Assembly: GCA_024399835.1 (NCBI GenBank)
Contig: JAKSNK010000007.1
Location: 21,540-85,539 of the forward strand
Length of the DNA: 64,000 nt
Reading direction: 5' to 3'
DNA from: Paludibacteraceae bacterium
Lineage (GTDB): Bacteria > Bacteroidota > Bacteroidia > Bacteroidales > Paludibacteraceae
Part shown: positions 1 through 64,000 of the stretch, piece by piece
Position numbering within the stretch: position 1 is the first letter of the stretch
Layout: each line of letters begins with the position of its first letter
The notes under the pieces: generated by a model
Databases searched by the model: none
Told to the model about the DNA's origin: nothing
Seen by the model: the letters and a program-made list of their open reading frames with translations, nothing else
Translations under genes and position numbers: made by a program

Positions 1-2
1 AA

Positions 3-764
3 AACTGGGTTGTACCTTATGTGGCATTGCTCATTTTCTTTGTAGTACTGCCGTTGGTACTGATTGGTTTTTATGCTTTTACCAATCAGCAGGGGGAGTT
101 TACTATCCAGAATTTCGTGCAGTTCTTCCAAAAATCTGAGGCGGTCAACACATTCATCTATTCGGTTACGATTGCCATGATTACTACGATTATTTGTATC
201 GTATTGGGGTATCCGGCAGCGTACTTTATGGCAATGCAGTCGTTTAGAACACCTGCCGTAATGGCAATGTTGTTCATTCTGCCTATGTGGATTAACTTCC
301 TATTGCGTACTTTGGCAACGGTGGAATTGTTTCACATGTTCGGGCTGCCTTTGGGCGAAGGGGCGCTTTTGTTTGGCATGTGTTACGACTTCTTGCCTTT
401 TATGATTTATCCCATTTACAATACTTTGCAAAAAATAGACATCCACTTATTGGAAGCATCGCAGGATTTAGGAGCGAACAGAGTGCAGACTTTTGTCAAG
501 GTGATTGTGCCTCTGTCTATGCCGGGAGTCTATTCGGGTATTGTTATGGTCTTTATGCCGACCGTTTCTACCTTTGCCATATCCGAACTGTTGACGCAAA
601 ACAAGATTACGCTGTTCGGTTCGCTTATTCAGCGCAGTTTTGGCGAAGGAGGTATTACTATGTGGAACTATGGAGCAGCACTGTCGCTCATCATGTTGAT
701 AATAATAGGTTTAACTTCATTCTTTGGTAACGATGACAACGAAGACATCAATAGACAAGCGTAA
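3..764 (+). CDS. potB: PotB, polyamine ABC transporter permease (5' end cut by window edge)
   Basis: Inner-membrane permease of a spermidine/putrescine-type ABC importer. The frame is already open at base 3 (NWVVPYVALL...), so the start codon lies left of the window; the GTG at 21 is inside the gene. Several hydrophobic helices are visible, and the EAA cytoplasmic loop that docks on the ATPase is present as LEASQDLGANRVQTF followed by PLSMPG, near codon 150 of the visible part. It overlaps the potC start by 32 nt, so the two permeases are translated together. The ATPase gene potA would be expected just upstream, outside the window. Substrate is assigned from the family and the neighbouring PotD; putrescine versus spermidine cannot be told from this. 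Confidence 0.93.
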   Translation, partial: NWVVPYVALLIFFVVLPLVLIGFYAFTNQQGEFTIQNFVQFFQKSEAVNTFIYSVTIAMITTIICIVLGYPAAYFMAMQSFRTPAVMAMLFILPMWINFLLRTLATVELFHMFGLPLGEGALLFGMCYDFLPFMIYPIYNTLQKIDIHLLEASQDLGANRVQTFVKVIVPLSMPGVYSGIVMVFMPTVSTFAISELLTQNKITLFGSLIQRSFGEGGITMWNYGAALSLIMLIIIGLTSFFGNDDNEDINRQA

Positions 765-1578
765 TGCGTGGTTGCGTGCAATCAGTCAAGGTTACCTTTG
801 GCTGTTGTTAGTGGTGCTGTATGCTCCTATTTTGCTGATTATAGTGTTCTCGTTCACCCAAAGCAAAGTCTTGGGCAACTGGACAGGGTTCACTTTGGGA
901 CTTTACGAAAATCTGTTCTCCGGCTATGATGTCAGTGCGCAGGTCAGAGTGGACCCCAACCTCTATCGGGCATTGCTCTATACGGCGATTATTGCCTTTG
1001 CTGCGGCTTTGGTGGCAACGCTGTTGGGAACAATTGCTGCCGTCGGTATTTTCAATCTGCGGCAACGATACCGCAAAGGGGTGATGTTCCTCAATTCGAT
1101 TCCTATGATTAACCCGGATATCATTACCGGCATTTCGTTATTCCTGTTATTCGTCTTCCTTGGAATCAGTCGCGGACTGACGACGGTTATTATTGCCCAT
1201 GTGGTTTTCTGTACGCCGTATGTCGTCTTGTCGGTTATGCCGCGATTGACAAAGATGAATCCGAATATCTACGAGGCGGCATTGGATTTGGGTGCTACAC
1301 CGGCACAGGCATTCCGCAAGGTGATGGTGCCCGAGTTGTGGCCCGGTATGGTTAGCGGGTTTATTCTCTCCCTCACTTTGTCCATTGACGACTTTGGAGT
1401 CACTTTCTTTACCAAGGGCAGCAACGGATTGGAAACATTATCCACTTTCATCTATTCGGATGCGCGAAAGGGCGGTCTGACACCCGAACTGAGACCGTTA
1501 TTCTCTTTGATTTTCCTCACCATCTTGGTGCTGTTAATAATCTCTAATTTAAGAACTTCTAAACAAACAAAAAAATGA
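733..1578 (+). CDS. potC: PotC, polyamine ABC transporter permease
   Basis: Second permease of the polyamine importer, 281 aa with about six membrane helices. The EAA loop is clear (EAALDLGATPAQAF, then VPELWPG) at about residues 178-200. I chose ATG 733 rather than the in-frame TTG at 724 because it gives the usual short charged N-terminus (MTTKTSIDKRNAW) before helix 1. Its stop overlaps the start of potD in ATGA, the mark of a tightly coupled operon. It would pair with PotB to form the channel fed by the binding protein PotD. Confidence 0.94.
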   Translation: MTTKTSIDKRNAWLRAISQGYLWLLLVVLYAPILLIIVFSFTQSKVLGNWTGFTLGLYENLFSGYDVSAQVRVDPNLYRALLYTAIIAFAAALVATLLGTIAAVGIFNLRQRYRKGVMFLNSIPMINPDIITGISLFLLFVFLGISRGLTTVIIAHVVFCTPYVVLSVMPRLTKMNPNIYEAALDLGATPAQAFRKVMVPELWPGMVSGFILSLTLSIDDFGVTFFTKGSNGLETLSTFIYSDARKGGLTPELRPLFSLIFLTILVLLIISNLRTSKQTKK

Positions 1579-2909
1579 AAAAAGGTTATCTTTTATTCTT
1601 TTTGTTGCTCAGTGCAACTTTTGGTTTTCAATCTTCTAATGCGGTGGCTGCTGATAGAGCACACACATTAAAAGTGTACAACTGGCAGGACTATATAGAC
1701 ATGGATAATGTCCTCAATAAATTCCCTGATTGGTACAAAGAACAAACAGGCGAAGATGTAGTCATAAATTATCAGACTTTTGACATCAACGAGAATATGC
1801 TCACCCAGATTGAAATGGGACATGAGGATTACGATGTAATTTGTCCGTCTGAGTATATCATTGAGCGCATGCTGCGTAATAATTTATTGTTGCCTATTGA
1901 CAAAAATTTCGGTTCTACACCCGACTATACCAAATTGGTTGCTCCGTTTGCAGTAGATAAATTCCAACAAATGGCTCCCGACAGCACTTATACGGTCAGC
2001 GATTATACCGTAGGTTATATGTGGGGTACAACGGGCATTCTCTACAATGCCGACTTGGTGGATGGCAGCCAATTGAATAGTTGGGGCTGTCTGCAAAACC
2101 CTGAGTTCAAAAATCGTATCTTGATGAAAGATGCCTTCCGTGATGTTTACTCCGTCGTTGTGCTTTATTGTTATAAAGACGAAATAGCAGCAGGCACGGA
2201 AACGCGCGACGACTTGGTGGCTCGCGTTACGCCTGAGCGTATCAAGCGTGTCGAGGACTTCCTGATTGGTATGAAAGAAAATATCGCCGGATGGGAAGTG
2301 GACTTTGGTAAAGAGGAAATGACCAAAGGCAAAACATGGATGGATCTGATATGGTCGGGTGATGCACAATGGGCTATTGACGAGGCACCCGAAGATGTTC
2401 ATCTCGAATATATTATTCCCGAAGAAGGCAGTAATGTGTGGTTTGACGGTTGGTGCATTCCTAAGTATGCCCAAAACACCAAAGCCGCCAGTTACTTCAT
2501 CAACTATATGTGTATGCCCGAAAACGCTATCCTCAACATGGAGGAAATTGGTTATGTGAGCGTTATTGCCGACTCTACTATCTTGGCTTGGGCAAACGAC
2601 GAGGACATTGAGGAAACGGCAGACCTGACTTATTTCTTTGGCGAAGGTGCTGATTCTATCCATGCCAACCAGGTCTTCTATCCTGATTTGAGCATTATCA
2701 ATCGCTGCGCATTGATGCACGATTGCAACGAACATACCGAAGACATGTTGAATATGTGGAATCATGTCAAGGGCGATAACCTGAACAAGACAATGTTGAT
2801 TATCTTGGGTTGCATACTCTCGTTAATCGCCGTAGGAATTATTGTTCGTATGGTTGTTAAACGCCGCAAGCAGTCCAAACAAAATAAACATCATAAAAAT
2901 AAAAAATAA
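1575..2909 (+). CDS. potD: PotD-like polyamine-binding protein with C-terminal membrane anchor
   Basis: Substrate-binding protein of the importer, 444 aa against about 350 for the Escherichia coli protein. An N-terminal signal peptide (LLFFLLLSATFGF) is followed by the PotD/PotF hallmark KVYNWQDYID at about residue 34, and by typical WGTTGILYN and WFDGWCIPKYA segments. The extra length is partly at the C-terminus: a hydrophobic stretch (about residues 406-424, MLIILGCILSLIAVGIIV) followed by a Lys/Arg/His-rich tail, which looks like a second, C-terminal transmembrane anchor. That would hold the binding protein at the outer face of the inner membrane instead of leaving it free in the periplasm. 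The stop codon directly abuts the next ATG. Confidence 0.92.
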   Translation: MKKGYLLFFLLLSATFGFQSSNAVAADRAHTLKVYNWQDYIDMDNVLNKFPDWYKEQTGEDVVINYQTFDINENMLTQIEMGHEDYDVICPSEYIIERMLRNNLLLPIDKNFGSTPDYTKLVAPFAVDKFQQMAPDSTYTVSDYTVGYMWGTTGILYNADLVDGSQLNSWGCLQNPEFKNRILMKDAFRDVYSVVVLYCYKDEIAAGTETRDDLVARVTPERIKRVEDFLIGMKENIAGWEVDFGKEEMTKGKTWMDLIWSGDAQWAIDEAPEDVHLEYIIPEEGSNVWFDGWCIPKYAQNTKAASYFINYMCMPENAILNMEEIGYVSVIADSTILAWANDEDIEETADLTYFFGEGADSIHANQVFYPDLSIINRCALMHDCNEHTEDMLNMWNHVKGDNLNKTMLIILGCILSLIAVGIIVRMVVKRRKQSKQNKHHKNKK

Positions 2910-5837
2910 ATGAAACACTGGCAAATCAGTCTATGCTTACTCTTCGCCCTGTTGCCCAATGTTTGGGGCAATGAGGTGGAGGAGCACTATGCCGAAGTAA
3001 AACAGGCATACATCAATCGGGAGAAGAATGCACAAAACGACCTGAAGCAGTACCTTCGTGACTATCCTTACACTACTTATTACAGCAGTGTGCAGAACAT
3101 GATAGGCGTACTTCAGGTGGAAAAATTGCGCTACAAGAATGCCGTCAAGACATTCGACAAAGTGCAATGGAAGCAGTTGGAACGGCAGGAACAACCGGTC
3201 TTTTTCTTCTATCGGGGTATTGCTTATCTCAAGCAAAACATGTTCAAGGAGGCATCTTCATGCTTCAAAGCTTTGCGCGAAAAGGATAGCCCGTATGCCT
3301 TGCAGGGCAAGTTCTACTATGCGTACTGCTGGTATCTGCAAGAGGAGTACGACAAGGCATTGCCTGATTTGCTGTCTCTGGAAACGACTTCCGAATACAA
3401 GGAGATTGCCCCGTATTTGGTGGCACAAATCTACTATGCGCAGCATAACGAGGAGTTGGCTGCCACTCGCGCACGGCAGTTGTTGGCGCAATACCCCAAT
3501 AACAAGCATAACGGCGAGATGGAGCGTATCCTGGGTGAGATTGACTACAATGCCGGTCGCTACGAAGAGGCAGCCGAACGACTGACACGCTATGAGCAGT
3601 CTTTCCGTGAACAGGAGCGCGAAGTGCTTCGCGAAGATATCTTCCTGCTGGGAATGGCACAATACAAATTGGAGCAGTATAAAACGGCGGTCACCAACTT
3701 CAAGCGCATCAAACTGCAGCAAGACTCATTGTCCGAGAAAGTGTGCCTGAATTTGGGACATGCTTATGTCAAATTAGAGGATATTGAGAAGGCAAAACTC
3801 AGTTATCAGGCGGCTATGCGGTACAAAATCAATCCGCAGGTTCGCGAAGAAGCCATGTACAACTATGCTTTGTGTACTTACAAAAAAGGTACTGCACTTG
3901 GGGAGAGTATCAATGCCTTCAATGATTTTCTGAAAGAATATCCCAATACTTCTCATGCAGAGTCGGTATATGAGTTGTTGGCAGCCATGTATATGACCAG
4001 CAAGAACTACGCTGCGGCATTGGATGCCGTGTGTGCTATCAAAAATCCCAATAGCAAACTGCAGGAAACGAAACAATTCTTGCGCTATCAGTTGGGAGCC
4101 GATGCGTTATTGCAGGGCAAGAACCAGGAGGTCATCAGTTGGATGTCAGAAGTGATTCAGAATGCTTCTTCCGCTTCAAACTACAAGACAGAGGCATACT
4201 TTTATCGTGCCGAAGCGCGCTATCGGTTGAAGCAGTACGAGGCAGCAATGACCGACTTGATCAATTACCGCCAGCAGAAGTCCTTCCAGCAGTCGCCCAA
4301 CAGGGTTATGGCGGATTATTTGCAGGGGTATGTGTCCTTTAATTTGAAGAAATACACGCCTGCTCAGGGATGCTTCGAGTGCTTTGTGGCAAACGACGAG
4401 GCGAAAGGCAACAAGGTCGTTTATGCCGATGCTCTCAACCGCATTGGCGACTGCCAGTTTAATTCGCGCCAATTCGCGGCTGCTGCAGATACCTACCAGC
4501 GGGTGATTGATTTTGGCAAGCAGGGTGCTGATTATGCCATCTTCCAGCGCGGTTATGTTTTGGGACTGATGCGGCAATACACGGACAAGGTTAATATGAT
4601 GGAGCAATTGCTCAAAACTTATCCCAAATCCGATTATGCCGATGATGCCCTCTATGAAATCGCTCGCGCACACTTGCAAAAAGATGAGAGTATGGCGGCG
4701 ATTGACGCTTATTCGCGATTGGTTACGGCATATCCTACCAGTTCCTTCGCACGCATTGCTTCCTTGGAGCGGGGTATGATTTACCGCAATATGGGGCAGT
4801 ACGAAGATGCTGTTCGGGCTTTCCGACAGACCATCTCCGATTATCCTGCTACCGAACAGGCATATTCTGCCCTTGATGCCATGGAGCAGATTTGTGTGGA
4901 GCAAAACAGGGTGTCTGACTATTTGGCATATACGCAGGAACTTCCCAAGTTGAATATGTCCGTTTCGTCCAAAGAGGACTCCCTGACTTATGTGGCTGGC
5001 GAAATGCAGTATATGTTGGGCAAATACAAAGAGGCAGCCGCAGCAATGGATGCCTATTTGGCGCACTATTGTCCGGGAGGAAGACATTGCTTGGCAGCCA
5101 CTTACAATGCTGCCGATTGCTATTATCGCTTGCAGGACGAGGACAAGGCATTGTCCTTATACCTCGCTTTGACCAAGTTTGACAACAATCCTTACGAGGC
5201 GGAAACCTACACACGCATTGCCGAAATAGCGTTTGACAAGCAGGACTATGCACAGGCGCGCATCTACTTCGAGAAGATGACATCCATCGGGCTCAAGCAG
5301 AAAGATTTGGCTGCGGCTAAATTGGGAGTGCTGCGCTCGTCGGCTTTGTTGAATGATTATCCGTCGGTTATTGCTATCGCTTCGGATATATTGTCCGACA
5401 ACGACATCTCTGCCGAAGTGCGCCGCGAGGCACTCTATAATCGTGCCAAAGCGTATGTCTGTCAGGCACAGTACGGACTGGCTGTGGCAGACTTGACCGT
5501 TCTCGCAAAAGATGTGCGTGTAGCCGAAGGTGCCGAAGCCAAATATCTGTTGGCACAGGTATATTTCAACCAGGGCAATCTGGAGGACAGCGAGAGCGAG
5601 ATTATGTCTTTTGCCGGCATGAACACACAACATCAGTATTGGTTGGCTAAGAGTCTGATTTTGCTTTCAGACATCAATTTGGCAAAGTCGGATGCTTTCC
5701 AAGCCAAGCAGTACTTGCTGACTTTGCAGCAGAACTATAAGGGACAGGACGATATTCAGTCTATCGTATCTGCCAAATTGCAGCAAATAGAATTGTCAGA
5801 ACAACCACAAATTGAAACAGAGGAGGAAGAATTATGA
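2910..5837 (+). CDS. Large secreted tetratricopeptide-repeat protein, function unknown
   Basis: 975-aa protein with a signal peptide (LCLLFALLPNVWG) and, from about residue 25 to the end, a continuous array of TPR-like helical pairs (for example YEEAAERLTRYEQSF, YKTAVTNFKRI, YEDAVRAFRQTISDYP). The YP ending of many helices (LAQYPNN, LKTYPKS, VTAYPTS, ISDYPAT) resembles the TPRs of BamD/YbgF-type envelope proteins. There is no catalytic domain. It starts on the base after the potD stop and overlaps the following barrel gene in ATGA, so it is co-transcribed with both. TPR protein plus outer-membrane barrel suggests an envelope scaffold or export pair; that is inference. Confidence 0.85.
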   Translation: MKHWQISLCLLFALLPNVWGNEVEEHYAEVKQAYINREKNAQNDLKQYLRDYPYTTYYSSVQNMIGVLQVEKLRYKNAVKTFDKVQWKQLERQEQPVFFFYRGIAYLKQNMFKEASSCFKALREKDSPYALQGKFYYAYCWYLQEEYDKALPDLLSLETTSEYKEIAPYLVAQIYYAQHNEELAATRARQLLAQYPNNKHNGEMERILGEIDYNAGRYEEAAERLTRYEQSFREQEREVLREDIFLLGMAQYKLEQYKTAVTNFKRIKLQQDSLSEKVCLNLGHAYVKLEDIEKAKLSYQAAMRYKINPQVREEAMYNYALCTYKKGTALGESINAFNDFLKEYPNTSHAESVYELLAAMYMTSKNYAAALDAVCAIKNPNSKLQETKQFLRYQLGADALLQGKNQEVISWMSEVIQNASSASNYKTEAYFYRAEARYRLKQYEAAMTDLINYRQQKSFQQSPNRVMADYLQGYVSFNLKKYTPAQGCFECFVANDEAKGNKVVYADALNRIGDCQFNSRQFAAAADTYQRVIDFGKQGADYAIFQRGYVLGLMRQYTDKVNMMEQLLKTYPKSDYADDALYEIARAHLQKDESMAAIDAYSRLVTAYPTSSFARIASLERGMIYRNMGQYEDAVRAFRQTISDYPATEQAYSALDAMEQICVEQNRVSDYLAYTQELPKLNMSVSSKEDSLTYVAGEMQYMLGKYKEAAAAMDAYLAHYCPGGRHCLAATYNAADCYYRLQDEDKALSLYLALTKFDNNPYEAETYTRIAEIAFDKQDYAQARIYFEKMTSIGLKQKDLAAAKLGVLRSSALLNDYPSVIAIASDILSDNDISAEVRREALYNRAKAYVCQAQYGLAVADLTVLAKDVRVAEGAEAKYLLAQVYFNQGNLEDSESEIMSFAGMNTQHQYWLAKSLILLSDINLAKSDAFQAKQYLLTLQQNYKGQDDIQSIVSAKLQQIELSEQPQIETEEEEL

Positions 5838-7543
5838 AAAATCTAAAATCTTTGTTCGCCATTACTATTGGTTCGTTATTTATCCTTCCGTCTTCCTTTG
5901 CGCAACAGGATACCTTGTCGCGTTCGGTGACTGTTGAGCGCGAATTTCAGCCCATTATTCAGAGTGCGGGTAAACTCAATATCTCGCCCAAGCGCCTTGA
6001 GATTCAGGAGCCGAAGGTAGAGATGGAATACTCCGATTATTCGGCGGTAGAATCTTCTTTCTTCAATGCCAAACCGATGCGTTTCCCCTCCAAACCTTTC
6101 CCCGAGCAAGTCATTCCCGTGGGCAAATTAGAGGGGGCTGTAGGGCATCATAATACTTATCTTGATTTCCTCTATCGCGTGCCCGTTTCAGGGAAAGCGT
6201 CCAAAGGGGTTATCTTGAATCTGTTTGCACATCATGAAGCCGCTTATGGATTAAAAATGCACGAAGAGTCCTCTGTCGGAATGGACTTTGTCAAGCAGTT
6301 CTCCGGGTTGGACATTTATTTTGATGTCTTGGGTAAACATAATTTCTTTACCCGCTACGGAAGATACTTTGTGGAAGATAAAACGCTCTCCATTGATCGT
6401 TTTAGGGACTTGGCGTCCGACGACAAACAGTCTGTTTGGACGGTTAATGCCAATGTCGGCGTGCGTTCCAAGAAGACCGCCGACATCCAATACAAGGTGC
6501 AAACCGGCTACCAGGTTTTCATATTGCCTTCGCAAGTGGCTGAGCACCAGATTAACACACTCGGTAATGTGGAATGGAATGGCGACGAACATCGTGTCGG
6601 GGCTGATTTGGTTGTAAGGAACGCTTTCTATTCTGTAGAAGACAATCTTTGGTTGGCTACGGATACCGACCGTTTCAGCAATAGTCGGCACGGCATTCGT
6701 ATTCATCCGTACTATAAGTATATGGGAGAGCGCGTGCGCGTGCGTGTTGGCGCACATATAGACATGAATATCGGCAAAGGACAGATGATGTCCTCCAACG
6801 AGCAAATCAGTTTTGCACCGTCGCCCGATATCTTTGTCGAATACCGCATTATTCCTTCTTGGCTGGCTGTTTATGCCGGAGCGGAAGGACAATTCGGTTA
6901 CGGTACGCTGGATAATTATATGGCATATTGTCCTTATCGTCCTGCTTCTTCGGGGGTTGCTTCACGGCATGTGGCATCTTATATTCCTGTGGATGCCTTC
7001 TTGGGCTTTAAGATTCGTGCTACCGACAATCTCCTGTTGGATGTATATGCACGGTATGCCTATATGAAGAATCAGGTTGATATGTATGCAGATTCACTTA
7101 CTACAACGCCGCTGGGATTCTTGGATTACAACTATTCGGACTACCAACGCTGGAAAGTGGGACTGGAACTTACCTATCATTATCAGGATATTGTCCGTCT
7201 GTTGGTTAGTGGAAACTATAACCATTGGATAGGAGTTACCAATCCTATTGTTTACGACCGTCCTGCTTGGGATTTGCGGGTTCGCGTAGATGCGCATATT
7301 GATTCGCATTGGTCGCTCTATAGCGACAATGTATTTGCCGGTGCCGTCAATCGGAATACTTGGCAAGGAGATTCAAAAGGAAAGGCATATATAGACTTGT
7401 CTTTGGGTGCAAGGTATGACTTTAATACCAATTTGGGTCTCTACCTGCAACTTGACAATTACATCAACCGCAAAAACGACCTCTTCTATGCGTACCAGTC
7501 GCACGGTATTCATTGCCTTGCCGGAGTATGTTGGAAGTTCTAA
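5834..7543 (+). CDS. Outer-membrane beta-barrel protein, TonB-receptor-like, no plug seen
   Basis: 569 aa with a signal peptide (GSLFILPSSFA, then QQD) and a long run of alternating amphipathic strands rich in Tyr, Trp and Phe. It ends in CWKF, an aromatic terminal residue as used by the BAM machinery. The N-terminal segment (VTVEREFQPIIQSAGKL) lacks a recognisable plug domain or carboxypeptidase-regulatory-like domain, so it is a barrel related to TonB receptors at most. Translationally coupled (ATGA overlap) to the preceding TPR gene. Substrate unknown. Confidence 0.75.
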   Translation: MKNLKSLFAITIGSLFILPSSFAQQDTLSRSVTVEREFQPIIQSAGKLNISPKRLEIQEPKVEMEYSDYSAVESSFFNAKPMRFPSKPFPEQVIPVGKLEGAVGHHNTYLDFLYRVPVSGKASKGVILNLFAHHEAAYGLKMHEESSVGMDFVKQFSGLDIYFDVLGKHNFFTRYGRYFVEDKTLSIDRFRDLASDDKQSVWTVNANVGVRSKKTADIQYKVQTGYQVFILPSQVAEHQINTLGNVEWNGDEHRVGADLVVRNAFYSVEDNLWLATDTDRFSNSRHGIRIHPYYKYMGERVRVRVGAHIDMNIGKGQMMSSNEQISFAPSPDIFVEYRIIPSWLAVYAGAEGQFGYGTLDNYMAYCPYRPASSGVASRHVASYIPVDAFLGFKIRATDNLLLDVYARYAYMKNQVDMYADSLTTTPLGFLDYNYSDYQRWKVGLELTYHYQDIVRLLVSGNYNHWIGVTNPIVYDRPAWDLRVRVDAHIDSHWSLYSDNVFAGAVNRNTWQGDSKGKAYIDLSLGARYDFNTNLGLYLQLDNYINRKNDLFYAYQSHGIHCLAGVCWKF

Positions 7544-7556
7544 AGCGGTTCATTAC

Positions 7557-7644
7557 GGGTCTTTGCCGACGGCGGACCGACGGCGAACCGATAGATTATA
7601 GGGTCTTTGCCGACGGTCGACCGACGGTCGAATTATAGATTAAG
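7557..7644 (+). repeat. Tandem pair of GC-rich mini-repeats (GACGG family)
   Basis: Two head-to-tail copies of a 43-44 bp unit lie between the barrel gene and cca. Each begins with GGTCTTTGCCGACGG, contains two imperfect 10-11 bp units (CCGACGGCGA type in copy 1, CCGACGGTCGA type in copy 2) and ends near ATAGATTA. Copy 2 is identical over about 35 nt to a copy near 60738. The same unit is also inserted within ileS (43702-43741) and near 60602-60643. Confidence 0.85.
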
Positions 7645-7687
7645 GTGATATTATTGAGACAATAAAGAGCAAAAACGAATAGAATAA

Positions 7688-9115
7688 ATGCTTATTCAAG
7701 ACCAAAAAATAGAGAATCCTATTCTTCATCTCGTAGGCGATACGGCTGACGGGATGGGTTTGGAGTGCTATGTTATCGGTGGATGGGTACGCGACTTAAT
7801 CTTGCATCGCCCATCTAACGACATTGACATCGTTACCATCGGTCGTGGTATTGAGTTGGCAGAGGCAGTTGCCAAACATTTAGGCAAACATGCCCATTTG
7901 AGCGTTTTTCGTACCTATGGAACGGCACAAGTCAAGTGGCATGATATAGAACTTGAATTTGTAGGAGCACGGAGAGAAAGTTATCGGCATGACAGCCGTA
8001 ATCCCATTGTCGAAGACGGCACATTGGAGGAAGACCAGAATAGACGGGACTTCACCATCAACGCAATGGCTATTTGCCTCAATAAGGCACGCTATGGCGA
8101 ATTGTTAGACCCCTTTGACGGCATGTACGACCTCGAAGAATGCACCATTCGTACCCCACTCGACCCGGACATCACTTTTTCGGACGATCCGCTGCGTATG
8201 ATGCGCGCCGTGCGCTTTGCTGCACAATTGGGTTTCACTTTGGACGATGAGACTTTTGATGCCATTGCACGCAACAAAGACCGTATCAATATTATCACAC
8301 GCGAACGCATTGTTGATGAACTCAATAAGATTATGGGTTCTATTCGTCCCTCTATCGGTTGGAAACTGCTTGACTCCACAGGACTGCTACCGCTCATTTT
8401 CCCGGAAATAGCGGACCTTAAAGGAATAGTTATCAAGGAGGGCAAAGGGCATAAAGATATCTTCTTGCACACATTGCAAGTACTGGACAATGTCGCCGTC
8501 AAATCGGATAATCTGTGGCTTCGTTGGGCTGCCCTCTTGCACGATATAGGCAAACCGAAGTCCAAAGCATGGGACGAACAGGCGGGATGGACTTTCCGTA
8601 ATCATAACTATATCGGAGCAAAAATGATTCCGCGTATCTTCAAGAAGATGAAGATGCCCCAAAACGAAAAGATGGATTATATCGTCAAAATGGTCGATTT
8701 GCACATGCGTCCCATCAATCTTATCGAGGATACCGTTACCGACTCTGCCGTCCGTCGCCTGCTCTTCGAGGCAGGAGACGACATAGACGATTTGATGCTT
8801 CTTTGCGATGCCGACATCACTTCTCGCAATGCCGAGAAAGTGGAGCGCTTCCATAAAAACTACGAATTGGTACGACAAAAAATGGTCGAATTGGAGGAGC
8901 GTGACCGCATTCGCAATTTCCAACCGCCCGTGCGCGGAGACGAAATTATGGAAATACTGCATCTCGAACCGTGTTCGATTGTGGGAGAACTCAAACAAAA
9001 AATAAAAGACGCCATTCTCGACGGTATCATACCCAATGAATACGAGGCAGCAAAAGCATATTTGCTCCAACAAGCCCAAGAAATGAATTTATTGCCTCAT
9101 AACTCTAAACTCTAA
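7688..9115 (+). CDS. cca: CCA-adding tRNA nucleotidyltransferase with HD domain
   Basis: 475-aa class II nucleotidyltransferase that adds or repairs the 3' CCA of tRNAs. The head domain has the GG motif GGWVRDL (31-37), the metal-binding Asp pair in NDIDIV (D45, D47) and the RRDFTINAMA motif near residue 119. A C-terminal HD domain is marked by LLHDIGK near 281-287. A poly(A) polymerase of the same superfamily is the alternative, but the only tRNA genes in the window (20492 and 55460) do not encode CCA, so the organism needs this activity. No promoter of the usual type lies in the 144-bp gap upstream, which is filled by repeats. Confidence 0.9.
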   Translation: MLIQDQKIENPILHLVGDTADGMGLECYVIGGWVRDLILHRPSNDIDIVTIGRGIELAEAVAKHLGKHAHLSVFRTYGTAQVKWHDIELEFVGARRESYRHDSRNPIVEDGTLEEDQNRRDFTINAMAICLNKARYGELLDPFDGMYDLEECTIRTPLDPDITFSDDPLRMMRAVRFAAQLGFTLDDETFDAIARNKDRINIITRERIVDELNKIMGSIRPSIGWKLLDSTGLLPLIFPEIADLKGIVIKEGKGHKDIFLHTLQVLDNVAVKSDNLWLRWAALLHDIGKPKSKAWDEQAGWTFRNHNYIGAKMIPRIFKKMKMPQNEKMDYIVKMVDLHMRPINLIEDTVTDSAVRRLLFEAGDDIDDLMLLCDADITSRNAEKVERFHKNYELVRQKMVELEERDRIRNFQPPVRGDEIMEILHLEPCSIVGELKQKIKDAILDGIIPNEYEAAKAYLLQQAQEMNLLPHNSKL

Positions 9116-9157
9116 ACTGTAGGAAGCTCCGCTTTCGTCCTCTAAACTAATAAATAT

Positions 9158-10621
9158 ATGTTACAGATTTACAACACATTAACTCGTCAAAAAGAGTATT
9201 TCCGTCCGATACACGAAGGACATGTTGGTATCTATGTTTGCGGTCCGACGGTCTATGGCGATGCCCATTTGGGACATGCTCGTCCTGCTATTACTTTCGA
9301 CCTGCTCTATCGTTATCTCTTGCACCTCGGATATAAAGTGCGCTATGTGCGGAATATCACCGATGTGGGGCACCTTGAGCATGATGCAGACGAGGGCGAA
9401 GATAAAATAGCAAAAAAAGCCCGTCTGGAGCAATTGGAGCCGATGGAAGTAGTACAGTACTATACCAATCGTTATCATCGCGATATGGCGGCTCTAAATG
9501 TCTTACCGCCCACGATTGAACCGCATGCCAGCGGACATATTATCGAACAGATAAATTTTGTCCAAAAAATCCTTGACAAAGGGTATGCTTACATTAGCAA
9601 CGGATCCGTGTATATGGATGTCGAAAAATACGCCCAGGATTTCCCCTATGGCAAACTGTCAGGGCGTAATCTCGAGGAGATAAAAACGGAAACGCGCGAA
9701 TTGGACGGTCAGGATGAGAAAAAACACAGTTACGATTTCGCATTGTGGAAAAAGGCATCGCCTGAGCATATCATGCACTGGCCCAGTCCGTGGAGCGAAG
9801 GTTTTCCCGGATGGCACATGGAGTGCTCTACCATGGGAACCAAATACCTTGGCGAAGAATTTGACATCCATGGCGGTGGATTGGACCTTATGTTCCCCCA
9901 TCACGAAGCAGAAATAGCGCAAAGTTGTGCCGCTTTAGGGCATGACAGCGTGCACTATTGGATGCACAACAACATGATTACCATTGCCGGCAAGAAAATG
10001 GGTAAATCGTACAATAACTTCATTACTTTGGAGCAGTTCTTCAAGGGCGAACACGAACTTCTTTCCAAGCCGTTCTCCCCGATGACTATACGCTTTTTCA
10101 TCCTTATGGCGCACTATCGCTCTACGGTAGATTTCTCGTCCGAAGCACTCGAAGCGGCAGAAAAGGGATTGGCACGCCTTACCGAAGCGTATAATCGTTT
10201 GACAAAACTGCAACCGGGCGACAAAACGACCGTCGAACTCTCGTCCTTACGCCAATTGTGCGAAGAAGCAATGGAGGATGACCTCAATTCACCCATTGTG
10301 ATATCACACTTGTTTGATTCTGCACGCGCCATCAATACCGTATTTGATGGAAAAGCCACCATTTCATCGGCAGACTTGGACGAATTGCGCGATGTATGGA
10401 AAACATTCGTAGTGGATATATTGGGACTTCAAATGGAGGAAAATGCTGCTGCCAACGGCACACAAGATGCCTACAAGGGCGCTATTGACCTCTTGCTTAA
10501 TATCCGTCTTGCAGCCAAGCAGAACAAAGATTGGGCAACCAGCGATAAAATCCGTAACGAACTGACCGCACTTGGTTTTACCGTTAAGGATACCAAGGAC
10601 GGATTTGAATGGTCTCTGTAA
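9158..10621 (+). CDS. cysS: Cysteinyl-tRNA synthetase
   Basis: 487-aa class I synthetase. The HIGH motif is HLGH at 37-40 and the KMSKS loop is KMGKS at 280-284. The zinc ligands expected at the active site include C28 in [10 protein letters not shown], and the zinc-region segments WHMECSTM and HHEAEIAQS are present. Length and order match the family. Its stop codon overlaps the start of yraN (TAATG). The Gly in the second signature is a tolerated variant and the lysines are kept. Confidence 0.97.
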
Positions 10622-11079
10622 TGGCATTCTTCCATTTGCATAGACCCGACGATAAAGGGAATTGGGGTGAATCAATTGCAGCCAACCTGCTGAAGCAGAA
10701 GGGCTACGAGATTATCGACCAGAACCTCAAAGTCGATGCTAAGGAAATAGATGTTATTGCTGCCAATGACGAATATATCGTTTTTTGCGAAGTAAAAACC
10801 CGTACTTCTACCTTTGCCGGACATCCCGAGCAGTTTGTTGATAGGGAAAAACAAAGGAATATGGTTTTTGCAGCAAACGCGTATATTAAGCGTAATGGCG
10901 AAAAACGCAAACCGAGATTTGATATTATCGGCATATTGATTAATTCGGAAACAAAAGAAATAATTGAGTTGACTCATTGGGAAGATGCCTTCTTTCCCCC
11001 GCAACGAACCGTTCATTCGTCCTCTTATTCAGGTACCAACAGATGGCATACCAAATCAACTCTGAAACATAGAAAATGA
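10621..11079 (+). CDS. yraN: YraN/UPF0102 family nuclease-like protein
   Basis: 152-aa protein of the UPF0102 (YraN) family, a PD-(D/E)xK endonuclease-fold family of uncertain role. The fold's hallmark is seen as [12 protein letters not shown], then [20 protein letters not shown], where Glu, Asp and the E-x-K pair form the likely metal site. I use ATG 10621, which overlaps the cysS stop as TAATG; an in-frame ATG at 10609 would add four residues inside cysS. It overlaps mnmG in ATGA, so cysS, yraN and mnmG form one translationally coupled unit. Confidence 0.9.
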
Positions 11080-12950
11080 ATTTTACATACGATGTCATAG
11101 TAGTCGGAGCCGGTCACGCAGGGTGCGAAGCGGCTCACGCTGCAGCGAGAATGGGTTCGCACACGCTGCTCATTACCATGGATATGAATAAAATGGGACA
11201 AATGAGCTGCAATCCTGCTGTTGGTGGAATAGCTAAAGGACAGATTGTCAGAGAGATAGACGCATTAGGAGGACAAATGGGAATAGTTACTGACAAGTCT
11301 GCCATTCAATTCCGTATGCTCAACCGAAGCAAGGGACCTGCTATGTGGTCTCCCCGCTCACAAAGCGACAGAAAACGCTTTATCGAGGAATGGGTGCGCA
11401 CTTTGTCTGCTACCGACAATCTCGAACTATGGCAAGATGTAGTTACTGAATTGATTATCAAGGATAATCAGGTTTGTGGTGTCAAAACGGAACTCGGCAT
11501 AGAGATGCGTGCCCAAGCCGTTATTCTTACCAACGGTACTTTTCTCAACGGACTGCTGCATTTCGGCAGAGCACAAATACGGGGTGGACGAATTAGCGAA
11601 CCTGCCTCTTACGGATTGACCGAACAGTTGGTTCAATTGGGCTTTCAAGCTGCGCGTATGAAAACAGGTACGCCTGCGCGCATAGACAAACGCTCCATCG
11701 ACTTCTCCCAGCTTGCTATTCAACCCGGTGACAGTGACGAATACCACTTCTCCTACCTGCCCTCTGTGCAGCGACAACTCAAGCAAATGCCGTGCTGGAT
11801 CACTTATACCAATCCTACCACACATGAAGTGTTGAGAAAAGGTCTGCCCGACTCGCCATTGTATAACGGACAAATCAAAAGTATCGGTCCGCGCTATTGC
11901 CCGAGTATAGAAACAAAAATAATCACTTTTGTCGACAAAGACCAGCATCAAATCTTCTTGGAGCCGGAGGGTGTGGATAGTTATGAGTATTATGTTAACG
12001 GTTTCTCCTCTTCCCTGCCTTGGCAAATACAGCTGGAGGCACTCAAGACGGTCAAGGGCTTGGAGAATGTGGTCATGTACCGCCCCGGGTATGCCATTGA
12101 ATACGACTTTTTCGACCCTACACAACTACATCTGACTTTAGAAACGAAACTCGTAAAGAATCTCTTCTTTGCAGGGCAAATCAATGGTACTACGGGATAC
12201 GAAGAAGCAGCCGGACAAGGGTTGATAGCAGGTATCAATGCCCATCAGAACATTGTTTCCGGCGATTCGTTGATTTTGCATCGCGACGAGAGTTACATAG
12301 GTGTGCTTATTGACGATTTGGTACACAAGGGTGTGGATGAGCCCTATCGTATGTTCACTTCGCGTGCCGAATATCGTATTTTGCTTCGCCAGGACAATGC
12401 AGACGCACGACTTACCGAGCGTGCCTATCAATTAGGTCTCGCATCCCAAGAGCGGTATGAATTATATACCACAAAAAAAGAAGCGGAGCAACATCTCTCC
12501 GATTACTTGTCTTCCACCCCTATTCGGGCAGATTATATCAATGGCTGGTTAGAGCAAATAGGTGAAAGTCCGTTGCAGCACGGTTGCAAACTCATAGACT
12601 TGGTGCTTCGACCCAAGGTAACTATTGAAACATTGGCGGAGCAAGTTCCTGAATTAAAGGCGCAAATCGCCACTTTGGGTGCTCGTCAACACGAGATAGT
12701 AGAGAGTACGGAGATAAATATCAAATACAAAGGTTATATCGAGCGCGAGCGCCTGTGCGCAGACAAGTTACGCCGACTGGATAGCATTCGTCTCCCACAG
12801 GACTTTGACTACCAATCTATCCAATCGCTATCCACAGAGGCACGCCAAAAACTATCGCGCATTCGCCCGGATAGCATCGGTGCAGCAGGTAGAATACCCG
12901 GGGTCAGCCCTAATGATATCAGTGTGTTGCTTGTTTTGTTAGGTAGATAA
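11076..12950 (+). CDS. mnmG: tRNA uridine 5-carboxymethylaminomethyl modification enzyme MnmG (GidA)
   Basis: 624-aa FAD-dependent subunit of the MnmE/MnmG complex that modifies U34 of certain tRNAs. The dinucleotide-binding motif GAGHAG is at 11-16. The family signatures [21 protein letters not shown] and the FAD-binding segment [20 protein letters not shown] are intact, as is the C-terminal helical domain (YKGYIERE). Full length. Coupled to yraN by ATGA. In many bacteria gidA lies near the replication origin; here a parS-like palindrome follows immediately, but dnaA, gidB and parAB are not in the window. Confidence 0.97.
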
Positions 12951-12957
12951 TATAAAA

Positions 12958-12973
12958 TGTTCCATGTGGAACA
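12958..12973. promoter_or_regulatory. parS-like 16-bp palindrome
   Basis: TGTTCCATGTGGAACA has two perfect 6-bp arms (GTTCCA / TGGAAC) and differs at one base from TGTTCCACGTGGAACA, a form that fits the general chromosomal parS consensus TGTTNCACGTGNAACA. It sits in the 29-bp gap between mnmG and uvrC. An alternative is a small RNA hairpin or a repressor site for uvrC. Confidence 0.45.
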
Positions 12974-12979
12974 ATTAGT

Positions 12980-14800
12980 GTGATTAGGATATCAGAACAT
13001 ATTAAATCTATACTATCCTCCCTGCCTCAGACGCCGGGTGTTTATCAGTATTTTGACAAGGACGGTGTGATTATTTATGTGGGCAAGGCGGTAAATCTCA
13101 AGCGCCGTGTATCAAGTTATTTCCAAAAGGAACACGAGTGGTTGAAAACACGGCAGTTGGTGCGACACATTGCGGATATTAAATACATTGTGGTAAATAG
13201 CGAGCAGGATGCTTTTCTTCTGGAAAACAACCTGATTAAGCAGTATCAACCGCACTACAATATTCTCTTAAAGGACGGCAAGTCCTATCCGAGTATTTGT
13301 ATTACCCGCGAACCGTTCCCGAGAGTCTTTAAGACACGAAAAATTATCCATTCCATCGGCGATTATTATGGTCCGTATAGTTTTGGCAATACGGTTGATT
13401 TGGTGTTAGACCTTATTCATCAACTCTACCCTCTTCGCACATGTGCGCAACCGATTACGATGCAATCGGTATCGTCCGGCAAATACAAGGTGTGTTTGAA
13501 ATATCATTTGCATCGCTGTTGTGGTGTGTGTGCCGGTTGTGTCAGTCAGGAAGAGTATAGAGAGTATATTGATGCTGCGCGGAAGATAATTCGTGGCGAT
13601 GCACGCGAGATTCGAGTGGATTTGGAGCAAAAAATGATGGTTGCTGCTGCACAAATGAAGTATGAATTAGCCGATGAACTGAAGGAAAAGTTAGATATGC
13701 TGGATAAGTTCTGTTCAAAAACCGTTATCAGTAACACCCACATCGGGCAAATGGATGTGTTTGGTTACGATGAACAGGACCAAAATGTATATATTTCTAT
13801 GCTGCATATTCAAAATGGCAGTATCGTCAGCGGACAGACTATTGAATACAAAAAGCAATTGGACGAACCGCGTGAAGAGATATTGGCATTGGGGATGATG
13901 GAATTGCGCGAGCGATTGCATAGTATAACGCCCGAAGTAATTGTTCCGTTTATTCCCGATGGATTCGACGAAAAGTTACATATTAACCTGGCTATTTCCG
14001 GAGATAAAAAGAAACTGCTGCAATTAGCCATGCAAAATGTACTCCAATATAAAAAGGACCGGCTCAGACAGGCAGACAAACTCAATCCCGACCAACGCGC
14101 CATGCGTGTGCTGACATCGTTACAACAGGTGCTAAACCTGCCTAAAACGCCTCTTTTCATCGATAGTTTTGACAACTCGTCCATACAAGGGGAACAAGCG
14201 GTAGCGGCATGTGTGGTCTTCAAGCACGCAAAGCCGTCCAAAAAAGATTACAAGCGTTTTAAGATAAAGACCGTTGTCGGACCCGATGACTATGCCTCGA
14301 TGCGTGAAATCGTGCATCGTCGCTATCAGGATATTATCGATGAACAGGGCACATTGCCGGATTTGATTATTGCCGATGGCGGTATCGGACAGGTGCATGC
14401 CATTCGCGAAGTGATAGAGAAGCAATTGCAATTGAGCATACCGGTAGTCGGATTGAAAAAAGACGACAAGCACCGAACCAATACGCTCATTTTTGGAGAC
14501 CCCGTTCAGGAAGTCAGTTTGCCTGTTACGGACGAAGTGTTCCGGCTGCTTGTTCAAATTCAGGACGAAGTGCACCGTTTTGCTATCTCTTACCACAAAA
14601 AAGTGCGTTCTAAATCGCAAATACATTCACAACTTGATGATATTCAGGGAGTTGGTGCTGCTACTAAACAAAAACTACTGCAGCATTTCCACTCTGTTGC
14701 ACGAATTAGAACAGCCACTTTGCCTGAACTCCAATCTGTAGTTCCAACTCATTATGCGTCAATCGTTTATGACTATTTTAATACACATTTATCCCTCTGA
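12980..14800 (+). CDS. uvrC: Excinuclease ABC subunit C
   Basis: 606-aa nucleotide-excision-repair nuclease. The N-terminal GIY-YIG domain is seen as TPGVYQYFDKDG and VIIYVGKA (about 18-40), followed by a Cys-containing linker (CLKYHLHRCCGVCAGC), a UVR-type segment (about 205-235), the RNase H-like 5'-nuclease domain (DSFDNSSIQGEQAV) and a C-terminal helix-hairpin-helix (IQGVGAATKQKLL). It starts at a GTG; no in-frame ATG gives a better N-terminus. The palindrome at 12958 lies seven bases upstream of the start codon. Confidence 0.96.
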   Translation: MIRISEHIKSILSSLPQTPGVYQYFDKDGVIIYVGKAVNLKRRVSSYFQKEHEWLKTRQLVRHIADIKYIVVNSEQDAFLLENNLIKQYQPHYNILLKDGKSYPSICITREPFPRVFKTRKIIHSIGDYYGPYSFGNTVDLVLDLIHQLYPLRTCAQPITMQSVSSGKYKVCLKYHLHRCCGVCAGCVSQEEYREYIDAARKIIRGDAREIRVDLEQKMMVAAAQMKYELADELKEKLDMLDKFCSKTVISNTHIGQMDVFGYDEQDQNVYISMLHIQNGSIVSGQTIEYKKQLDEPREEILALGMMELRERLHSITPEVIVPFIPDGFDEKLHINLAISGDKKKLLQLAMQNVLQYKKDRLRQADKLNPDQRAMRVLTSLQQVLNLPKTPLFIDSFDNSSIQGEQAVAACVVFKHAKPSKKDYKRFKIKTVVGPDDYASMREIVHRRYQDIIDEQGTLPDLIIADGGIGQVHAIREVIEKQLQLSIPVVGLKKDDKHRTNTLIFGDPVQEVSLPVTDEVFRLLVQIQDEVHRFAISYHKKVRSKSQIHSQLDDIQGVGAATKQKLLQHFHSVARIRTATLPELQSVVPTHYASIVYDYFNTHLSL

Positions 14801-14821
14801 GAATTCAATATTTTTTTTGAC

Positions 14822-15268
14822 ATGACTACTTATACACAAAAAATCGATGCAAATGGTACATTATTTTTACTAAATGACCATGCAGAGCAGATAGCCGTTT
14901 CCGAATTGCTTCGTCACTACCCTACTCGTCATGTGATTGCGTTTGATGCTCCGATGGGGGCGGGCAAGACAACTTTTATCAAGCAACTATGTCAAGAACT
15001 CGGGACTACCGACATTGTCAATTCGCCCACCTTTGCCATCGTCAATGTGTATGATGTTCCACAGGGAGAGATTTATCACTTCGATTGCTATCGGCTCAAA
15101 GATATTCGTGAGGCGCAAGATTTTGGAGCAGAGGATTATTTGTATTCGGGTAACTTGTGTTTGATAGAGTGGCCGGATATTATCAGTCCCTTGCTTCCTG
15201 AAGACACTTTATATATTCATATTCGCGTTTTGGAAAACGGGGATAGACAATTAACCATAGATGAATGA
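14822..15268 (+). CDS. tsaE: TsaE, ATPase for tRNA t6A synthesis
   Basis: 148-aa P-loop ATPase needed with TsaB, TsaC and TsaD for threonylcarbamoylation of A37 in ANN-decoding tRNAs. Walker A is [11 protein letters not shown] (about 41-51). Next come the family motif [11 protein letters not shown], the HFDCYRL segment and the terminal WPD motif in IEWPDII. Normal family length. Its stop overlaps the next start (AATGATGA). Confidence 0.95.
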
Positions 15269-16116
15269 TGAATAATCGCAAGTTTAAGTTCATATTATTT
15301 GTCGGCTGTTTGCTGATTTCGTGCCACTTGTTCGCCGAAAATGTGGAACACGAAGACATTCTAAAAGTGCAGTACGGTGGCTCTTGGCGACAGGATCAAT
15401 ACCTTAGTCCCCTACTCTACAAAGGGATGATGGTTGGTCTCGGCAACGAGTGGTGGCAGCCGTTTCGTCAAGATACTAAATTAGGCAAGGCAGGTAAACT
15501 GACCAATTGGCAGCATGTCGGGCAATTGAATTTAGAGTTTGATTGGACTTGCAATCCCACTAAAACCAATTTATTGTACGCTGTTCGTGTCAATGCGGGT
15601 TGGGGTGCGTACTACCAATGGAAATTGTGCAACAACAATTTGCGAATAATACTCGGACCGTATTTAGACCTTGATCCCAGTCTCAAGTACATTGTGCGCA
15701 ATGTCAATAAACCTGTCTCATTGGATGCTACGGTTAATCTTATGGCGATGGCAGGTATCAGTTATGTGTTTCACGGCAAACACTCGTCGTACCGTCTGCG
15801 TTATTTGATTCGTGCCAATGTGATAGGGATGGATTATATGCCGGATTATTGGCAGTCATACTATGAAATGGAGGAAAAAGTGCTGGGGAATGTGCGTTGT
15901 GCCGGTATGTGGAATCACCGCATTTTGCGGCATGAATTGACTTTAGATATGCAATTCCCCCACTCTACTTGGCGTGTCGGCTTGCAGCATGAATATAATG
16001 AGTTTGGGCAACCTCACATGATGTTCTCCCACGAGCAGGTCGCTGTTGTGGTGGGCACATGCTTCAGGTATCGCCTGAATCCCCATAAGAAACTAACCGA
16101 TTTAGATGCTTTGTAA
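15268..16116 (+). CDS. DUF3316-like secreted protein
   Basis: 282 aa with an N-terminal signal peptide (FILFVGCLLISC, HLFA). LISC could be a lipobox or the signal may be cleaved after LFA, so lipoprotein status is open. The rest resembles the Bacteroidota DUF3316 family: a SPLLYKGMMVGLGNEWW motif near residue 45 followed by beta-strand-like repeats that could form a small outer-membrane barrel (GWGAYYQWKL, LRIILGPYLDL). Function unknown. ATG 15265 or 15268 are both possible; both overlap the tsaE stop. Confidence 0.7.
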   Translation: MNNRKFKFILFVGCLLISCHLFAENVEHEDILKVQYGGSWRQDQYLSPLLYKGMMVGLGNEWWQPFRQDTKLGKAGKLTNWQHVGQLNLEFDWTCNPTKTNLLYAVRVNAGWGAYYQWKLCNNNLRIILGPYLDLDPSLKYIVRNVNKPVSLDATVNLMAMAGISYVFHGKHSSYRLRYLIRANVIGMDYMPDYWQSYYEMEEKVLGNVRCAGMWNHRILRHELTLDMQFPHSTWRVGLQHEYNEFGQPHMMFSHEQVAVVVGTCFRYRLNPHKKLTDLDAL

Positions 16117-16117
16117 T

Positions 16118-17149
16118 ATGACGAGAAAAACCTGTTTATATATTGCTGTTTTGCTATTGGGTGCTACGGCATGTACCCATCGTTTTGAGGGCGTAGAGGA
16201 CAATACGCCGGTTGGTAATATGGAGTGCCTGTGGCAAACTTTAGACGAAAAGTACTGCTTTTTTGAGGAAAAAGATGTGGATTGGCAGGCGGTACACGAT
16301 AGGTATATAGATGATGTAAGGCAATTGAAGTCAGATGATTACATTGCCTTGTTCGATACATTGGCAGAGATGATCAATACCCTAAACGACGGGCATGTCA
16401 ATCTCTATTCGTCGTTTGATATCTCGACATGTAAATCGTGGTATGCCGGCTATGCGACTAATTTCAATTGGGCAGCCGTTAAAAATTACTATTTGCCGAC
16501 TTTTAGAACGGCAGGCGGTGCTTATTACAATACGATTGCCGATGGCACTGTCGGGTATATGTATGTCGCTGATTTTCAAACTGCTGTCCAACCGACCAAT
16601 ATGGCATATATCCTCCGGTCGTTTGGCGATTGTAAAGGTTTGATTGTGGATGTGCGTAACAATGGCGGAGGTAATTTGAGTTATGCGTACCAGTTGGCTG
16701 CTACTTTCTTCAGCGAGGACAAAGTGGTAGGATATTGGCAGCATAAGAATGGAGTAGGGCACAATGATTTTTCTGCCCTCAAGGAGCAAACATTACGCAA
16801 GTCGGACATGCCTTCGTCGTGGAAACGACCGGTGGTCGTTTTGTGTAATCGTCATTCTTATTCGGCGGCTAATTTCTTTGTCAGTATTATGCGGTATGCC
16901 CCCAATGCAACCATTGTTGGTGATATGAGTGGCGGAGGCGGAGGTATGCCCATGAGTTATGAACTGCCCAACGGGTGGATGGTGCGCTTTTCCAGTATTC
17001 GCATGTTTGATATGGACAATCACAGTATTGAGCCGGGTATCATGCCCGATGTGCGAGTGGATGATGTGCCCGAAACACCCAATGACGAGATTATTGATGC
17101 AGCGATTGATTTGATAAATAGAACATATCACGATGATACAAGTAACTGA
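16118..17149 (+). CDS. S41-family (C-terminal processing/tricorn-like) peptidase, lipoprotein
   Basis: 343-aa predicted lipoprotein: signal peptide AVLLLGATAC with Cys as lipidation site. The S41 core is visible: LNDGHVNLYS (about 90), VRNNGGGNLSYAYQLA (about 175), and the nucleophile region CNRHSYSAANFF, where the Ser before AAN fits the catalytic serine, then GDMSGGGGGMP. No PDZ domain is obvious. I start at ATG 16118, just after the previous stop; ATG 16106 would overlap it. It overlaps the lolD-like gene by 17 nt. Likely acts on periplasmic or surface peptides; substrate unknown. Confidence 0.85.
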   Translation: MTRKTCLYIAVLLLGATACTHRFEGVEDNTPVGNMECLWQTLDEKYCFFEEKDVDWQAVHDRYIDDVRQLKSDDYIALFDTLAEMINTLNDGHVNLYSSFDISTCKSWYAGYATNFNWAAVKNYYLPTFRTAGGAYYNTIADGTVGYMYVADFQTAVQPTNMAYILRSFGDCKGLIVDVRNNGGGNLSYAYQLAATFFSEDKVVGYWQHKNGVGHNDFSALKEQTLRKSDMPSSWKRPVVVLCNRHSYSAANFFVSIMRYAPNATIVGDMSGGGGGMPMSYELPNGWMVRFSSIRMFDMDNHSIEPGIMPDVRVDDVPETPNDEIIDAAIDLINRTYHDDTSN

Positions 17150-17786
17150 TTTACACAAGAGTTTTGGTTCCTTGCAGGTCTTGCGAGGGGTCAATATGCA
17201 GGTTGATAAAGGCGAGATTGTGGCTATTTTGGGCAAGAGTGGCGCCGGCAAAACAACCTTGTTGCAGATTATCGGTACATTAGACCGTCCTGACAGCGGG
17301 CGTGTTGTGATTGATAATCAGGATGTGTTTGCTTTGAGTGAAAATGAACTGGCTGCTTTTCGCAACCGGCACATCGGTTTTATCTTTCAGCAACATCAAT
17401 TATTGCCGGAGTTTACGGCATTGGAAAATGTGATGATGCCGGGTTTGATAGCCCGTTTGGATGAGCGGGAACTGCGCTTGCGTGCCATGGATTTGTTGAC
17501 CCAATTGGGATTGCAGGATAGGGTGGAGCATAAACCTGCCCATTTGTCCGGCGGTGAACAACAGCGCGTGGCTGCTGCGCGTGCCATGTTGCTCCAGCCG
17601 TCGGTTATCCTTGCGGACGAACCCAGTGGCAGTTTGGATGAGCAAAACAAGAAAGATTTGCATACGCTGCTATTGGATATGCGAGAGAAATATGGTCAGA
17701 CGATAATTGTGGTAACACACGATAATGAACTGGCACAAATATGTGATCGTCAATTAGTTATTCATGATGGAACAATTCAATTTTAA
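17133..17786 (+). CDS. lolD: LolD/MacB-type ABC transporter ATPase
   Basis: 217-aa ATP-binding subunit. Walker [10 protein letters not shown] (about 34-42), Q-loop [18 protein letters not shown], signature [14 protein letters not shown], Walker [14 protein letters not shown] and H-loop VVTHD are all intact. The [13 protein letters not shown] region and GTLDRPDSG are typical of the LolD/MacB/FtsE branch, which works in lipoprotein release or mechanotransmission rather than import. The partner permease is not adjacent. Overlaps the S41 peptidase gene upstream and gldB downstream, so the three are co-translated. Confidence 0.88.
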
Positions 17787-18798
17787 TCGGTGCTTTACGC
17801 ACGGTCTTCTATTTTTGGTCTTCCTCATTCTGTCGGTGGGTTGCACGCATAAGCGCTCGTATTTTCCTAAGAATATGGAGCAGCAGCATGTCGAGATTAT
17901 CCGTTTTGACAACGATTTGTTGAATGTCTCTACCGATTCTGCCTTGTCGGATGTGCGTGTATTGTATGATAAGTACGAAACTTTTATGCCTGTTTTTACG
18001 GAAAATATCTTGGGCATTGCTGCAGACGACACGCTCTATTTGGCAGATGCGTTGCCGATGTTCCTTGGCGACACTTTGTATGGATTTGCAGAAACGAATG
18101 CCGAAGTACGCCGCCAATTTGCAGATATAACCGACCTGCAGGAGCAAATAGACGGTGCCTTTACGCGCATACATTATTTATATAACGATTTGCCCCTGCC
18201 AACGATTTATTTCTTCATATCCGGGTTTAATGCTTCTATTTTGTTTATAGATGATGATATTGCTGTTGGAACGGATATGTATTTGGGCAGTGATTGGAAA
18301 TATTACAATAGGGTAGTGTATAATTACCAGAAACAAACCATGTGCCGCAGTAGTATCCCTGTGGATGTGGTCAGTGCATATCTGTTCCGCAATTTGCCAT
18401 ATACTTCTACCAAGAACCGTCTGCTCGAAAATATGATTTATCGGGGCAAGATTATGTATCTGTTGTCGTTGCTCCTGCCTGATTATCAAGACTATGAGAT
18501 TATGGGTTATTCGGAAGAGCAGTGGGATTGGTGTGTCACCAATGAATTGGCGATTTGGAATACGATAATGGATAAAAGGGATTTGTTCAACTCTGAGAGT
18601 ATGGTGCTAACTTCGTATTTGAACGATGGACCGTTTACTTCAGAGATTTCGCAAGATTCTCCGGGTCGTTTGGGAACATGGATTGGCTGGCGTATTGCCG
18701 AGTCGTATATGGAGCATAATCCAGAGGTTACACTGCAGCAATTGATTGAAAACGGCGATGCGCAAGCTATCCTTGAGAATAGTTTTTATAAGCCGTAA
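17764..18798 (+). CDS. gldB: GldB-like lipoprotein (gliding-motility family)
   Basis: 344-aa predicted lipoprotein (LFLVFLILSVGC) matching the GldB family: VEIIRFDNDLL near residue 42, SGFNASILFIDDDIAVGTDMYLG in the middle, and the terminal SPGRLGTWIGWRIAESY motif. GldB is needed for gliding in Flavobacterium johnsoniae, but homologues occur in many non-gliding Bacteroidota, so motility should not be assumed. Start may be 17764 or 17767; both overlap the lolD gene. It closes the co-directional run that begins at the left edge. Confidence 0.85.
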   Translation: MMEQFNFNRCFTHGLLFLVFLILSVGCTHKRSYFPKNMEQQHVEIIRFDNDLLNVSTDSALSDVRVLYDKYETFMPVFTENILGIAADDTLYLADALPMFLGDTLYGFAETNAEVRRQFADITDLQEQIDGAFTRIHYLYNDLPLPTIYFFISGFNASILFIDDDIAVGTDMYLGSDWKYYNRVVYNYQKQTMCRSSIPVDVVSAYLFRNLPYTSTKNRLLENMIYRGKIMYLLSLLLPDYQDYEIMGYSEEQWDWCVTNELAIWNTIMDKRDLFNSESMVLTSYLNDGPFTSEISQDSPGRLGTWIGWRIAESYMEHNPEVTLQQLIENGDAQAILENSFYKP

Positions 18799-19122
18799 AT
18801 TCCCATCACATTTTGTGCTTATTGTGCCTTTCTTGCTCTTGGCGTATTTCTTAAATATCGTCAGTTTTTGCCCTTAAGCAATGGTGAACGAACGATGAAG
18901 CAAGGATGAGCGAACGGTGAACGAATGGTCAATGCCTGGTTTTTCACAGTTTTTGCACCATCACTTCTTAAAAATAGTAAGTTTTTCGCTCTTGTCTGAT
19001 ATGTACTATGGTCTTGATTTTATTGACAAAATATGTTTGGCATGGATTTTGTTTAATCATATTTGAAGTTAAATAACGAACATTATTAACCAACATTAAA
19101 CAACTAACATTTAATTATCATT
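18799..19122. other. 324-bp intergenic region with degenerate GAACGGT-type repeats
   Basis: No gene seen. Around 18889-18930 are several imperfect copies of a 10-11 bp unit (GTGAACGAACGAT, GAGCGAACGGTGAACGAATGG), similar to those at 28255-28310. A weak promoter candidate, TTTG at 19036 and CATATTTG at 19058-19065, stands upstream of the Cys-rich protein gene. Confidence 0.5.
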
Positions 19123-19536
19123 ATGAAAAAAGTTTTATTTCTTATCTTAGGTCTCGGGATGGGACTTTCGATGATGGCTCAAAAACCGTGTGAAAAACCA
19201 CAATGTCCGAATGCTAAAATGCATCAATGCCAACATGTTTCTCCCGAACAAATGGCAACCAAAAAAGCAGATATGCTGCGTGACTCGTTACAATTGACCG
19301 ATGTGCAGTACGAAAAAGCGTATAATATGTACCTCAACCGATTCAACGAGATGAAAGCCAAACACGAAGCCATGATGGCAGAACATAAAGATGGTGCTCA
19401 TCACGCAATGCCAGCCGATTGCCACCACGGCGCAGACAAAAAGTGCAATAACGGCTGCCGCAAAGACTGCCACAAAGATTGCAAAAAGGACTGCAAGAAA
19501 GAGTGTGCCAAGGACTGCAAACACGATAAAAAGTAA
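19123..19536 (+). CDS. Small secreted Cys/His/Lys-rich protein, candidate metal binder
   Basis: 137 aa: signal peptide (LFLILGLGMGLSMMAQ), an N-terminal Cys trio (KPCEKPQCPNAKMHQC), a helical middle with an LTxxQ-like motif (LQLTDVQYEKAYNMY) recalling Spy/CpxP or DUF4890-type periplasmic proteins, and a striking tail of repeated KDC/KEC units with His (CRKDCHKDCKKDCKKEC). Eleven Cys in all after the signal peptide. The tail could bind zinc, copper or iron, or be a disulfide-rich charged segment. Stands alone with its own terminator (19561-19588). Not identified beyond this. Confidence 0.75.
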   Translation: MKKVLFLILGLGMGLSMMAQKPCEKPQCPNAKMHQCQHVSPEQMATKKADMLRDSLQLTDVQYEKAYNMYLNRFNEMKAKHEAMMAEHKDGAHHAMPADCHHGADKKCNNGCRKDCHKDCKKDCKKECAKDCKHDKK

Positions 19537-19560
19537 ATTTCAAATTCCGATTTTCAAAAT

Positions 19561-19588
19561 AAACGGCATTCATTTCGAGTGCCGTTTA
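19561..19588 (+). terminator. Hairpin terminator after the Cys-rich protein gene
   Basis: AAACGGCATTC pairs with GAGTGCCGTTT (one G-T pair) around the loop ATTTC. Only a weak T-rich stretch follows. Confidence 0.6.
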
Positions 19589-19604
19589 TTGGTTTGTCTG
19601 CATG

Positions 19605-19684
19605 ATAATGGTTGTTTTGTACAAAAATACAATAAAAAGTACAACTTACTTGCGTAATTCAAAAAATTGTTGTACCTTTGCAGT
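19605..19684. repeat. 80-bp direct repeat, copy 1 (contains a promoter)
   Basis: Nearly identical to 20402-20482 (a handful of differences). Each copy holds CTTG, 20 nt, TACCTTTG. The two copies flank the lipoprotein gene at 19833. Confidence 0.9.
19649..19680 (+). promoter_or_regulatory. Bacteroidota-type promoter for the lipoprotein gene
   Basis: CTTG at 19649-19652, 20 nt, TACCTTTG at 19673-19680. The transcript would have a leader of about 145 nt before the ATG at 19833. Confidence 0.75.
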
Positions 19685-19832
19685 AGTTGTATTCTGCTTA
19701 AGTCTTTCTATAAATTGAGGAACACAATATAAATTGTGGTGTAAATAATTCGTTTTTAGGTTACGATTATAAATATATTTACATTAGTTTTATGAAACGG
19801 AATATTTCAAAATTTATTAAAATTATGAAGCA

Positions 19833-20405
19833 ATGAAAAAGTATCTGTTTTATACGATGAGCGCCATTATTGCGTTAGCATTGTGTTCTTGTGAGGATAA
19901 GACAAAAGTGGATTCACAAAAACTGCTCGCATGGCAAAAGCAAGTGAGCCATTTCTTGGGAGAATCGGTCTATCAAATAGGAGATGAAATTTCTATGCTG
20001 AACAAATTGGGAGAGGAGGAGATTTTTCAAGTTGCCGAAGTGGAAGACCAGATTATAACGACAGTATCGAAACAGACCTTAGCGAATCGTAATAATACAT
20101 GGGTGGATGAGGTTTCTATTTGTTTGCGATTAAATAGTCCTGTTAATGAGGTTTATGTCCAAATTTTGAAGTTGAGTGAATGGTGGGCTCGGAGTGAAGA
20201 AGAACTTGATAGTTTGAAGCATGTTTATGGATGTGTTGTTATGAATGATGAGATTGAGAATACAACTTTGATTGTAAACGATTTTGATGCTACTCAACCA
20301 ACTATTTCTATCACAGGGAAAAGTGGTATAATTGCTACATTTCGTAAAAACGAAGGACTACAGCAACTGACAGATACCTTGGGACATATTTGGATTAGAA
20401 AATAA
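19833..20405 (+). CDS. Lipoprotein of unknown function lying between direct repeats
   Basis: 190 aa with a lipoprotein signal (AIIALALCSC). The mature part has no domain I recognise; it alternates short strands and helices (WVDEVSICLRLNSPVNEVYVQ, WWARSEEELDSL). It is preceded by promoter copy 1 and followed directly by promoter copy 2, which drives tRNA-Ala. The arrangement suggests the gene arrived with, or was bracketed by, a duplication of the tRNA promoter. Confidence 0.8.
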   Translation: MKKYLFYTMSAIIALALCSCEDKTKVDSQKLLAWQKQVSHFLGESVYQIGDEISMLNKLGEEEIFQVAEVEDQIITTVSKQTLANRNNTWVDEVSICLRLNSPVNEVYVQILKLSEWWARSEEELDSLKHVYGCVVMNDEIENTTLIVNDFDATQPTISITGKSGIIATFRKNEGLQQLTDTLGHIWIRK

Positions 20406-20482
20406 TGATTGTTTTGTACAAAAATACAATAAAAAAGCACAACATACTTGTGTAATTCAAAAAATTGTTGTACCTTTGCAGT
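20402..20482. repeat. 80-bp direct repeat, copy 2 (tRNA-Ala promoter)
   Basis: Second copy of the repeat at 19605-19684. It begins at the end of the lipoprotein gene and ends ten bases before the tRNA. Confidence 0.9.
20447..20478 (+). promoter_or_regulatory. Bacteroidota-type promoter for tRNA-Ala
   Basis: CTTG at 20447-20450, 20 nt, TACCTTTG at 20471-20478; the expected start of transcription is only a few bases before the mature tRNA 5' end at 20492. Confidence 0.8.
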
Positions 20483-20491
20483 GAATTTTAA

Positions 20492-20565
20492 GGGGTATTA
20501 GCTCATCTGGCTAGAGCGCGACACTGGCAGTGTCGAGGTGAGCGGTTCGAGTCCGCTATACTCCA
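20492..20565 (+). tRNA. tRNA-Ala (anticodon GGC)
   Basis: Complete cloverleaf: acceptor GGGGTAT / ATACTCC (one G-T pair), D stem GCTC/GAGC, anticodon stem CGACA/TGTCG with loop CTGGCAG (anticodon GGC, 20526-20528), T arm AGCGG-TTCGAGT-CCGCT, discriminator A at 20565. No CCA is encoded. Confidence 0.95.
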
Positions 20566-23500
20566 CTAAGCAGGGGAACCTGCTTTTTTTGTTTTTACCA
20601 CCCACTTATCGCACGCTACCAGCACTCCCGGCAGTACTACCAATATCAGTAGAATTGCCACAAATGCCCCCACTGCTATGCAGCCCACAATGGCACTAAT
20701 GGTCACATCATCTACCAGCAATGCCATGGCACCCGGACCAAGCACCATAATCAGTCCTGAGGTCATAATCGTGCGTATAGAACCGTGATATGCCTCGCGG
20801 GCGGCATCATACTTCTCCATACTGCGGCGATACTCCTTATAGTAATTGGCAAACAATATACCGTAGTCAATGGTTGCACCCATCAAAATACTTTGCACAA
20901 TCAAATATGCCAAGTACAACATTTGACCGGACACAAGCCCCGAAACAATCACATTCACATAGACAGCCGTCATCACCGTCACCACCAAAATAGTCGGCAC
21001 TACCACAGACTGGAAAGTGATGGCAACAATTACAAAAATGGCTAAAATGGTCAGTAGTGTGATAATCGTCATTTCGCGCTTGAAGCCGTCTTTCAATTCT
21101 CTGAACATGACCGATTCGCCGATTAAATAGCACGGTGTGCGGAACGACGATTCAGTCAGCGAATAGAGGTGGTCGATAAATTCAAAAGTCTGCTTAGACT
21201 CGTCCGGCAGATTGGTCATCACAATCATCAGCGAATGGTCTTCGTGGCACAACATATTGACCGCCTCAGCCAACTGTATGCGCGTGGAATCTATCATTTG
21301 TAGGGTGGCAGAATCAATCAGATGGGCAACAATATCTATCTTGACCAAGGTATCTGCTGCGTATGCCAGCAATTGCTCAGGACTCATAGACAGCGAGTCG
21401 TTGTAGCAGTACTTGCTGCCGTAATAGCAGTAAAGCAGATTGACGGTGGTGGTGTCGATTTGTTGTCCCAAATAATTAAACTGCTTGGTCATTTCTACCG
21501 AAGTATATGCCTTGCCGCCGTACATCAGTTGGTCAAACCGCTCTGCCTGCAACTCGGCACGGGACTTTTTACGGGGCTTTGGTTTGGCAACCGGTGCTTG
21601 TGCTACAACAGGACTCTCCTTCACTTTGACCGTATCGGATGAGGTATGCGCAACGGTGACCGGCTGAACTCTCTCTTTGCGTTTGCCTGCAATACTCAGC
21701 ACCTGTTCTTCGGACATAGGAATACCCAATTCGGTCAGAATATCAGCCATTTCATCGGCAGAAATAGAGCCATTGGTATTAGCCGCATCCATCAGCCGGA
21801 CACGCAGCGACAGACCGTTTTTCTGCTCCTCGTTGACAAACTTAGCCAGTGCTTTGCGGCGGAACAGATCGTCCGTCAGGAAATGCACATACTCAATCGG
21901 TGTCATTCGTTTGCCTTCCTTGCTGAAACTGTACACCATCTTGGTTTGACCTACGGTCGAGCCGATATAGTCTGCCATTTGGCGAACGGTCTTCTCTTGC
22001 CGCAGTTCGGTGGTATCCGTCAAAGTCATCAGGTAGTAACTCATTTCGCCCTTGTCCGCCGCATATAGTTTGGGCATGAAAGTGACGACTGCAATATCCG
22101 AAGCCGAATGGCTGATTTCCTGTTTGGTTGCGATAGGATGAGTTACTGTCTCTTTCGGTTTGACTTCTTTGGCAGGAGAAACGGGGGTAGAAACAGGTTT
22201 GGCTGTTGCTTGCGGTTGCGGCAAGTCCTCTTCCTCTCTCGGATTCATCATCTCGTCCAACAGTGCCATTTGGGCACGCATATCTTCGCTAATCAGTTGT
22301 TCAAACATAGGATTGTTGATGCACTCTGCCTGCACAAACTGCATCAAATCCGGGAAACTGATGTGCAAAGTATCTGCCTGGTTGGAACGAAGGTAGTACA
22401 CCGTTTTCATGACCTCAGGTGTGAGTATGCCCAAATCGACAGCAGGCATATAATCTGCCATGTCAATGGACATTTGACGGATATAATCTACCAATTGTTC
22501 GGCAGTATATTGTTGCTTCAGCAGGGTAGGATAGGAGATAACCATTTTGACGCACGAGTCTTTTTTCAAACTGTCTGCCAATGGTATCATTGCCATCTCT
22601 TCCTGTGTGTTATAGACCGTAACGATAGTATTGGTCTTAGGGAAAATCTTTTCTATTTCTGATTCGCCGTTGGTGGAAAAATAGATATCTGTCTGTTTTG
22701 AGAAATAGAATGCCAGTCCGAAGAATACAATCGACGAGATCGCCAACGAAGTCTTGTGGTGTGTGGCGAACCAGCCCAGCCGGTCGGTAGGCACTACAAA
22801 AGTGCGTTTGACGGTTCGCTGAATCAGCCGGTGGCACAAAATCAGCAATGCCGGCAGCAAAGTGAATGTTGTCATCAGACTGCAAATCACGCCTTTGCCC
22901 AATACCACCCCTAAATCCAGTCCAATCTTGACGCGCATAAATGCCAACATCATTAGTCCCACAATCGTGGTCATTGCGCTGCTGAGAATAGACGGATATG
23001 CCTTCTTAATGGCGTTGTTGACCGATTGGGTAATATCGCGCTCGGGCGACAGTTCCTGCCGATAACGGTTGGACAGCACAATGGCATAGTCTAACGACAG
23101 TACCAGTTGCAGAATGGCAACGATATAATTGGTTGTAATGCTGACACTGGGCAATAGGGCGTTTGTGCCTATATTAAGCACTACTGCCACCCCGATGGCA
23201 AACAGATACAGGATAGGTTCTACCCACGACTGAGACATAATGATTAGAATAATCAAAATGAGTGCGCCGGCAATAACCAAGGCGGAAAAAGGCGGTGTAG
23301 CACCGTCTTGACTTGTTTCAACGATTACTTTTTTGCCGTAATGGTCGCGTATGGTTGCTCCAAAGGTCTTTTGATCAATCGACGGAGAAACCAATAAATC
23401 GTATTTGGTATAAACACTGTCTTCGCTGACCTGAAAAGTGACTCCTTTCACTTCGTCCAGTAATGCCAATTGGTCGGCTATCTGCTGCCGCCGCGAGGAG

Positions 23501-23715
23501 GGCAAATCTTTAAACATCACCTTTACATCCGAATTGCTCAGTTGATTCTCGCCAAATTCGGAGGCAATGATTTCGATGCCCTGTTTCATTCGGGAATCGT
23601 CGGGAAGGTATTTGGTCATATCGCTATTGACATTGACACGCGGCATCAACAGACCGCATACAACTGCCAATAGCAGCGTAATAGTCATTAAAATGAGATG
23701 ATATTTCTTTTTCAT
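20566..23715 (-). CDS. RND/MMPL-superfamily exporter
   Basis: 1049-aa inner-membrane protein with the two-fold RND plan: a membrane helix at the N-terminus, a periplasmic loop, a cluster of helices, and the same again. The MMPL/SSD signature is seen twice: LSLDYAIVLSNRYRQE near 215 and GATIDYGILFANYYKE near 955, each with the membrane Asp-Tyr pair thought to carry protons. The central periplasmic part has a Pro/Lys/Val-rich linker (about 510-545). Likely exports a lipid or hydrophobic compound; substrate unknown. The start is ATG 23715, since the promoter at 23743-23774 sits inside the upstream-extended frame. Its last codons lie in the tRNA-Ala terminator. Confidence 0.88.
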   Translation of the reverse strand: MKKKYHLILMTITLLLAVVCGLLMPRVNVNSDMTKYLPDDSRMKQGIEIIASEFGENQLSNSDVKVMFKDLPSSRRQQIADQLALLDEVKGVTFQVSEDSVYTKYDLLVSPSIDQKTFGATIRDHYGKKVIVETSQDGATPPFSALVIAGALILIILIIMSQSWVEPILYLFAIGVAVVLNIGTNALLPSVSITTNYIVAILQLVLSLDYAIVLSNRYRQELSPERDITQSVNNAIKKAYPSILSSAMTTIVGLMMLAFMRVKIGLDLGVVLGKGVICSLMTTFTLLPALLILCHRLIQRTVKRTFVVPTDRLGWFATHHKTSLAISSIVFFGLAFYFSKQTDIYFSTNGESEIEKIFPKTNTIVTVYNTQEEMAMIPLADSLKKDSCVKMVISYPTLLKQQYTAEQLVDYIRQMSIDMADYMPAVDLGILTPEVMKTVYYLRSNQADTLHISFPDLMQFVQAECINNPMFEQLISEDMRAQMALLDEMMNPREEEDLPQPQATAKPVSTPVSPAKEVKPKETVTHPIATKQEISHSASDIAVVTFMPKLYAADKGEMSYYLMTLTDTTELRQEKTVRQMADYIGSTVGQTKMVYSFSKEGKRMTPIEYVHFLTDDLFRRKALAKFVNEEQKNGLSLRVRLMDAANTNGSISADEMADILTELGIPMSEEQVLSIAGKRKERVQPVTVAHTSSDTVKVKESPVVAQAPVAKPKPRKKSRAELQAERFDQLMYGGKAYTSVEMTKQFNYLGQQIDTTTVNLLYCYYGSKYCYNDSLSMSPEQLLAYAADTLVKIDIVAHLIDSATLQMIDSTRIQLAEAVNMLCHEDHSLMIVMTNLPDESKQTFEFIDHLYSLTESSFRTPCYLIGESVMFRELKDGFKREMTIITLLTILAIFVIVAITFQSVVVPTILVVTVMTAVYVNVIVSGLVSGQMLYLAYLIVQSILMGATIDYGILFANYYKEYRRSMEKYDAAREAYHGSIRTIMTSGLIMVLGPGAMALLVDDVTISAIVGCIAVGAFVAILLILVVLPGVLVACDKWVVKTKKAGSPA
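20569..20590 (+). terminator. Intrinsic terminator after tRNA-Ala
   Basis: AGCAGG-GGAA-CCTGCT followed by a run of T. The stem also encodes the last codons of the converging RND exporter gene. Confidence 0.9.
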
Positions 23716-23742
23716 AAATACAAAATTACCCAAATTACGATA

Positions 23743-23774
23743 CAAAGGTACGAAAAAATTTTGGGATACGCAAA
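23743..23774 (-). promoter_or_regulatory. Bacteroidota-type promoter for the RND exporter
   Basis: Read on the minus strand: TTTG (23774-23771), 20 nt, TACCTTTG (23750-23743), about 28 bp before the ATG. It separates this gene from the feoB operon upstream. Confidence 0.8.
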
Positions 23775-23789
23775 TAAATCAGGGTATTT

Positions 23790-26123
23790 TTACTTTGTCC
23801 GGTCTAAATACCAGTTCAGCCCCACATAGATTTTCCATCCGGTAGTGGGAGCCCACCCGGTGGAAGCATCAAAATCTGCCGAATAGGGGTCTATCATCGT
23901 TTCATTCTCTGTAGAGGGGAATAACGATGCCCCTAAAACGGGATTCTGCTGTGTAAAATTAGTCATGTTTTCAGCCCCGACATACAGCGCAACATGGTGT
24001 TTGAAATTCTTGGTGATTTGTGCCATCAACTGCGGATACCACTTGTGATAAACGCTTGTTCCGCCGTGTCGCGTGGTATATTGGCTGTTTCCGTCAGGAA
24101 CGACAAATCCGTCGTACATGCGTGCAGGTCCGTTGAACTGGGCTGTCACATCAAATTGCCAACCTTTCTTGGGTGTTTGGTACGAAGTGGACAGTACGGC
24201 TTTATACTTGTTTTGCAATGCTTTTTCCCGCAATTGATATTCGCCGGCAAGGGCGTTAAAGGATGTCTGTCTTACATCCGTATAGCGGAATGCCGCCGAC
24301 AGGTTCCAACCGTTCAAAATCTCCATAGACGCTTCTATTTGTGCGCTGTGCGAGAAGGAACGGGCGTCGGGTATCTGATTCATCATGTTAAAATAAATAG
24401 CGTGACGGTCGCGATCCAAATCGACCAGCATTCCGTCCATGAAGTTGGTAAAATAGTACTCGGCTGTTATTTGCAATGTGCGGTTGGCAATAGGAATGTC
24501 AAATGTCGTGGTCAGACCCGTATTGAGTGACTGCTCCTGGTATTTATTTGCCGGTTCCATCTGCCATATACGATTGGAAGGCAGGTATTGTGCATTGTCT
24601 GCAATGATATTTGGCGAACGGTAACCTAATCCGGCAGAAGCGCGGATAGTCCACCATTCAAACGGCGAATAGCGGAGATTCAGTCGCGGAGTAAAAAAGA
24701 AACCGTGTTGGGACGACCAGTCTGCCCGTAACCCTGCCACCATCGAAAATTGGTCGGCAATCTTGTAGGTGTATTCGGCAAATATACCCGGAGTTACTTC
24801 GTAATAATTGTCCGTGTACCGGGGTGAACCGATATTTTGCTCTTCCCAATACTTGTCAAAATTGACACTGATGCCGGCAGACAACTGATGGTCGTTATCG
24901 ACTCCTCCCCCAAGGATTTCTCCGCCTTTCCATGTGTTTTGGAAGATAGCGTTCATATAGGCATTGACTTGCGAAGCGTCCCACAGTCGCGGACCGTAAG
25001 TGTTGTGCTGGCGATGATAAGCCGCCGAAGTGACAATGCCGAGAGACATGTTCGATTCCTCGTCAAGCAGCACTCCGTGTTTCATCATTCCGTCTATGCG
25101 GTCTGTGTGCAAATCAATCAGGTAGGAATGCGGGTCTTCTCGTCTTCCTGCCTTGCGGTCGTCATGAATGCCGTGCAGCATAAAGACCAGCGAGTAGTCG
25201 TCGTTCTTGTAAAACCACCGGTTGGCAAGATTCAGATTGTTATAAGTAGGCATATCGTAAAAGCCGTCATGGTTGTCGTCGGTGACCCAATGGCTGTTGT
25301 CATAATGCGCCAATATGCCTGTCGCAAGAGCGCCTAACATGGGATCGTTGGGGATAGGGATATCCCATCCGCCCATCAGGTCGATAGAGGCATCCAAATC
25401 CGTATTGAAGAACACATTCAACTCGATAGGGTTTTGCTTTTGGGGTTTCAGGTATTCTACATTGATTTGCCCCGTAATGGCTTCGTAACCGTTTAGTACG
25501 GAAGAAGTCCCCTTGCTCACTTGGACGGATTCAATCCATGTGCCCGGAATAAATTCCAATCCGTAGGGTTGTAACAGTCCGTGTGCCGAAGGGCAGTTTT
25601 CGCCCAATAATTGCACATAGGTGCCGCTCAGTCCCAACATGCGAATTTGTTGCATCCCGGTGGCGGCATCGGAATAGGCAACATCTACCGAAGCATTCGT
25701 TTCAAACGATTCGGACAGATTGCAGCATGCCAATCGGCAAATCTCTCCCTTGCCGATGGTCTGTATGTCAAATAGTGCTGCCCGATTGCGCAGCACATCC
25801 ATCTTGCGCCGTGTAACGACCACTTCGTCCAACTCGGAAGCGGAGACCAGTACGATTTTAATCAAATCGCGGTTGGTTATCAGGGTGGTGTCGTTGTGAA
25901 AACCGAGATAGGAAGTGACCAACAGTTTGGTCTCGCGAATAGGTTCTATCTCAAACATCCCCTGCTCATCGGTGGCTGTGCCTATGCCGGTCCCCGACCA
26001 ATAGACATTGGCGCCCACCAACGGCTCGCCTTGGTCGTCCAGCACTATGCCTTCCAAATGGGCATATAGCGGAGCGGTAATGAATAGGGCGAATATAGTG
26101 AATATGATTAGTCGGTTCTTCAT
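23790..26123 (-). CDS. TonB-dependent outer-membrane receptor in the feoB operon
   Basis: 777 aa: signal peptide (IFTIFALFITAPLYA), a carboxypeptidase-regulatory-like domain (LEGIVLDDQGEPLVGANVYW), a plug domain with LACCNLSESFETNASVDV and GLSGTYVQLLGEN, then a long barrel ending in LNWYLDRTK. The CCNLSESFE plug motif is characteristic of one Bacteroidota receptor family. I chose ATG 26123, which overlaps the stop of the 49-aa gene in ATGA. Co-transcription with feoB suggests transport of iron or another metal chelate across the outer membrane; this is from context. Confidence 0.9.
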   Translation of the reverse strand: MKNRLIIFTIFALFITAPLYAHLEGIVLDDQGEPLVGANVYWSGTGIGTATDEQGMFEIEPIRETKLLVTSYLGFHNDTTLITNRDLIKIVLVSASELDEVVVTRRKMDVLRNRAALFDIQTIGKGEICRLACCNLSESFETNASVDVAYSDAATGMQQIRMLGLSGTYVQLLGENCPSAHGLLQPYGLEFIPGTWIESVQVSKGTSSVLNGYEAITGQINVEYLKPQKQNPIELNVFFNTDLDASIDLMGGWDIPIPNDPMLGALATGILAHYDNSHWVTDDNHDGFYDMPTYNNLNLANRWFYKNDDYSLVFMLHGIHDDRKAGRREDPHSYLIDLHTDRIDGMMKHGVLLDEESNMSLGIVTSAAYHRQHNTYGPRLWDASQVNAYMNAIFQNTWKGGEILGGGVDNDHQLSAGISVNFDKYWEEQNIGSPRYTDNYYEVTPGIFAEYTYKIADQFSMVAGLRADWSSQHGFFFTPRLNLRYSPFEWWTIRASAGLGYRSPNIIADNAQYLPSNRIWQMEPANKYQEQSLNTGLTTTFDIPIANRTLQITAEYYFTNFMDGMLVDLDRDRHAIYFNMMNQIPDARSFSHSAQIEASMEILNGWNLSAAFRYTDVRQTSFNALAGEYQLREKALQNKYKAVLSTSYQTPKKGWQFDVTAQFNGPARMYDGFVVPDGNSQYTTRHGGTSVYHKWYPQLMAQITKNFKHHVALYVGAENMTNFTQQNPVLGASLFPSTENETMIDPYSADFDASTGWAPTTGWKIYVGLNWYLDRTK

Positions 26124-26269
26124 TTCTTTTTCAACTTTTTGCAGTCGTTGCGCAGGGCACAGTCGGCACACCCTTCACAGGGCGGTTGCTGCGTTTGCCG
26201 CCATAGCAGGTATATCAACCCAATCGCTGCGGCTGCAATGATGATAATGACAATAATGCGTTCTAACAT
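26120..26269 (-). CDS. FeoB-associated Cys-rich membrane protein (49 aa)
   Basis: Short gene: one membrane helix (ERIIVIIIIAAAAIGLIYLL), then a Cys cluster CEGCADCALRNDC and a Lys-rich end. This is the pattern of the FeoB-associated Cys-rich membrane protein family, thought to help FeoB, perhaps by handling Fe2+ or acting like FeoC. It overlaps the feoB stop by 7 nt and the receptor start in ATGA, so the three genes are translationally coupled. Confidence 0.88.
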   Translation of the reverse strand: MLERIIVIIIIAAAAIGLIYLLWRQTQQPPCEGCADCALRNDCKKLKKK

Positions 26270-27948
26270 ATCCAATTACCGATGCTGTTGACAAGAAAAG
26301 CCATTATCCATGCTATCAGCAAAGAATGTGCCACGGTAAATGCCGCCCAACGCCAGTTGATTTCCTTGCGGAGCGTGGAAATGGTCGCGACACAGGGGAA
26401 ATAGAGCAATGTAAATACCAAAAAAGCGTACGCACTTACCGGCGTAAAACCTGCAGTGGTCAAATCTTTTCCGAATAATATCGCGAAAGTGCTTACTATC
26501 GCCTCTTTGGCGGGAAGACCCGTCAGCAGACAAACCGACATCTTCCAGTCAAACCCCAATGGTTGCATAACGGGCTCTATGGCTTTGCCGATGGATGCCA
26601 ACCACGAGGTCTCCAGGTTGGTCAAATCGCCCGAAGGAAAATACTCCAATGCCCAAATGACAATGGATGCACATAGTACAACGGTGGATATCTTGTGCAG
26701 AAAATCTTTCACCCGGTACCAAATGTGTCCTCCTATACTGTGCCAGGACGGAATCTTGAATGCCGGCAACTCATTGATGATGTGTTCCGTACGCTGATTA
26801 AACCAACGCGTGTGCTTCATTACTATCGCAAATAGAAAACTTAGCAGCAACCCCGTTAAATACAGCGAACCTAATACCAACGCCTTGTGCGAAGCGAAAA
26901 AGGTGGAAATGAACAGTATATACACCGGCAGGCGTGCCGAACAGGACATGAACGGAACCATCAGCATAGTCAGTATGCGGTCTCTGGAATGGTGTATGTC
27001 TCTCGCCGCTATGATGGCTGGCACATTGCAGTCAAAGCCCATCAGCATGGGAATAAACGACCGACCGTGCAAACCGATGGTGTGCATGATTCCGTCCATC
27101 AGGTATGCCACGCGAGCCATGTAACCCGTGTCTTCCATCAAACTCAGGAAGAAGAACAAAACAATGATATTCGGCAATGCCGTCAATAGCGAACCAACCC
27201 CCTGAATGACTCCGTCTGCTATCAGACTGCGCAGCCAGCCCTCTTGCATCGCTTCGCCAATCCATGCGTATAACAGGTCTATGCCGTGTTGTAACAGATT
27301 CTGCAACGGCTCCCCGATGGCAAAAGTCGCCCAAAAAACAAACGCCAAAATAGCAATCAATATAGGAAAACCCGTCCACTTGTTCGTGAGTAGCCGGTTG
27401 ACTTTTTCCAATAGGGTGTGTGTGTCCAACCGCGGGTGAATCAGTGTCTCGTGCAGTACACCGTGTACATAGGCGCGATACGCTTCTTCATCTTGCTGCT
27501 CCCACGCATGCACAACGGGGTGAGCGGTGGAAATGGGCTCTGAGGCGGCTTCTGTGATGGCTGCTAATACATCCTGAATACCTTCTCCCGTGACGGACGA
27601 AACGGTTATGGCACGCACGCCGATGAGTTCGCGAAAACGGGGTAAGTCGATTCGGTGTTTCGTTTGTAGCAGCAGGTCGTAACGGTTGATGGCTAATACC
27701 AGGTGGTGACGGTGGTCAACAAACGACGGGGTTAACATCAAACTCTCCTCGAGGTTCATGGCGTCCACCACTTGCAGTACTACATCGTGGTGTTCGCAGT
27801 CCATCTCTTTGTGGGAGTGGTGCTCGTCGAGCGAAATGGTGGTGTCGGATAGTGCCAAAGCTGCTTTTTGCAACTCTGCTATCAGCGCGCTTTTGCCGCT
27901 TTTGCCACTGCCCACCAGCGCTACTTCTATGTGCCGTTTGTCCGACAT
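26263..27948 (-). CDS. feoB: FeoB-like ferrous iron transporter with shortened G domain
   Basis: 561 aa against the usual 630-830. The membrane part is complete: two gate regions (ALPNIIVLFFFLSLMEDTGYMARVAY ... MGFDCNVPAI; TGLPAKEAIVSTFAILFG) with the conserved Cys in CNVPA. The N-terminal G domain has a P-loop (GSGKSGKS, 13-20) and an NRYD at 88-91 in place of NKxD, but the stretch that should hold switch I and the G3 motif DLPGxYSL is missing: only 34 residues separate the P-loop from DVVLQVVDAMNLE, where about 60 are normal. GTP switching must differ or be lost. First gene of the operon, with its own promoter. Confidence 0.85.
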   Translation of the reverse strand: MSDKRHIEVALVGSGKSGKSALIAELQKAALALSDTTISLDEHHSHKEMDCEHHDVVLQVVDAMNLEESLMLTPSFVDHRHHLVLAINRYDLLLQTKHRIDLPRFRELIGVRAITVSSVTGEGIQDVLAAITEAASEPISTAHPVVHAWEQQDEEAYRAYVHGVLHETLIHPRLDTHTLLEKVNRLLTNKWTGFPILIAILAFVFWATFAIGEPLQNLLQHGIDLLYAWIGEAMQEGWLRSLIADGVIQGVGSLLTALPNIIVLFFFLSLMEDTGYMARVAYLMDGIMHTIGLHGRSFIPMLMGFDCNVPAIIAARDIHHSRDRILTMLMVPFMSCSARLPVYILFISTFFASHKALVLGSLYLTGLLLSFLFAIVMKHTRWFNQRTEHIINELPAFKIPSWHSIGGHIWYRVKDFLHKISTVVLCASIVIWALEYFPSGDLTNLETSWLASIGKAIEPVMQPLGFDWKMSVCLLTGLPAKEAIVSTFAILFGKDLTTAGFTPVSAYAFLVFTLLYFPCVATISTLRKEINWRWAAFTVAHSLLIAWIMAFLVNSIGNWIC

Positions 27949-27989
27949 GCTTTTCTTATATGCTTATTACCCCTAATTTAATTCAACTG

Positions 27990-28021
27990 CAAAATTACTA
28001 AAAATTTTTGAAATAAGCAAA
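27990..28021 (-). promoter_or_regulatory. Bacteroidota-type promoter for the feoB operon
   Basis: On the minus strand: TTTG (28021-28018), 20 nt, TAATTTTG (27997-27990), 42 bp before the feoB ATG. No clear Fur box was seen. Confidence 0.75.
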
Positions 28022-28396
28022 TATTTTATTGGTTAATCGGTTAATAATTTGACTATTCGCCCTTTGGGCTACTATAGTTCATCGTAGGCAGAGATGCTCC
28101 CCGCATCTCTTATCGTCAACCTTTTTAGGAGCATAGTCAACCTTTTTAGGAAACAAGTCAAAAATATACGATTATTAAGAAACGATTCCCATAAACGAGT
28201 AAACCTAAAACCGTACAAAGCACATGCCTATGTTATTGATTTTCAATGTCGCTATCGAACGGTTAACGAACGGTCAAGCAACGGTCAGTATAGGATGAGC
28301 GAATGGTGGTGCACAAAAAACGCCATTTTTTATCTCATATTTCTTAGCCACAAGGGCACGATTATTTCAAAATTCTTAATTCAAAATTTTATAAAA
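28022..28396. other. Intergenic region with hairpins and short repeats
   Basis: Between divergent feoB and SH3-protein genes. It holds a GCCC-TTT-GGGC hairpin near 28060, a perfect 8-bp hairpin AGAGATGC/GCATCTCT at 28090-28110, a 16-bp direct repeat GTCAACCTTTTTAGGA at 28115 and 28136, and degenerate GAACGGT units at 28255-28310. A reading frame of 109 codons at 28094 looks spurious. Confidence 0.6.
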
Positions 28397-28428
28397 TTTG
28401 CGTATTCCAAATATTCTTTGTAACTTTG
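28397..28428 (+). promoter_or_regulatory. Bacteroidota-type promoter for the SH3-domain protein
   Basis: TTTG at 28397-28400, 20 nt, TAACTTTG at 28421-28428, 29 bp before the ATG. The surrounding 50 bp resemble the mreB promoter region at 29645. Confidence 0.8.
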
Positions 28429-28457
28429 TAACCAAATTGTCTAAAATAGTTTAAATT

Positions 28458-29405
28458 ATGAGAGAGTTCTTAGCAAATAAGAATCATAGATTGGTAATAA
28501 TTACTCTTTCGTTGCTGTTTTTGTTGGGTGGTATGTCACTTTCAGCGAAGGAGTTACCGGCTTATTACAAAGCTACAACCACAGTCAATATACGCGAATC
28601 CGCCAATCCTGAGTCATCCAAGGTTTCTGTAGTAAACAAAGGATGTTCCGTCTTTGTGTCGCGGATGAAGACAGGTGCTGATTATCGTCAGTGGGGATAT
28701 TGCACGGATGAACACTCCAACCAAGGATGGGTTTGTATGGACTATTTGCGTTATATTGGAAAATCGCCATCAAAATCTTCTGGTCGCGAAAAAACAACAC
28801 AATGGCAAAAAATACTGTTACATACTGCCCACTTTTTTGGTTATGAGCATGAAATGGTATGGTGGTTCTACGGGTGTATGTTAGTGGTGGCAATTGCACT
28901 TTTCTTTGCTCTTAATCGAGATTTTGACTCACCCTACATTACCCTATTGTGTCATGCCATCGCTATTGTTGCTGCAGCTTGGTATTTTACTCATAGCAAC
29001 TGTGACATTCTATGGCATGTTACTTGGGAATCTGTAAGATGGTGGTCGCTTGTTGGTTTGTGGATATATATTTTTGCTGCCCGTACATTTTTGGAGTTTG
29101 TAAAAAGTCTAGCCCAATTGGGGATGGAAGAAATCAGAGATCATACGCTTTATGCCATATGTTGTTGGGTGTGTAGTTTAGGTTGGGTATATGTGCTTAT
29201 ATGGTTCGTCGCGAATTTCATAGTAGAGCATACTGGTTGGGCATTATTAATGTTGTTAGCCGCCATTCCGAAATCAAAAATCCCCACCATTTATGTAAAG
29301 GGTGAGGGTTATGTTAGGGGACACGGTTATGATGGAGGAGGCAAGTTTCATGGTGATAATGGATACGACTATTACTATGACGGCAAGCACTGGCATCCTA
29401 TGTAA
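28458..29405 (+). CDS. Bacterial SH3-domain membrane protein, function unknown
   Basis: 315 aa. A signal or membrane helix (LVIITLSLLFLLGGMSLSA) is followed by a bacterial SH3 domain (about 35-100: YKATTTVNIRESANPESSKV ... GWVCMDYLRYI), then about four membrane helices between about 130 and 270, and a tail rich in Gly, His, Tyr and Asp (YVRGHGYDGGGKFHGD). SH3b domains often bind peptidoglycan. It has its own promoter and stands just ahead of the mre cluster, so an envelope role is possible; nothing more specific can be said. Confidence 0.75.
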   Translation: MREFLANKNHRLVIITLSLLFLLGGMSLSAKELPAYYKATTTVNIRESANPESSKVSVVNKGCSVFVSRMKTGADYRQWGYCTDEHSNQGWVCMDYLRYIGKSPSKSSGREKTTQWQKILLHTAHFFGYEHEMVWWFYGCMLVVAIALFFALNRDFDSPYITLLCHAIAIVAAAWYFTHSNCDILWHVTWESVRWWSLVGLWIYIFAARTFLEFVKSLAQLGMEEIRDHTLYAICCWVCSLGWVYVLIWFVANFIVEHTGWALLMLLAAIPKSKIPTIYVKGEGYVRGHGYDGGGKFHGDNGYDYYYDGKHWHPM

Positions 29406-29644
29406 GCTTGCGCTGGGAAAGAAAATTTACTAACCTGTTCAATTTGTTAAACACGCTCAACCTATTCTTTCTTAAAAATCGTAACTATAGTCATCTTTAA
29501 TAGTGCTACGGGTAAGGATACGGAAAGGAGAGGGGACAGAAAGTGTCGGTCAAGTGTTTGCCAACCCTCGACTAATTGCTTACTCAAAAAGACAGCAAAA
29601 AATAACGCTTTGTGATATAAAATATCACTTTATTGCCCTTCAGT

Positions 29645-29676
29645 ATTGCGTATTCCAAAAATTCTTTGTATCTTTG
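29645..29676 (+). promoter_or_regulatory. Bacteroidota-type promoter for mreB cluster
   Basis: ATTG at 29645-29648, 20 nt, TATCTTTG at 29669-29676; 25 bp before the mreB ATG at 29702. It lies inside the longer in-frame extension of mreB, which rules that extension out. Confidence 0.8.
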
Positions 29677-29701
29677 CACTCAAATTTGTAAAATAGAAAT
29701 T

Positions 29702-30718
29702 ATGGGTCTTTTTTCACTAACACAAGAGATTGCCATTGACTTGGGAACTGCCAACACCATTATTATGGTGGACGACCAGGTTGTGGTGGACGAACCTTCG
29801 GTAGTCGCTATCAACGCGGAGAACAAAATGATGGCTGTCGGGCGCAAAGCACAGCAGATGATCGGTCGTGGCGGCAATGTCATTCATACGGTCCGCCCCC
29901 TGCGTGACGGCGTGATTGCAGACTTCTATGCCTGCGAAATGATGATTCGTGGCATGATCAAGATGATGCCACATACATCCCGTCTGTTCTCTCCCAGTAT
30001 TCGAATGGTTGTCTGTATCCCTTCCGGATCGACCGAGGTCGAAATTCGTGCCGTGCGTGACAGTTCAGAGCACGCCGGTGGCAGAGATGTCTATATGATT
30101 TACGAACCGATGGCTGCCGCTATCGGTATGGGAATAGATGTGGAGAGCCCCGAGGGATGTATGGTCGTTGATATAGGCGGCGGTACTACCGAAATTGCCG
30201 TTATATCCTTAGGCGGAATCGTGACCAACAAGTCCATCAAGATTGCCGGTGATGACTTCAATGCCGACATTGTCGAATACATGGGTCGAATGCATAATAT
30301 CCGCATTGACGAGCCGACGGCTGAACGCATTAAGATTGCTGTCGGTAGTGCTATTCCTGAACTGCCGGAACCGCTTGAGGACTTTGTCGTTGTCGGTCCT
30401 AACAAAGTGACTGCATTGCCGATGCGTGTACCTGTGTCGTATCAGGAGATTGCCCACTGTCTCGAGAAATCGATTGCAAAGATAGAGAACGCTATCCTGT
30501 TGGCATTGGAAACGACTCCCCCCGAGTTGTATGCAGACATCGTTAAACGCGGTATTTGGTTGACGGGCGGTGGCGCATTGCTGCATGGATTGGCTGAACG
30601 ACTGACGGCTAAAATCACCATTCCTTTCCATGTGGCAGAGGACCCGCTGCACTGTGTGGCACGCGGTACCTGTGTGGCGCTCAAAAATACACAGAACTTT
30701 AATTTCCTGATTCGTTAA
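29702..30718 (+). CDS. mreB: Rod-shape determining actin homologue MreB
   Basis: 338-aa bacterial actin that guides cell-wall synthesis along the side wall. Phosphate-1 motif DLGTANT (13-19), phosphate-2 VVDIGGGTTEIAV and adenosine motif TGGGALLHGLAERL are intact, as is the N-terminal amphipathic start MGLFSLTQE. First gene of mreB-mreC-mreD-mrdA-rodA, all on the same strand with short gaps or overlaps. Confidence 0.97.
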   Translation: MGLFSLTQEIAIDLGTANTIIMVDDQVVVDEPSVVAINAENKMMAVGRKAQQMIGRGGNVIHTVRPLRDGVIADFYACEMMIRGMIKMMPHTSRLFSPSIRMVVCIPSGSTEVEIRAVRDSSEHAGGRDVYMIYEPMAAAIGMGIDVESPEGCMVVDIGGGTTEIAVISLGGIVTNKSIKIAGDDFNADIVEYMGRMHNIRIDEPTAERIKIAVGSAIPELPEPLEDFVVVGPNKVTALPMRVPVSYQEIAHCLEKSIAKIENAILLALETTPPELYADIVKRGIWLTGGGALLHGLAERLTAKITIPFHVAEDPLHCVARGTCVALKNTQNFNFLIR

Positions 30719-30746
30719 CAACCAATCGCTATGAACCGGTTATAGG

Positions 30747-31592
30747 ATGAGAAACTTACTCCAGTTCATAGGAAAAAATATCCACCTCCTGCTTTTCATA
30801 GCTTTGGAGGTGGTGGCGTTTTTACTCATTACACATAATGTGGCATACCCCCGTTCGACCACTTTGTCGGCTGCCAATCGTATCGTTGCCGGCATGAATG
30901 AAGCAGGAGACAATATTGTAGAGTATTTCCGGTTACGCAAGGACAACGAACAACTGAACAATGAGGTGTGCCTTCTGCGCGAACAGATACAATTGCTTGA
31001 AAACCAAATAGAAAAGCAGAACGAGTACGGTTTGGTGTGTGACACGGCACAATATGAATATGCCCACTTGGGCTATCGCATCATTCCCGCCAAGGTAGTG
31101 GATATAACCACCGGACAGGAGCATAATTACCTCACTTTGAACAAAGGTACAAGGGATGGCTTAAAGCAGGGCATGGGCGTCGTCTGCGGCAACAATGTAG
31201 TCGGGGTGGTCAGTCGGGTAAACGAGTACTTTGCATTGGTTGTCCCGATTATTCATACGAATATCAATATCTCCGCCCGTGTGAAAAAAAACGGTCAACT
31301 TGGTTTCACACATTGGGAAGGGCACAATCCGCGCTATGTTAACTTGATGGAGATAGGTCGTCACATCATGGTGGAGAAAGGAGACTCGGTTATTACCAGT
31401 GGTATGACTGCCACTTTCCCGGAGGGGATGATGATTGGTATCATGGACAAGGTCAAACTGAACGAAGGGGGCAATTACTACGATATCCGTCTCCGGCTTT
31501 GCACCGATTTCCGCCGATTGAGATATGTTCAAGTATTGAACTATGTCTATAGTACAGAACTGAATCAGTTAACCGATGAACAGTACGATTAA
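30747..31592 (+). CDS. mreC: Cell-shape protein MreC
   Basis: 281 aa: one N-terminal membrane helix (LLLFIALEVVAFLLI), a coiled coil (about 65-95, RKDNEQLNNEVCLLREQIQ), then the periplasmic beta-barrel domain (TLNKGTRDGLKQGMGVV, GVVSRVNEYFALVVP). Scaffolds the elongasome with MreD, PBP2 and RodA. Overlaps mreD by 17 nt. Confidence 0.95.
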   Translation: MRNLLQFIGKNIHLLLFIALEVVAFLLITHNVAYPRSTTLSAANRIVAGMNEAGDNIVEYFRLRKDNEQLNNEVCLLREQIQLLENQIEKQNEYGLVCDTAQYEYAHLGYRIIPAKVVDITTGQEHNYLTLNKGTRDGLKQGMGVVCGNNVVGVVSRVNEYFALVVPIIHTNINISARVKKNGQLGFTHWEGHNPRYVNLMEIGRHIMVEKGDSVITSGMTATFPEGMMIGIMDKVKLNEGGNYYDIRLRLCTDFRRLRYVQVLNYVYSTELNQLTDEQYD

Positions 31593-32070
31593 GCACATAT
31601 TGCGTTTTGTATGCCTGTTGGCATTGCAATTGCTGTTGATTAACAATCTGCATTGGTTGGGTGCTTTTCACCCGTATGTGTATGTGTTGGCTTTGCTGAT
31701 GTTGCCGGCGAGTATGCCACGATGGGTGGAGATGTTTATCGGTGCTGCTATAGGTCTGCTGATGGATGCTTGTTGCACTACCGCCGGAGTACACATGGCG
31801 GCTTGTGTGGCGGTGGCGTATTTGCGCCCGCTGTTGTTAGGGCAGTTTGTTCAGGATACGCAGCGTATTGTAACACAAGTGTGTACCGCCACTGTCGGAG
31901 CAAGACCGTTCTTATTGACTGTTGCCACGCTGATTGTTGTTCACCATGCTTTGATTTGCTTCTTGGAAGCGTGGAGTTTGGAACATTTCGGATGGTTGTT
32001 GCTGACAACGCTGATTAGTTCGGCGGTGACATTCGTTTTGGCTTTTTTGTATGATAGGACACAACAATGA
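31576..32070 (+). CDS. mreD: Cell-shape protein MreD
   Basis: 164-aa integral membrane protein with five or so helices; the family motif is recognisable in GAAIGLLMDACCTTAGVHM (about 56-75). Position between mreC and mrdA supports the call. Its stop overlaps the mrdA start (ATGA). Confidence 0.9.
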   Translation: MNSTIKHILRFVCLLALQLLLINNLHWLGAFHPYVYVLALLMLPASMPRWVEMFIGAAIGLLMDACCTTAGVHMAACVAVAYLRPLLLGQFVQDTQRIVTQVCTATVGARPFLLTVATLIVVHHALICFLEAWSLEHFGWLLLTTLISSAVTFVLAFLYDRTQQ

Positions 32071-33899
32071 TTAATGACACATACTATAAGCGAAGGTTTG
32101 TTATTGCCGGTATAGTCATTTTTATTGTGGCTAGTTATATTGTCCGCTTGTTCGCGCTACAGGTCATTGACCAATCGCGTCGGGTAAAGGCGGACAATAA
32201 CGCATTGGTCCGTCAGCCCGTTTATGCTTCTCGGGGATTGATTTATGACAGAAATGATTCCCTGCTCGTTTTTAATCAACCTATCTATGAGGTGATGATG
32301 ATTATGAACGAGATGACTCCCAATTTTGACACTTTAGGTTTTTGTGAAGCCATGCAAATGGATACGGCAGCATACAATCAACGCATCGCCCAAATATCCA
32401 ATGTCCGCAAAAATAGAGGTTTTTCCAAATACACCCCGCAAGTCTTTGCCGGACAGTTGAAAAAAGAAGACATAGGACTGTTGCAGGAGCGATTGTACAA
32501 TTTTCCGGGCATCAGCATTCGCCAGCGTACCTTGCGTGACTATACCTACAATGCCGCTTCGCATTTATTAGGCAGTGTGGGCGAAGTCAATCAGATGGAT
32601 TTGGAGAGGGATAGTTATTACCAACAGGGAGACTATTCCGGACGGGACGGCGTAGAAAAACAATACGAAGTGGCTTTGCGCGGTATCAATGGGGTAGAAG
32701 TCTTGCTGCGTGACAATCGGGGACGGATTTGCGGCTCTTATCACGACGGAGAATTAGACCGTCCTGCCGTTGCCGGACAGAATCTCAAACTAGGAATGGA
32801 TATCGAACTGCAGATGTTGGCAGAGGAATTGATAGGTGAGAATATAGGTAGTGCTGTCGCTATCGAACCGCAGACGGGAGAGATACTTGCCCTTGCCAGT
32901 ATGCCGGGTTGGAATCCTAAAGATTTGGTAGGCAAGCAGCGGGGAAACAATTACATGACGCTGTTGCAGGATAGCAAAAAACCGCTTATGAACCGCGCTA
33001 CACAAGCCATGTACCCGCCCGGTTCTACTTTCAAGATTTTACAGACACTGGTTGCATTGCACCAGGGAGCAATCACTCCTGCAACTCTTTACCCCTGCAA
33101 CGGACCCCAATCGACCCCCATTAAATGTACCCACCACCACGGTTCGCCCGTTGATTTAGGAATGGCAATCGAGCAGAGTTGCAACCCGTATTATTGGTGC
33201 GTCTTCCGCGATTTATTGCAAATGGACGGCTATGGCAAGAACAATAGGGCTTTTCGTCACAGGTATGAATTATGGCGAACAGATATTATGCGGTTCGGTT
33301 TAGGACAAAAATTTGAAGATTCAGATGTTCCTAATCAGAAATCAGGCAGCGTACCGTCCACCAAACTTTATGACCGCTTCTACGGTAAAACCGGCTGGAA
33401 AGCCATCACGATTCGTTCGCTCAGTATAGGACAGGGAGAAATACTTGTTACTCCTCTGCAATTGGCTAACCAGGCGGCATGTATTGCCAACGAGGGATAC
33501 TATATCACTCCGCACTTGTTGTATAATGATTCTGCTTATATGCAGCCCGACAAACGCCATGAAACAGGCATTGATGCTACTTATTTCAAGATAGTCAAAG
33601 ATGGCATGGAACGGGTAATGCTCAATGGTACAGGACGATGGCACAATATTCCTAAATGGCATATCTGCGGCAAAACGGGGACGGTACAAAATCCTCATGG
33701 CAAAGACCATGCAATCTTTATTGCCTACGCGCCCAAAGACAATCCTAAAATAGCAGTCGCCATTGCAGTCGAAAATGTGGGCTTTGGTGCCACTTGGGCA
33801 TGCCCGATTGCTGTAAAGATGATTGATTTATATATGACAAAACATTTCCCGGAAATGGCAGACGAACCCGAGCAAACAGATGATGAACCAGAGAAATAA
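32067..33899 (+). CDS. mrdA: Penicillin-binding protein 2, elongation-specific transpeptidase
   Basis: 610 aa: N-terminal membrane anchor (VIAGIVIFIVASYIVRLF), dimerisation domain with SRGLIYDRNDSLL, and a transpeptidase domain with SxxK = STFK (S320, K323), SxN = SCN (371-373) and KTG at 536-538. Catalyses peptide cross-linking in side-wall growth with RodA. The C-terminus is a short acidic tail (EPEQTDDEPEK). Overlaps rodA by about 20 nt. Confidence 0.96.
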   Translation: MINDTYYKRRFVIAGIVIFIVASYIVRLFALQVIDQSRRVKADNNALVRQPVYASRGLIYDRNDSLLVFNQPIYEVMMIMNEMTPNFDTLGFCEAMQMDTAAYNQRIAQISNVRKNRGFSKYTPQVFAGQLKKEDIGLLQERLYNFPGISIRQRTLRDYTYNAASHLLGSVGEVNQMDLERDSYYQQGDYSGRDGVEKQYEVALRGINGVEVLLRDNRGRICGSYHDGELDRPAVAGQNLKLGMDIELQMLAEELIGENIGSAVAIEPQTGEILALASMPGWNPKDLVGKQRGNNYMTLLQDSKKPLMNRATQAMYPPGSTFKILQTLVALHQGAITPATLYPCNGPQSTPIKCTHHHGSPVDLGMAIEQSCNPYYWCVFRDLLQMDGYGKNNRAFRHRYELWRTDIMRFGLGQKFEDSDVPNQKSGSVPSTKLYDRFYGKTGWKAITIRSLSIGQGEILVTPLQLANQAACIANEGYYITPHLLYNDSAYMQPDKRHETGIDATYFKIVKDGMERVMLNGTGRWHNIPKWHICGKTGTVQNPHGKDHAIFIAYAPKDNPKIAVAIAVENVGFGATWACPIAVKMIDLYMTKHFPEMADEPEQTDDEPEK

Positions 33900-35028
33900 T
33901 ATATGGAGTGGGGTAGATTGGATAACCATAGGGTTATTCTTCCTGTTAGCCATCTTCGGATGGATGAACATCTATGGCGCCGGGTATAGTTTTGAGCAGA
34001 CGAGTATTTTCTCTTTTTCCAATCGTGCCGGCAAGCAGTTTGTGTGGTTGATAACGGCATTTGTCTTGGGCTTCTGCCTGTTGATGATAGATGAGAAAAC
34101 CTATGATATTTTGGGCTATTGGCTATATGGGGCAACTATTATTGTCTTAATTATAACGCCTTTCCTCGCACATGATATCAAGGGCTCTTTATCATGGATT
34201 TCTTTTGGTTCTGTTAGCATCCAACCGGCTGAATTTGCCAAGTGTTTTACCGCCATTGCCATCGCTAAATACATGGGTCGATACGGCTATCGCGTGGAAA
34301 GTTGGAAAGATTTGGTAGTACCGTGTGTGATGATTGTCGTACCGATGGTTATTATTATGGTCTTGCAAAAAGAAACCGGCTCTGCGCTTGTCTTTGCAGC
34401 ATTCTTATTACCACTTTATCGACAGGGAATGACCGGCAAAATTATGGGAGGAGGAGTCGTTTTGATAATAGTCTTTGTCGTTGTGCTCAAGTTAGGTTGG
34501 ATACCTGATTCGGCAATGGACAAGGTCTTCGAACCGCATCAAAAAAATCGAATAGAGGTCCTATTGGGAATTAAAGAAGATCCAACCGGGGCAGGATATA
34601 ATGTCAACCAATCGCTTATTGCCATTGGCTCAGGAGGGCTAACAGGGAAGGGGTATTTGAAAGGTACGCAAACCAAAATGAAGTTTGTGCCGGAGCAGGA
34701 TACAGACTTTATTTTCTGTACTGTTGGCGAAGAATGGGGATTCTTAGGTTCGACTGCGGTACTGTTGATTTATATGGCATTCCTGTTGAGGATTATTACG
34801 ATTGCCGAGCGGCAACGGGATAATTTTAGTCAAGTGTATGCTTATTCGGTAGTTGGTATTTTTTTCGTACACCTTATGATTAATGTGGGCATGGTATTGG
34901 GTTTATTGCCGGTTATTGGTATTCCGTTACCGATGTTCAGTTATGGCGGTTCGTCTCTTTGGGGCTTTACGCTGCTCCTCTTTATCTTGCTTCGCCTTGA
35001 TGCTTCCCGTATCAATAAGTTGCACTAA
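33880..35028 (+). CDS. rodA: RodA, SEDS peptidoglycan glycosyltransferase
   Basis: 382-aa SEDS-family polymerase with about ten membrane helices. Family landmarks: GSLSWISFGSVSIQPAEFAK (about 107-126), KETGSALVF, and the region EQDTDFIFCTVGEEWGFLG with the conserved Asp, then GIPLPMFSYGGSSL. Works as a pair with PBP2 encoded just upstream. Start is 33880 or 33883. Last gene of the rod cluster; a converging polysaccharide cluster ends 32 bp beyond. Confidence 0.96.
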   Translation: MMNQRNNIWSGVDWITIGLFFLLAIFGWMNIYGAGYSFEQTSIFSFSNRAGKQFVWLITAFVLGFCLLMIDEKTYDILGYWLYGATIIVLIITPFLAHDIKGSLSWISFGSVSIQPAEFAKCFTAIAIAKYMGRYGYRVESWKDLVVPCVMIVVPMVIIMVLQKETGSALVFAAFLLPLYRQGMTGKIMGGGVVLIIVFVVVLKLGWIPDSAMDKVFEPHQKNRIEVLLGIKEDPTGAGYNVNQSLIAIGSGGLTGKGYLKGTQTKMKFVPEQDTDFIFCTVGEEWGFLGSTAVLLIYMAFLLRIITIAERQRDNFSQVYAYSVVGIFFVHLMINVGMVLGLLPVIGIPLPMFSYGGSSLWGFTLLLFILLRLDASRINKLH

Positions 35029-35060
35029 GTCCGCTTTCTACTACGAAGATTGCGTCGTTG

Positions 35061-35870
35061 TTATAGATATTGGCGTATCACTTCGCGATTGAACATGCGA
35101 CGCTCCTTATCGAAGAACCACCCCCATTTATTGAAATAACGGCACATATTGACTATGTGTATCCATGTCATGCGAGCGTTATGGTAACTGGCACGCGCAT
35201 GGTCGTGAATAATCGTGACAGCAGGGTAATAAAGCGTCAAATAATCTCGATGAATAGTCCGAGTGAGATCTATATCTTCAGGATACATGAAATAGCGTTC
35301 GTCAAATAGCCGTGCTTTCAGTACCGCCTCCGTACGGAGCAACATAAAGCATCCGCTCAAATATGGCACATTCATGGGTTTGTTGTAACCTGTGTCCCTT
35401 AATTCGTAATGTGCGTTACGCCTGCGCGTGAGCCACAACGGAAGGAATCGTCTGCCAAACACATTAAAAGGTGTGGGCAGCAACTTGCATAAGTACTGCA
35501 GTTCTCCGTTAGGATAGGTAACGCGTGGCATCATGCTGCCCACTTCTTTGTGTGCTGCTATAAAAGCATACAATAGGTCTAAATCTTCCGCTTTTATCCA
35601 TACATCGGCATTTATCACAAGGTGAAAAGGGGTGTTCCATCTTACACTTTGACGAATGGCTATGTTATGTGCCTTGCCGTATCCCAAGTTGTCTCCGTTG
35701 TTCCAGATATATTCCACTTTTGTCGATGAAATGGCGTTCTTTTTGCCCTGATAGGGAGAGTTATCTACCAAATAAATCCTTCTCACACATTGAGCACGCA
35801 ACAATTCATCGCACAAGTTGTTCACTTGTGTCCAATCGGGTTTATATAGCACTATGGAAACATTCAGCAT
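35061..35870 (-). CDS. Family 2 glycosyltransferase, rhamnosyltransferase-like
   Basis: 269-aa GT-A glycosyltransferase. VSIVLYKPD at the start, the nucleotide-binding VDNSPYQG, and a metal-binding NADVW (DxD equivalent) near residue 90 are seen, followed by YLSGCFMLLRTEAV and MYPEDIDLTRTI, typical of WbbL-like rhamnosyltransferases. Cytoplasmic, acting on a lipid-linked sugar. Start overlaps the stop of the next upstream gene (TAATG). Last gene of the cluster. Confidence 0.88.
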   Translation of the reverse strand: MLNVSIVLYKPDWTQVNNLCDELLRAQCVRRIYLVDNSPYQGKKNAISSTKVEYIWNNGDNLGYGKAHNIAIRQSVRWNTPFHLVINADVWIKAEDLDLLYAFIAAHKEVGSMMPRVTYPNGELQYLCKLLPTPFNVFGRRFLPLWLTRRRNAHYELRDTGYNKPMNVPYLSGCFMLLRTEAVLKARLFDERYFMYPEDIDLTRTIHRDYLTLYYPAVTIIHDHARASYHNARMTWIHIVNMCRYFNKWGWFFDKERRMFNREVIRQYL

Positions 35871-36628
35871 TATTTCCAGTATTTTAATAAGCCGTTAAAC
35901 GCCCAACAACATAGATAGTAGCAACTTTTCAGTACTCCTAATTTTTCTACTTTACGATAAACCATGTATTGCGGTTTAATCATTTTGCGTTTGTTGTGTG
36001 TCAAACCGTTTTCTAACATACGATACGACCCTATGACGCCTTGGTTCCCGTACGCGATACCGCAGTTCCTGAGAATTTCCAACCAGTAAATATAATCGTC
36101 TCTCAAACTGTGAAATTCTTCGTGCAAATATATTTTCCCAAACGGAACAATGTCATATAGTCCTGTCAAACAGGTTATACTGCATGTGCGGAGCATGTCT
36201 TTGTAAGTCACTTTCTTCGGGGGGATGAATGGTTGCAACACCTCTTCGTTATTGCCGTTGATTCGCTTATGTGCACCATAAACCAACTGGCAATTCTTTT
36301 CGCGCATCAATTTGAGTTGTTGCTCCAGAAACCACGGTTCCCACAAGTCGTCTGCATCCAATAGTGCGATATATCTGCCTTCTGCACGACGAATGGCATT
36401 GTTTCTGGCTGCGGCACTTCCTTTGTTGGATTGGCTAAAGACCTGAACACGAGGGTCTTTGGCAGCGTATGCCTCGACTACCGCCAATCCGCCGTCGGTA
36501 CTGCCATCGTTAATAACAATCATTTCCCACTCTTGGTAGGTTTGTTTTAGTACGCTTTCAATCGTTTGTGCCACATATTGTTCACCGTTATACAAGGGTG
36601 TAATAATACTGACTAAATTATCTTTCAT
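35870..36628 (-). CDS. Family 2 glycosyltransferase
   Basis: 252-aa GT-A enzyme: VSIITPLYNGEQYVAQTIES at the N-terminus, INDGSTDGG for the nucleotide, AARNNAIRRAEGRYIALLDADDLW with the DADD metal motif near residue 94. Sugar and acceptor unknown. Lies 15 bp from the preceding GT4 gene, in the same minus-strand cluster. Confidence 0.9.
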   Translation of the reverse strand: MKDNLVSIITPLYNGEQYVAQTIESVLKQTYQEWEMIVINDGSTDGGLAVVEAYAAKDPRVQVFSQSNKGSAAARNNAIRRAEGRYIALLDADDLWEPWFLEQQLKLMREKNCQLVYGAHKRINGNNEEVLQPFIPPKKVTYKDMLRTCSITCLTGLYDIVPFGKIYLHEEFHSLRDDYIYWLEILRNCGIAYGNQGVIGSYRMLENGLTHNKRKMIKPQYMVYRKVEKLGVLKSCYYLCCWAFNGLLKYWK

Positions 36629-36643
36629 TTATCTATGTTTTTA

Positions 36644-37711
36644 TCAATTATCAATGAGTTCTTGCATCCATCGGGTGTAAATATTTTCCGGTAAATAGGG
36701 CAAAATGATGGTTTGGGTTTGCCGGTGGCAAGTTTGCCGTAAATCAGTGTCCGTCATTTTTAGAATGGCTTCCCCTAAGGCGTGAATATTCTCTTTTTCT
36801 ACCAATAGTCCTCCCCCCTGTTTGAGCAATACACTCGGTCCTTCGGGACAATCAAAACTGACAATAGGTACACCGCTGGCTGCCGCTTCTAACAATGTCA
36901 TCGGAAAACCCTCAAATCGGGAGGCCATTACATAGAAAGCCGCATTTTGATACACCTCGTCAATATGTTTGGTAAAGGGATGAAGATGAACCTTTTGCCC
37001 TAATTGGCATTCGTCAATCTGTTTCTCTAACTGCGGTTTATCTTCTCCGTCTCCATATATTTCCAGTGTATAATCTCCCATTTCATCGGCAATTTGATGA
37101 ATGGCATCAATCAGCAAATCAAATCCTTTTTGTGCGGTTAACCGACCTATGCTGATGATTGTTTTGCTGTTCAATCCCTCGTAAGGCAATGGATGAATGG
37201 AAATCATGTTCGGAATAACGGTCACACGCTGTACCTGCTGTTCAAATTGCTGCCTGTCGTTTTCGGTTAATACCACCAAACGGCGGAAATGATTATACAA
37301 TCTGTTTCTCCACCAGCGAATAAGCGGGGTGTACATTTTATACCGATAATGTTCACATGTGATACTCTTTTTTGCCCAGCCGCCCATCCAACCTACGACT
37401 GATGCCAGTAGTTTTTGACATATTACACAATCTGCATCTTCTATCTCACTGCGTTTCTTGAGTGCCTTAAGGGCTGTAAGAATGTAGAGTATGCGTTTGC
37501 ACCAACCTATTTCCAGACGATAGTTGAGATAGGTGGCATATGTGATTGTTACCGCTTCTTCAATAGGGTATTGAGGCATGTCGTTTTGCTTAAACAGAGA
37601 CATAATACATACCTCATGCCCATGCTTGACCATCTCTTGTGCCAAACAAATAGTGGTACGCTCAGTACCTCCTTGGGTGGTAATATCTTGTATCAAAAAA
37701 ACGATTTTCAT
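36644..37711 (-). CDS. Family 4 glycosyltransferase
   Basis: 355-aa GT-B retaining glycosyltransferase. TTQGGTERTTICLAQEM marks the N-terminal domain; the C-terminal nucleotide-sugar domain has ISIGRLTAQKGFDLLIDA, EIYGDGEDKPQLE, and the ExxxxxxxE region SRFEGFPMTLLEAAASGVPIVSFDCPEGP. Overlaps the upstream glycosyltransferase gene in ATGA. Confidence 0.93.
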   Translation of the reverse strand: MKIVFLIQDITTQGGTERTTICLAQEMVKHGHEVCIMSLFKQNDMPQYPIEEAVTITYATYLNYRLEIGWCKRILYILTALKALKKRSEIEDADCVICQKLLASVVGWMGGWAKKSITCEHYRYKMYTPLIRWWRNRLYNHFRRLVVLTENDRQQFEQQVQRVTVIPNMISIHPLPYEGLNSKTIISIGRLTAQKGFDLLIDAIHQIADEMGDYTLEIYGDGEDKPQLEKQIDECQLGQKVHLHPFTKHIDEVYQNAAFYVMASRFEGFPMTLLEAAASGVPIVSFDCPEGPSVLLKQGGGLLVEKENIHALGEAILKMTDTDLRQTCHRQTQTIILPYLPENIYTRWMQELIDN

Positions 37712-38538
37712 ATCCTGCGTAATACGGCATATATAGTTTTATAGAGTGCATATTTGACAATTCCGCCAAATCCAATCAAAGACAAGAATGGGCGTAACTT
37801 CCTGAATTCTTTCAGTTTATGTGTTGGCAACAGCGCAATTTTGGCATAATATCTCCAGTCGGGTCTTTTTACCCCGTACGCATTATTGCCGTGTTGGCGA
37901 TAAAGCATGGTGGCTTGAGGTATATAGTCTGTCTTTCCTTCTTTTCCCACTTTGGTTATTATCCACCAGTCGTGCATGGGAATACCTTCGGGAAATGGCA
38001 CAACCATTGCTTTTGCCTTTTCGTTCATGATACAACTGCATCCGGGCATAGGATTGCTTATACAGGTCCATTTCCATTCATTGGCAAGGGGCATCTTTAG
38101 GCGGTTGTATTGCCAAAATGTAGTGTGCATGGGTCGCAATTGTTCGTCCACTAATTCCAAATCGCTATAGCATAAAACACCCTCGTTGGGATATTGCTGT
38201 TCAATCTGTTGCAGATGACGAATACTGACTTCTATCTTGTCTTCTTTCCATACATCGTCTTGATCGGATAGCATGCAATATTTTGCTTTCGATGTGCGCA
38301 GCAACTCTTCAAACGAGCGGATAATGCCGATATTGGTTCCGCCGGGTAGTATCTCTATTTGTTGAGGATACAGCGTAACATAATGCGCTATTATGTCCGT
38401 CGTCTTGTCGGTTGAGCCGTCGTCACGGATCAGCAAGTGCCAATCGGTATAGGATTGGTGAATGATGGACTCTATCTGCTCGGCTAGATAGCGTTCCCCG
38501 TTATAGGTCGATAGCAATATGTCAATCTGTGCTTCCAA
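37708..38538 (-). CDS. Family 2 glycosyltransferase (start uncertain)
   Basis: About 276 aa: IDILLSTYNGERYLAEQIES, RDDGSTDKTTD, and the metal motif in LSDQDDVW near residue 85. The open frame runs back to ATG 38649, but that would overlap the polymerase gene by 128 nt and add 37 residues with no family match. I prefer TTG 38538, which gives MEAQIDILLSTYNG and a 17-nt overlap. A different non-ATG start nearby is possible. Confidence 0.85.
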   Translation of the reverse strand: MEAQIDILLSTYNGERYLAEQIESIIHQSYTDWHLLIRDDGSTDKTTDIIAHYVTLYPQQIEILPGGTNIGIIRSFEELLRTSKAKYCMLSDQDDVWKEDKIEVSIRHLQQIEQQYPNEGVLCYSDLELVDEQLRPMHTTFWQYNRLKMPLANEWKWTCISNPMPGCSCIMNEKAKAMVVPFPEGIPMHDWWIITKVGKEGKTDYIPQATMLYRQHGNNAYGVKRPDWRYYAKIALLPTHKLKEFRKLRPFLSLIGFGGIVKYALYKTIYAVLRRI

Positions 38539-39715
38539 ATAGTTTTTCTTCGTGATCGTATGTCCAAAATTTGATTGCTTCGTCCATTTGCCGTTTTTCC
38601 AAATATTGATTGGAGTGGTCTTTGCGTTCGATAACCGTGGAAATGGCATTGCACCGGCTCACTAATTTTTGTCCTGCTTTGGCATTCCCGTATGTGAACA
38701 ACGCGGAGTAAGCGAAAAATACGAGGGTCAGTATTTGGCGTGGCATTTTGTCTTTTATTTCTTCGTCATATAGCGTATTCATGATGTAGATGAGTAAGAA
38801 TGGCAATACATACGAACGCAACCGGTTTAACAGAAACCATGATTGATACAATACCACCATAATGGCTATGCAGCAAAAAATCATCCAATGCCAAGTCTTG
38901 TCTTCCTTTTTCTTTGCGGTTACATAGTACGCCAGGCATGCCATGACGGTCAGATAAAAAGGTAGAATCAATTGCACTACCTTTCCTGTCTGTAGGTGGT
39001 GAGAAATGGAGAGGCGAATGGTTGCGGGTATAGGTAACAGTCCTACAATGCCGTCCCACAATCCGTTGATTGGAACTACTGTCAGGCACAGCATGGTGCC
39101 ACCTAACAGGATATATGCCTTTTGGTCAATCTTCAGTCCTCTGCAACAATAAATAGCAGCCGCAATCAGCAGTATGAAAATGGCAGACTTGTGCATACCG
39201 CAGGCAATCAACGCCAGGATAATGGCAAGGATGTTTTTCTTGTGTTTCATCATCCAGTATGCTATCACAATCATGCTGACTGCCAGGCATTGGCGATGTT
39301 CATACAGCACTAAATTGTAATCCAATACCATCCACGCAGTCAGTGCGGATGTTTGATGATGAGGGATATAATGTATGGTCATCGCAACTGCTGCAAAGAA
39401 GATGACGGATACAATCGCGGTCATTCCCCAATAACTGATGCCGGCATGCTTGCATAACCAGCAGAAAGTCGCAAAGCCGGGTTCAATACGGTCGTCATAA
39501 CGGATAGTGTCTTCCAGTCCCCCAATATGCTCCCACAGGTCTAAATATACCAAAATATCCGGTCCGATTGCAAATTTGATAGTGCACCAAACGGCTGCAA
39601 AAGCAAATGCCAAATAGTAAATCTGTTTTTGCATTTTTGGGAAACCGTCCAAGCATACTTCGACTGCTGACAATGCCAACAATCCGATTAGTAGTATGGT
39701 TAGATAGTTTATCAT
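38522..39715 (-). CDS. EpsG/Wzy-like polysaccharide polymerase
   Basis: 397-aa membrane protein with about ten helices and the EpsG-type pattern (FAIGPDILVYLDLWEHIG near residue 50, IEPGFATFCWLCK near 80, EHRQCLAVSMI near 140, MHKSAIFILL near 175). Such proteins join repeat units of exopolysaccharide or O-antigen in the periplasm. ATG 39715 is used because the promoter at 39737-39767 would place transcription start close by; a TTG at 39727 is an alternative. First gene of the glycosyltransferase cluster; no flippase gene is in the window. Confidence 0.8.
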   Translation of the reverse strand: MINYLTILLIGLLALSAVEVCLDGFPKMQKQIYYLAFAFAAVWCTIKFAIGPDILVYLDLWEHIGGLEDTIRYDDRIEPGFATFCWLCKHAGISYWGMTAIVSVIFFAAVAMTIHYIPHHQTSALTAWMVLDYNLVLYEHRQCLAVSMIVIAYWMMKHKKNILAIILALIACGMHKSAIFILLIAAAIYCCRGLKIDQKAYILLGGTMLCLTVVPINGLWDGIVGLLPIPATIRLSISHHLQTGKVVQLILPFYLTVMACLAYYVTAKKKEDKTWHWMIFCCIAIMVVLYQSWFLLNRLRSYVLPFLLIYIMNTLYDEEIKDKMPRQILTLVFFAYSALFTYGNAKAGQKLVSRCNAISTVIERKDHSNQYLEKRQMDEAIKFWTYDHEEKLFGSTD

Positions 39716-39736
39716 AATACGACGCAAATTATCTTA

Positions 39737-39767
39737 CAAAGGTACAAATATTTTTTCGATTACGCAA
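39737..39767 (-). promoter_or_regulatory. Bacteroidota-type promoter for the polysaccharide cluster
   Basis: Minus strand: TTTG (39767-39764), 19 nt, TACCTTTG (39744-39737), 22 bp before the polymerase ATG. Confidence 0.75.
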
Positions 39768-39805
39768 ATATTTTTGCATATATGCAAAAAAACCGTCAAT
39801 TTATA

Positions 39806-39839
39806 CAAAAAAAAGTCCAAAACACAATGTCTTGGACTT
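39806..39839 (-). terminator. Intrinsic terminator of rpsP
   Basis: Read on the minus strand, AAGTCCAA (39839-39832) pairs with TTGGACTT (39820-39813), followed by a run of T. Confidence 0.88.
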
Positions 39840-39862
39840 CTTTCTTTTGCAGTTTTCTAAGT

Positions 39863-40447
39863 TTAAGCTTCTGCGTTTTCAGCTGCTTCTGCGCTCTCGG
39901 CAGGGGCTTCTTCGCCTTTGGCTTCTGCTTCAGCAGCAGCTGCTTCTGCGGCTGCCTCTTGGGCTTTCGCTGCCAATGCTTCTGCTTCTGCTTTGCGTTT
40001 TGCTGCTACCAATTCTGCTTTTGCTTTGTTGGCTTCTACTTCTGCAGCCATTGCTTTCTTGGCAGCCATGACTTTCTTGTCGGCTTCTTCTTTCGAAATC
40101 TTGCCGTTCTTAGCGTCTTTTTCTGCTTTCCATGCATCAAAACGCTTTTGTGCTTCTGCCTCGTCAAAGGCACCTTTCTTAACGCCGCCTTGCAAATGCT
40201 TCATCAGCATTACGCCTTCGCTGGATAAGATAAAACGAACGGTGTCGGTGGGTTGAGCACCTACACTTACCCAATACAATGCACGCTCAAAATTGAGATC
40301 AATCTTGGCGGGATTCAAGTTGGGGTTGTAAGAACCGATACGCTCTACAATTTTACCGTCACGAGGTGAACGGCTGTCTGCTACTACAATGTGGTAGTAA
40401 GCATAATCTTTGTGGCCATGACGAGCCAAACGAATTTTTGTTGCCAT
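39863..40447 (-). CDS. rpsP: 30S ribosomal protein S16 with long acidic/basic tail
   Basis: 194 aa, of which the first 80 or so are normal S16 ([41 protein letters not shown]). The rest is an Ala/Glu/Lys-rich, probably helical extension ([35 protein letters not shown]), as is usual for this phylum but absent from E. coli S16 (82 aa). ATG 40447 gives the conserved N-terminus; the frame extends eight codons further without family match. The leader carries a strong palindrome at 40473-40486. Confidence 0.95.
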
Positions 40448-40467
40448 TTGTTTTGTTGTTTTTTTGG

Positions 40468-40492
40468 GCAATGAATACGCGTATTCGCGCCC
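40468..40492 (-). promoter_or_regulatory. Stem-loop in the rpsP leader
   Basis: A perfect 14-bp palindrome GAATACGCGTATTC (40473-40486) is enclosed by a GGGC/GCCC pair. It lies 26-39 nt before the rpsP start and would form a strong hairpin in the mRNA. It may be an autoregulatory ribosomal-protein site or a DNA operator. Confidence 0.5.
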
Positions 40493-40581
40493 TGGTTAAT
40501 AATTGATGTTTTTTCTGTCGGTTACTCTTCATCCGCATGGCAATTGGGAGGAGGAGATACTCGACCGACTGAAAAAGTGCG

Positions 40582-40613
40582 CAAAATTACAATTTTTATT
40601 TTACTTATGCAAA
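40582..40613 (-). promoter_or_regulatory. Bacteroidota-type promoter for rpsP
   Basis: Minus strand: TTTG (40613-40610), 20 nt, TAATTTTG (40589-40582). The leader would be about 130 nt. The -33 element overlaps the stop region of the HAD gene. Confidence 0.75.
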
Positions 40614-41207
40614 TATTTTGTCCAAAAAATGAATATTTTCACCTGTTTTCCACCCGAATTGTTCTCCCATTGCTCTGTTTTGGGCAATATCGTCGATGAA
40701 TACAACGGGTTCTTTGTCTATGCCATGGGACTTAAAATAGGAATCTACGGCTTCATAAATTCCTCTCTCCGGCTTGCGGTAGTGCAGTTCGTGGCTCAAA
40801 AATACATGCTCAAACACACTCATGTCGTAGTGTTCCAATATATCTTTATAGTGTGTTTCGTTGTTGTTGCTCAGTACAAACAATTGATGCCCTTTTTCTT
40901 TCAATTTCTTCAAAAAAGTCCAGCATTCATCGGGAATACCCGCATGCATTGTAACCCATGCGTCAATGATTTGTTCACGGCTTGTTCCTGCCACACATGC
41001 CCGATGAATAGTGTCGATAAATTCGTCCTCTGTCACCAGTCCGCACTCATACTTGTCCATCAAACTGTCTGCCACGCCTTCTCCGTTGGGGCATAAACCT
41101 AATACACGCTGCATACCTTCTTCCCCTAACAAGGCAGTCATTTTGCGGATACAACCGGACATATTATGCTGCATCAATACGCCCCCTAAATCAAAAATAA
41201 TGTTCAT
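40605..41207 (-). CDS. HAD-superfamily phosphatase (YihX-like)
   Basis: 200-aa haloacid-dehalogenase-like hydrolase: motif I IIFDLGGVL at 3-11 (nucleophile D6; the usual second Asp is Gly, as in the YihX branch), motif II LFVLSNNN, Lys in HYRKPERGIYEA (motif III) and motif IV VVFIDDIAQN. Probably a small sugar- or nucleotide-phosphate phosphatase. ATG 41207 is used because the frame's 17-codon extension runs into the promoter. Confidence 0.9.
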   Translation of the reverse strand: MNIIFDLGGVLMQHNMSGCIRKMTALLGEEGMQRVLGLCPNGEGVADSLMDKYECGLVTEDEFIDTIHRACVAGTSREQIIDAWVTMHAGIPDECWTFLKKLKEKGHQLFVLSNNNETHYKDILEHYDMSVFEHVFLSHELHYRKPERGIYEAVDSYFKSHGIDKEPVVFIDDIAQNRAMGEQFGWKTGENIHFLDKIFA

Positions 41208-41227
41208 ACAATCGCTCTTTTTGTTTG

Positions 41228-41259
41228 CAAAGATAGTGCTTTTTTTGCAATTGTGCAAA
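41228..41259 (-). promoter_or_regulatory. Bacteroidota-type promoter for the HAD gene
   Basis: Minus strand: TTTG (41259-41256), 20 nt, TATCTTTG (41235-41228), 20 bp before the ATG. Confidence 0.8.
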
Positions 41260-41297
41260 TTTTTTTGGCTTATTATGCCCGTTGAGTGACTTTTTTA

Positions 41298-41329
41298 TTT
41301 GCATATATGCAAAAAAAAGTGTAACTTTG
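41298..41329 (+). promoter_or_regulatory. Bacteroidota-type promoter for ileS
   Basis: TTTG at 41298-41301, 20 nt, TAACTTTG at 41322-41329, 31 bp before the ATG. Divergent from the HAD promoter. Confidence 0.82.
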
Positions 41330-41360
41330 CACGCTGTTTTTTTGGAGCTTTTATAGAATA

Positions 41361-44300
41361 ATGAACGATATGAAATGTTTTAACGAGTACAAACAATTGG
41401 ATTTGCCGGGAATGAGCAAGGATATCCTGGCACAATGGGAACAGGAACATTTGCCTGAAAGGGCTATTGGAGAACGCCAAGACGCCAAAGGCAAATTTAT
41501 ATTTTTTGAGGGTCCTCCTTCGGCAAACGGTATGCCGGGTATTCACCATGTATTAGCTCGTACCATCAAGGATACTTTTTGCCGGTTCAAATCGATGCAG
41601 GGATACGAAGTGCGTCGTAAGGCAGGATGGGATACGCACGGTCTGCCTGTAGAATTGGGCGTGGAGAAAATGCTGGGAATTACCAAGGAGGATATTGGTA
41701 AAAAAATCTCTGTGGACGAGTACAATGCCGCTTGCCGTCGCGAGGTGATGAAATATACCAAGGAATGGACTGCCCTCACCAAGCAAATGGGCTATTGGGT
41801 GGATTTGGAAAACCCGTACATCACTTACGATAACAAGTATATTGAAACGCTGTGGTATTTGCTCAAGGAACTTTACAAAAAGGGGTATCTTTACAAGGGT
41901 TATACCATTCAGCCCTATTCGCCGGCAGCAGGTACGGGACTTTCTTCGCATGAGTTGAACCAGCCCGGTTGCTATCGTGATGTCAAGGATACTACTTGTA
42001 CCGCACAGTTCCGTATTAGGGAGTCCAGTATTATCGTGACGAAATCTGAGAATCTTCCTCTTTATGCCTTGGCATGGACAACTACTCCTTGGACTTTGCC
42101 CAGCAATACTGCCCTTTGTGTCGGTCCGAAGATTGATTATGTCGTTGTTAAGGGCGAAAACCCCTATACGCACGAGAAAGCATTCTACCTCTTGGCAGAG
42201 GCACGCTTGAGCGCGTATGCCAAGGAACTTTATCCTGTCGATGCCGACGGCAATCAGCTCCAACCAGAGATTCTCTATCGTTGCAAGGGCGCTGAGTTGG
42301 AAGGGATGGAGTATGACCAGCTCATTCCGTTTGCACAACCTATGCGTGGGGAAAACGACGGCACGCCGTTCCGCATTATTTTAGGCGACTATGTTACCAC
42401 GGACGACGGTACGGGTATTGTGCATATTGCCCCCACTTTTGGTGCGGACGATGCCTTTGTGGCTAAGAAAGCCGGCATCCCCGGTATGGTTTTCCTTTCC
42501 AAGAAAGGGGAGCGCCGTCCCATGGTGGACATGACGGGTAAGTTCTTCCTTATAGACGATTTGGACGAGGAGTTTGTGGCAAAGTATATCAATCGCAGTT
42601 TGTACGAGCAGTGGCAGGGACAGTGGGTTAAGAATGCCTACGACCCTCAATTTACCGTTGACGGCAAATACGATGAAGCCGCTGCACAAAAAGCGGAGAA
42701 TATAGATGTTCGCTTGTGTATCATGCTCAAGCAGGACGGACGCGCTTTCCGTATTGAGAAACATGTGCATACATACCCGCATTGCTGGCGAACCGACAAA
42801 CCTGTCCTCTATTATCCGTTGGATAGTTGGTTTATTCGTTCCACCAAGGCGCGTGAGGATATGATTCGGCTGAACAATACCATTCATTGGCAGCCCGAAT
42901 CGACCGGCTCGGGGCGTTTCGGCAAATGGCTCGAAAACCTCAACGATTGGAACTTGTCCCGCTCGCGTTACTGGGGTACTCCGTTGCCTATTTGGCGCAC
43001 GGAAGACGGACAGGAGGAAATCTGTATTGGGTCTATCAAGGAGTTGTTTGAGGAAATAGACAAATCTGTCGCAGCGGGCTTTATGACGGCTAATCCTTGG
43101 TCAAAACACAAGGTGGGTGACTATAGTAAAGCCAATTATGACCCGTCTGTCATCGACCTGCATCGCCCCTATGTGGACAGCATTATTCTCGTCAGTCCAT
43201 CGGGAAAACCCATGAAGCGCGAACTGGATTTGATTGATGTGTGGTTTGACTCGGGAGCGATGCCGTATGCGCAGGCGCACTTGCCTTTCGAGAATTTGGA
43301 TGCGCCTCGTACTGCCGACTTTATTTCCGAGGGTGTGGATCAGACGCGTGGCTGGTTCTTTACCCTGCATGCTATTCACACGATGTTGGAGGGAACGGTT
43401 GCTTACAAGAATGTCATTTCCAACGGTCTTGTTCTTGATAAGAACGGAAATAAGATGTCCAAGCGTTTGGGTAATGCCGTTGACCCCTTTGGCGCGTTGG
43501 AGAAATATGGTGCCGATGCGGTACGCTGGTATATGCTCACCAACTCGTCTCCGTGGGAGAATCTTAAGTTTGACCCGGAGGGTGTGGACGAGATTCGCCG
43601 TAAGTTCTTTGGCACACTTTATAACACATACGGCTTCTTTGCGCTTTATGCCAATGTGGACGGCTGGCAGCCGACTATGTTAGAAGGGGTGTTAGAAGGG
43701 GTTTTGCCGACGGTCGACCGACGGTCGACCGACGGTCGAATATCCCGTTACACTGCCGATAACGACCTGTCATGCGCATTGACGGAAATAGATAAATGGA
43801 TACTTTCCAAACTCAATTCGCTCATTCGCGAAGTGACAGAATACTACGAGGCATACGAACCTACCAAGGCAGGTCGGGCTATATCCAATTTTGTGCAGGA
43901 CGACCTCAGTAACTGGTATGTCCGCCTTAACCGTAAGCGTTTCTGGGGAGGAACGATGGATGCCGACAAGCGTGCTGCTTATGCTACGCTCTATACTGTG
44001 CTCAAGACGATTGCACAACTCATGGCACCCAACGCACCTTTCTATGCCGATCGTCTCTATCGCGACTTGACCGGTTCTACCGTGCATGAGAGCGAATGGC
44101 CTGTTGCCGATACAATGTGTATCAACAAGGAGTTGGAGCGGCAAATGGCATTGGCTCAGCAAGCCACTTCGATGATTCTTTCGCTCCGCAAGCGTGCTGA
44201 AAAGAATGTCCGCCAACCTCTGCAAAAAGCCGTTGTTCCGGCACCGGATATGGAGACGGCAGAAGCCATTAAACATGTGGAGAACCTTATCAAATCAGAG

Positions 44301-44864
44301 GTGAATATCAAGGAACTCATTATCACTACTGCAGATAAGAGCGAAATCAAACTCGTCAAGAAAATCAAACCCCAATTCAAAGTCCTCGGCAAGAAAGTCG
44401 GAGGACAAATGAAAGCCATCGCTGCGGCTATCGGACAGATGTCACAGGCGGATATTGCCCGATTTGAGCAAGACGGCACTTTCCAGGTGGAGGGGTATGA
44501 TTTGGTTGCCGAGGATGTAGAGATTCTTACCGAAGATATGCCGGGTTGGTTGGTCGCTACCGAGGGTATTCTGACTATTGCTCTCGACATTGAACTGACA
44601 ACCGAACTGATTGAAGAGGGTTTGGCACGAGAATTGATTAACCGCATTCAAAACATGCGTAAATCCGGTGGTTTGGAGATTGTGGACAGAATCCATGTGC
44701 AAATTCAAAAACTGCCTGAGTTGGAAGGAGTAGTCGCACATTTCGGCGAATATATTGCTTCGCAAGTGTTGGCAAAACAAATTTGCTTGGTGGACAATGT
44801 TGCCGATGCTACTCAAGTTGAAATAGATGCGTTGGTTGTTAATATCAGTATAAAGAAAGCATAG
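41361..44864 (+). CDS. ileS: Isoleucyl-tRNA synthetase, eukaryote-like type, with repeat-derived insert
   Basis: 1167 aa. The HIGH-type motif is GMPGIHH (about 57-63), the KMSKS loop is KMSKR (698-702); the editing domain has TTTPWTLPSNTAL and DDGTGIVHIAPTFG. There is no C-terminal zinc finger and the C-terminal region (LIEEGLARELINRIQNMRKSGGLE) fits the eukaryote-like class often tolerant of mupirocin. Between the catalytic core and the anticodon-binding domain, at about residues 774-796, lies MLEGVLEGV followed by LPTVDRRSTDGRIS, which is encoded by the dispersed GC-rich repeat family (43702-43741) preceded by a 12-bp duplication. The frame is kept. First gene of a four-gene run. Confidence 0.96.
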   Translation: MNDMKCFNEYKQLDLPGMSKDILAQWEQEHLPERAIGERQDAKGKFIFFEGPPSANGMPGIHHVLARTIKDTFCRFKSMQGYEVRRKAGWDTHGLPVELGVEKMLGITKEDIGKKISVDEYNAACRREVMKYTKEWTALTKQMGYWVDLENPYITYDNKYIETLWYLLKELYKKGYLYKGYTIQPYSPAAGTGLSSHELNQPGCYRDVKDTTCTAQFRIRESSIIVTKSENLPLYALAWTTTPWTLPSNTALCVGPKIDYVVVKGENPYTHEKAFYLLAEARLSAYAKELYPVDADGNQLQPEILYRCKGAELEGMEYDQLIPFAQPMRGENDGTPFRIILGDYVTTDDGTGIVHIAPTFGADDAFVAKKAGIPGMVFLSKKGERRPMVDMTGKFFLIDDLDEEFVAKYINRSLYEQWQGQWVKNAYDPQFTVDGKYDEAAAQKAENIDVRLCIMLKQDGRAFRIEKHVHTYPHCWRTDKPVLYYPLDSWFIRSTKAREDMIRLNNTIHWQPESTGSGRFGKWLENLNDWNLSRSRYWGTPLPIWRTEDGQEEICIGSIKELFEEIDKSVAAGFMTANPWSKHKVGDYSKANYDPSVIDLHRPYVDSIILVSPSGKPMKRELDLIDVWFDSGAMPYAQAHLPFENLDAPRTADFISEGVDQTRGWFFTLHAIHTMLEGTVAYKNVISNGLVLDKNGNKMSKRLGNAVDPFGALEKYGADAVRWYMLTNSSPWENLKFDPEGVDEIRRKFFGTLYNTYGFFALYANVDGWQPTMLEGVLEGVLPTVDRRSTDGRISRYTADNDLSCALTEIDKWILSKLNSLIREVTEYYEAYEPTKAGRAISNFVQDDLSNWYVRLNRKRFWGGTMDADKRAAYATLYTVLKTIAQLMAPNAPFYADRLYRDLTGSTVHESEWPVADTMCINKELERQMALAQQATSMILSLRKRAEKNVRQPLQKAVVPAPDMETAEAIKHVENLIKSEVNIKELIITTADKSEIKLVKKIKPQFKVLGKKVGGQMKAIAAAIGQMSQADIARFEQDGTFQVEGYDLVAEDVEILTEDMPGWLVATEGILTIALDIELTTELIEEGLARELINRIQNMRKSGGLEIVDRIHVQIQKLPELEGVVAHFGEYIASQVLAKQICLVDNVADATQVEIDALVVNISIKKA
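43680..43741. repeat. GC-rich mini-repeat inserted in frame within ileS
   Basis: TTAGAAGGGGTG occurs twice in tandem (43680-43703, second copy ending in TT), then TTTTGCCGACGG and three CGACGGTCGA-type units up to 43741. The same sequence family is found at 7557-7644, 60602-60643 and 60736-60770. Confidence 0.85.
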
Positions 44865-44868
44865 AAAA

Positions 44869-45321
44869 ATGAAAAAATTCAGTTATTTATTGGTATTATG
44901 CACTTTGGTGTTGTTGGGTGCTAATAGTTGTACGCCTAAGGACGAAGTTGCCTCTCCTCAGCCCGACCGGTTATTGATTGGTACCTGGCAGGAGAACGCC
45001 ACTCGTCACTTTGTCCGTTTCTTGAGTGCCGACGAAGACCCTATGGTGGGAGAGTATCGTTTCGGATATGAGTGGGACGAAGATGACGATGTCCACCCGG
45101 AGGATTTGATTTGGCACGGCAACGGCTGGTTCAAATGGAAAGTGGAAACGGATACTGTGTCGCATAAGTCCGTCATTCGCCTTACGGAAATACAACTGAT
45201 GGACAATGGTGGTGCCGAGTTGCCGGATACTTACATCATCACCACGCTCAACAGTACAACTTTTGAATATGCCCCCGAAGATAATCTCAAGTTCACACAT
45301 TGTTTCACCAAAGCAGACTAA
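44869..45321 (+). CDS. Small lipoprotein, possibly lipocalin-like
   Basis: 150 aa with lipoprotein signal (LCTLVLLGANSC). The mature domain begins LIGTWQENATRHFVRFL and continues as beta strands (WFKWKVETDT, IIRLTEIQLMD-like, TYIITTLNSTTFEY), in the manner of short lipocalin-like Bacteroidota lipoproteins. Acidic patch DEDDDVHPED near the middle. Begins 4 bp after ileS; unknown role. Confidence 0.75.
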   Translation: MKKFSYLLVLCTLVLLGANSCTPKDEVASPQPDRLLIGTWQENATRHFVRFLSADEDPMVGEYRFGYEWDEDDDVHPEDLIWHGNGWFKWKVETDTVSHKSVIRLTEIQLMDNGGAELPDTYIITTLNSTTFEYAPEDNLKFTHCFTKAD

Positions 45322-45327
45322 ATAACA

Positions 45328-48303
45328 ATGAAAAAACTCTTCAAAATACTGGGTATTACGCTTGGCTCGCTCGTAGCGTTGGTTTTAGTGGTGGCGGCTG
45401 TGGCTGTGTGGTGTGTGTTTACGCCGGATAAACTGACACCCGTCGTGCGCCAGGTTTCGGATAAGTTCATTTCGTGCGAACATGAGGTTGGCGAAGTAGA
45501 TCTCACTTTCTTTTCTACTTTCCCGGAGTTCGCTTTGCGAATCAACGGATTATATCTGATTAACCCTATGGAGGGTGCGCAGTCGGATACTCTGTTGGCT
45601 GCGCCCAAAGTGGTAGCACGGGTTAATCCTGTTGAGTTTCTAAAGAACAATAACCTCATTGTGCGCGAACTCTCGCTACCCGATGTCCAGGCGAATATCT
45701 TCATTAATCCCGATGGACAGACCAATTTTGATGTCTTTGTTACTTCGCCGGATACGACCGCAGAAGATACCGCCGCTTTCTCCCTGCCGTTTGATTCGCT
45801 CAGTGTCGAGGGCATTTCGCTTACTTCTCCATGTCTCAGTTTTGTGGATAAAAAGGATAGCATCAATGCCCTCTTGCTCAATACGGATTTGTCCGGCTCA
45901 GTGGACGGATGGGATGATGTAATGCTGCGGTTGAAGTCGGAGTCTGTTTCTGCCACTTTGGGTCAAACACAATATGCCGACAATGTGCAGTTGCAATTAT
46001 CCGTTCCTGCCGAGGTCTATCTGGATAGTATGCATTTCGTTTTGCACGATGCCGAGTTGGCAGTCAACCAATTCGAATTGGGGTTAGACGGTACCGTTGA
46101 TTTGAATCCGTCTTTCCGAACAGACCTCTCTCTTCGCACCAACGATTGGGAAATCGAACCGCTCTTGCAATTATTGCCGTCGTCTTTTACCGATGGAATC
46201 AAGGATTTGCGCCTCAAGGGTGATTTCCAGTTGTCCGCTGCGGCTCAGTTGAATATGCAGTCACGGCAGAGCCATGTGCATATCGACCAATTGGAAGCAA
46301 ATGTATGGAATAGTGCAGTCAAAGCACAGGGAGACATTGACGATTTGTTGGGAAAGATGTGGTTGGACTTGTCACTCAATCTTGATGTACCGCTCAAAGA
46401 TGTGGCGCGCTGGATTCCTCAAAATATGTCTGTCAATGGGGCTGTCAATGGTACTGCTTCTGCACAAATCTTCTTGGATGACCTGACTGCCATGCACTTG
46501 GAGAAAGGCAAAATAGCCGGAGACCTCTGCCTTGCTGATATTGATTTTCGGATGGATAGTTTGATGGCAGCGTTTGATAAGACCCGTCTGCAATTCTCTA
46601 TTCCCAATGCCCAACCTTCTCGCAAAGCTTTGGGTTGGTTGGCGGCTACGCTTCAAATGAGCGAACTGACTTTCCGTCAGACAGGTACTGTCTCTGCGGA
46701 TTTAGATCCGGGTACTTTGCAGATTGAGTCGGGTAATATTCTCAGTAGCGATCCCGTCATTTATGCCAAAGTCGGCTTGCGTTCATCGGGGAAATTGCAT
46801 GCGGAAATGGATAGTATGGCAGCCGTTATGCAAGCGCCTGATTTGAATGCCTATGCCGAGTTTGACACCAAGGATGCGTCCAAAATACCTGTTCTCGTAG
46901 CCAATATGACTTTTGACGATTTGCAGGGTAACTATACCGACATTGCCGCACATCTGCGCAAGTCCGCCCTCAAGGCGTCTATCGTAGGTGGTCGTCGCGA
47001 CAAGTCTGTACCTCTGTTGAGCGCGCAAATCTCCACCACGGCGCTGGATGCCTCGATGGGAGACAGTTTGACGGCAAAAACAGCCAACTTCTCTCTTTCT
47101 GCCAAGGCACGATACAATAGCAAAGCCGACAAACTGCTGCTTAAGTGGAATCCCAAACTCGATGTCGAACTCAAACATGGCGAAGTTAAAGTGCCGGCAT
47201 TGCCGCCGCTGATTGAGATTCCGCAAATCAAGTTTGCCTATTCCAACCGCGATTTTGTGATTGATACCAGTCGCGTTTTGTTGGGTAATAGTGATTTCTG
47301 CTTGAGTGGAGAGATTAAAAACATTGGCAAATGGATTCAGCAGAAAGACACTTTGTTGGGCGTACTCAATTTCACTTCTGCCCGAACCGATGTTAATGAG
47401 TTTATGGAGTGGTTCTCTGCCGACAAGGGGTCTGAAGAAACAGCAGATTCTGTTTCCTCTGCGTCTGCGGAAGCAACTTCGGTTGAAGATGCCCAACCTT
47501 TCTTGGTGCCGACCGATGTGAACCTTACGCTAAATACCCATATTGACGAAACTATCATTTTCAACCAGGTGGCGCGTAATTTGGGCGGACAGATATACAT
47601 TCAAAACGGACGCTTGGTATTGGAGGAGGTTGGTTTTGTGTGCAGGGCTGCCAAACTGCAATTGACTGCAATGTACCGCACTCCCCGTCGCAACCACCTT
47701 TATTTGGGATTTGATTACCACATGTTGGATGTGAATATTCAGGAATTGGTCAATATGATTCCCGGACTGACAACGATGGTGCCCATGCTGGATGCCTTCC
47801 GTGGCAATGCCGAGTTCCACCTCGCTGCCGAAACCTACCTCAAAGCCAATTACGAACCCAAACGCTCTACGCTTCGGGGGGCTTGCTCTATTTTTGGTAA
47901 GGACTTGGTCGTAATGGACAATGAGACTTTCTCCAAGATAAGCAAACTGCTCATGTTCAAAAAGAAGACAGAGAACCTTGTGGATTCGATTTCTGCGGAA
48001 ATGACTTTGTATAAGAACGAAATCAATGTGTACCCCTTCTGCGTGTCCATCGACAATTATATGGCTGCTTTGGGTGGTCGCCACAATTTGGATATGTCCT
48101 TTGATTACCACATCAATCTGCTCAAACCTGTCTATTTGGGCGTTGATGTCAGTGGCACTTTTGATAATTTGGACATCAAACTGGCACCTTGCCGTTATGC
48201 ACAGGATTTTCGTCCGCTCTTCCATAACAAGGTCAATACACAATCGGCTGAACTCCGGACATTGATTCGTGAGTCAATGCGTAAAAATGTTAAAATACAA
48301 TAA
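45328..48303 (+). CDS. AsmA-family envelope protein
   Basis: 991 aa: one N-terminal membrane helix (LGITLGSLVALVLVVAAVAVW), then a very long beta-rich region with AsmA features (VGEVDLTFFSTFPEFALRI, PKVVARVNPVEFLKNN, and a C-terminal segment with FSKISKLLMFK). AsmA/TamB-like proteins bridge inner and outer membranes and are linked to lipid transport. An extended Ser/Glu/Ala-rich linker lies near 695-712. Begins 6 bp after the lipoprotein gene and ends 1 bp before the peptidase gene. Confidence 0.87.
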   Translation: MKKLFKILGITLGSLVALVLVVAAVAVWCVFTPDKLTPVVRQVSDKFISCEHEVGEVDLTFFSTFPEFALRINGLYLINPMEGAQSDTLLAAPKVVARVNPVEFLKNNNLIVRELSLPDVQANIFINPDGQTNFDVFVTSPDTTAEDTAAFSLPFDSLSVEGISLTSPCLSFVDKKDSINALLLNTDLSGSVDGWDDVMLRLKSESVSATLGQTQYADNVQLQLSVPAEVYLDSMHFVLHDAELAVNQFELGLDGTVDLNPSFRTDLSLRTNDWEIEPLLQLLPSSFTDGIKDLRLKGDFQLSAAAQLNMQSRQSHVHIDQLEANVWNSAVKAQGDIDDLLGKMWLDLSLNLDVPLKDVARWIPQNMSVNGAVNGTASAQIFLDDLTAMHLEKGKIAGDLCLADIDFRMDSLMAAFDKTRLQFSIPNAQPSRKALGWLAATLQMSELTFRQTGTVSADLDPGTLQIESGNILSSDPVIYAKVGLRSSGKLHAEMDSMAAVMQAPDLNAYAEFDTKDASKIPVLVANMTFDDLQGNYTDIAAHLRKSALKASIVGGRRDKSVPLLSAQISTTALDASMGDSLTAKTANFSLSAKARYNSKADKLLLKWNPKLDVELKHGEVKVPALPPLIEIPQIKFAYSNRDFVIDTSRVLLGNSDFCLSGEIKNIGKWIQQKDTLLGVLNFTSARTDVNEFMEWFSADKGSEETADSVSSASAEATSVEDAQPFLVPTDVNLTLNTHIDETIIFNQVARNLGGQIYIQNGRLVLEEVGFVCRAAKLQLTAMYRTPRRNHLYLGFDYHMLDVNIQELVNMIPGLTTMVPMLDAFRGNAEFHLAAETYLKANYEPKRSTLRGACSIFGKDLVVMDNETFSKISKLLMFKKKTENLVDSISAEMTLYKNEINVYPFCVSIDNYMAALGGRHNLDMSFDYHINLLKPVYLGVDVSGTFDNLDIKLAPCRYAQDFRPLFHNKVNTQSAELRTLIRESMRKNVKIQ

Positions 48304-48304
48304 T

Positions 48305-50422
48305 ATGAAAATCAACTCAATTCATCATTTCACTATTCTATGCCTGATGGCAGTATCAATTATGGCTTGTCACAAACACTCTGCTAATCCGTTTTTAACT
48401 GCTCAGGACACGCCTTATGGCGTTCCGGCTTTTGATAAGTATCAACTCGCTGACTACGAACCTGCTTTCGACGAAGCCATTCGTCAGTATAACGAGGAAG
48501 TAAATGCTATTGTCCGCAATGCAGATGCGCCTACTTTTGAAAATACAATTGTGGCGTTAGACCGCTGCGGCGAACTGTTGGACTTGGTATCAGGCGTGTT
48601 CTTCAATGTCTTGGAGGCGGACGGCAACGAGCAAATGGATTCGATTGCCAATATGGTAGCTCCTCGTTTGAGTGAGTTGTCCGATGGCGTTTATATGAAC
48701 GATTCCCTCTTTGCGCGCGTACAATCTGTGTATAATAGCAAGGACGAACTCAACCTCAATCCCGAGCAAATGCGTCTATTGACAGAGACTTACAAGAGTT
48801 TTGTCAACAATGGTGCTCTATTATCCGCCGAGCAGAAAAAACGACTGATGCAAATCAATCAGGAGTTGTCCGTTCTTTCTCTCAAGTTTGGTCAGAATGT
48901 GGTGGCAGAAACCAATGCTGAAGAGGCGCAGATCCTCATTACCGACGAGGCACAACTACTGGGTTTGCCCGAATCGGCTAAAGCCGCTGCCAAAGAGGAA
49001 GCCGCTGCTGCAGGCAAACAGGGCTGGCTCTTCTCGCCCAAACGCACTTCCTTTACACCCGTACTTCAGTATTGCGCCAATCGTGACCTCCGTCGCCAAT
49101 TGCTGATGGCTTATACCACTCGTGGCAACCATGACAATGCTAATGACAACAAGGCACTCATCAACCAAACGATTCACCTCCGTATCGAGAAGGCAAAGAT
49201 GTTTGGCTTTGATACCCCTGCTGACTATATCCTGCAAGATTGTATGGCGCATAATGCGGCTACCGTAGATGCTTTCCTACAGTCTGTTTGGGCACCCAGC
49301 TTGGCTGCTGCCAAACGGGAAGCCGCAGCGTTGCAGGAATTGTTGAACCAAGACCTGCCCGGCGAAAAACTGATGCCTTGGGATTGGTGGTACTACGCCG
49401 AGCAGTTGCGCAAACAGCAGTACGACTTAAACGAGGAAGAACTTAAACCCTATTTCGAACTCAATAATGTCCGTCATGGGGTATTCCAATTGGCACATAC
49501 GCTCTATGGATTGAACTTTGAGAAACTCTCTGATATGCCTGTCTATAACCCTGATGTAGAGGTGTTTAAGGTTACCGATGCCGACAATGCTTTGGTAGGT
49601 ATTCTTTATACCGACTATTTTCCGCGTGCAGGCAAGCGTCCGGGCGCATGGATGAACGATATTTGTCACCAATATATAGACGCTGACGGGGTGGATCATC
49701 GCCCGGTTATTATCAATGTGGGTAATTTCAACAAACCTACTGCAGGCAATCCCTCTCTGCTGTCTATGGACGATGTAGAGACCATGTTCCATGAGTTTGG
49801 ACATGCGCTGCATGGATTGATGAGCAAAGCAACCTATAAGTCGCTTGCAGGAACCAATGTACCGCGTGACTTTGTTGAACTGCCTTCGCAGTTTATGGAG
49901 AATTATTGCTACGAACCGGCTGTGATGGCTACTTATGCTTTCCATTATCAAACAGGAGAAGTGATGCCCGATTCGCTTATCCAAAAAATCAATGCGGCGA
50001 AGAAGTTCAACCAGGGATTTGTGGAGACCGAACTCCTCTCTGCTTCTATTTTGGACATGGACTACCACGAACTTACCACAATGGATAGCATAGATGTCAA
50101 TGCGTTTGAGGCGTCCTCTTTGGCTAAGATGAATATGATTGACGAAATCATTGTGCGTTATCGCTCCACTTTCTACAATCATATCTTCACTACCGGCTAC
50201 GAGGCAGGATATTATTCCTATACATGGGCTGCTGTGCTGGATGCTGATGCGTTTGCTGCGTTCCGTGAGACAGGAGACATCTTCAATCCTGAGGTTGCCA
50301 AGCGTTTCCGTCACATGCTGGAGCAGGGTGGTACACGCGATGCGGCTGACTTATACCATGAGTTCCGGGGCAAAGAGGCAGACCCTGCCCACCACCTCCG
50401 CCGCAAAGGTTTCATTGACTAA
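48305..50422 (+). CDS. dcp: M3-family zinc metallopeptidase (dipeptidyl carboxypeptidase Dcp-like), lipoprotein
   Basis: 705 aa, about the size of Dcp/OpdA. The zinc site is HEFGHALHG with H496, E497, H500; a downstream Glu is available in the conserved DFVELPSQFMENY segment. C-terminal YSYTWAAVLDADAF and HLRRKGFI match the family. The N-terminus is a lipoprotein signal (LCLMAVSIMAC), so it acts in the periplasm. I chose ATG 48305 directly after the AsmA gene; the frame extends 12 codons into that gene. Confidence 0.95.
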   Translation: MKINSIHHFTILCLMAVSIMACHKHSANPFLTAQDTPYGVPAFDKYQLADYEPAFDEAIRQYNEEVNAIVRNADAPTFENTIVALDRCGELLDLVSGVFFNVLEADGNEQMDSIANMVAPRLSELSDGVYMNDSLFARVQSVYNSKDELNLNPEQMRLLTETYKSFVNNGALLSAEQKKRLMQINQELSVLSLKFGQNVVAETNAEEAQILITDEAQLLGLPESAKAAAKEEAAAAGKQGWLFSPKRTSFTPVLQYCANRDLRRQLLMAYTTRGNHDNANDNKALINQTIHLRIEKAKMFGFDTPADYILQDCMAHNAATVDAFLQSVWAPSLAAAKREAAALQELLNQDLPGEKLMPWDWWYYAEQLRKQQYDLNEEELKPYFELNNVRHGVFQLAHTLYGLNFEKLSDMPVYNPDVEVFKVTDADNALVGILYTDYFPRAGKRPGAWMNDICHQYIDADGVDHRPVIINVGNFNKPTAGNPSLLSMDDVETMFHEFGHALHGLMSKATYKSLAGTNVPRDFVELPSQFMENYCYEPAVMATYAFHYQTGEVMPDSLIQKINAAKKFNQGFVETELLSASILDMDYHELTTMDSIDVNAFEASSLAKMNMIDEIIVRYRSTFYNHIFTTGYEAGYYSYTWAAVLDADAFAAFRETGDIFNPEVAKRFRHMLEQGGTRDAADLYHEFRGKEADPAHHLRRKGFID

Positions 50423-50551
50423 TCCCCCAATCCCCCTTTCCCCTCAGCATCAGTTCAACGCTTTATTATTTATTATTTGTTATTTATATCCATCCTCCAT
50501 CAATTCATCATTCATCAATTATCAATTATCCTTCCCTTTCTCTCCTACATA

Positions 50552-50881
50552 TTGACTTGGCGTCTTCCTGTGGCACTGGCGGTTGCCGCGCTGGCTGTTT
50601 TTCCGATTCGCACTGCTTATCGTAAAGTGCGGATAGCAGATTGGGATATATTGGACCACGGCGCTGTCGAACAGGCGTTCTTGGCGTCTCTGTGGGTGGG
50701 TTTGGGCGCGTTGGTGTATTGGTATGTGGGGATACTGATTGTTGGCGTTTGGATATGTTTTATCCGTCGCCATTTGATGAAACCGCGGGCATGGATGGCT
50801 TCTTTTTTAGCCGTCGCGATATGTGCTTTTTGGTATGTGGTTATTTATTGCCTGCTACCTGCTTATTTCCAGTATGAGTAA
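50552..50881 (+). CDS. Small membrane protein, unknown (start uncertain)
   Basis: About 110 aa with three hydrophobic segments (LPVALAVAALAVFPI, LASLWVGLGALVYWYVGI, AWMASFLAVAICAFWYVV) and a basic linker (IRRHLMKPR). The open frame goes back to ATG 50477, but bases 50460-50530 are TTATTATTTATT / ATCATTCATCAATTATCAA type repeats found at many gene borders, so I start at TTG 50552. The 3' end overlaps thiD tail to tail by 19 nt. No family recognised. Confidence 0.5.
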   Translation: MTWRLPVALAVAALAVFPIRTAYRKVRIADWDILDHGAVEQAFLASLWVGLGALVYWYVGILIVGVWICFIRRHLMKPRAWMASFLAVAICAFWYVVIYCLLPAYFQYE

Positions 50882-51687
50882 AAATGGGCTACGGGACCGA
50901 AACCGCGACCTATTTGGTATTCTGCCCCTGCTGCGATTGCCTCGTCTATATAGGTCTTTGCTGCTTGTGTAGCTTCTTTTAGAGGCAATCCTTTTGCCAA
51001 ATACGATGCCAATGCCGACGACATGGTGCAACCTGTCCCGTGGGTGTTCTTGGTGTATATACGCTTTGACGGCAGTTCCGTCATTTCGCCTTTTTCGTGG
51101 TCATATAGTATATCTACCAGTTTGTCTTCGGTCAAATGACCGGCTTTCAGCAGTACGGATAAGTGGTATCGTTGCCCTAATTCCCGTGCTGCAATGCCTA
51201 AATCAGCTTGGCTGAGCGTTGATAGGCGGTTAGCGTTTGCACTTAATAGTATCTCGGCTTCGGGTATATTGGGTGTAATGATTCGTACATGTGGAAAGAG
51301 ATTGTTTATCAGCGAATCAATAGCACTTTCCTCGATTAGTCGATGACCGCTGGTTGAAACCATTACAGGGTCTAATACCACATCTTTTATTGCATATTTG
51401 TTCAGCATTTTCCCCACACATTCCACTACTTCTTGGCTGTGCAGCATGCCTATTTTGATGGCATCTGCCTCTATGTCGTCCAATACGGCGGTTATTTGTT
51501 CCTCGATGGCAGAGACGGGTATGGGGGTCACGCTGTTTACGCCTAATGTGTTTTGTGCCGTAATGGCGGTAATGGCGGACATGGCATAGCATCCGCAGGC
51601 AGAGATGGTCTTTATGTCTGCTTGTATGCCGGCACCTCCGCCCGAGTCACTGCCGGCGATGGTTAATACGCGTTTATAGTTTTTCAT
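50863..51687 (-). CDS. thiD: ThiD, hydroxymethylpyrimidine (phosphate) kinase
   Basis: 274-aa ribokinase-fold kinase making HMP pyrophosphate for thiamine. Signatures: TIAGSDSGGGAGIQADIKT (about 9-27), DPVMVSTSGHRL, TPNIPEAEILL, LKAGHL and NTHGTGCTMSSALASYLA with the catalytic Asp position occupied by Cys (GTGC), as is normal for ThiD. Complete. It is separated from thiE by the 546-bp inverted-repeat insertion, so its co-transcription with the rest of the thi cluster is uncertain. Confidence 0.96.
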   Translation of the reverse strand: MKNYKRVLTIAGSDSGGGAGIQADIKTISACGCYAMSAITAITAQNTLGVNSVTPIPVSAIEEQITAVLDDIEADAIKIGMLHSQEVVECVGKMLNKYAIKDVVLDPVMVSTSGHRLIEESAIDSLINNLFPHVRIITPNIPEAEILLSANANRLSTLSQADLGIAARELGQRYHLSVLLKAGHLTEDKLVDILYDHEKGEMTELPSKRIYTKNTHGTGCTMSSALASYLAKGLPLKEATQAAKTYIDEAIAAGAEYQIGRGFGPVAHFYSYWK

Positions 51688-51726
51688 TGTCTTTTATTTT
51701 AATAAGCTTTCGACTTTTCTTTTTTA

Positions 51727-52272
51727 TCTCCCACAGACTCCACAGACTATTGCGTTAGTGATGGATTATCTGATGTGAGCTATCGCTGTGCTCCCTTCTG
51801 AAAACTTGCTCATATAAGTGAATAATTATATAATCAATTGAATTTGTAGAATATTTATATTCGGCGATTATGGGTAGTTACACCATGATGGTGTGTATAT
51901 TGAGCGATAGGTGGGCTATGCAAGCTTGTTTGTTTAAGACAGATGAGGTATGGTGGGTTGGTACAGAATAGATTCTGTGTATATTTAGGGCTTTATGGTC
52001 TAATACCACGCAAGTGGTGTGTTTAGGTGGTAAATGGTAATGGAAAGCTTGTTCATAGAAGTGAATGATTGTAATAATATAGATTGAAATTTATTATATT
52101 CGGCGATTATGGTCTGTGACCACCTTTAGTGTGGTGTGGCTTAGGTGGTAAATAGATGTAGGGAGCTCGCTCACTAAAACCTATATAGCAACTAAGCCAC
52201 AAAAGACGAAGTCGTACAGACCATAAGAGCTAAATAAAAAAAGTCTGTGTAGTCTGTGTAGTCTGTGGGAGA
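51727..52272. mobile_element. 546-bp region bounded by 22-bp inverted repeats (MITE-like)
   Basis: The left end is TCTCCCACAGACTCCACAGACT reading from 51727 to 51748 and the right end (52251-52272) is its reverse complement with one mismatch. Inside there is no reading frame of note but there are diverged repeats: TATTCGGCGATTATGG at about 51856 and 52099, a TTAGGTGGTAAAT repeat at about 52023 and 52143, and small hairpins such as ACACCAT-G-ATGGTGT near 51882. The right end forms the last codons of thiE. No transposase and no clear target duplication. Confidence 0.5.
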
Positions 52273-52898
52273 TTATTATTTATTATTTTGTTCAATTCCT
52301 TCGCCGCCTGTTCGGGGTCGGCAGCGAGCATTATTTCGCTTACTACGGCTATCCCGTCTATCCCGCATTCCATTACTTCGCGTGCGTTCTCCCGATGAAT
52401 ACCGCCTATTCCTATGGTCGGGTGAATGCTCATGGCTGCTGCTTGCCGTGTGCCGGTTATGCCAAACGGGTGGGCGGTGTCGGTCTTGGTGCTTGTGGCA
52501 AAAACGGGAGATATGCCTATATAGTCAATATCCATTTGGTTGGCTTTTTCTATATCTTCCATCGTTTCTACCGACCAACCGATTATTTTGTCTTTTCCCA
52601 ATAATTTGCGTGCCACTTCTACAGGCATATCGGATTGCCCCAAATGCACGCCGTCGGCATCTGCTGCAAGGGCTATGTCTATTCGGTCGTTGATGATAAG
52701 TGGCACATGGGTACCTTTCAACACCTCTTTTATTTCATACGCGCGCGAGAGGAAAGTGCGGGTGTCGGCTTTTTTCTCCCTCAGTTGTACCATGGTGCAA
52801 CCGCCTTTCACGGCTGCGGCTACTATGGCTGCCAAATCTCGACCGTGGCACATCTCGCTATCGGTCACAAGACATAATTGCACATCTTCTTTCTTCAT
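52230..52898 (-). CDS. thiE: ThiE, thiamine-phosphate synthase
   Basis: 222-aa TIM-barrel enzyme joining HMP-PP and thiazole phosphate. Signatures: GGCTMVQLREK (about 31-41), PLIINDRIDIALAADADGVHLGQSD, GWSVETMEDI, DYIGISPVFATSTK, TIGIGGIHREN. ATG 52898 overlaps the thiM stop in ATGA. The last residues (NLPQTTQTTQTFFI) are encoded by tandem GTCTGTGTA-type repeats that belong to the right end of the inverted-repeat element, so the native C-terminus has been replaced. Confidence 0.95.
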   Translation of the reverse strand: MKKEDVQLCLVTDSEMCHGRDLAAIVAAAVKGGCTMVQLREKKADTRTFLSRAYEIKEVLKGTHVPLIINDRIDIALAADADGVHLGQSDMPVEVARKLLGKDKIIGWSVETMEDIEKANQMDIDYIGISPVFATSTKTDTAHPFGITGTRQAAAMSIHPTIGIGGIHRENAREVMECGIDGIAVVSEIMLAADPEQAAKELNKIINNNLPQTTQTTQTFFI

Positions 52899-53554
52899 AC
52901 ATGCGTCATTTGATATAGGGCATCTACAAAGCATATCTGCATTGTCCCTGTTCCTTTGCATGCTTTTTCTGCCTGTTCACCTGCTCTTTTCATTAGTGTC
53001 ATAGCGTCTGTGCACGCTTCTACGGCATCGCTCTTTTCTGTTAGTTTGGCGGCAATGATAGCGCCTGCGGTACAGCCCATGGCGGTTACTTGTGTTTGTA
53101 GAACAGAACCGCCGCTAATATATTCCGTCCTGTTGTGATAGCGTATGCAGTCTCTCTCGCCTGTAGTTACTGCTATAAAGTCGGCATTCGGGTAATGGGG
53201 CATGAGTGCCGCCATTTCGGCTTGGTTGCCTTTGACTACAGTGGGGTGGCACTCTGCTATTATTTGTCGTGCTGCCTGTATGCGATAGTCGGTGGCTTGT
53301 ACGCCTACGGGGTCTAATACGACGGGCTTGCCGAGTGCGTGCATGGTGCGTCCGGCTACTATGGCGGATTGGATTAGTGTGTCATCCAATGTGCCTATGT
53401 TGATGAGTAGTGCATCGGCTAAACGGGCTATTTGCTCCATTTCCGGCAGGGCGGCAGACATCAGCGGTCGGACACCGATAGCCAATAGGGCATTAGCGGT
53501 GAGATCCATCGCTACATAATTGGTAATACAGTGTATGATAGGTTGATTTTTCAT
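52895..53554 (-). CDS. thiM: ThiM, hydroxyethylthiazole kinase (short)
   Basis: 219 aa where about 260 is usual. HCITNYVAMDLTANALLAIG, INIGTL, VVLDPVGVQATDYR, KGNQAE and TAMGCTAGAIIAA are present; the last is the anion-hole region, with GCTAG for the usual GTGC. Residues are missing between KGNQAEM and FIAVTTGE, where a helix-loop of roughly 25-30 residues is normal, and the N-terminus is also short. Salvages thiazole alcohol. Preceded directly by a TPP riboswitch. Confidence 0.9.
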   Translation of the reverse strand: MKNQPIIHCITNYVAMDLTANALLAIGVRPLMSAALPEMEQIARLADALLINIGTLDDTLIQSAIVAGRTMHALGKPVVLDPVGVQATDYRIQAARQIIAECHPTVVKGNQAEMAALMPHYPNADFIAVTTGERDCIRYHNRTEYISGGSVLQTQVTAMGCTAGAIIAAKLTEKSDAVEACTDAMTLMKRAGEQAEKACKGTGTMQICFVDALYQMTHV

Positions 53555-53556
53555 AA

Positions 53557-53629
53557 TTCCTTCCTTAACAGCATAACCTGTTCAGGTTCAAAGGGTGTAA
53601 TCTCAGCCCGGCAAAAGGCACCCCTGAAT
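53557..53629 (-). promoter_or_regulatory. TPP riboswitch (thi box)
   Basis: On the minus strand: CAGGGGTGCC, GGGCTGAGATTACACCC, TTTGAACCTGAACAGGTTA and a terminal GGAAGGAA. These are the conserved J and L elements of the thiamine pyrophosphate aptamer. Its 3' end is only a few bases from the thiM ATG and includes the purine-rich segment, so TPP binding can block ribosome access. It begins 3-4 nt after the stop of the upstream barrel gene. Confidence 0.95.
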
Positions 53630-53632
53630 CAT

Positions 53633-54391
53633 TTATTTGGTGGGCAGTTTGTAAGCAAAACTTACATACCAGCTCCATTCCCACATGTGTTGGTTGTTTT
53701 CGATGGGATGTTTGATTTGGTTGTTCAGTCCGAAATCGTATCCGGCTTGCAACCTGTAGCAGTCCCATTCGAATCCGCCGCCCACACCTAATTGGATATT
53801 CACCGGATAGAGTTCGTCGGCAAAGCGGTTGTATTTGTCTAAGTGTACGCCTAATTCGTTGGTATAAAATTCGGTGGCTTTGTTGGGCAATCGGTTGTCT
53901 ATGTTGTCTATTTCTGCCAAACCGATCATCAGTTGCGGACCGCCGTACAGGAACATGTTCAGTTTTTTCCAAAGGTGGATGTTGTAATATACGCGTACGG
54001 GTATGGTCAGCCAATGTTCTGACACGCGGTGAATGATTGAGTCGGAAGCGGCATACGATTCTTCTTCATCTACCACGCCCCATTTTTGGGAAGCTTTGCC
54101 GTATGCGAAGGTGTATAGCAACCCTGTTTGTACGCTGAGGTGATAGGGTAGGACAAAGTCGAAAGAGGCACCTATGCGTGCGCCGTGCAGGTATAGTCGT
54201 GACTGGTTGTCTTTGCTGTGTTGCCAGTGCTGCACATAGCCGCCTTCTATGCGGTAGTCGGTATGAAATTTATATACCTCTTCTTCTTTGGCATCGGGGT
54301 CAAAGAATATCTGGTCATTGCTTTGCAGGTCTTGCGCCGACATCTTTGTTGCTATTGCGCATACGAATAATATTATTAGGTATCGCTTCAT
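53633..54391 (-). CDS. PorT-type outer-membrane beta-barrel protein
   Basis: 252 aa: signal peptide (LIILFVCAIATKMSA, QDL), then strands of a small barrel (VQHWQHSKDNQSRLYLHGARIG, FLYGGPQLMIGLAEID, LGVGGGFEWDCYRLQAGYDFGL) ending in WSWYVSFAYKLPTK. Resembles the PorT/OMP_b-brl families. It has the nearest promoter upstream of the thi genes and no terminator is seen before the riboswitch, so it is probably the first gene of the thi transcript. A role in thiamine-related uptake is only a guess from position. Confidence 0.8.
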   Translation of the reverse strand: MKRYLIILFVCAIATKMSAQDLQSNDQIFFDPDAKEEEVYKFHTDYRIEGGYVQHWQHSKDNQSRLYLHGARIGASFDFVLPYHLSVQTGLLYTFAYGKASQKWGVVDEEESYAASDSIIHRVSEHWLTIPVRVYYNIHLWKKLNMFLYGGPQLMIGLAEIDNIDNRLPNKATEFYTNELGVHLDKYNRFADELYPVNIQLGVGGGFEWDCYRLQAGYDFGLNNQIKHPIENNQHMWEWSWYVSFAYKLPTK

Positions 54392-54412
54392 TTGTTGCCT
54401 TCAAAATTGATA

Positions 54413-54444
54413 CAAAGATACACTTTTTTTTTGATATGACCAAA
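54413..54444 (-). promoter_or_regulatory. Bacteroidota-type promoter for the barrel/thi transcript
   Basis: Minus strand: TTTG (54444-54441), 20 nt, TATCTTTG (54420-54413), 22 bp before the ATG at 54391. Confidence 0.8.
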
Positions 54445-54470
54445 TCTTTTGCGAAAAAATTTGCTCACTT

Positions 54471-54594
54471 CCCCCGATTCACCGATTCACCAACTCGCCG
54501 GTTCACCGATTAAACTCTGTTCGTACCACCCAACTCTCTCCAACCCCTCATCGTTTGTGCGAGCTTATTATTTATTGTTTATTATTTATTATTT
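54471..54594. repeat. Repeat block A, copy 1
   Basis: Begins CCCCCGATTCACC..., contains CTCTGTTCGTACCACC and TGTGCGAGCTTATTATT, ends in an ATTATTTATT tract. Other copies: 54819-54934, 59283-59413, 59421-59547. Confidence 0.85.
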
Positions 54595-54620
54595 CCCGCC
54601 TCCCCCCCCCCCTCGTTTCC

Positions 54621-54721
54621 CCTTTGTTATGTCCTTTTTCAGGCGATTTTATCGCCGTTGCTCTAGTTTCCTAGTATAGCGCCAGCGACCTAGTTCCCTA
54701 GTCGCTTTGTGCTCTTTGTCC
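54621..54721. repeat. Repeat block B, copy 1
   Basis: CCTTTGTTATGTCC, then a GGCGAT-TTT-ATCGCC hairpin, then CTAGTATAGCGCCAGCGACC. Other copies at 57589 and 59558. A run of 10 or more C precedes it at about 54602-54612. Confidence 0.85.
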
Positions 54722-54810
54722 TTTTTGTGGTGCCTATTTAGGTACTCTTTCGACACCGACGATGTATCGTCTTTTTGTCGAAAAGAGACCGATATAGGCA
54801 CTTGTGATTC
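54712..54810. repeat. Long-hairpin element D, copy 1
   Basis: Framed by CTTTGTCCTTTTTGTG and CTTGTGATT. Within it GTGCCTAT (54730-54737) pairs with ATAGGCAC (54794-54801), CTCTTTCGACA pairs with TGTCGAAAAGAG, and GACGAT pairs with ATCGTC at the tip. Members with different stems but the same framing ends are at 54955-55077 and 59945-60062. Confidence 0.8.
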
Positions 54811-54818
54811 AAAGACTT

Positions 54819-54934
54819 CCCCCGATTCACCAACTCACCGATTCACCGATTAAACTCTGTTCGTACCACCCAACTCTCTCCAACCCCTCAGCGTTAGTGC
54901 GAGCTTATTATTTATTGTTTATTATTTATTATTT
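54819..54934. repeat. Repeat block A, copy 2
   Basis: Nearly identical to 54471-54594 from GATTAAACTCTGTTCG onward; differs in the number and order of the GATTCACC/AACTCACC units. Confidence 0.85.
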
Positions 54935-54954
54935 GTCTCCACCCCACCTCCCTT

Positions 54955-55077
54955 TGTCCCCTTTGTCCTTTTGTGTCGTCTTGTTTGGGGTTGTTTTACC
55001 GCCTCGCGACGGGTCGCGTTTTGCGGTAAAAACTACCCGACAAGACATTGTGATTTTAAAATTGTGCGCTTGTGATT
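54955..55077. repeat. Long-hairpin element D, copy 2
   Basis: CTTTGTCCTTTTGTG at the start and CTTGTGATT at the end, with TTTTACCGC (54994-55002) pairing perfectly with GCGGTAAAA (55023-55031) and CGCGAC-GG-GTCGCG at the tip. About 90% like 59945-60062. Confidence 0.85.
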
Positions 55078-55150
55078 GAAAGAAAAAACCACAAAAAACC
55101 TTCCGATTTGCCATGTTTCTGCAAAAAAAACGCATTTTTTTTACAAAATA

Positions 55151-55182
55151 TTTGGTCATATCAAATTTTTGTTGTACCTTTG
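55151..55182 (+). promoter_or_regulatory. Bacteroidota-type promoter for tRNA-Glu and rpsT
   Basis: TTTG at 55151-55154, 20 nt, TACCTTTG at 55175-55182. The transcript would have a leader of about 270 nt before the tRNA. Confidence 0.82.
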
Positions 55183-55244
55183 CATGCTTTTTCCCACGGG
55201 AGAGCACATGATCTTTGATTTTAACATCAATCACTATCAATCAT

Positions 55245-55396
55245 CCCAATACACAACTTGTTGTGGCTCGGAGAGGAGTGAGAGATTAATATCAACCCAA
55301 CACACAACTTGTTGTGGATTGGAGAGGAGCAAGAGATCTTTAATTTAAGATTTAGCCCGAGGCGCAACTTGTTGTGACTCGGAGAGCGGAGGAGCA
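55245..55396 (+). repeat. Three leader repeats with CACAAC-TT-GTTGTG hairpins
   Basis: Three copies, spaced 50-57 nt, of a unit with ACAACTTGTTGTGG/A then CGGAGAGGAG-type purines. Each can form the CACAAC-TT-GTTGTG stem (imperfect in copy 3). They lie between the promoter at 55151-55182 and tRNA-Glu. A frame from ATG 55208 to 55348 would encode 46 aa with two TTCCGxERSxR repeats; I do not call it a gene. Confidence 0.75.
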
Positions 55397-55459
55397 TATC
55401 GCTTGTTGATTAAGCGAAGCGGCAATCAACCGTTGCGATTATGCATCCGAACGCGACAA

Positions 55460-55531
55460 GGCGGGTTCGTATATCGGTTAGTACGTCAGATTTTCATTCT
55501 AAAAAGAGGAGTTCGACTCTCCTACCCGCTA
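55460..55531 (+). tRNA. tRNA-Glu (anticodon TTC) with a mismatch in the anticodon stem
   Basis: Acceptor GGCGGGT/ACCCGCT (G1-T72 at the end), D stem GTA/TAC, anticodon loop TTTTCAT (anticodon TTC), T arm AGGAG-TTCGACT-CTCCT, discriminator A at 55531, no CCA encoded. The anticodon stem TCAGA/TCTAA has a C28-A42 mismatch. It lies about 85 bp ahead of rpsT. Confidence 0.88.
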
Positions 55532-55616
55532 CTAAATACCGACCTTCCTCAAAAGGTAACACATTTGTTCAACACAACGATTGATTTCGTATCGTCGTTA
55601 AATCGCTAAGTAAAAA

Positions 55617-55871
55617 ATGGCAAATCACAAATCATCTTTGAAGCGTATCCGCCAAACGGCAACGCGCAAAGCACACAATCATTACTATGCCAAGACGGCT
55701 CGCAACGCTGTGCGTGACCTTCGTGCCACCACTGCTAAAGCTGATGCTATGGCTATGATGCCTAAAGTGGCTTCTATGTTGGATAAACTCGCTAAGCGTC
55801 ACATTATCCATCGTAACAAAGCTGCTAACCTCAAATCAGGTTTGGCAATTTACATCAATAAGCTGGCTTAA
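55617..55871 (+). CDS. rpsT: 30S ribosomal protein S20
   Basis: 84-aa 16S rRNA-binding protein with the usual [13 protein letters not shown] start and [17 protein letters not shown] end; entirely helical and basic. Same transcript as tRNA-Glu and followed by a strong terminator. Confidence 0.97.
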
Positions 55872-55891
55872 TCAAACCTACTTATATGTGC

Positions 55892-55917
55892 AAGGGGCTG
55901 CCTAACGGTAGCCCCTT
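55892..55917 (+). terminator. Terminator hairpin after rpsT
   Basis: AAGGGGCTGCC-TAAC-GGTAGCCCCTT, 11-bp stem with one wobble pair. Only a short T-rich tail follows, so read-through is possible. Confidence 0.8.
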
Positions 55918-55958
55918 ATTAAATGATACTGTCAACTATCAACTATCAACTAACTAAT

Positions 55959-57464
55959 ATGTCACTACCTATCATGTCGGCTGACGAAGCCGCAAAAATG
56001 GTCTTCAATGGTGCTATCTGTGGTATGGGGGGCTTTACTCCTGCAGGCGCACCTAAAGATGTTCCTACTGCTATTGCCAAGATGGCAGAAGCCCTTCATG
56101 CAGAGGGCAAAGAGTTCAAAATCGGCATTTATACAGGTGCCTCTACAGGCGATTCGTGCGACGGTGCTTTGGCTCGCGCACATGCCATTCAGTTCCGCAC
56201 GCCCTATCAGGGCAATAAGGACCTGCGTACCGAACTCAACGCACAGGGTGCCCACTATTTCGATATGCACCTCAGCGAGTTGGCGCAGGATATCCGCTAT
56301 GGTTTTTTGCCGAAGCCGGATTTCGCTATTATTGAGGCGTGCGACATCGTGGAGAAGGGCGACAAGGTCGAGATTGTGCCTACGGCTGGCGTAGGTAATA
56401 TGCTCACTTTCTGCGAGTTGGCAGACCGTATTATTGTTGAGTGGAATGCTGCTATGCCTGCTACCATGCGTGGTATGCACGACTTGTACGAACCGGCTGA
56501 TCCTCCTCAACGCCGCGAGATTCCTGTCTATCATCCTTCCGACCGTATAGGTGCGGATTGCATTACCGTGCCGGCTTCGCGCCTGGCTGCCGTGGTGCAT
56601 ACCAACCGCCCCAACGAGGTGGGCAAGTTCACTCCGCTGGACGAAACGACTCAGCAAATCGGTAATAATGTCGCTAAGTTCCTTGAGGATGAGATGCACG
56701 CAGGACGCATACCTGCTTCTTTCCTGCCTATCCAGTCAGGTGTGGGCAATGTGGCTAATGCTGTGTTGGGCGCGCTGGGTGAGAATAAGAACATCCCTGC
56801 TTTTGAGATGTACACCGAGGTTATTCAGGACTCTGTGGTTGGACTGATGAAGGAGGGTCGTATCAAGTTTGCTTCCGGGTGTTCTTTGACTATTGGTGCG
56901 GATAAGTTGCAGGATATTATTGACCACATGGATTTCTTCAAGGATAAGATTGTTCTTCGTCCGCAGGAGATTTCTAATAATCCCGAGTTGGCACGCCGTA
57001 TGGGTTTGATTACTATCAATACGGCTCTTGAGGCGGATATTTTCGGTAATATCAATTCCACGCATGTCTGTGGTACTAAGATGATGAACGGTATAGGGGG
57101 TTCGGGTGATTTCACGCGTAATGCGTATATTTCCATTTATACTACGCCTTCTACGGCTAAGGGTGGCTGTATTTCGGCATTTGTGCCGATGGTTAGCCAT
57201 TTGGACCATAGTGAACATAGTGTTAAGATTATCATTACGGAGCATGGTATAGCCGATTTGCGGGGTAAGAGTCCTATCCAGCGTGCTCATGAGATTATTG
57301 AGCATTGTGTTGATCCGTCTTATCGTCCGTTGTTGAATGAATATTTGGAGATGTCGAAGACGGCGCACACGCCACATACATTGTCTTGTGCTTTGGCTAT
57401 GCACGAGGAGTTTCTCAAGTCTGGTGATATGCGTAATACCAACTGGGCGAACTACCGACGCTAA
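55959..57464 (+). CDS. Acetyl-CoA hydrolase/transferase family CoA transferase
   Basis: 501-aa class I CoA transferase (succinate/acetate or butyryl type). ICGMGGFTPAGAPKDVP near the N-terminus, VGNMLTFCELADRIIVEWN, catalytic Glu in FEMYTEVIQDSVVGL, the GIGGSGDF loop, and FVPMVSHLDH and VKIIITEHGIADLRGKSP. Links acetate or propionate formation to succinyl-CoA in many Bacteroidales. ATG 55959 is preferred; the 12-codon extension to 55923 is read from an ACTATCAACTATCAAC repeat. No promoter fits in the 41 bp after the rpsT terminator. Confidence 0.92.
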   Translation: MSLPIMSADEAAKMVFNGAICGMGGFTPAGAPKDVPTAIAKMAEALHAEGKEFKIGIYTGASTGDSCDGALARAHAIQFRTPYQGNKDLRTELNAQGAHYFDMHLSELAQDIRYGFLPKPDFAIIEACDIVEKGDKVEIVPTAGVGNMLTFCELADRIIVEWNAAMPATMRGMHDLYEPADPPQRREIPVYHPSDRIGADCITVPASRLAAVVHTNRPNEVGKFTPLDETTQQIGNNVAKFLEDEMHAGRIPASFLPIQSGVGNVANAVLGALGENKNIPAFEMYTEVIQDSVVGLMKEGRIKFASGCSLTIGADKLQDIIDHMDFFKDKIVLRPQEISNNPELARRMGLITINTALEADIFGNINSTHVCGTKMMNGIGGSGDFTRNAYISIYTTPSTAKGGCISAFVPMVSHLDHSEHSVKIIITEHGIADLRGKSPIQRAHEIIEHCVDPSYRPLLNEYLEMSKTAHTPHTLSCALAMHEEFLKSGDMRNTNWANYRR

Positions 57465-57545
57465 TTGTTTTTAGTCGTTTTCAATTGTTTTTAGTCGTTT
57501 TCAATTGTTTTCTGATTGTATTTCAATTGTTCTCCAATTGTATCA
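57463..57545. repeat. 20-bp tandem repeat overlapping the CoA transferase stop
   Basis: AATTGTTTTTAGTCGTTTTC at 57463-57482 and 57483-57502, then two decayed units beginning AATTGTTTTCTGATTG and AATTGTTCTCCAATTG. The first unit starts inside the stop codon. Confidence 0.85.
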
Positions 57546-57548
57546 AGA

Positions 57549-57586
57549 AAAACCCTTCCCACTACCATGGAAAGGGTTTTCTTTTT
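57549..57586 (+). terminator. Terminator after the CoA transferase gene
   Basis: AAAACCCTT and AAGGGTTTT form a 9-bp stem around a loop with a further CC/GG pair, followed by CTTTTT. Confidence 0.8.
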
Positions 57587-57588
57587 CC

Positions 57589-57922
57589 CCTTTGTTATGT
57601 CCTTTTTCAGGCGATTTTATCGCCGTGTCCCTAGTTCCCTAGTATAGCGCCAGCGACCTAGTTCCCTAGTCTCTTTGTGCCTTTTTTTCCCCCCCCCCTC
57701 TTCACCGATTCTATTTAGATTTTCTTTTAGATTTTCATCAGATTTCTCGGAGCACCGCTCCGAATAAAACATAGATTTCGTCCCCATATTTTTGGCTGAG
57801 ATTTTCAATTGGATTTTAAAATCTTACTAAAAATCTTTGCTTAAAATCGGGTTGACGATACTTTTCTTTATTTCGCTTCGCTCAGAAATCAAAAAAAATC
57901 TTTATTGAAAAATCAGTTCCCC
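57589..57922. repeat. Repeat blocks B+C, copy 1 (334 bp)
   Basis: Block B (CCTTTGTTATGTCC...), a T7-C10 homopolymer pair at about 57682-57698, then block C with CGGAGC-ACC-GCTCCG hairpin and TTTTGGCTGAGATTTTC. Repeated almost exactly at 59558-59895 in the same orientation; the two copies flank the ATPase gene. No coding function seen. Confidence 0.88.
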
Positions 57923-57985
57923 CCCACCTCACCACCTCACCATTTCCCCATATATGCAATTTTTTTGCGTTTTTTTGCCAAAATA

Positions 57986-58017
57986 TTTGCTCAATTCAAT
58001 TTTTTATCGTACCTTTG
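57986..58017 (+). promoter_or_regulatory. Bacteroidota-type promoter for the ATPase gene
   Basis: TTTG at 57986-57989, 20 nt, TACCTTTG at 58010-58017; leader of about 65 nt. Confidence 0.82.
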
Positions 58018-58037
58018 CCATCTGATTAACAATATAT

Positions 58038-58073
58038 TTAGTATTTCCTAATAAAAATATTAGGTATATCTAA
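58038..58073 (+). promoter_or_regulatory. 36-bp dyad in the ATPase leader
   Basis: TTAG ... CCTAATA-AAAA-TATTAGG ... CTAA: a perfect 7-bp inner stem with outer TTAG/CTAA in register (12 of 16 arm positions match). Placed just downstream of the promoter, 16 nt before the ATG. Could be an operator or an mRNA hairpin over the start. Confidence 0.6.
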
Positions 58074-58089
58074 TAAAATTTATTTTCTT

Positions 58090-59268
58090 ATGCAAAGACC
58101 TGTCATTCAGCAGATTCGGGAGCGTATTAACGAGCCGAGACACTTTATTCAAGTGCTTTATGGACCACGGCAAGTGGGAAAAACAACCTTAATAACGCAA
58201 ATTTTGGAGCATTCTTCTATGCCTCATTTATTTGTAACGGCAGAGGAGCAGGTAGGGGTTGATAGGGTTTGGTTACGCGGTATATGGTCGCGGGCTCGTC
58301 AGATGCAACGGGAAGTTGCCTCGGATTTCCTGCTGGTGATAGATGAGGTGCAGAAGATTGCCAATTGGAGTGAAACGGTCAAGTTGGAATGGGATACGGA
58401 TACTTATCAACATCTGCCTATTAAGGTTGTTTTGTTGGGTTCTTCATCCATTTTGATTCAAAAAGGACTTTCTGAGTCATTAGCCGGCAGGTTTGAGACT
58501 ATCTATATCTCGCATTGGTCATACGCGGAGATGAAGGAGGCATTTGGTTGGTCGCTTAACCAATACCTGTGGTTTGGTGGCTATCCGGGTACGGGAGATT
58601 TGATTAAGGACGAGCAGCGGTGGCAGCATTATGTTACTCAGTCGTTGATAGACACTACGCTTACCAAGGATGTTCTTATGCTCACTCGTGTAGATAAACC
58701 TGCATTATTACGCAGGTTGTTTACGATAGGTTGTGCTTATTCTGCTCAGATAGTGGCGCTTAATAAGATTCAGGGTGAATTGCAAGAGCGGGGTAATTTG
58801 ACTACATTGAGCAATTATTTATCTTTGCTTTCGTCTGCCGGACTTTTATGTGGGTTGGAGAAGTATGCGGGGAATGTATTGCATCAGCGTGCGTCTAAGC
58901 CCAAGTTTCAAGTCTATAATAATGCGTTGATGAATGTCCAGCGTGCCATGAGTATTGATATTGCGGAGCAGGATCATGCCCTTTGGGGTAGAGTGGTAGA
59001 GTCGGCAGTTGGGGTGCATTTGTTGAATGCTTCTGTGATGGGGGGCTATCGTGTTTATTATTGGAATGAGAATTCCAAAGAAGTTGATTTTGTGTTGGTT
59101 CGTGGGGATAAGGTGGTTGCGTTAGAGGTTAAATCCGGTACAGATTCTATTAATAATGGTATGTCTGCATTTGATAAGTTGTATCATCCGCAAGCCATAT
59201 ATATTATAGGAACGGATGGCATTCCTCTTCAGGACTTTTTCCTTATGAATCCGTCCGACTTGTTTTAA
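58090..59268 (+). CDS. AAA-14/DUF4143 ATPase
   Basis: 392 aa. Walker A LYGPRQVGKTT (P-loop 25-32), Walker B FLLVIDE (80-86), sensor LLGSSSILIQKGLSESLAGRF, then a helical middle and a DUF4143 domain ending in a PD-(D/E)xK-like motif EVDFVLVRGDKVVALEVKSG (about 336-356). Such proteins are widespread, often in variable regions and in uneven copy number, and their role is not settled; some act in toxin-antitoxin or defence contexts. It has its own promoter and dyad, and sits alone between two 334-bp direct repeats. Confidence 0.92.
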   Translation: MQRPVIQQIRERINEPRHFIQVLYGPRQVGKTTLITQILEHSSMPHLFVTAEEQVGVDRVWLRGIWSRARQMQREVASDFLLVIDEVQKIANWSETVKLEWDTDTYQHLPIKVVLLGSSSILIQKGLSESLAGRFETIYISHWSYAEMKEAFGWSLNQYLWFGGYPGTGDLIKDEQRWQHYVTQSLIDTTLTKDVLMLTRVDKPALLRRLFTIGCAYSAQIVALNKIQGELQERGNLTTLSNYLSLLSSAGLLCGLEKYAGNVLHQRASKPKFQVYNNALMNVQRAMSIDIAEQDHALWGRVVESAVGVHLLNASVMGGYRVYYWNENSKEVDFVLVRGDKVVALEVKSGTDSINNGMSAFDKLYHPQAIYIIGTDGIPLQDFFLMNPSDLF

Positions 59269-59282
59269 TTATTCCCCTCTTC

Positions 59283-59413
59283 GCTTCACCGATTCACCAA
59301 CTCACCGATTCCCCGATTAACCACTATTCTCTCCTCTGTTCGTACCCCCCAACTCTCTCCAACCCCTCATCGTTAGTGCGAGCTTATTATTTATTATTTG
59401 TTATTTATTATTT
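59283..59413. repeat. Repeat block A, copy 3
   Basis: Same block as 54471-54594, with an extra ATTAACCACTATTCTCTC segment shared with copy 4. Confidence 0.85.
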
Positions 59414-59420
59414 AGTCAGT

Positions 59421-59547
59421 TCCCCGATTCACCAGTTCACCGATTCCCCGATTAACCACTATTCTCTCCTCTGTTCGTACCACAGAACTCTTATCTTTCC
59501 TCAGCGTTTGTGCGAGCTTATTATTTATTGTTTATTATTCATTATTT
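59421..59547. repeat. Repeat block A, copy 4
   Basis: Adjacent to copy 3; GATTAACCACTATTCTCTC then CTCTGTTCGTACCAC and TGTGCGAGCTTATTATT. Confidence 0.85.
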
Positions 59548-59557
59548 ATCCCCCCCT

Positions 59558-59895
59558 CCTTTGTTATGTCCTTTTTCAGGCGATTTTATCGCCGTTGTCT
59601 CTAGTTTCCTAGTATAGCGCCAGCGACCTAGTTCCCTAGTCTCTTTGTGCTCTTTTTTTCCCCCCCCCCCGCTTCACCGATTCTATTTAGATTTTCTTTT
59701 AGATTTTCATCAGATTTCTCGGAGCACCGCTCCGAATAAAACATAGATTTCGTCCCCATATTTTTGGCTGAGATTTTCAATTGGATTTTAAAATCTTACT
59801 AAAAATCCTTGCCTAAAATCGGGTTGACGATACTTTTCTTTATTTCGCTTCGCTCAGAAATCAAAAAAAAATCTTTATTGAAAAATCAGTTCCCC
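59558..59895. repeat. Repeat blocks B+C, copy 2 (338 bp)
   Basis: Direct copy of 57589-57922 with few differences; the homopolymer pair here is T7-C11 or longer (about 59653-59670). Confidence 0.88.
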
Positions 59896-59944
59896 TCTTC
59901 GCTTCACCGCTTCACCAACTCACCAGTTCACCATCCCTTGTATT

Positions 59945-60062
59945 CTTTGTCCTTTTGTAGTGTCTTTTTCGGGGTTGTTTTGCCGCCTCGCGACGGGTCG
60001 CGCTTTGCGGTAAAAACACCCGACAAGACATTGTGATTTAACAAATGTATCCGCTTGTGATT
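59945..60062. repeat. Long-hairpin element D, copy 3
   Basis: CTTTGTCCTTTTGT ... GCCGCCTCGCGACGGGTCGC ... GCGGTAAAAAC ... CTTGTGATT. Close relative of 54955-55077. Confidence 0.85.
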
Positions 60063-60084
60063 TACCGCTTCACCGCTTCCCCGC

Positions 60085-60235
60085 TTCACCCTTCCTTCGG
60101 TTTGCTCTTCCCCCTATGGGGGAAGTCGGATAGGGGCTTTTGGGGTCCCCGACACGCCTGCGTGGTGGGGAGAGGAGGAGCAACCGAGCGCTCTAATTTG
60201 CGTGCAAATTCATTTGAGCGAGGTTTGCTCCGACG
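60085..60235. other. Cluster of intergenic hairpins
   Basis: CTTCCCCC-TAT-GGGGGAAG near 60108, TCCCC...GGGGA enclosing CACG/CGTG near 60145-60171, AATTTGC-GT-GCAAATT near 60196-60211 set inside an imperfect GAGCAA/TTGCTC stem. No gene seen between 59269 and 60440. Confidence 0.6.
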
Positions 60236-60263
60236 AAAACATGCTTTATAACATAAAAAAAAA

Positions 60264-60295
60264 TTTGCACAAGTCATTAAAAAGCAGTACCTTTG
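60264..60295 (+). promoter_or_regulatory. Bacteroidota-type promoter for the surface protein
   Basis: TTTG at 60264-60267, 20 nt, TACCTTTG at 60288-60295; leader of about 140 nt to ATG 60441. Confidence 0.82.
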
Positions 60296-60440
60296 CAGTC
60301 TCAAACGAGAAAAACGCTCTTTTTGCACCCTTTTTTGGGGTGTTTGTTGATACGCTTTTTCTTGTTGGAGGTGCCTCGCGCATATATATGTTACTGCTGA
60401 AAGGAACAAAAAATCAACTAATTTAATAAAATTATACATT

Positions 60441-63400
60441 ATGAAACACACTCAAAATTTACTGCAAATGATTGCGAAGACGATAGGGGGGGGTAGATTA
60501 ACCTCTTCGTACTCAATTGTCAAGCATTTTTCATCTTCACGGGCGGCTTCTTTGTATCAATTGTATCAAAGGGTCGCTTTTGTGTTGTTAGCTATTTTAC
60601 CGGGTTTTTGCCGACGGCGAGCCGACGGCGAACCGACGGCGAAAGCCGCCGTTAACGACCCGTTGACCATTTCTGGCAACCACCAATCCGCTTCGGTTCA
60701 CCGATTCACCGGTTCACCGGTTTACCGTTTTTCCGTGTCTTTGCCGACGGTCGACCGACGGTCGAATTATACATTGAGCCACTCTTGTGCTCCTCAAACC
60801 GTCAATCTTTGTCTCCCCCTCCGAAGGGGGACTAAGGGGGTCTTTCACCGCAACCTTAACCGTGTCGCCACCCTCCTCTTCGTCCTCCTTCTCGGCATAG
60901 GCAATATGTGGGGAGAAACAGTAACAAAAATTGAATTTAAGAATTCGGGTAATTTAACGCAAGGATATACTTATGCTGCAACAGTATCGGATGACGCTAA
61001 TTTGTTAATGAATAGTGAAGCATATTATGGTTCTTCAAATGGCACTGGTCAAAATTCAGGAAATACATACATATATCGTTTAGCAGTTGCCTTTGAGTTG
61101 AAATCGGCTGCAACTATACAAATCGATTTGCCATTAGCTAGTAACAACAAAAACTATACATTTGTGACTTATTCAGGAACGGAGGCTTACAACACCCTGT
61201 TCAAAAATACGGCAAATGCCAATCCCGCTATCACTATCAATGCTTGTGCTGTATCATATAAAAATGAAACGAGTGGTATAAAAAAGACAATATATGATAC
61301 ATATGGTTCAAAAACATATAAAAACTTGCTTTTGTATGACGGTCCAGTATTAACTGTATTGGGAACTGTTTCTGGAACGGCTACAAAAAACCAACCGATA
61401 TCTGAAACATTAAAATATTCGTCCACTGCAACTGTTTTTCCAGCAGGTTACTATGCTCTGTATTTAGATTATGGAAGTTCAACAGGTCGTATAGGTTCTT
61501 TAACTTTAAAAGCTGTTGAAATTGGCTACACTGTTACCTATAATGCTAACGGCGCAACTTCGGGTGATGTTCCAACAGATGGTACAAAATATGAAAAGAA
61601 TGCCGATGTGACTGTACTTGGCAATACAGCTCAAAATCCGTTGGTAAAAACTGGTTATAATTTTGATGGTTGGAATACAAAAGCAGATGGTACTGGTACT
61701 GATTATTCCGCAGGTTCTACATTCAGCATTTCTGCCAACACCACCCTCTATGCTAAGTGGACTGAGGTACAATGTACATCTACAACATTGTCTATTGCAG
61801 CAGGATCTAATACCCTAAGTCGTACAGGTTCGTCTGTTACAACTACGATTACGCCAACTTTGGGTGACAATACAAGTTCAGTTGTTTATGGAGTGTATTC
61901 TGATAATGCTTGTACTTCCACCGCTTCGGGTGCTAGTATTAGTGGCACAACATTTACAGCTACGGAGGGTGGAACCTATTATGTTCGCGCTACGCAGGTG
62001 TTTGATGGTACCTATTGCGCCACAACCTCTAATGTGGTAGAAATCACAGTTACAGTTCCGGTTTCCAGCATTTCCCTAAATAAAACTTCCACTTCTATTG
62101 CAGAAGGTAAATCCGAAACATTGACAGCTACTGTTAATCCAAGTGATGCCACTAACAAAAATGTCACTTGGTCTTCTAATGCTGAAAGCGTCGCTACTGT
62201 AGATGCTAATGGTAAAGTTACTGGTGTTGGTGTAGGTACAGCCACAATTACCGTCAAATCTGTAGCGGACGAGTCAAAAACCGCCACTTGTACCGTGACT
62301 GTCATCGAGGGAGTTTTTACAGACAATATAGTTTGGAAAACAGGTAGCGGCTATACTGGTTGTGTAGAAAACCCTGGTTCTGCAACAACTTCGACAAACT
62401 TCTCTACATCTACTATTACTGGCGCCAGTGGGATGGATCGCCCAACCAATGCAGGTGATACATGGCAAATAACTATCAATGCAAAAGAGGGATATGTAAT
62501 TCAAAGCATTTGTATTTACGGTAAGGCAGAAAGTACAGGTGGTGATACATATTACTACGGATGGGATAGTGATGTATCATCTACTACTACTGGTTATGGC
62601 GAAGGTAAGGTTACATATGAAGCCCCCGCTAATGGTGCACAGAAATTCACATTTAAATATACGGCAAACTATGCAGCGTCAGAAAAGAAGGGTGGTGTTT
62701 ATTGGCGTAATGCACTAGTCACTTTGAAAAAAGCTCCCAAAACTTTCACCGTCACTTTCGACACGCAAGGTGGTTCCACAGTTGGTTCTCTTACTGAACC
62801 TTCTGTAGGTGCAGGTATTATATTACCTGCTGCTCCTACCAAAAACGGCTACACCTTCAAGGGTTGGTATGCTGCTGCAACAGGTGGTGAACCCGTAGGC
62901 GCTGTCGGTAGTAACTACAAACCATCTTCCAACTGCACCCTCTACGCTCAGTGGACTGCCATTGTATATGATATTACTTATTATGCAGAGAAAGATTTCG
63001 CCTGCGAGAAAACTTTGGATTATTTAGAGCCAAAGAAATATACTATTGAAACCACTACTCCTTTCCCAACTACTGCTACTAAAACAGGATACACCTTTGA
63101 GAAATGGTGGAAATATAGTAATAGCGAATGGAAAGAAGCACCTGAAACCCCAAAAGGCTACTATGGCAACTTTAAATTATACGCTTCTTGGATTATCAAC
63201 ACCTACACCGTCTCTGCCTCTGTAGCACAAGCATCAGACGGTTGGGGTACTGTTAGCCCAGCACAAGTGGAGAATGTCGCTCACGAATCTTCTATCGCTG
63301 CTGATGGTAATCTGTTGAAGATAAACGGCGAAACCGCTATCACCGCTACTCCTACTGCTCAATCTCCACAATATGATTACGCTTTCAAAGAGTGGACAGG

Positions 63401-64000
63401 TATTCCTGCTGGTGGTCAAGTACTAGAGGCAACCACAGTCACCGCTTCCTTCACGCAAACCGCGCGCACGTACAATATTACATATAATAAGAACGATGGT
63501 GAATGGGTAGGTGATGAACCGTCCACGACCTACACCTATGGCGTAGGTGCTACTCTGCCTACTAGTGAGGACATCACTCGTGATGACGGCGCCACTTTCT
63601 TGGGTTGGTTTGATAATGAGAGTCTTGAAGGTACTGCTATTACTAAAATAGACGAAGACGCCACTGGCGATAAAGAATTCTATGCTAGTTGGACTGACAA
63701 AGCTACCTACACCATTACTTACGACATGAATGGTCACGGCACTGCTATTGATCCTACTACAGTCATAGAAGGCAACCAATGGACTGCCCCTGAAGATCCT
63801 ACCGAAACAGGTTACACCTTCGACGGTTGGAAACGCGCAGCAGAGACTGGTGATGAAACACTCTATAAACATGGTGATACTGGTTTCACTCCTGAATCTG
63901 ATGAAACCCTCACTGCCCAGTGGACTGCTGTGTCTTACACCATTACTTACACCAATACTTATGATGTAGAGCATAGCAATCCTGCTACATATACTATCGA
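60441..64000 (+). CDS. Large secreted surface protein with InlB B-repeats and a Big2 domain (3' end beyond window)
   Basis: Open from ATG 60441 to the right edge without a stop (1186 codons). Residues 1-140 are atypical and partly encoded by dispersed repeats (see 60486, 60602, 60736). A signal peptide then appears in VATLLFVLLLGIGNMWG (about 142-158), cleaved before ETVTKIEF. Next: an unknown beta domain (159-362), a first InlB/Listeria-Bacteroides repeat (363-440, YTVTYNANG ... LYAKW), a Big2 Ig-like domain (about 539-621, SISLNKTSTSIAEG), another beta domain (622-768), and five or more InlB repeats (from 769, 843, 921, 1011, 1088; a seventh begins near 1164). The family is a surface or adhesin-like type. 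The C-terminal sorting signal is outside the window. Confidence 0.85.
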   Translation, partial: MKHTQNLLQMIAKTIGGGRLTSSYSIVKHFSSSRAASLYQLYQRVAFVLLAILPGFCRRRADGEPTAKAAVNDPLTISGNHQSASVHRFTGSPVYRFSVSLPTVDRRSNYTLSHSCAPQTVNLCLPLRRGTKGVFHRNLNRVATLLFVLLLGIGNMWGETVTKIEFKNSGNLTQGYTYAATVSDDANLLMNSEAYYGSSNGTGQNSGNTYIYRLAVAFELKSAATIQIDLPLASNNKNYTFVTYSGTEAYNTLFKNTANANPAITINACAVSYKNETSGIKKTIYDTYGSKTYKNLLLYDGPVLTVLGTVSGTATKNQPISETLKYSSTATVFPAGYYALYLDYGSSTGRIGSLTLKAVEIGYTVTYNANGATSGDVPTDGTKYEKNADVTVLGNTAQNPLVKTGYNFDGWNTKADGTGTDYSAGSTFSISANTTLYAKWTEVQCTSTTLSIAAGSNTLSRTGSSVTTTITPTLGDNTSSVVYGVYSDNACTSTASGASISGTTFTATEGGTYYVRATQVFDGTYCATTSNVVEITVTVPVSSISLNKTSTSIAEGKSETLTATVNPSDATNKNVTWSSNAESVATVDANGKVTGVGVGTATITVKSVADESKTATCTVTVIEGVFTDNIVWKTGSGYTGCVENPGSATTSTNFSTSTITGASGMDRPTNAGDTWQITINAKEGYVIQSICIYGKAESTGGDTYYYGWDSDVSSTTTGYGEGKVTYEAPANGAQKFTFKYTANYAASEKKGGVYWRNALVTLKKAPKTFTVTFDTQGGSTVGSLTEPSVGAGIILPAAPTKNGYTFKGWYAAATGGEPVGAVGSNYKPSSNCTLYAQWTAIVYDITYYAEKDFACEKTLDYLEPKKYTIETTTPFPTTATKTGYTFEKWWKYSNSEWKEAPETPKGYYGNFKLYASWIINTYTVSASVAQASDGWGTVSPAQVENVAHESSIAADGNLLKINGETAITATPTAQSPQYDYAFKEWTGIPAGGQVLEATTVTASFTQTARTYNITYNKNDGEWVGDEPSTTYTYGVGATLPTSEDITRDDGATFLGWFDNESLEGTAITKIDEDATGDKEFYASWTDKATYTITYDMNGHGTAIDPTTVIEGNQWTAPEDPTETGYTFDGWKRAAETGDETLYKHGDTGFTPESDETLTAQWTAVSYTITYTNTYDVEHSNPATYTI
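60486..60493 (+). repeat. G8 homopolymer tract at codons 16-18 of the surface-protein gene
   Basis: Reads ATA, eight G, TAGATTA. With eight G the frame continues (GGG GGG GGT AGA); nine G gives TAG at once; seven G gives GTA GAT TAA. Candidate slippage switch. Confidence 0.7.
60602..60643. repeat. GC-rich mini-repeat, copy in the surface-protein gene (1)
   Basis: GGGTTTTTGCCGACGGCGAG then two more CCGACGGCGA units. Translated as CRRRADGEPTA. Confidence 0.85.
60736..60770. repeat. GC-rich mini-repeat, copy in the surface-protein gene (2)
   Basis: TGTCTTTGCCGACGG then TCGACCGACGGTCGAATTA; about 35 nt identical to 7603-7637. Translated as SLPTVDRRSNY, close to LPTVDRRS in the ileS insert, so the same reading phase is used in both genes. 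Confidence 0.88.

What the first reader, a model, noticed from the sequence alone, without database searches (positions are those of the whole stretch)
43680..43741. Dispersed GC-rich repeat inserted in frame in the essential ileS gene
IleRS contains LPTVDRRSTDGRIS encoded by three CGACGGTCGA-type units, just before the anticodon-binding domain and after a 12-bp tandem duplication. The same DNA lies between genes at 7557-7644 and in the surface-protein gene near 60602 and 60736. A mobile or amplifying mini-element that inserts in protein genes without breaking the frame recalls the Rickettsia palindromic elements, but this one is shorter and has a repeating 10-bp core. The insertion site is a probably exposed loop.
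Basis: partly seen in the sequence, partly recalled or inferred. Interest (0 to 1): 0.75.

Follow-up and report, generated by a model that had tools for sequence, protein, structure and literature searches.

The report
Eleven-base repeat copied into essential genes
A short GC-rich DNA motif of eleven bases, repeated two or three times, occurs at some 35 separate sites in this gut bacterium's genome, including in-frame spots inside essential genes such as ileS, and many related species fill the same loop of that protein with their own, different short repeats.

Summary
At 43698-43741 ileS carries GGGGTTTTG-(CCGACGGTCGA)x3-AT; the unit is 11 bp, not 10. TTTGCCGACGGTCGACCG has 39 matches (35 separate sites) in the genome, reversed control 0. 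Of 30 matches read, 10 lie in frame inside recognisable genes (valS, ileS, mnmA, obgE, ispG, trmO and others), in both orientations.

The IleRS site is a loop before the anticodon-binding domain. Of 69 genomes read, 40 have a tandem-periodic linker there (p<=0.01), mostly 11- or 7-bp units that differ between species. The closest relative has a sister subtype there. In valS the element overwrote a 31-bp stretch without changing length, one that in relatives resembles it.

Best reading: a Paludibacteraceae genus prone to 7- and 11-bp tandem duplications, in which some units spread, probably by homology-guided copying, and survive in tolerant frames. It works like Rickettsia palindromic elements but fails their defining features. 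No RAYT or RVT_1 was found. In eight relatives sampled the ileS unit recurred in one only.

The parts
43698..43741 (+). ileS copy: head GGGGTTTTG (43698-43706), three 11-bp units CCGACGGTCGA (43707-43739), tail AT (43740-43741)
43662..43784 (+). hypervariable linker of IleRS between ...FALYANVD and EIDKWILSKLN (123 nt here, 36-144 nt in 69 genomes read)
43678..43702 (+). 12-bp tandem duplication TGTTAGAAGGGG, in frame; the closest relative (JAKSNJ) shows no such duplication
41361..44864 (+). ileS, isoleucyl-tRNA synthetase, 1167 aa, frame intact
7557..7591 (+). intergenic copy of sister subtype: GGGTCTTTG + CCGACGGCGGA CCGACGGCGAA CCGA
7601..7633 (+). intergenic copy GGGTCTTTG-(CCGACGGTCGA)x2-AT; JAKSNJ has a copy at the orthologous place (that locus was fetched by exact match)
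60602..60643 (+). copy of sister subtype, CCGACGGCGAG + 2 x CCGACGGCGAA, in the 5' part or leader of the 60441 open frame
60735..60767 (+). copy GTGTCTTTG-(CCGACGGTCGA)x2-AT in the 5' part or leader of the 60441 open frame

Best explanation
The insert is one copy of a dispersed element, roughly GGG(T/G)(C/T)TTTG-(CCGACGGTCGA)2-3-AT, in a Paludibacteraceae genus whose DNA readily forms tandem duplications of 7 and 11 bp. Two processes are layered. First (pattern shown, cause inferred): slippage or template switching with a preferred step of about 11 or 7 bp makes short arrays at many places, usually with a different unit at each. Second (dispersal shown, mechanism inferred): in some lineages one such unit is copied to many other places, probably by homology-guided copying (annealing of a short single strand, or template switching, at stretches that already resemble it) and not by a transposase. 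In genes only copies survive that keep the frame and fall in tolerant loops or leave conserved residues intact; the unit helps because it contains no stop codon in any of six frames. The IleRS linker is a very tolerant loop and so shows a different repeat in many species. No benefit to the cell is needed.
For: 39 matches at 35 separate sites in the own genome, control 0; G009 has 31 matches at 19 sites. Ten of 30 matches read are in frame in genes with Pfam or IleRS assignments, 6 sense and 4 antisense. IleRS linker: 40 of 69 periodic at p<=0.01, periods 11 (18), 7 (8), 9 (6), 15 (3), 14 (2), 8 (2), 12 (1); 30 of 40 periods are not multiples of three, so the repeats arise as DNA. On a tree of 66 IleRS the 11-bp state (19 rows against 19 rows with other periods) needs 11 changes, at least 9 by well-supported branches. 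valS: same-length replacement in G000 only; 29 of 29 relatives read, plus JAKSNJ and JAKSNM, lack it; the stretch in 32 sequences of 31 relatives matches the element at 14-22 of 31 bases, median 19, while 51 of 2,245,988 background positions reach 19 and 4 reach 21. Shared places with changed units, in loci not chosen by the repeat: ileS of JAKSNJ has two CCGACGGCGAA units, ispG of JAKSNJ three CCGACAGTCGA units where the own genome has two CCGACGGTCGA. Exact 11-bp tandem duplications: 26 in 797 kb of 8 congeners against 11 of 10 bp, 3 of 12 bp and 1 of 13 bp; 0 of 11 bp in 312 kb of 20 same-order genomes. No Y1 transposase match.
Against: All 26 exact 11-bp arrays in the 8 congeners sampled (about 100 kb each) have different units, and the ileS unit recurred in 1 of 8 (G055). 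By whole-genome patterns the ileS unit recurs modestly: G040 6 sites, G005 5, G012 3, ileS included. In G009 the dispersed unit (CCGACGGTCGA) is not its ileS unit (CCGACGGATCT). Homology-guided replacement rests on one case, valS; mnmA, ispG and trmO look like true insertions. The valS likeness may be partly a survivor effect (only events that keep RFDCR would live), and the nearest relatives match less there (JAKSNJ 14, JAKSNM 15 of 31). On the tree the 7-bp state is clustered (0 of 500 shuffles as low), so it is partly inherited. All genomes are drafts; many are incomplete.
Confidence: 0.5

Rival explanations
1. A classical non-autonomous transposable mini-element (MITE, REP or RPE type) moved in trans by a host transposase and tolerated in frame.
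For: Dispersed copies with a shared head GGGTCTTTG and tail AT; in-frame insertions in mnmA, ispG and trmO; the three-unit form can fold (z -2.53).
Against: No Y1 transposase match in the 85%-complete genome (other transposase families were not searched); same-length replacement in valS; the two-unit form, 21 of 30 copies, folds no better than shuffles; terminal inverted repeats or target duplications were not apparent by eye in the 30 flanks printed, but were not tested systematically.
Confidence: 0.2
2. The IleRS arrays are purely local slippage products in a loop under no constraint, and likeness to other loci has no common mechanism.
For: Units differ between species and mostly did not recur in 100-kb samples; 26 arrays with 26 units; the adjacent 12-bp duplication is local.
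Against: In G000 the ileS copy shares unit, head and tail with many unlinked copies; the ileS unit recurs at other sites in G040, G005 and G012.
Confidence: 0.2
3. The repeats are binding sites of a fast-evolving DNA-binding protein, kept by selection at the DNA level; 11 bp would set one site per helical turn.
For: Period of 11 bp. Three orthologous copies are identical at 66 of 66 bases with 80% identical flanks, but those sister loci were fetched by an exact match to the repeat, so this identity was built in.
Against: In loci not chosen by the repeat, JAKSNJ has other units or copy numbers at ileS and ispG and none in valS; JAKSNM has none in ispG or valS; other genomes have many arrays with unrelated units.
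Confidence: 0.07
4. Repeat DNA is made by a telomerase-like reverse transcriptase (DRT10 kind) from a short RNA template and then anneals into the chromosome.
For: DRT10 makes short tandem-repeat cDNA, 9-nt in one system, with variable motif and length between systems (PMC12632851, abstract and passages); short units with preferred lengths here.
Against: No RVT_1 match in the own genome, 85% complete; many unrelated units in one genome would need many templates. RTs were not searched in the relatives.
Confidence: 0.03

Closest known systems
Rickettsia palindromic elements (RPE)
   Same: Small repeated DNA found between genes and in frame inside conserved housekeeping genes, tolerated by the protein.
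   Different: RPEs are about 105-150 bp, palindromic, with an open frame encoding a conserved peptide (PMC2229807 and PMC10969869, passages); here about 33-44 bp, tandem 11-mers, no fixed frame or orientation, and one length-neutral replacement.
REP / REPIN and CGTC-tagged REPs
   Same: 20-60 bp dispersed repeats, some inside genes; CGTC REPs occur in Bacteroidetes among others and apparently lack a dedicated transposase (PMC3116915 and PMC3733652, passages).
   Different: REPs have a stem-loop with an unpaired GTAG or CGTC tag; the two-unit form here folds no better than shuffles, and no Y1 transposase match was found.
Small dispersed repeats of Nostoc (Elhai et al. 2008)
   Same: About 20-bp repeats, tandem in various copy numbers, possibly mobile (described in one passage of PMC2884548; the original is not held).
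   Different: Details of the original are recalled only; whether it reports in-frame spread through essential genes could not be checked.
Heptamer direct repeats (TAACTGA) of Beggiatoaceae, Cyanobacteria and some Bacteroidetes; cyanobacterial STRRs
   Same: Short tandem units, dispersed in small sets, with a fixed period and no evident mechanism (PMC4679880, abstract and passages). STRRs are recalled.
   Different: One fixed heptamer, in the main genome mostly just upstream of start codons and stop-containing in one orientation; here units of 7-11 bp that change between species and also lie in frame within genes.

Membership tests
Rickettsia palindromic element | length about 105-150 bp with long palindromic stem | tested here: not met
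   element 33-44 bp; two-unit form folds like shuffles, three-unit form better than most (z -2.53)
Rickettsia palindromic element | encodes one conserved peptide in frame with host genes | tested here: not met
   ten genic copies: 6 sense, 4 antisense, peptides such as PTVDRRS, ADGRPTVE, CRQSTDGR, FDRRSTVG, IRPSVDRR
Rickettsia palindromic element | in frame inside conserved housekeeping genes | tested here: met
REP / REPIN | stem-loop with unpaired GTAG or CGTC tag, often inverted pairs | tested here: not met
   units head to tail in the 30 copies read; fold of the two-unit form z +0.18
REP / REPIN | RAYT (Y1) transposase in the genome | tested here: not met
   0 matches to PF01797 in own genome, 85.41% complete; found in 5 of 14 control genomes
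MITE | terminal inverted repeats and target-site duplication | tested here: inconclusive
   none apparent by eye in 30 printed flanks; no strain-level empty sites available
dispersed short tandem repeats (STRR / SDR kind) | short unit in a few tandem copies at many unlinked places | tested here: met
   21 of 30 loci with 2 units, 9 with 3; 39 matches at 35 sites
dispersed short tandem repeats (STRR / SDR kind) | sequence relatedness to cyanobacterial STRR or SDR | not tested
   no reference sequences were compared
DRT10 / telomerase-like repeat synthesis | reverse transcriptase gene | tested here: not met
   0 matches to PF00078 in own genome, 85.41% complete

The most novel reading that the evidence does not exclude
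A dispersed DNA element that spreads by overwriting chromosomal stretches that already resemble it (homology-guided, length-neutral conversion, as in valS), fed by a genus-wide duplication process with an 11-bp ruler; as units turn over between lineages, essential proteins such as IleRS and IspG rewrite one loop with whatever repeat the lineage currently makes.
Probability: 0.25. Interest if true: 0.85.

Novelty: new variant of a known kind. Interest (0 to 1): 0.68.

Why it matters
It shows a bacterial genus in which minisatellite-like DNA with an 11-bp (and 7-bp) period keeps entering loops of essential enzymes, so the amino-acid sequence of those loops reports the repeat DNA of the lineage and not protein selection. 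The 11-bp peak and the same-length overwriting in valS make a copying mechanism without transposase testable, which bears on how small dispersed repeats spread; [quoted passage not shown]

Tried and rejected
Reverse transcriptase origin: no RVT_1 match in own genome. RAYT origin: no PF01797 match. Phage vector: exact 23-mer absent from the viral contig collection. The idea that every species' ileS unit is its dominant dispersed unit mostly failed: in about 100 kb per genome the unit recurred in 1 of 8 (G055), not in G102, G107, G059, G050, G043, G007, G103; single matches to units of other species turned up in G107, G050 and G043, at 2 mismatches, the 7-bp unit of G102 matched other genomes as often as its own. 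G007 has two CCGACGGTCAA places elsewhere. Common ancestry of all 11-bp units: 14 units picked by hand beat 2000 of 2000 same-strand shuffles, but with one CCGACGG member kept 81 of 2000 shuffles reach the observed likeness. Homogenisation of orthologous copies: I first took 66 of 66 identical bases as evidence; the sister loci had been fetched by exact match, so it is withdrawn, the fourth pair L007/L072 had been left out, and less biased loci show changed units. For that reason I lowered the binding-site rival (0.12 to 0.07) and raised local slippage (0.15 to 0.20). Hairpin-driven spread: two-unit form folds like shuffles. In one search the identity columns printed were offset and are not used; one search replaces them (its 32 sequences hold G009 twice). 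Extraction failures: G019 ileS; 8 of 30 mnmA loci failed or gave spurious frames; three short rows dropped from the tree, and 28 of its 66 rows without a clear period are not counted in the changes; mnmA of JAKSNJ not recovered. One search read rows of a protein alignment into a DNA set by mistake; only its hits to loci are used. No structure was predicted. The held papers gave nothing for Paludibacteraceae with tandem repeats; other literature searches.

Full report
What was checked. The ileS array is three exact 11-bp units CCGACGGTCGA at 43707-43739 with head GGGGTTTTG and tail AT, after a 12-bp tandem duplication. The frame is intact. The intergenic copies at 7557-7633 are as described. 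The copies near 60602 and 60736 lie in the first codons of an open frame starting at 60441, ahead of a signal-peptide-like stretch, so they may be untranslated.

How many copies. In the own genome (1,759,035 bases, 46 contigs, 85.41% complete) TTTGCCGACGGTCGACCG has 39 matches with up to 2 mismatches (23 exact, 8 with one, 8 with two), 18 forward and 21 reverse; four lie within 150 bp of another, so there are 35 separate sites; the reversed control has 0. In 101 genomes searched with the two-unit 23-mer (up to 2 mismatches), 14 match, all among the 61 of the same genus; the own genome has 42 matches, G009 31 (19 sites), the others 1 to 5; none of the 40 same-order genomes matches. Exact 23-mer hits in named records are 20 stretches of three genomes, all titled Paludibacteraceae bacterium, from horse faeces and roe deer reticulum; one of these genomes gives the same IleRS match as G009 of the own genus. 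None lies in the viral contigs.

Anatomy. Thirty of the 39 matches were read as loci. The consensus is GGGTCTTTG, then 2 units (21 of 30) or 3 units (9 of 30), then AT, often TATACAT. The nine left out of that count are one with 1 mismatch and eight with 2. A sister subtype has CCGACGGCGAA or CCGACGGCGGA units. The unit gives no stop codon in any of six frames (seen from the sequence).

Genic copies. Ten of the 30 lie in frame in recognisable genes: valS, trmO, an N-acetylmuramoyl-alanine amidase, a family-9 glycosyltransferase, obgE, mnmA, ispG, a gene of the L-cysteine desulfidase kind and a RecD-like helicase, all nine with Pfam matches, and ileS. Six are sense and four antisense, and the peptides differ. 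Against solved TrmO (1xqb) the element is a 10-residue insertion. Against solved IleRS (8c8w) residues 774-806 of our protein fall between two aligned stretches that are five residues apart in that chain, before the anticodon-binding part.

The ileS loop across the genus. A 273-aa query found matches in 79 of 81 genomes, some to other synthetases only. I fetched 70 loci; 69 linkers were extracted, own included. Lengths run from 36 to 144 nt. Forty of 69 are tandem-periodic at p<=0.01 by 300 shuffles each (about 0.7 expected): 11 bp in 18, 7 in 8, 9 in 6, 15 in 3, 14 in 2, 8 in 2, 12 in 1; 29 are not at that level. Units differ: for example CCGACGGTCAA in G007, GAGTCGAAAAC in G040, ATCGGAAGCTC in G005, ACAATGG in G026, GAGATCAC in G055. 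On a tree of 66 IleRS sequences built without the linker, the 11-bp state (19 rows, against 19 rows with other periods; 28 rows uncounted) needs 11 changes, at least 9 forced by well-supported branches, and 96 of 500 shuffles need as few; the 7- and 14-bp state needs 5 and is clustered (0 of 500). The nearest relative, JAKSNJ (87% identical in this stretch), has GGGGTTTTG + 2 units of CCGACGGCGAA + AT at the same place.

Other loops. In obgE (31 of 31 loci read) the own genome and JAKSNJ carry CCGACGGTCGA, G115 has its own 11-mer ACGGCAACGAG, G056 a 6-mer array; most of the others show acidic, non-repeated linkers. In mnmA (22 of 30 read) the own genome has an insert in a loop where G053 has a 7-bp array and G041, G059 and G104 have an inverted repeat of the CCCCTCCCTTGAGGGG kind. 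In ispG (30 of 30 read) the same loop holds 7- or 8-bp arrays in G053, G017 and G058; JAKSNJ has three CCGACAGTCGA units there, and JAKSNM none.

valS. Here the own genome reads RFDCRSTVGKDL where 29 of 29 relatives read RF(D/E)CRK-type sequence of equal length; JAKSNJ and JAKSNM also lack the element. The own 31-mer is the reverse complement of an element with one variant base, head and tail included. The same stretch in 32 sequences from 31 relatives matches it at 14 to 22 of 31 bases, median 19; JAKSNJ has 14 and JAKSNM 15. In 2,245,988 background positions (both orientations) of congeneric DNA, 51 reach 19, 4 reach 21 and none has both the first 8 and last 6 bases exact. This is the best evidence for homology-guided overwriting. 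Caveats: it is one case; only events that keep RFDCR would survive; and the two nearest relatives match less well than the others.

Shared copies. Three orthologous copies (trmO with JAKSNM, obgE and the intergenic 7610 copy with JAKSNJ) are identical at 66 of 66 bases with near flanks 273 of 342 identical. This is not evidence of constraint or homogenisation, because the sister loci were fetched by an exact match to the repeat. Where the sister locus was found by its gene instead, the unit or copy number differs (ileS; ispG) or the element is absent (valS). Places are thus partly shared while the units turn over.

Genus-wide period. In 797 kb from 8 congeners (stretches away from ileS) exact two-copy tandem duplications number 136 of 7 bp, 43 of 8, 21 of 9, 11 of 10, 26 of 11, 3 of 12, 1 of 13 and 15 of 14; in 312 kb of 20 same-order genomes 26, 4, 3, 5, 0, 0, 0 and 0. 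Markov sequences give 0 of 11 bp. All 26 arrays of 11 bp have different units, 20 not wholly inside an open frame, so most arrays look locally made.

Dispersal elsewhere. By whole-genome patterns (up to 3 mismatches) the ileS unit recurs in G040 (12 matches, 6 sites with ileS), G012 (5 matches, 3 sites with ileS) and G005 (15 matches, 5 sites with ileS). In G009 the dispersed unit is not the one in its ileS. In eight other genomes sampled at about 100 kb the ileS unit was seen again in G055 only. The two-layer model follows: local duplication is general, wide dispersal of one unit is the state of some lineages, the own genome among them.

Mechanism. Shown: dispersal, in-frame tolerance, unit turnover at protein sites, one same-length replacement. 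Inferred: copying through annealing or template switching at partial matches. Transposition is weakened by the lack of a Y1 match and by valS; other transposase families were not searched. No reverse transcriptase of the RVT_1 family was found. The genome is 85% complete, so absence is not proof.

Comparison with the known. RPE facts are from passages of PMC2229807 and PMC10969869, REP facts from passages of PMC3116915 and PMC3733652, heptamer repeats from the abstract and passages of PMC4679880, small dispersed repeats from a passage of PMC2884548, DRT10 from the abstract and passages of PMC12632851. The original Nostoc paper is not held. It works like RPEs in its effect on proteins but fails their defining features. 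I file it as a new variant of dispersed short tandem repeats.

Noticed in passing
window 54465-60734: An 8-bp tandem family (TTCACCGA / CCGATTCA, CGGTTCAC) recurs at 14 registered positions, near TTATTATTTA 7-bp runs.
   Followed up: partly
window 28256-28287: A diverged 11-bp array CGAACGGTCAA, a possible decayed member of the same family.
   Followed up: no
window 60441-63998: The long open frame has about 140 codons ahead of a signal-peptide-like stretch; the repeats there are stop-free and may stretch the frame artificially.
   Followed up: partly
window 57670-57898 and 59642-59870: A 229-nt direct duplication, 96% identical, 1972 bp apart.
   Followed up: no
window 19634, 20432, 28382, 29630, 55136, 60249: Six copies of a TTTGCG...TTGTACCTTTGCAGT-like stretch that resembles the Bacteroidetes promoter (resemblance recalled).
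   Followed up: no
L029:765-2384: The RecD-like helicase carries, besides the element, a low-complexity NQQGNQQ stretch; in G009 (L063) the same gap is only a few codons long.
   Followed up: partly
L325-L329 (G107, 100 kb): Ten exact 11-bp arrays in one 100-kb sample, the densest of the eight sampled.
   Followed up: no
L208, L209, L220 (mnmA) and L099, L132 (ileS): GC-rich inverted repeats of the CCCCTCCCT...AGGGAGGGG kind also sit in frame in the mnmA loop, and similar ones in the IleRS loop, of some species.
   Followed up: no
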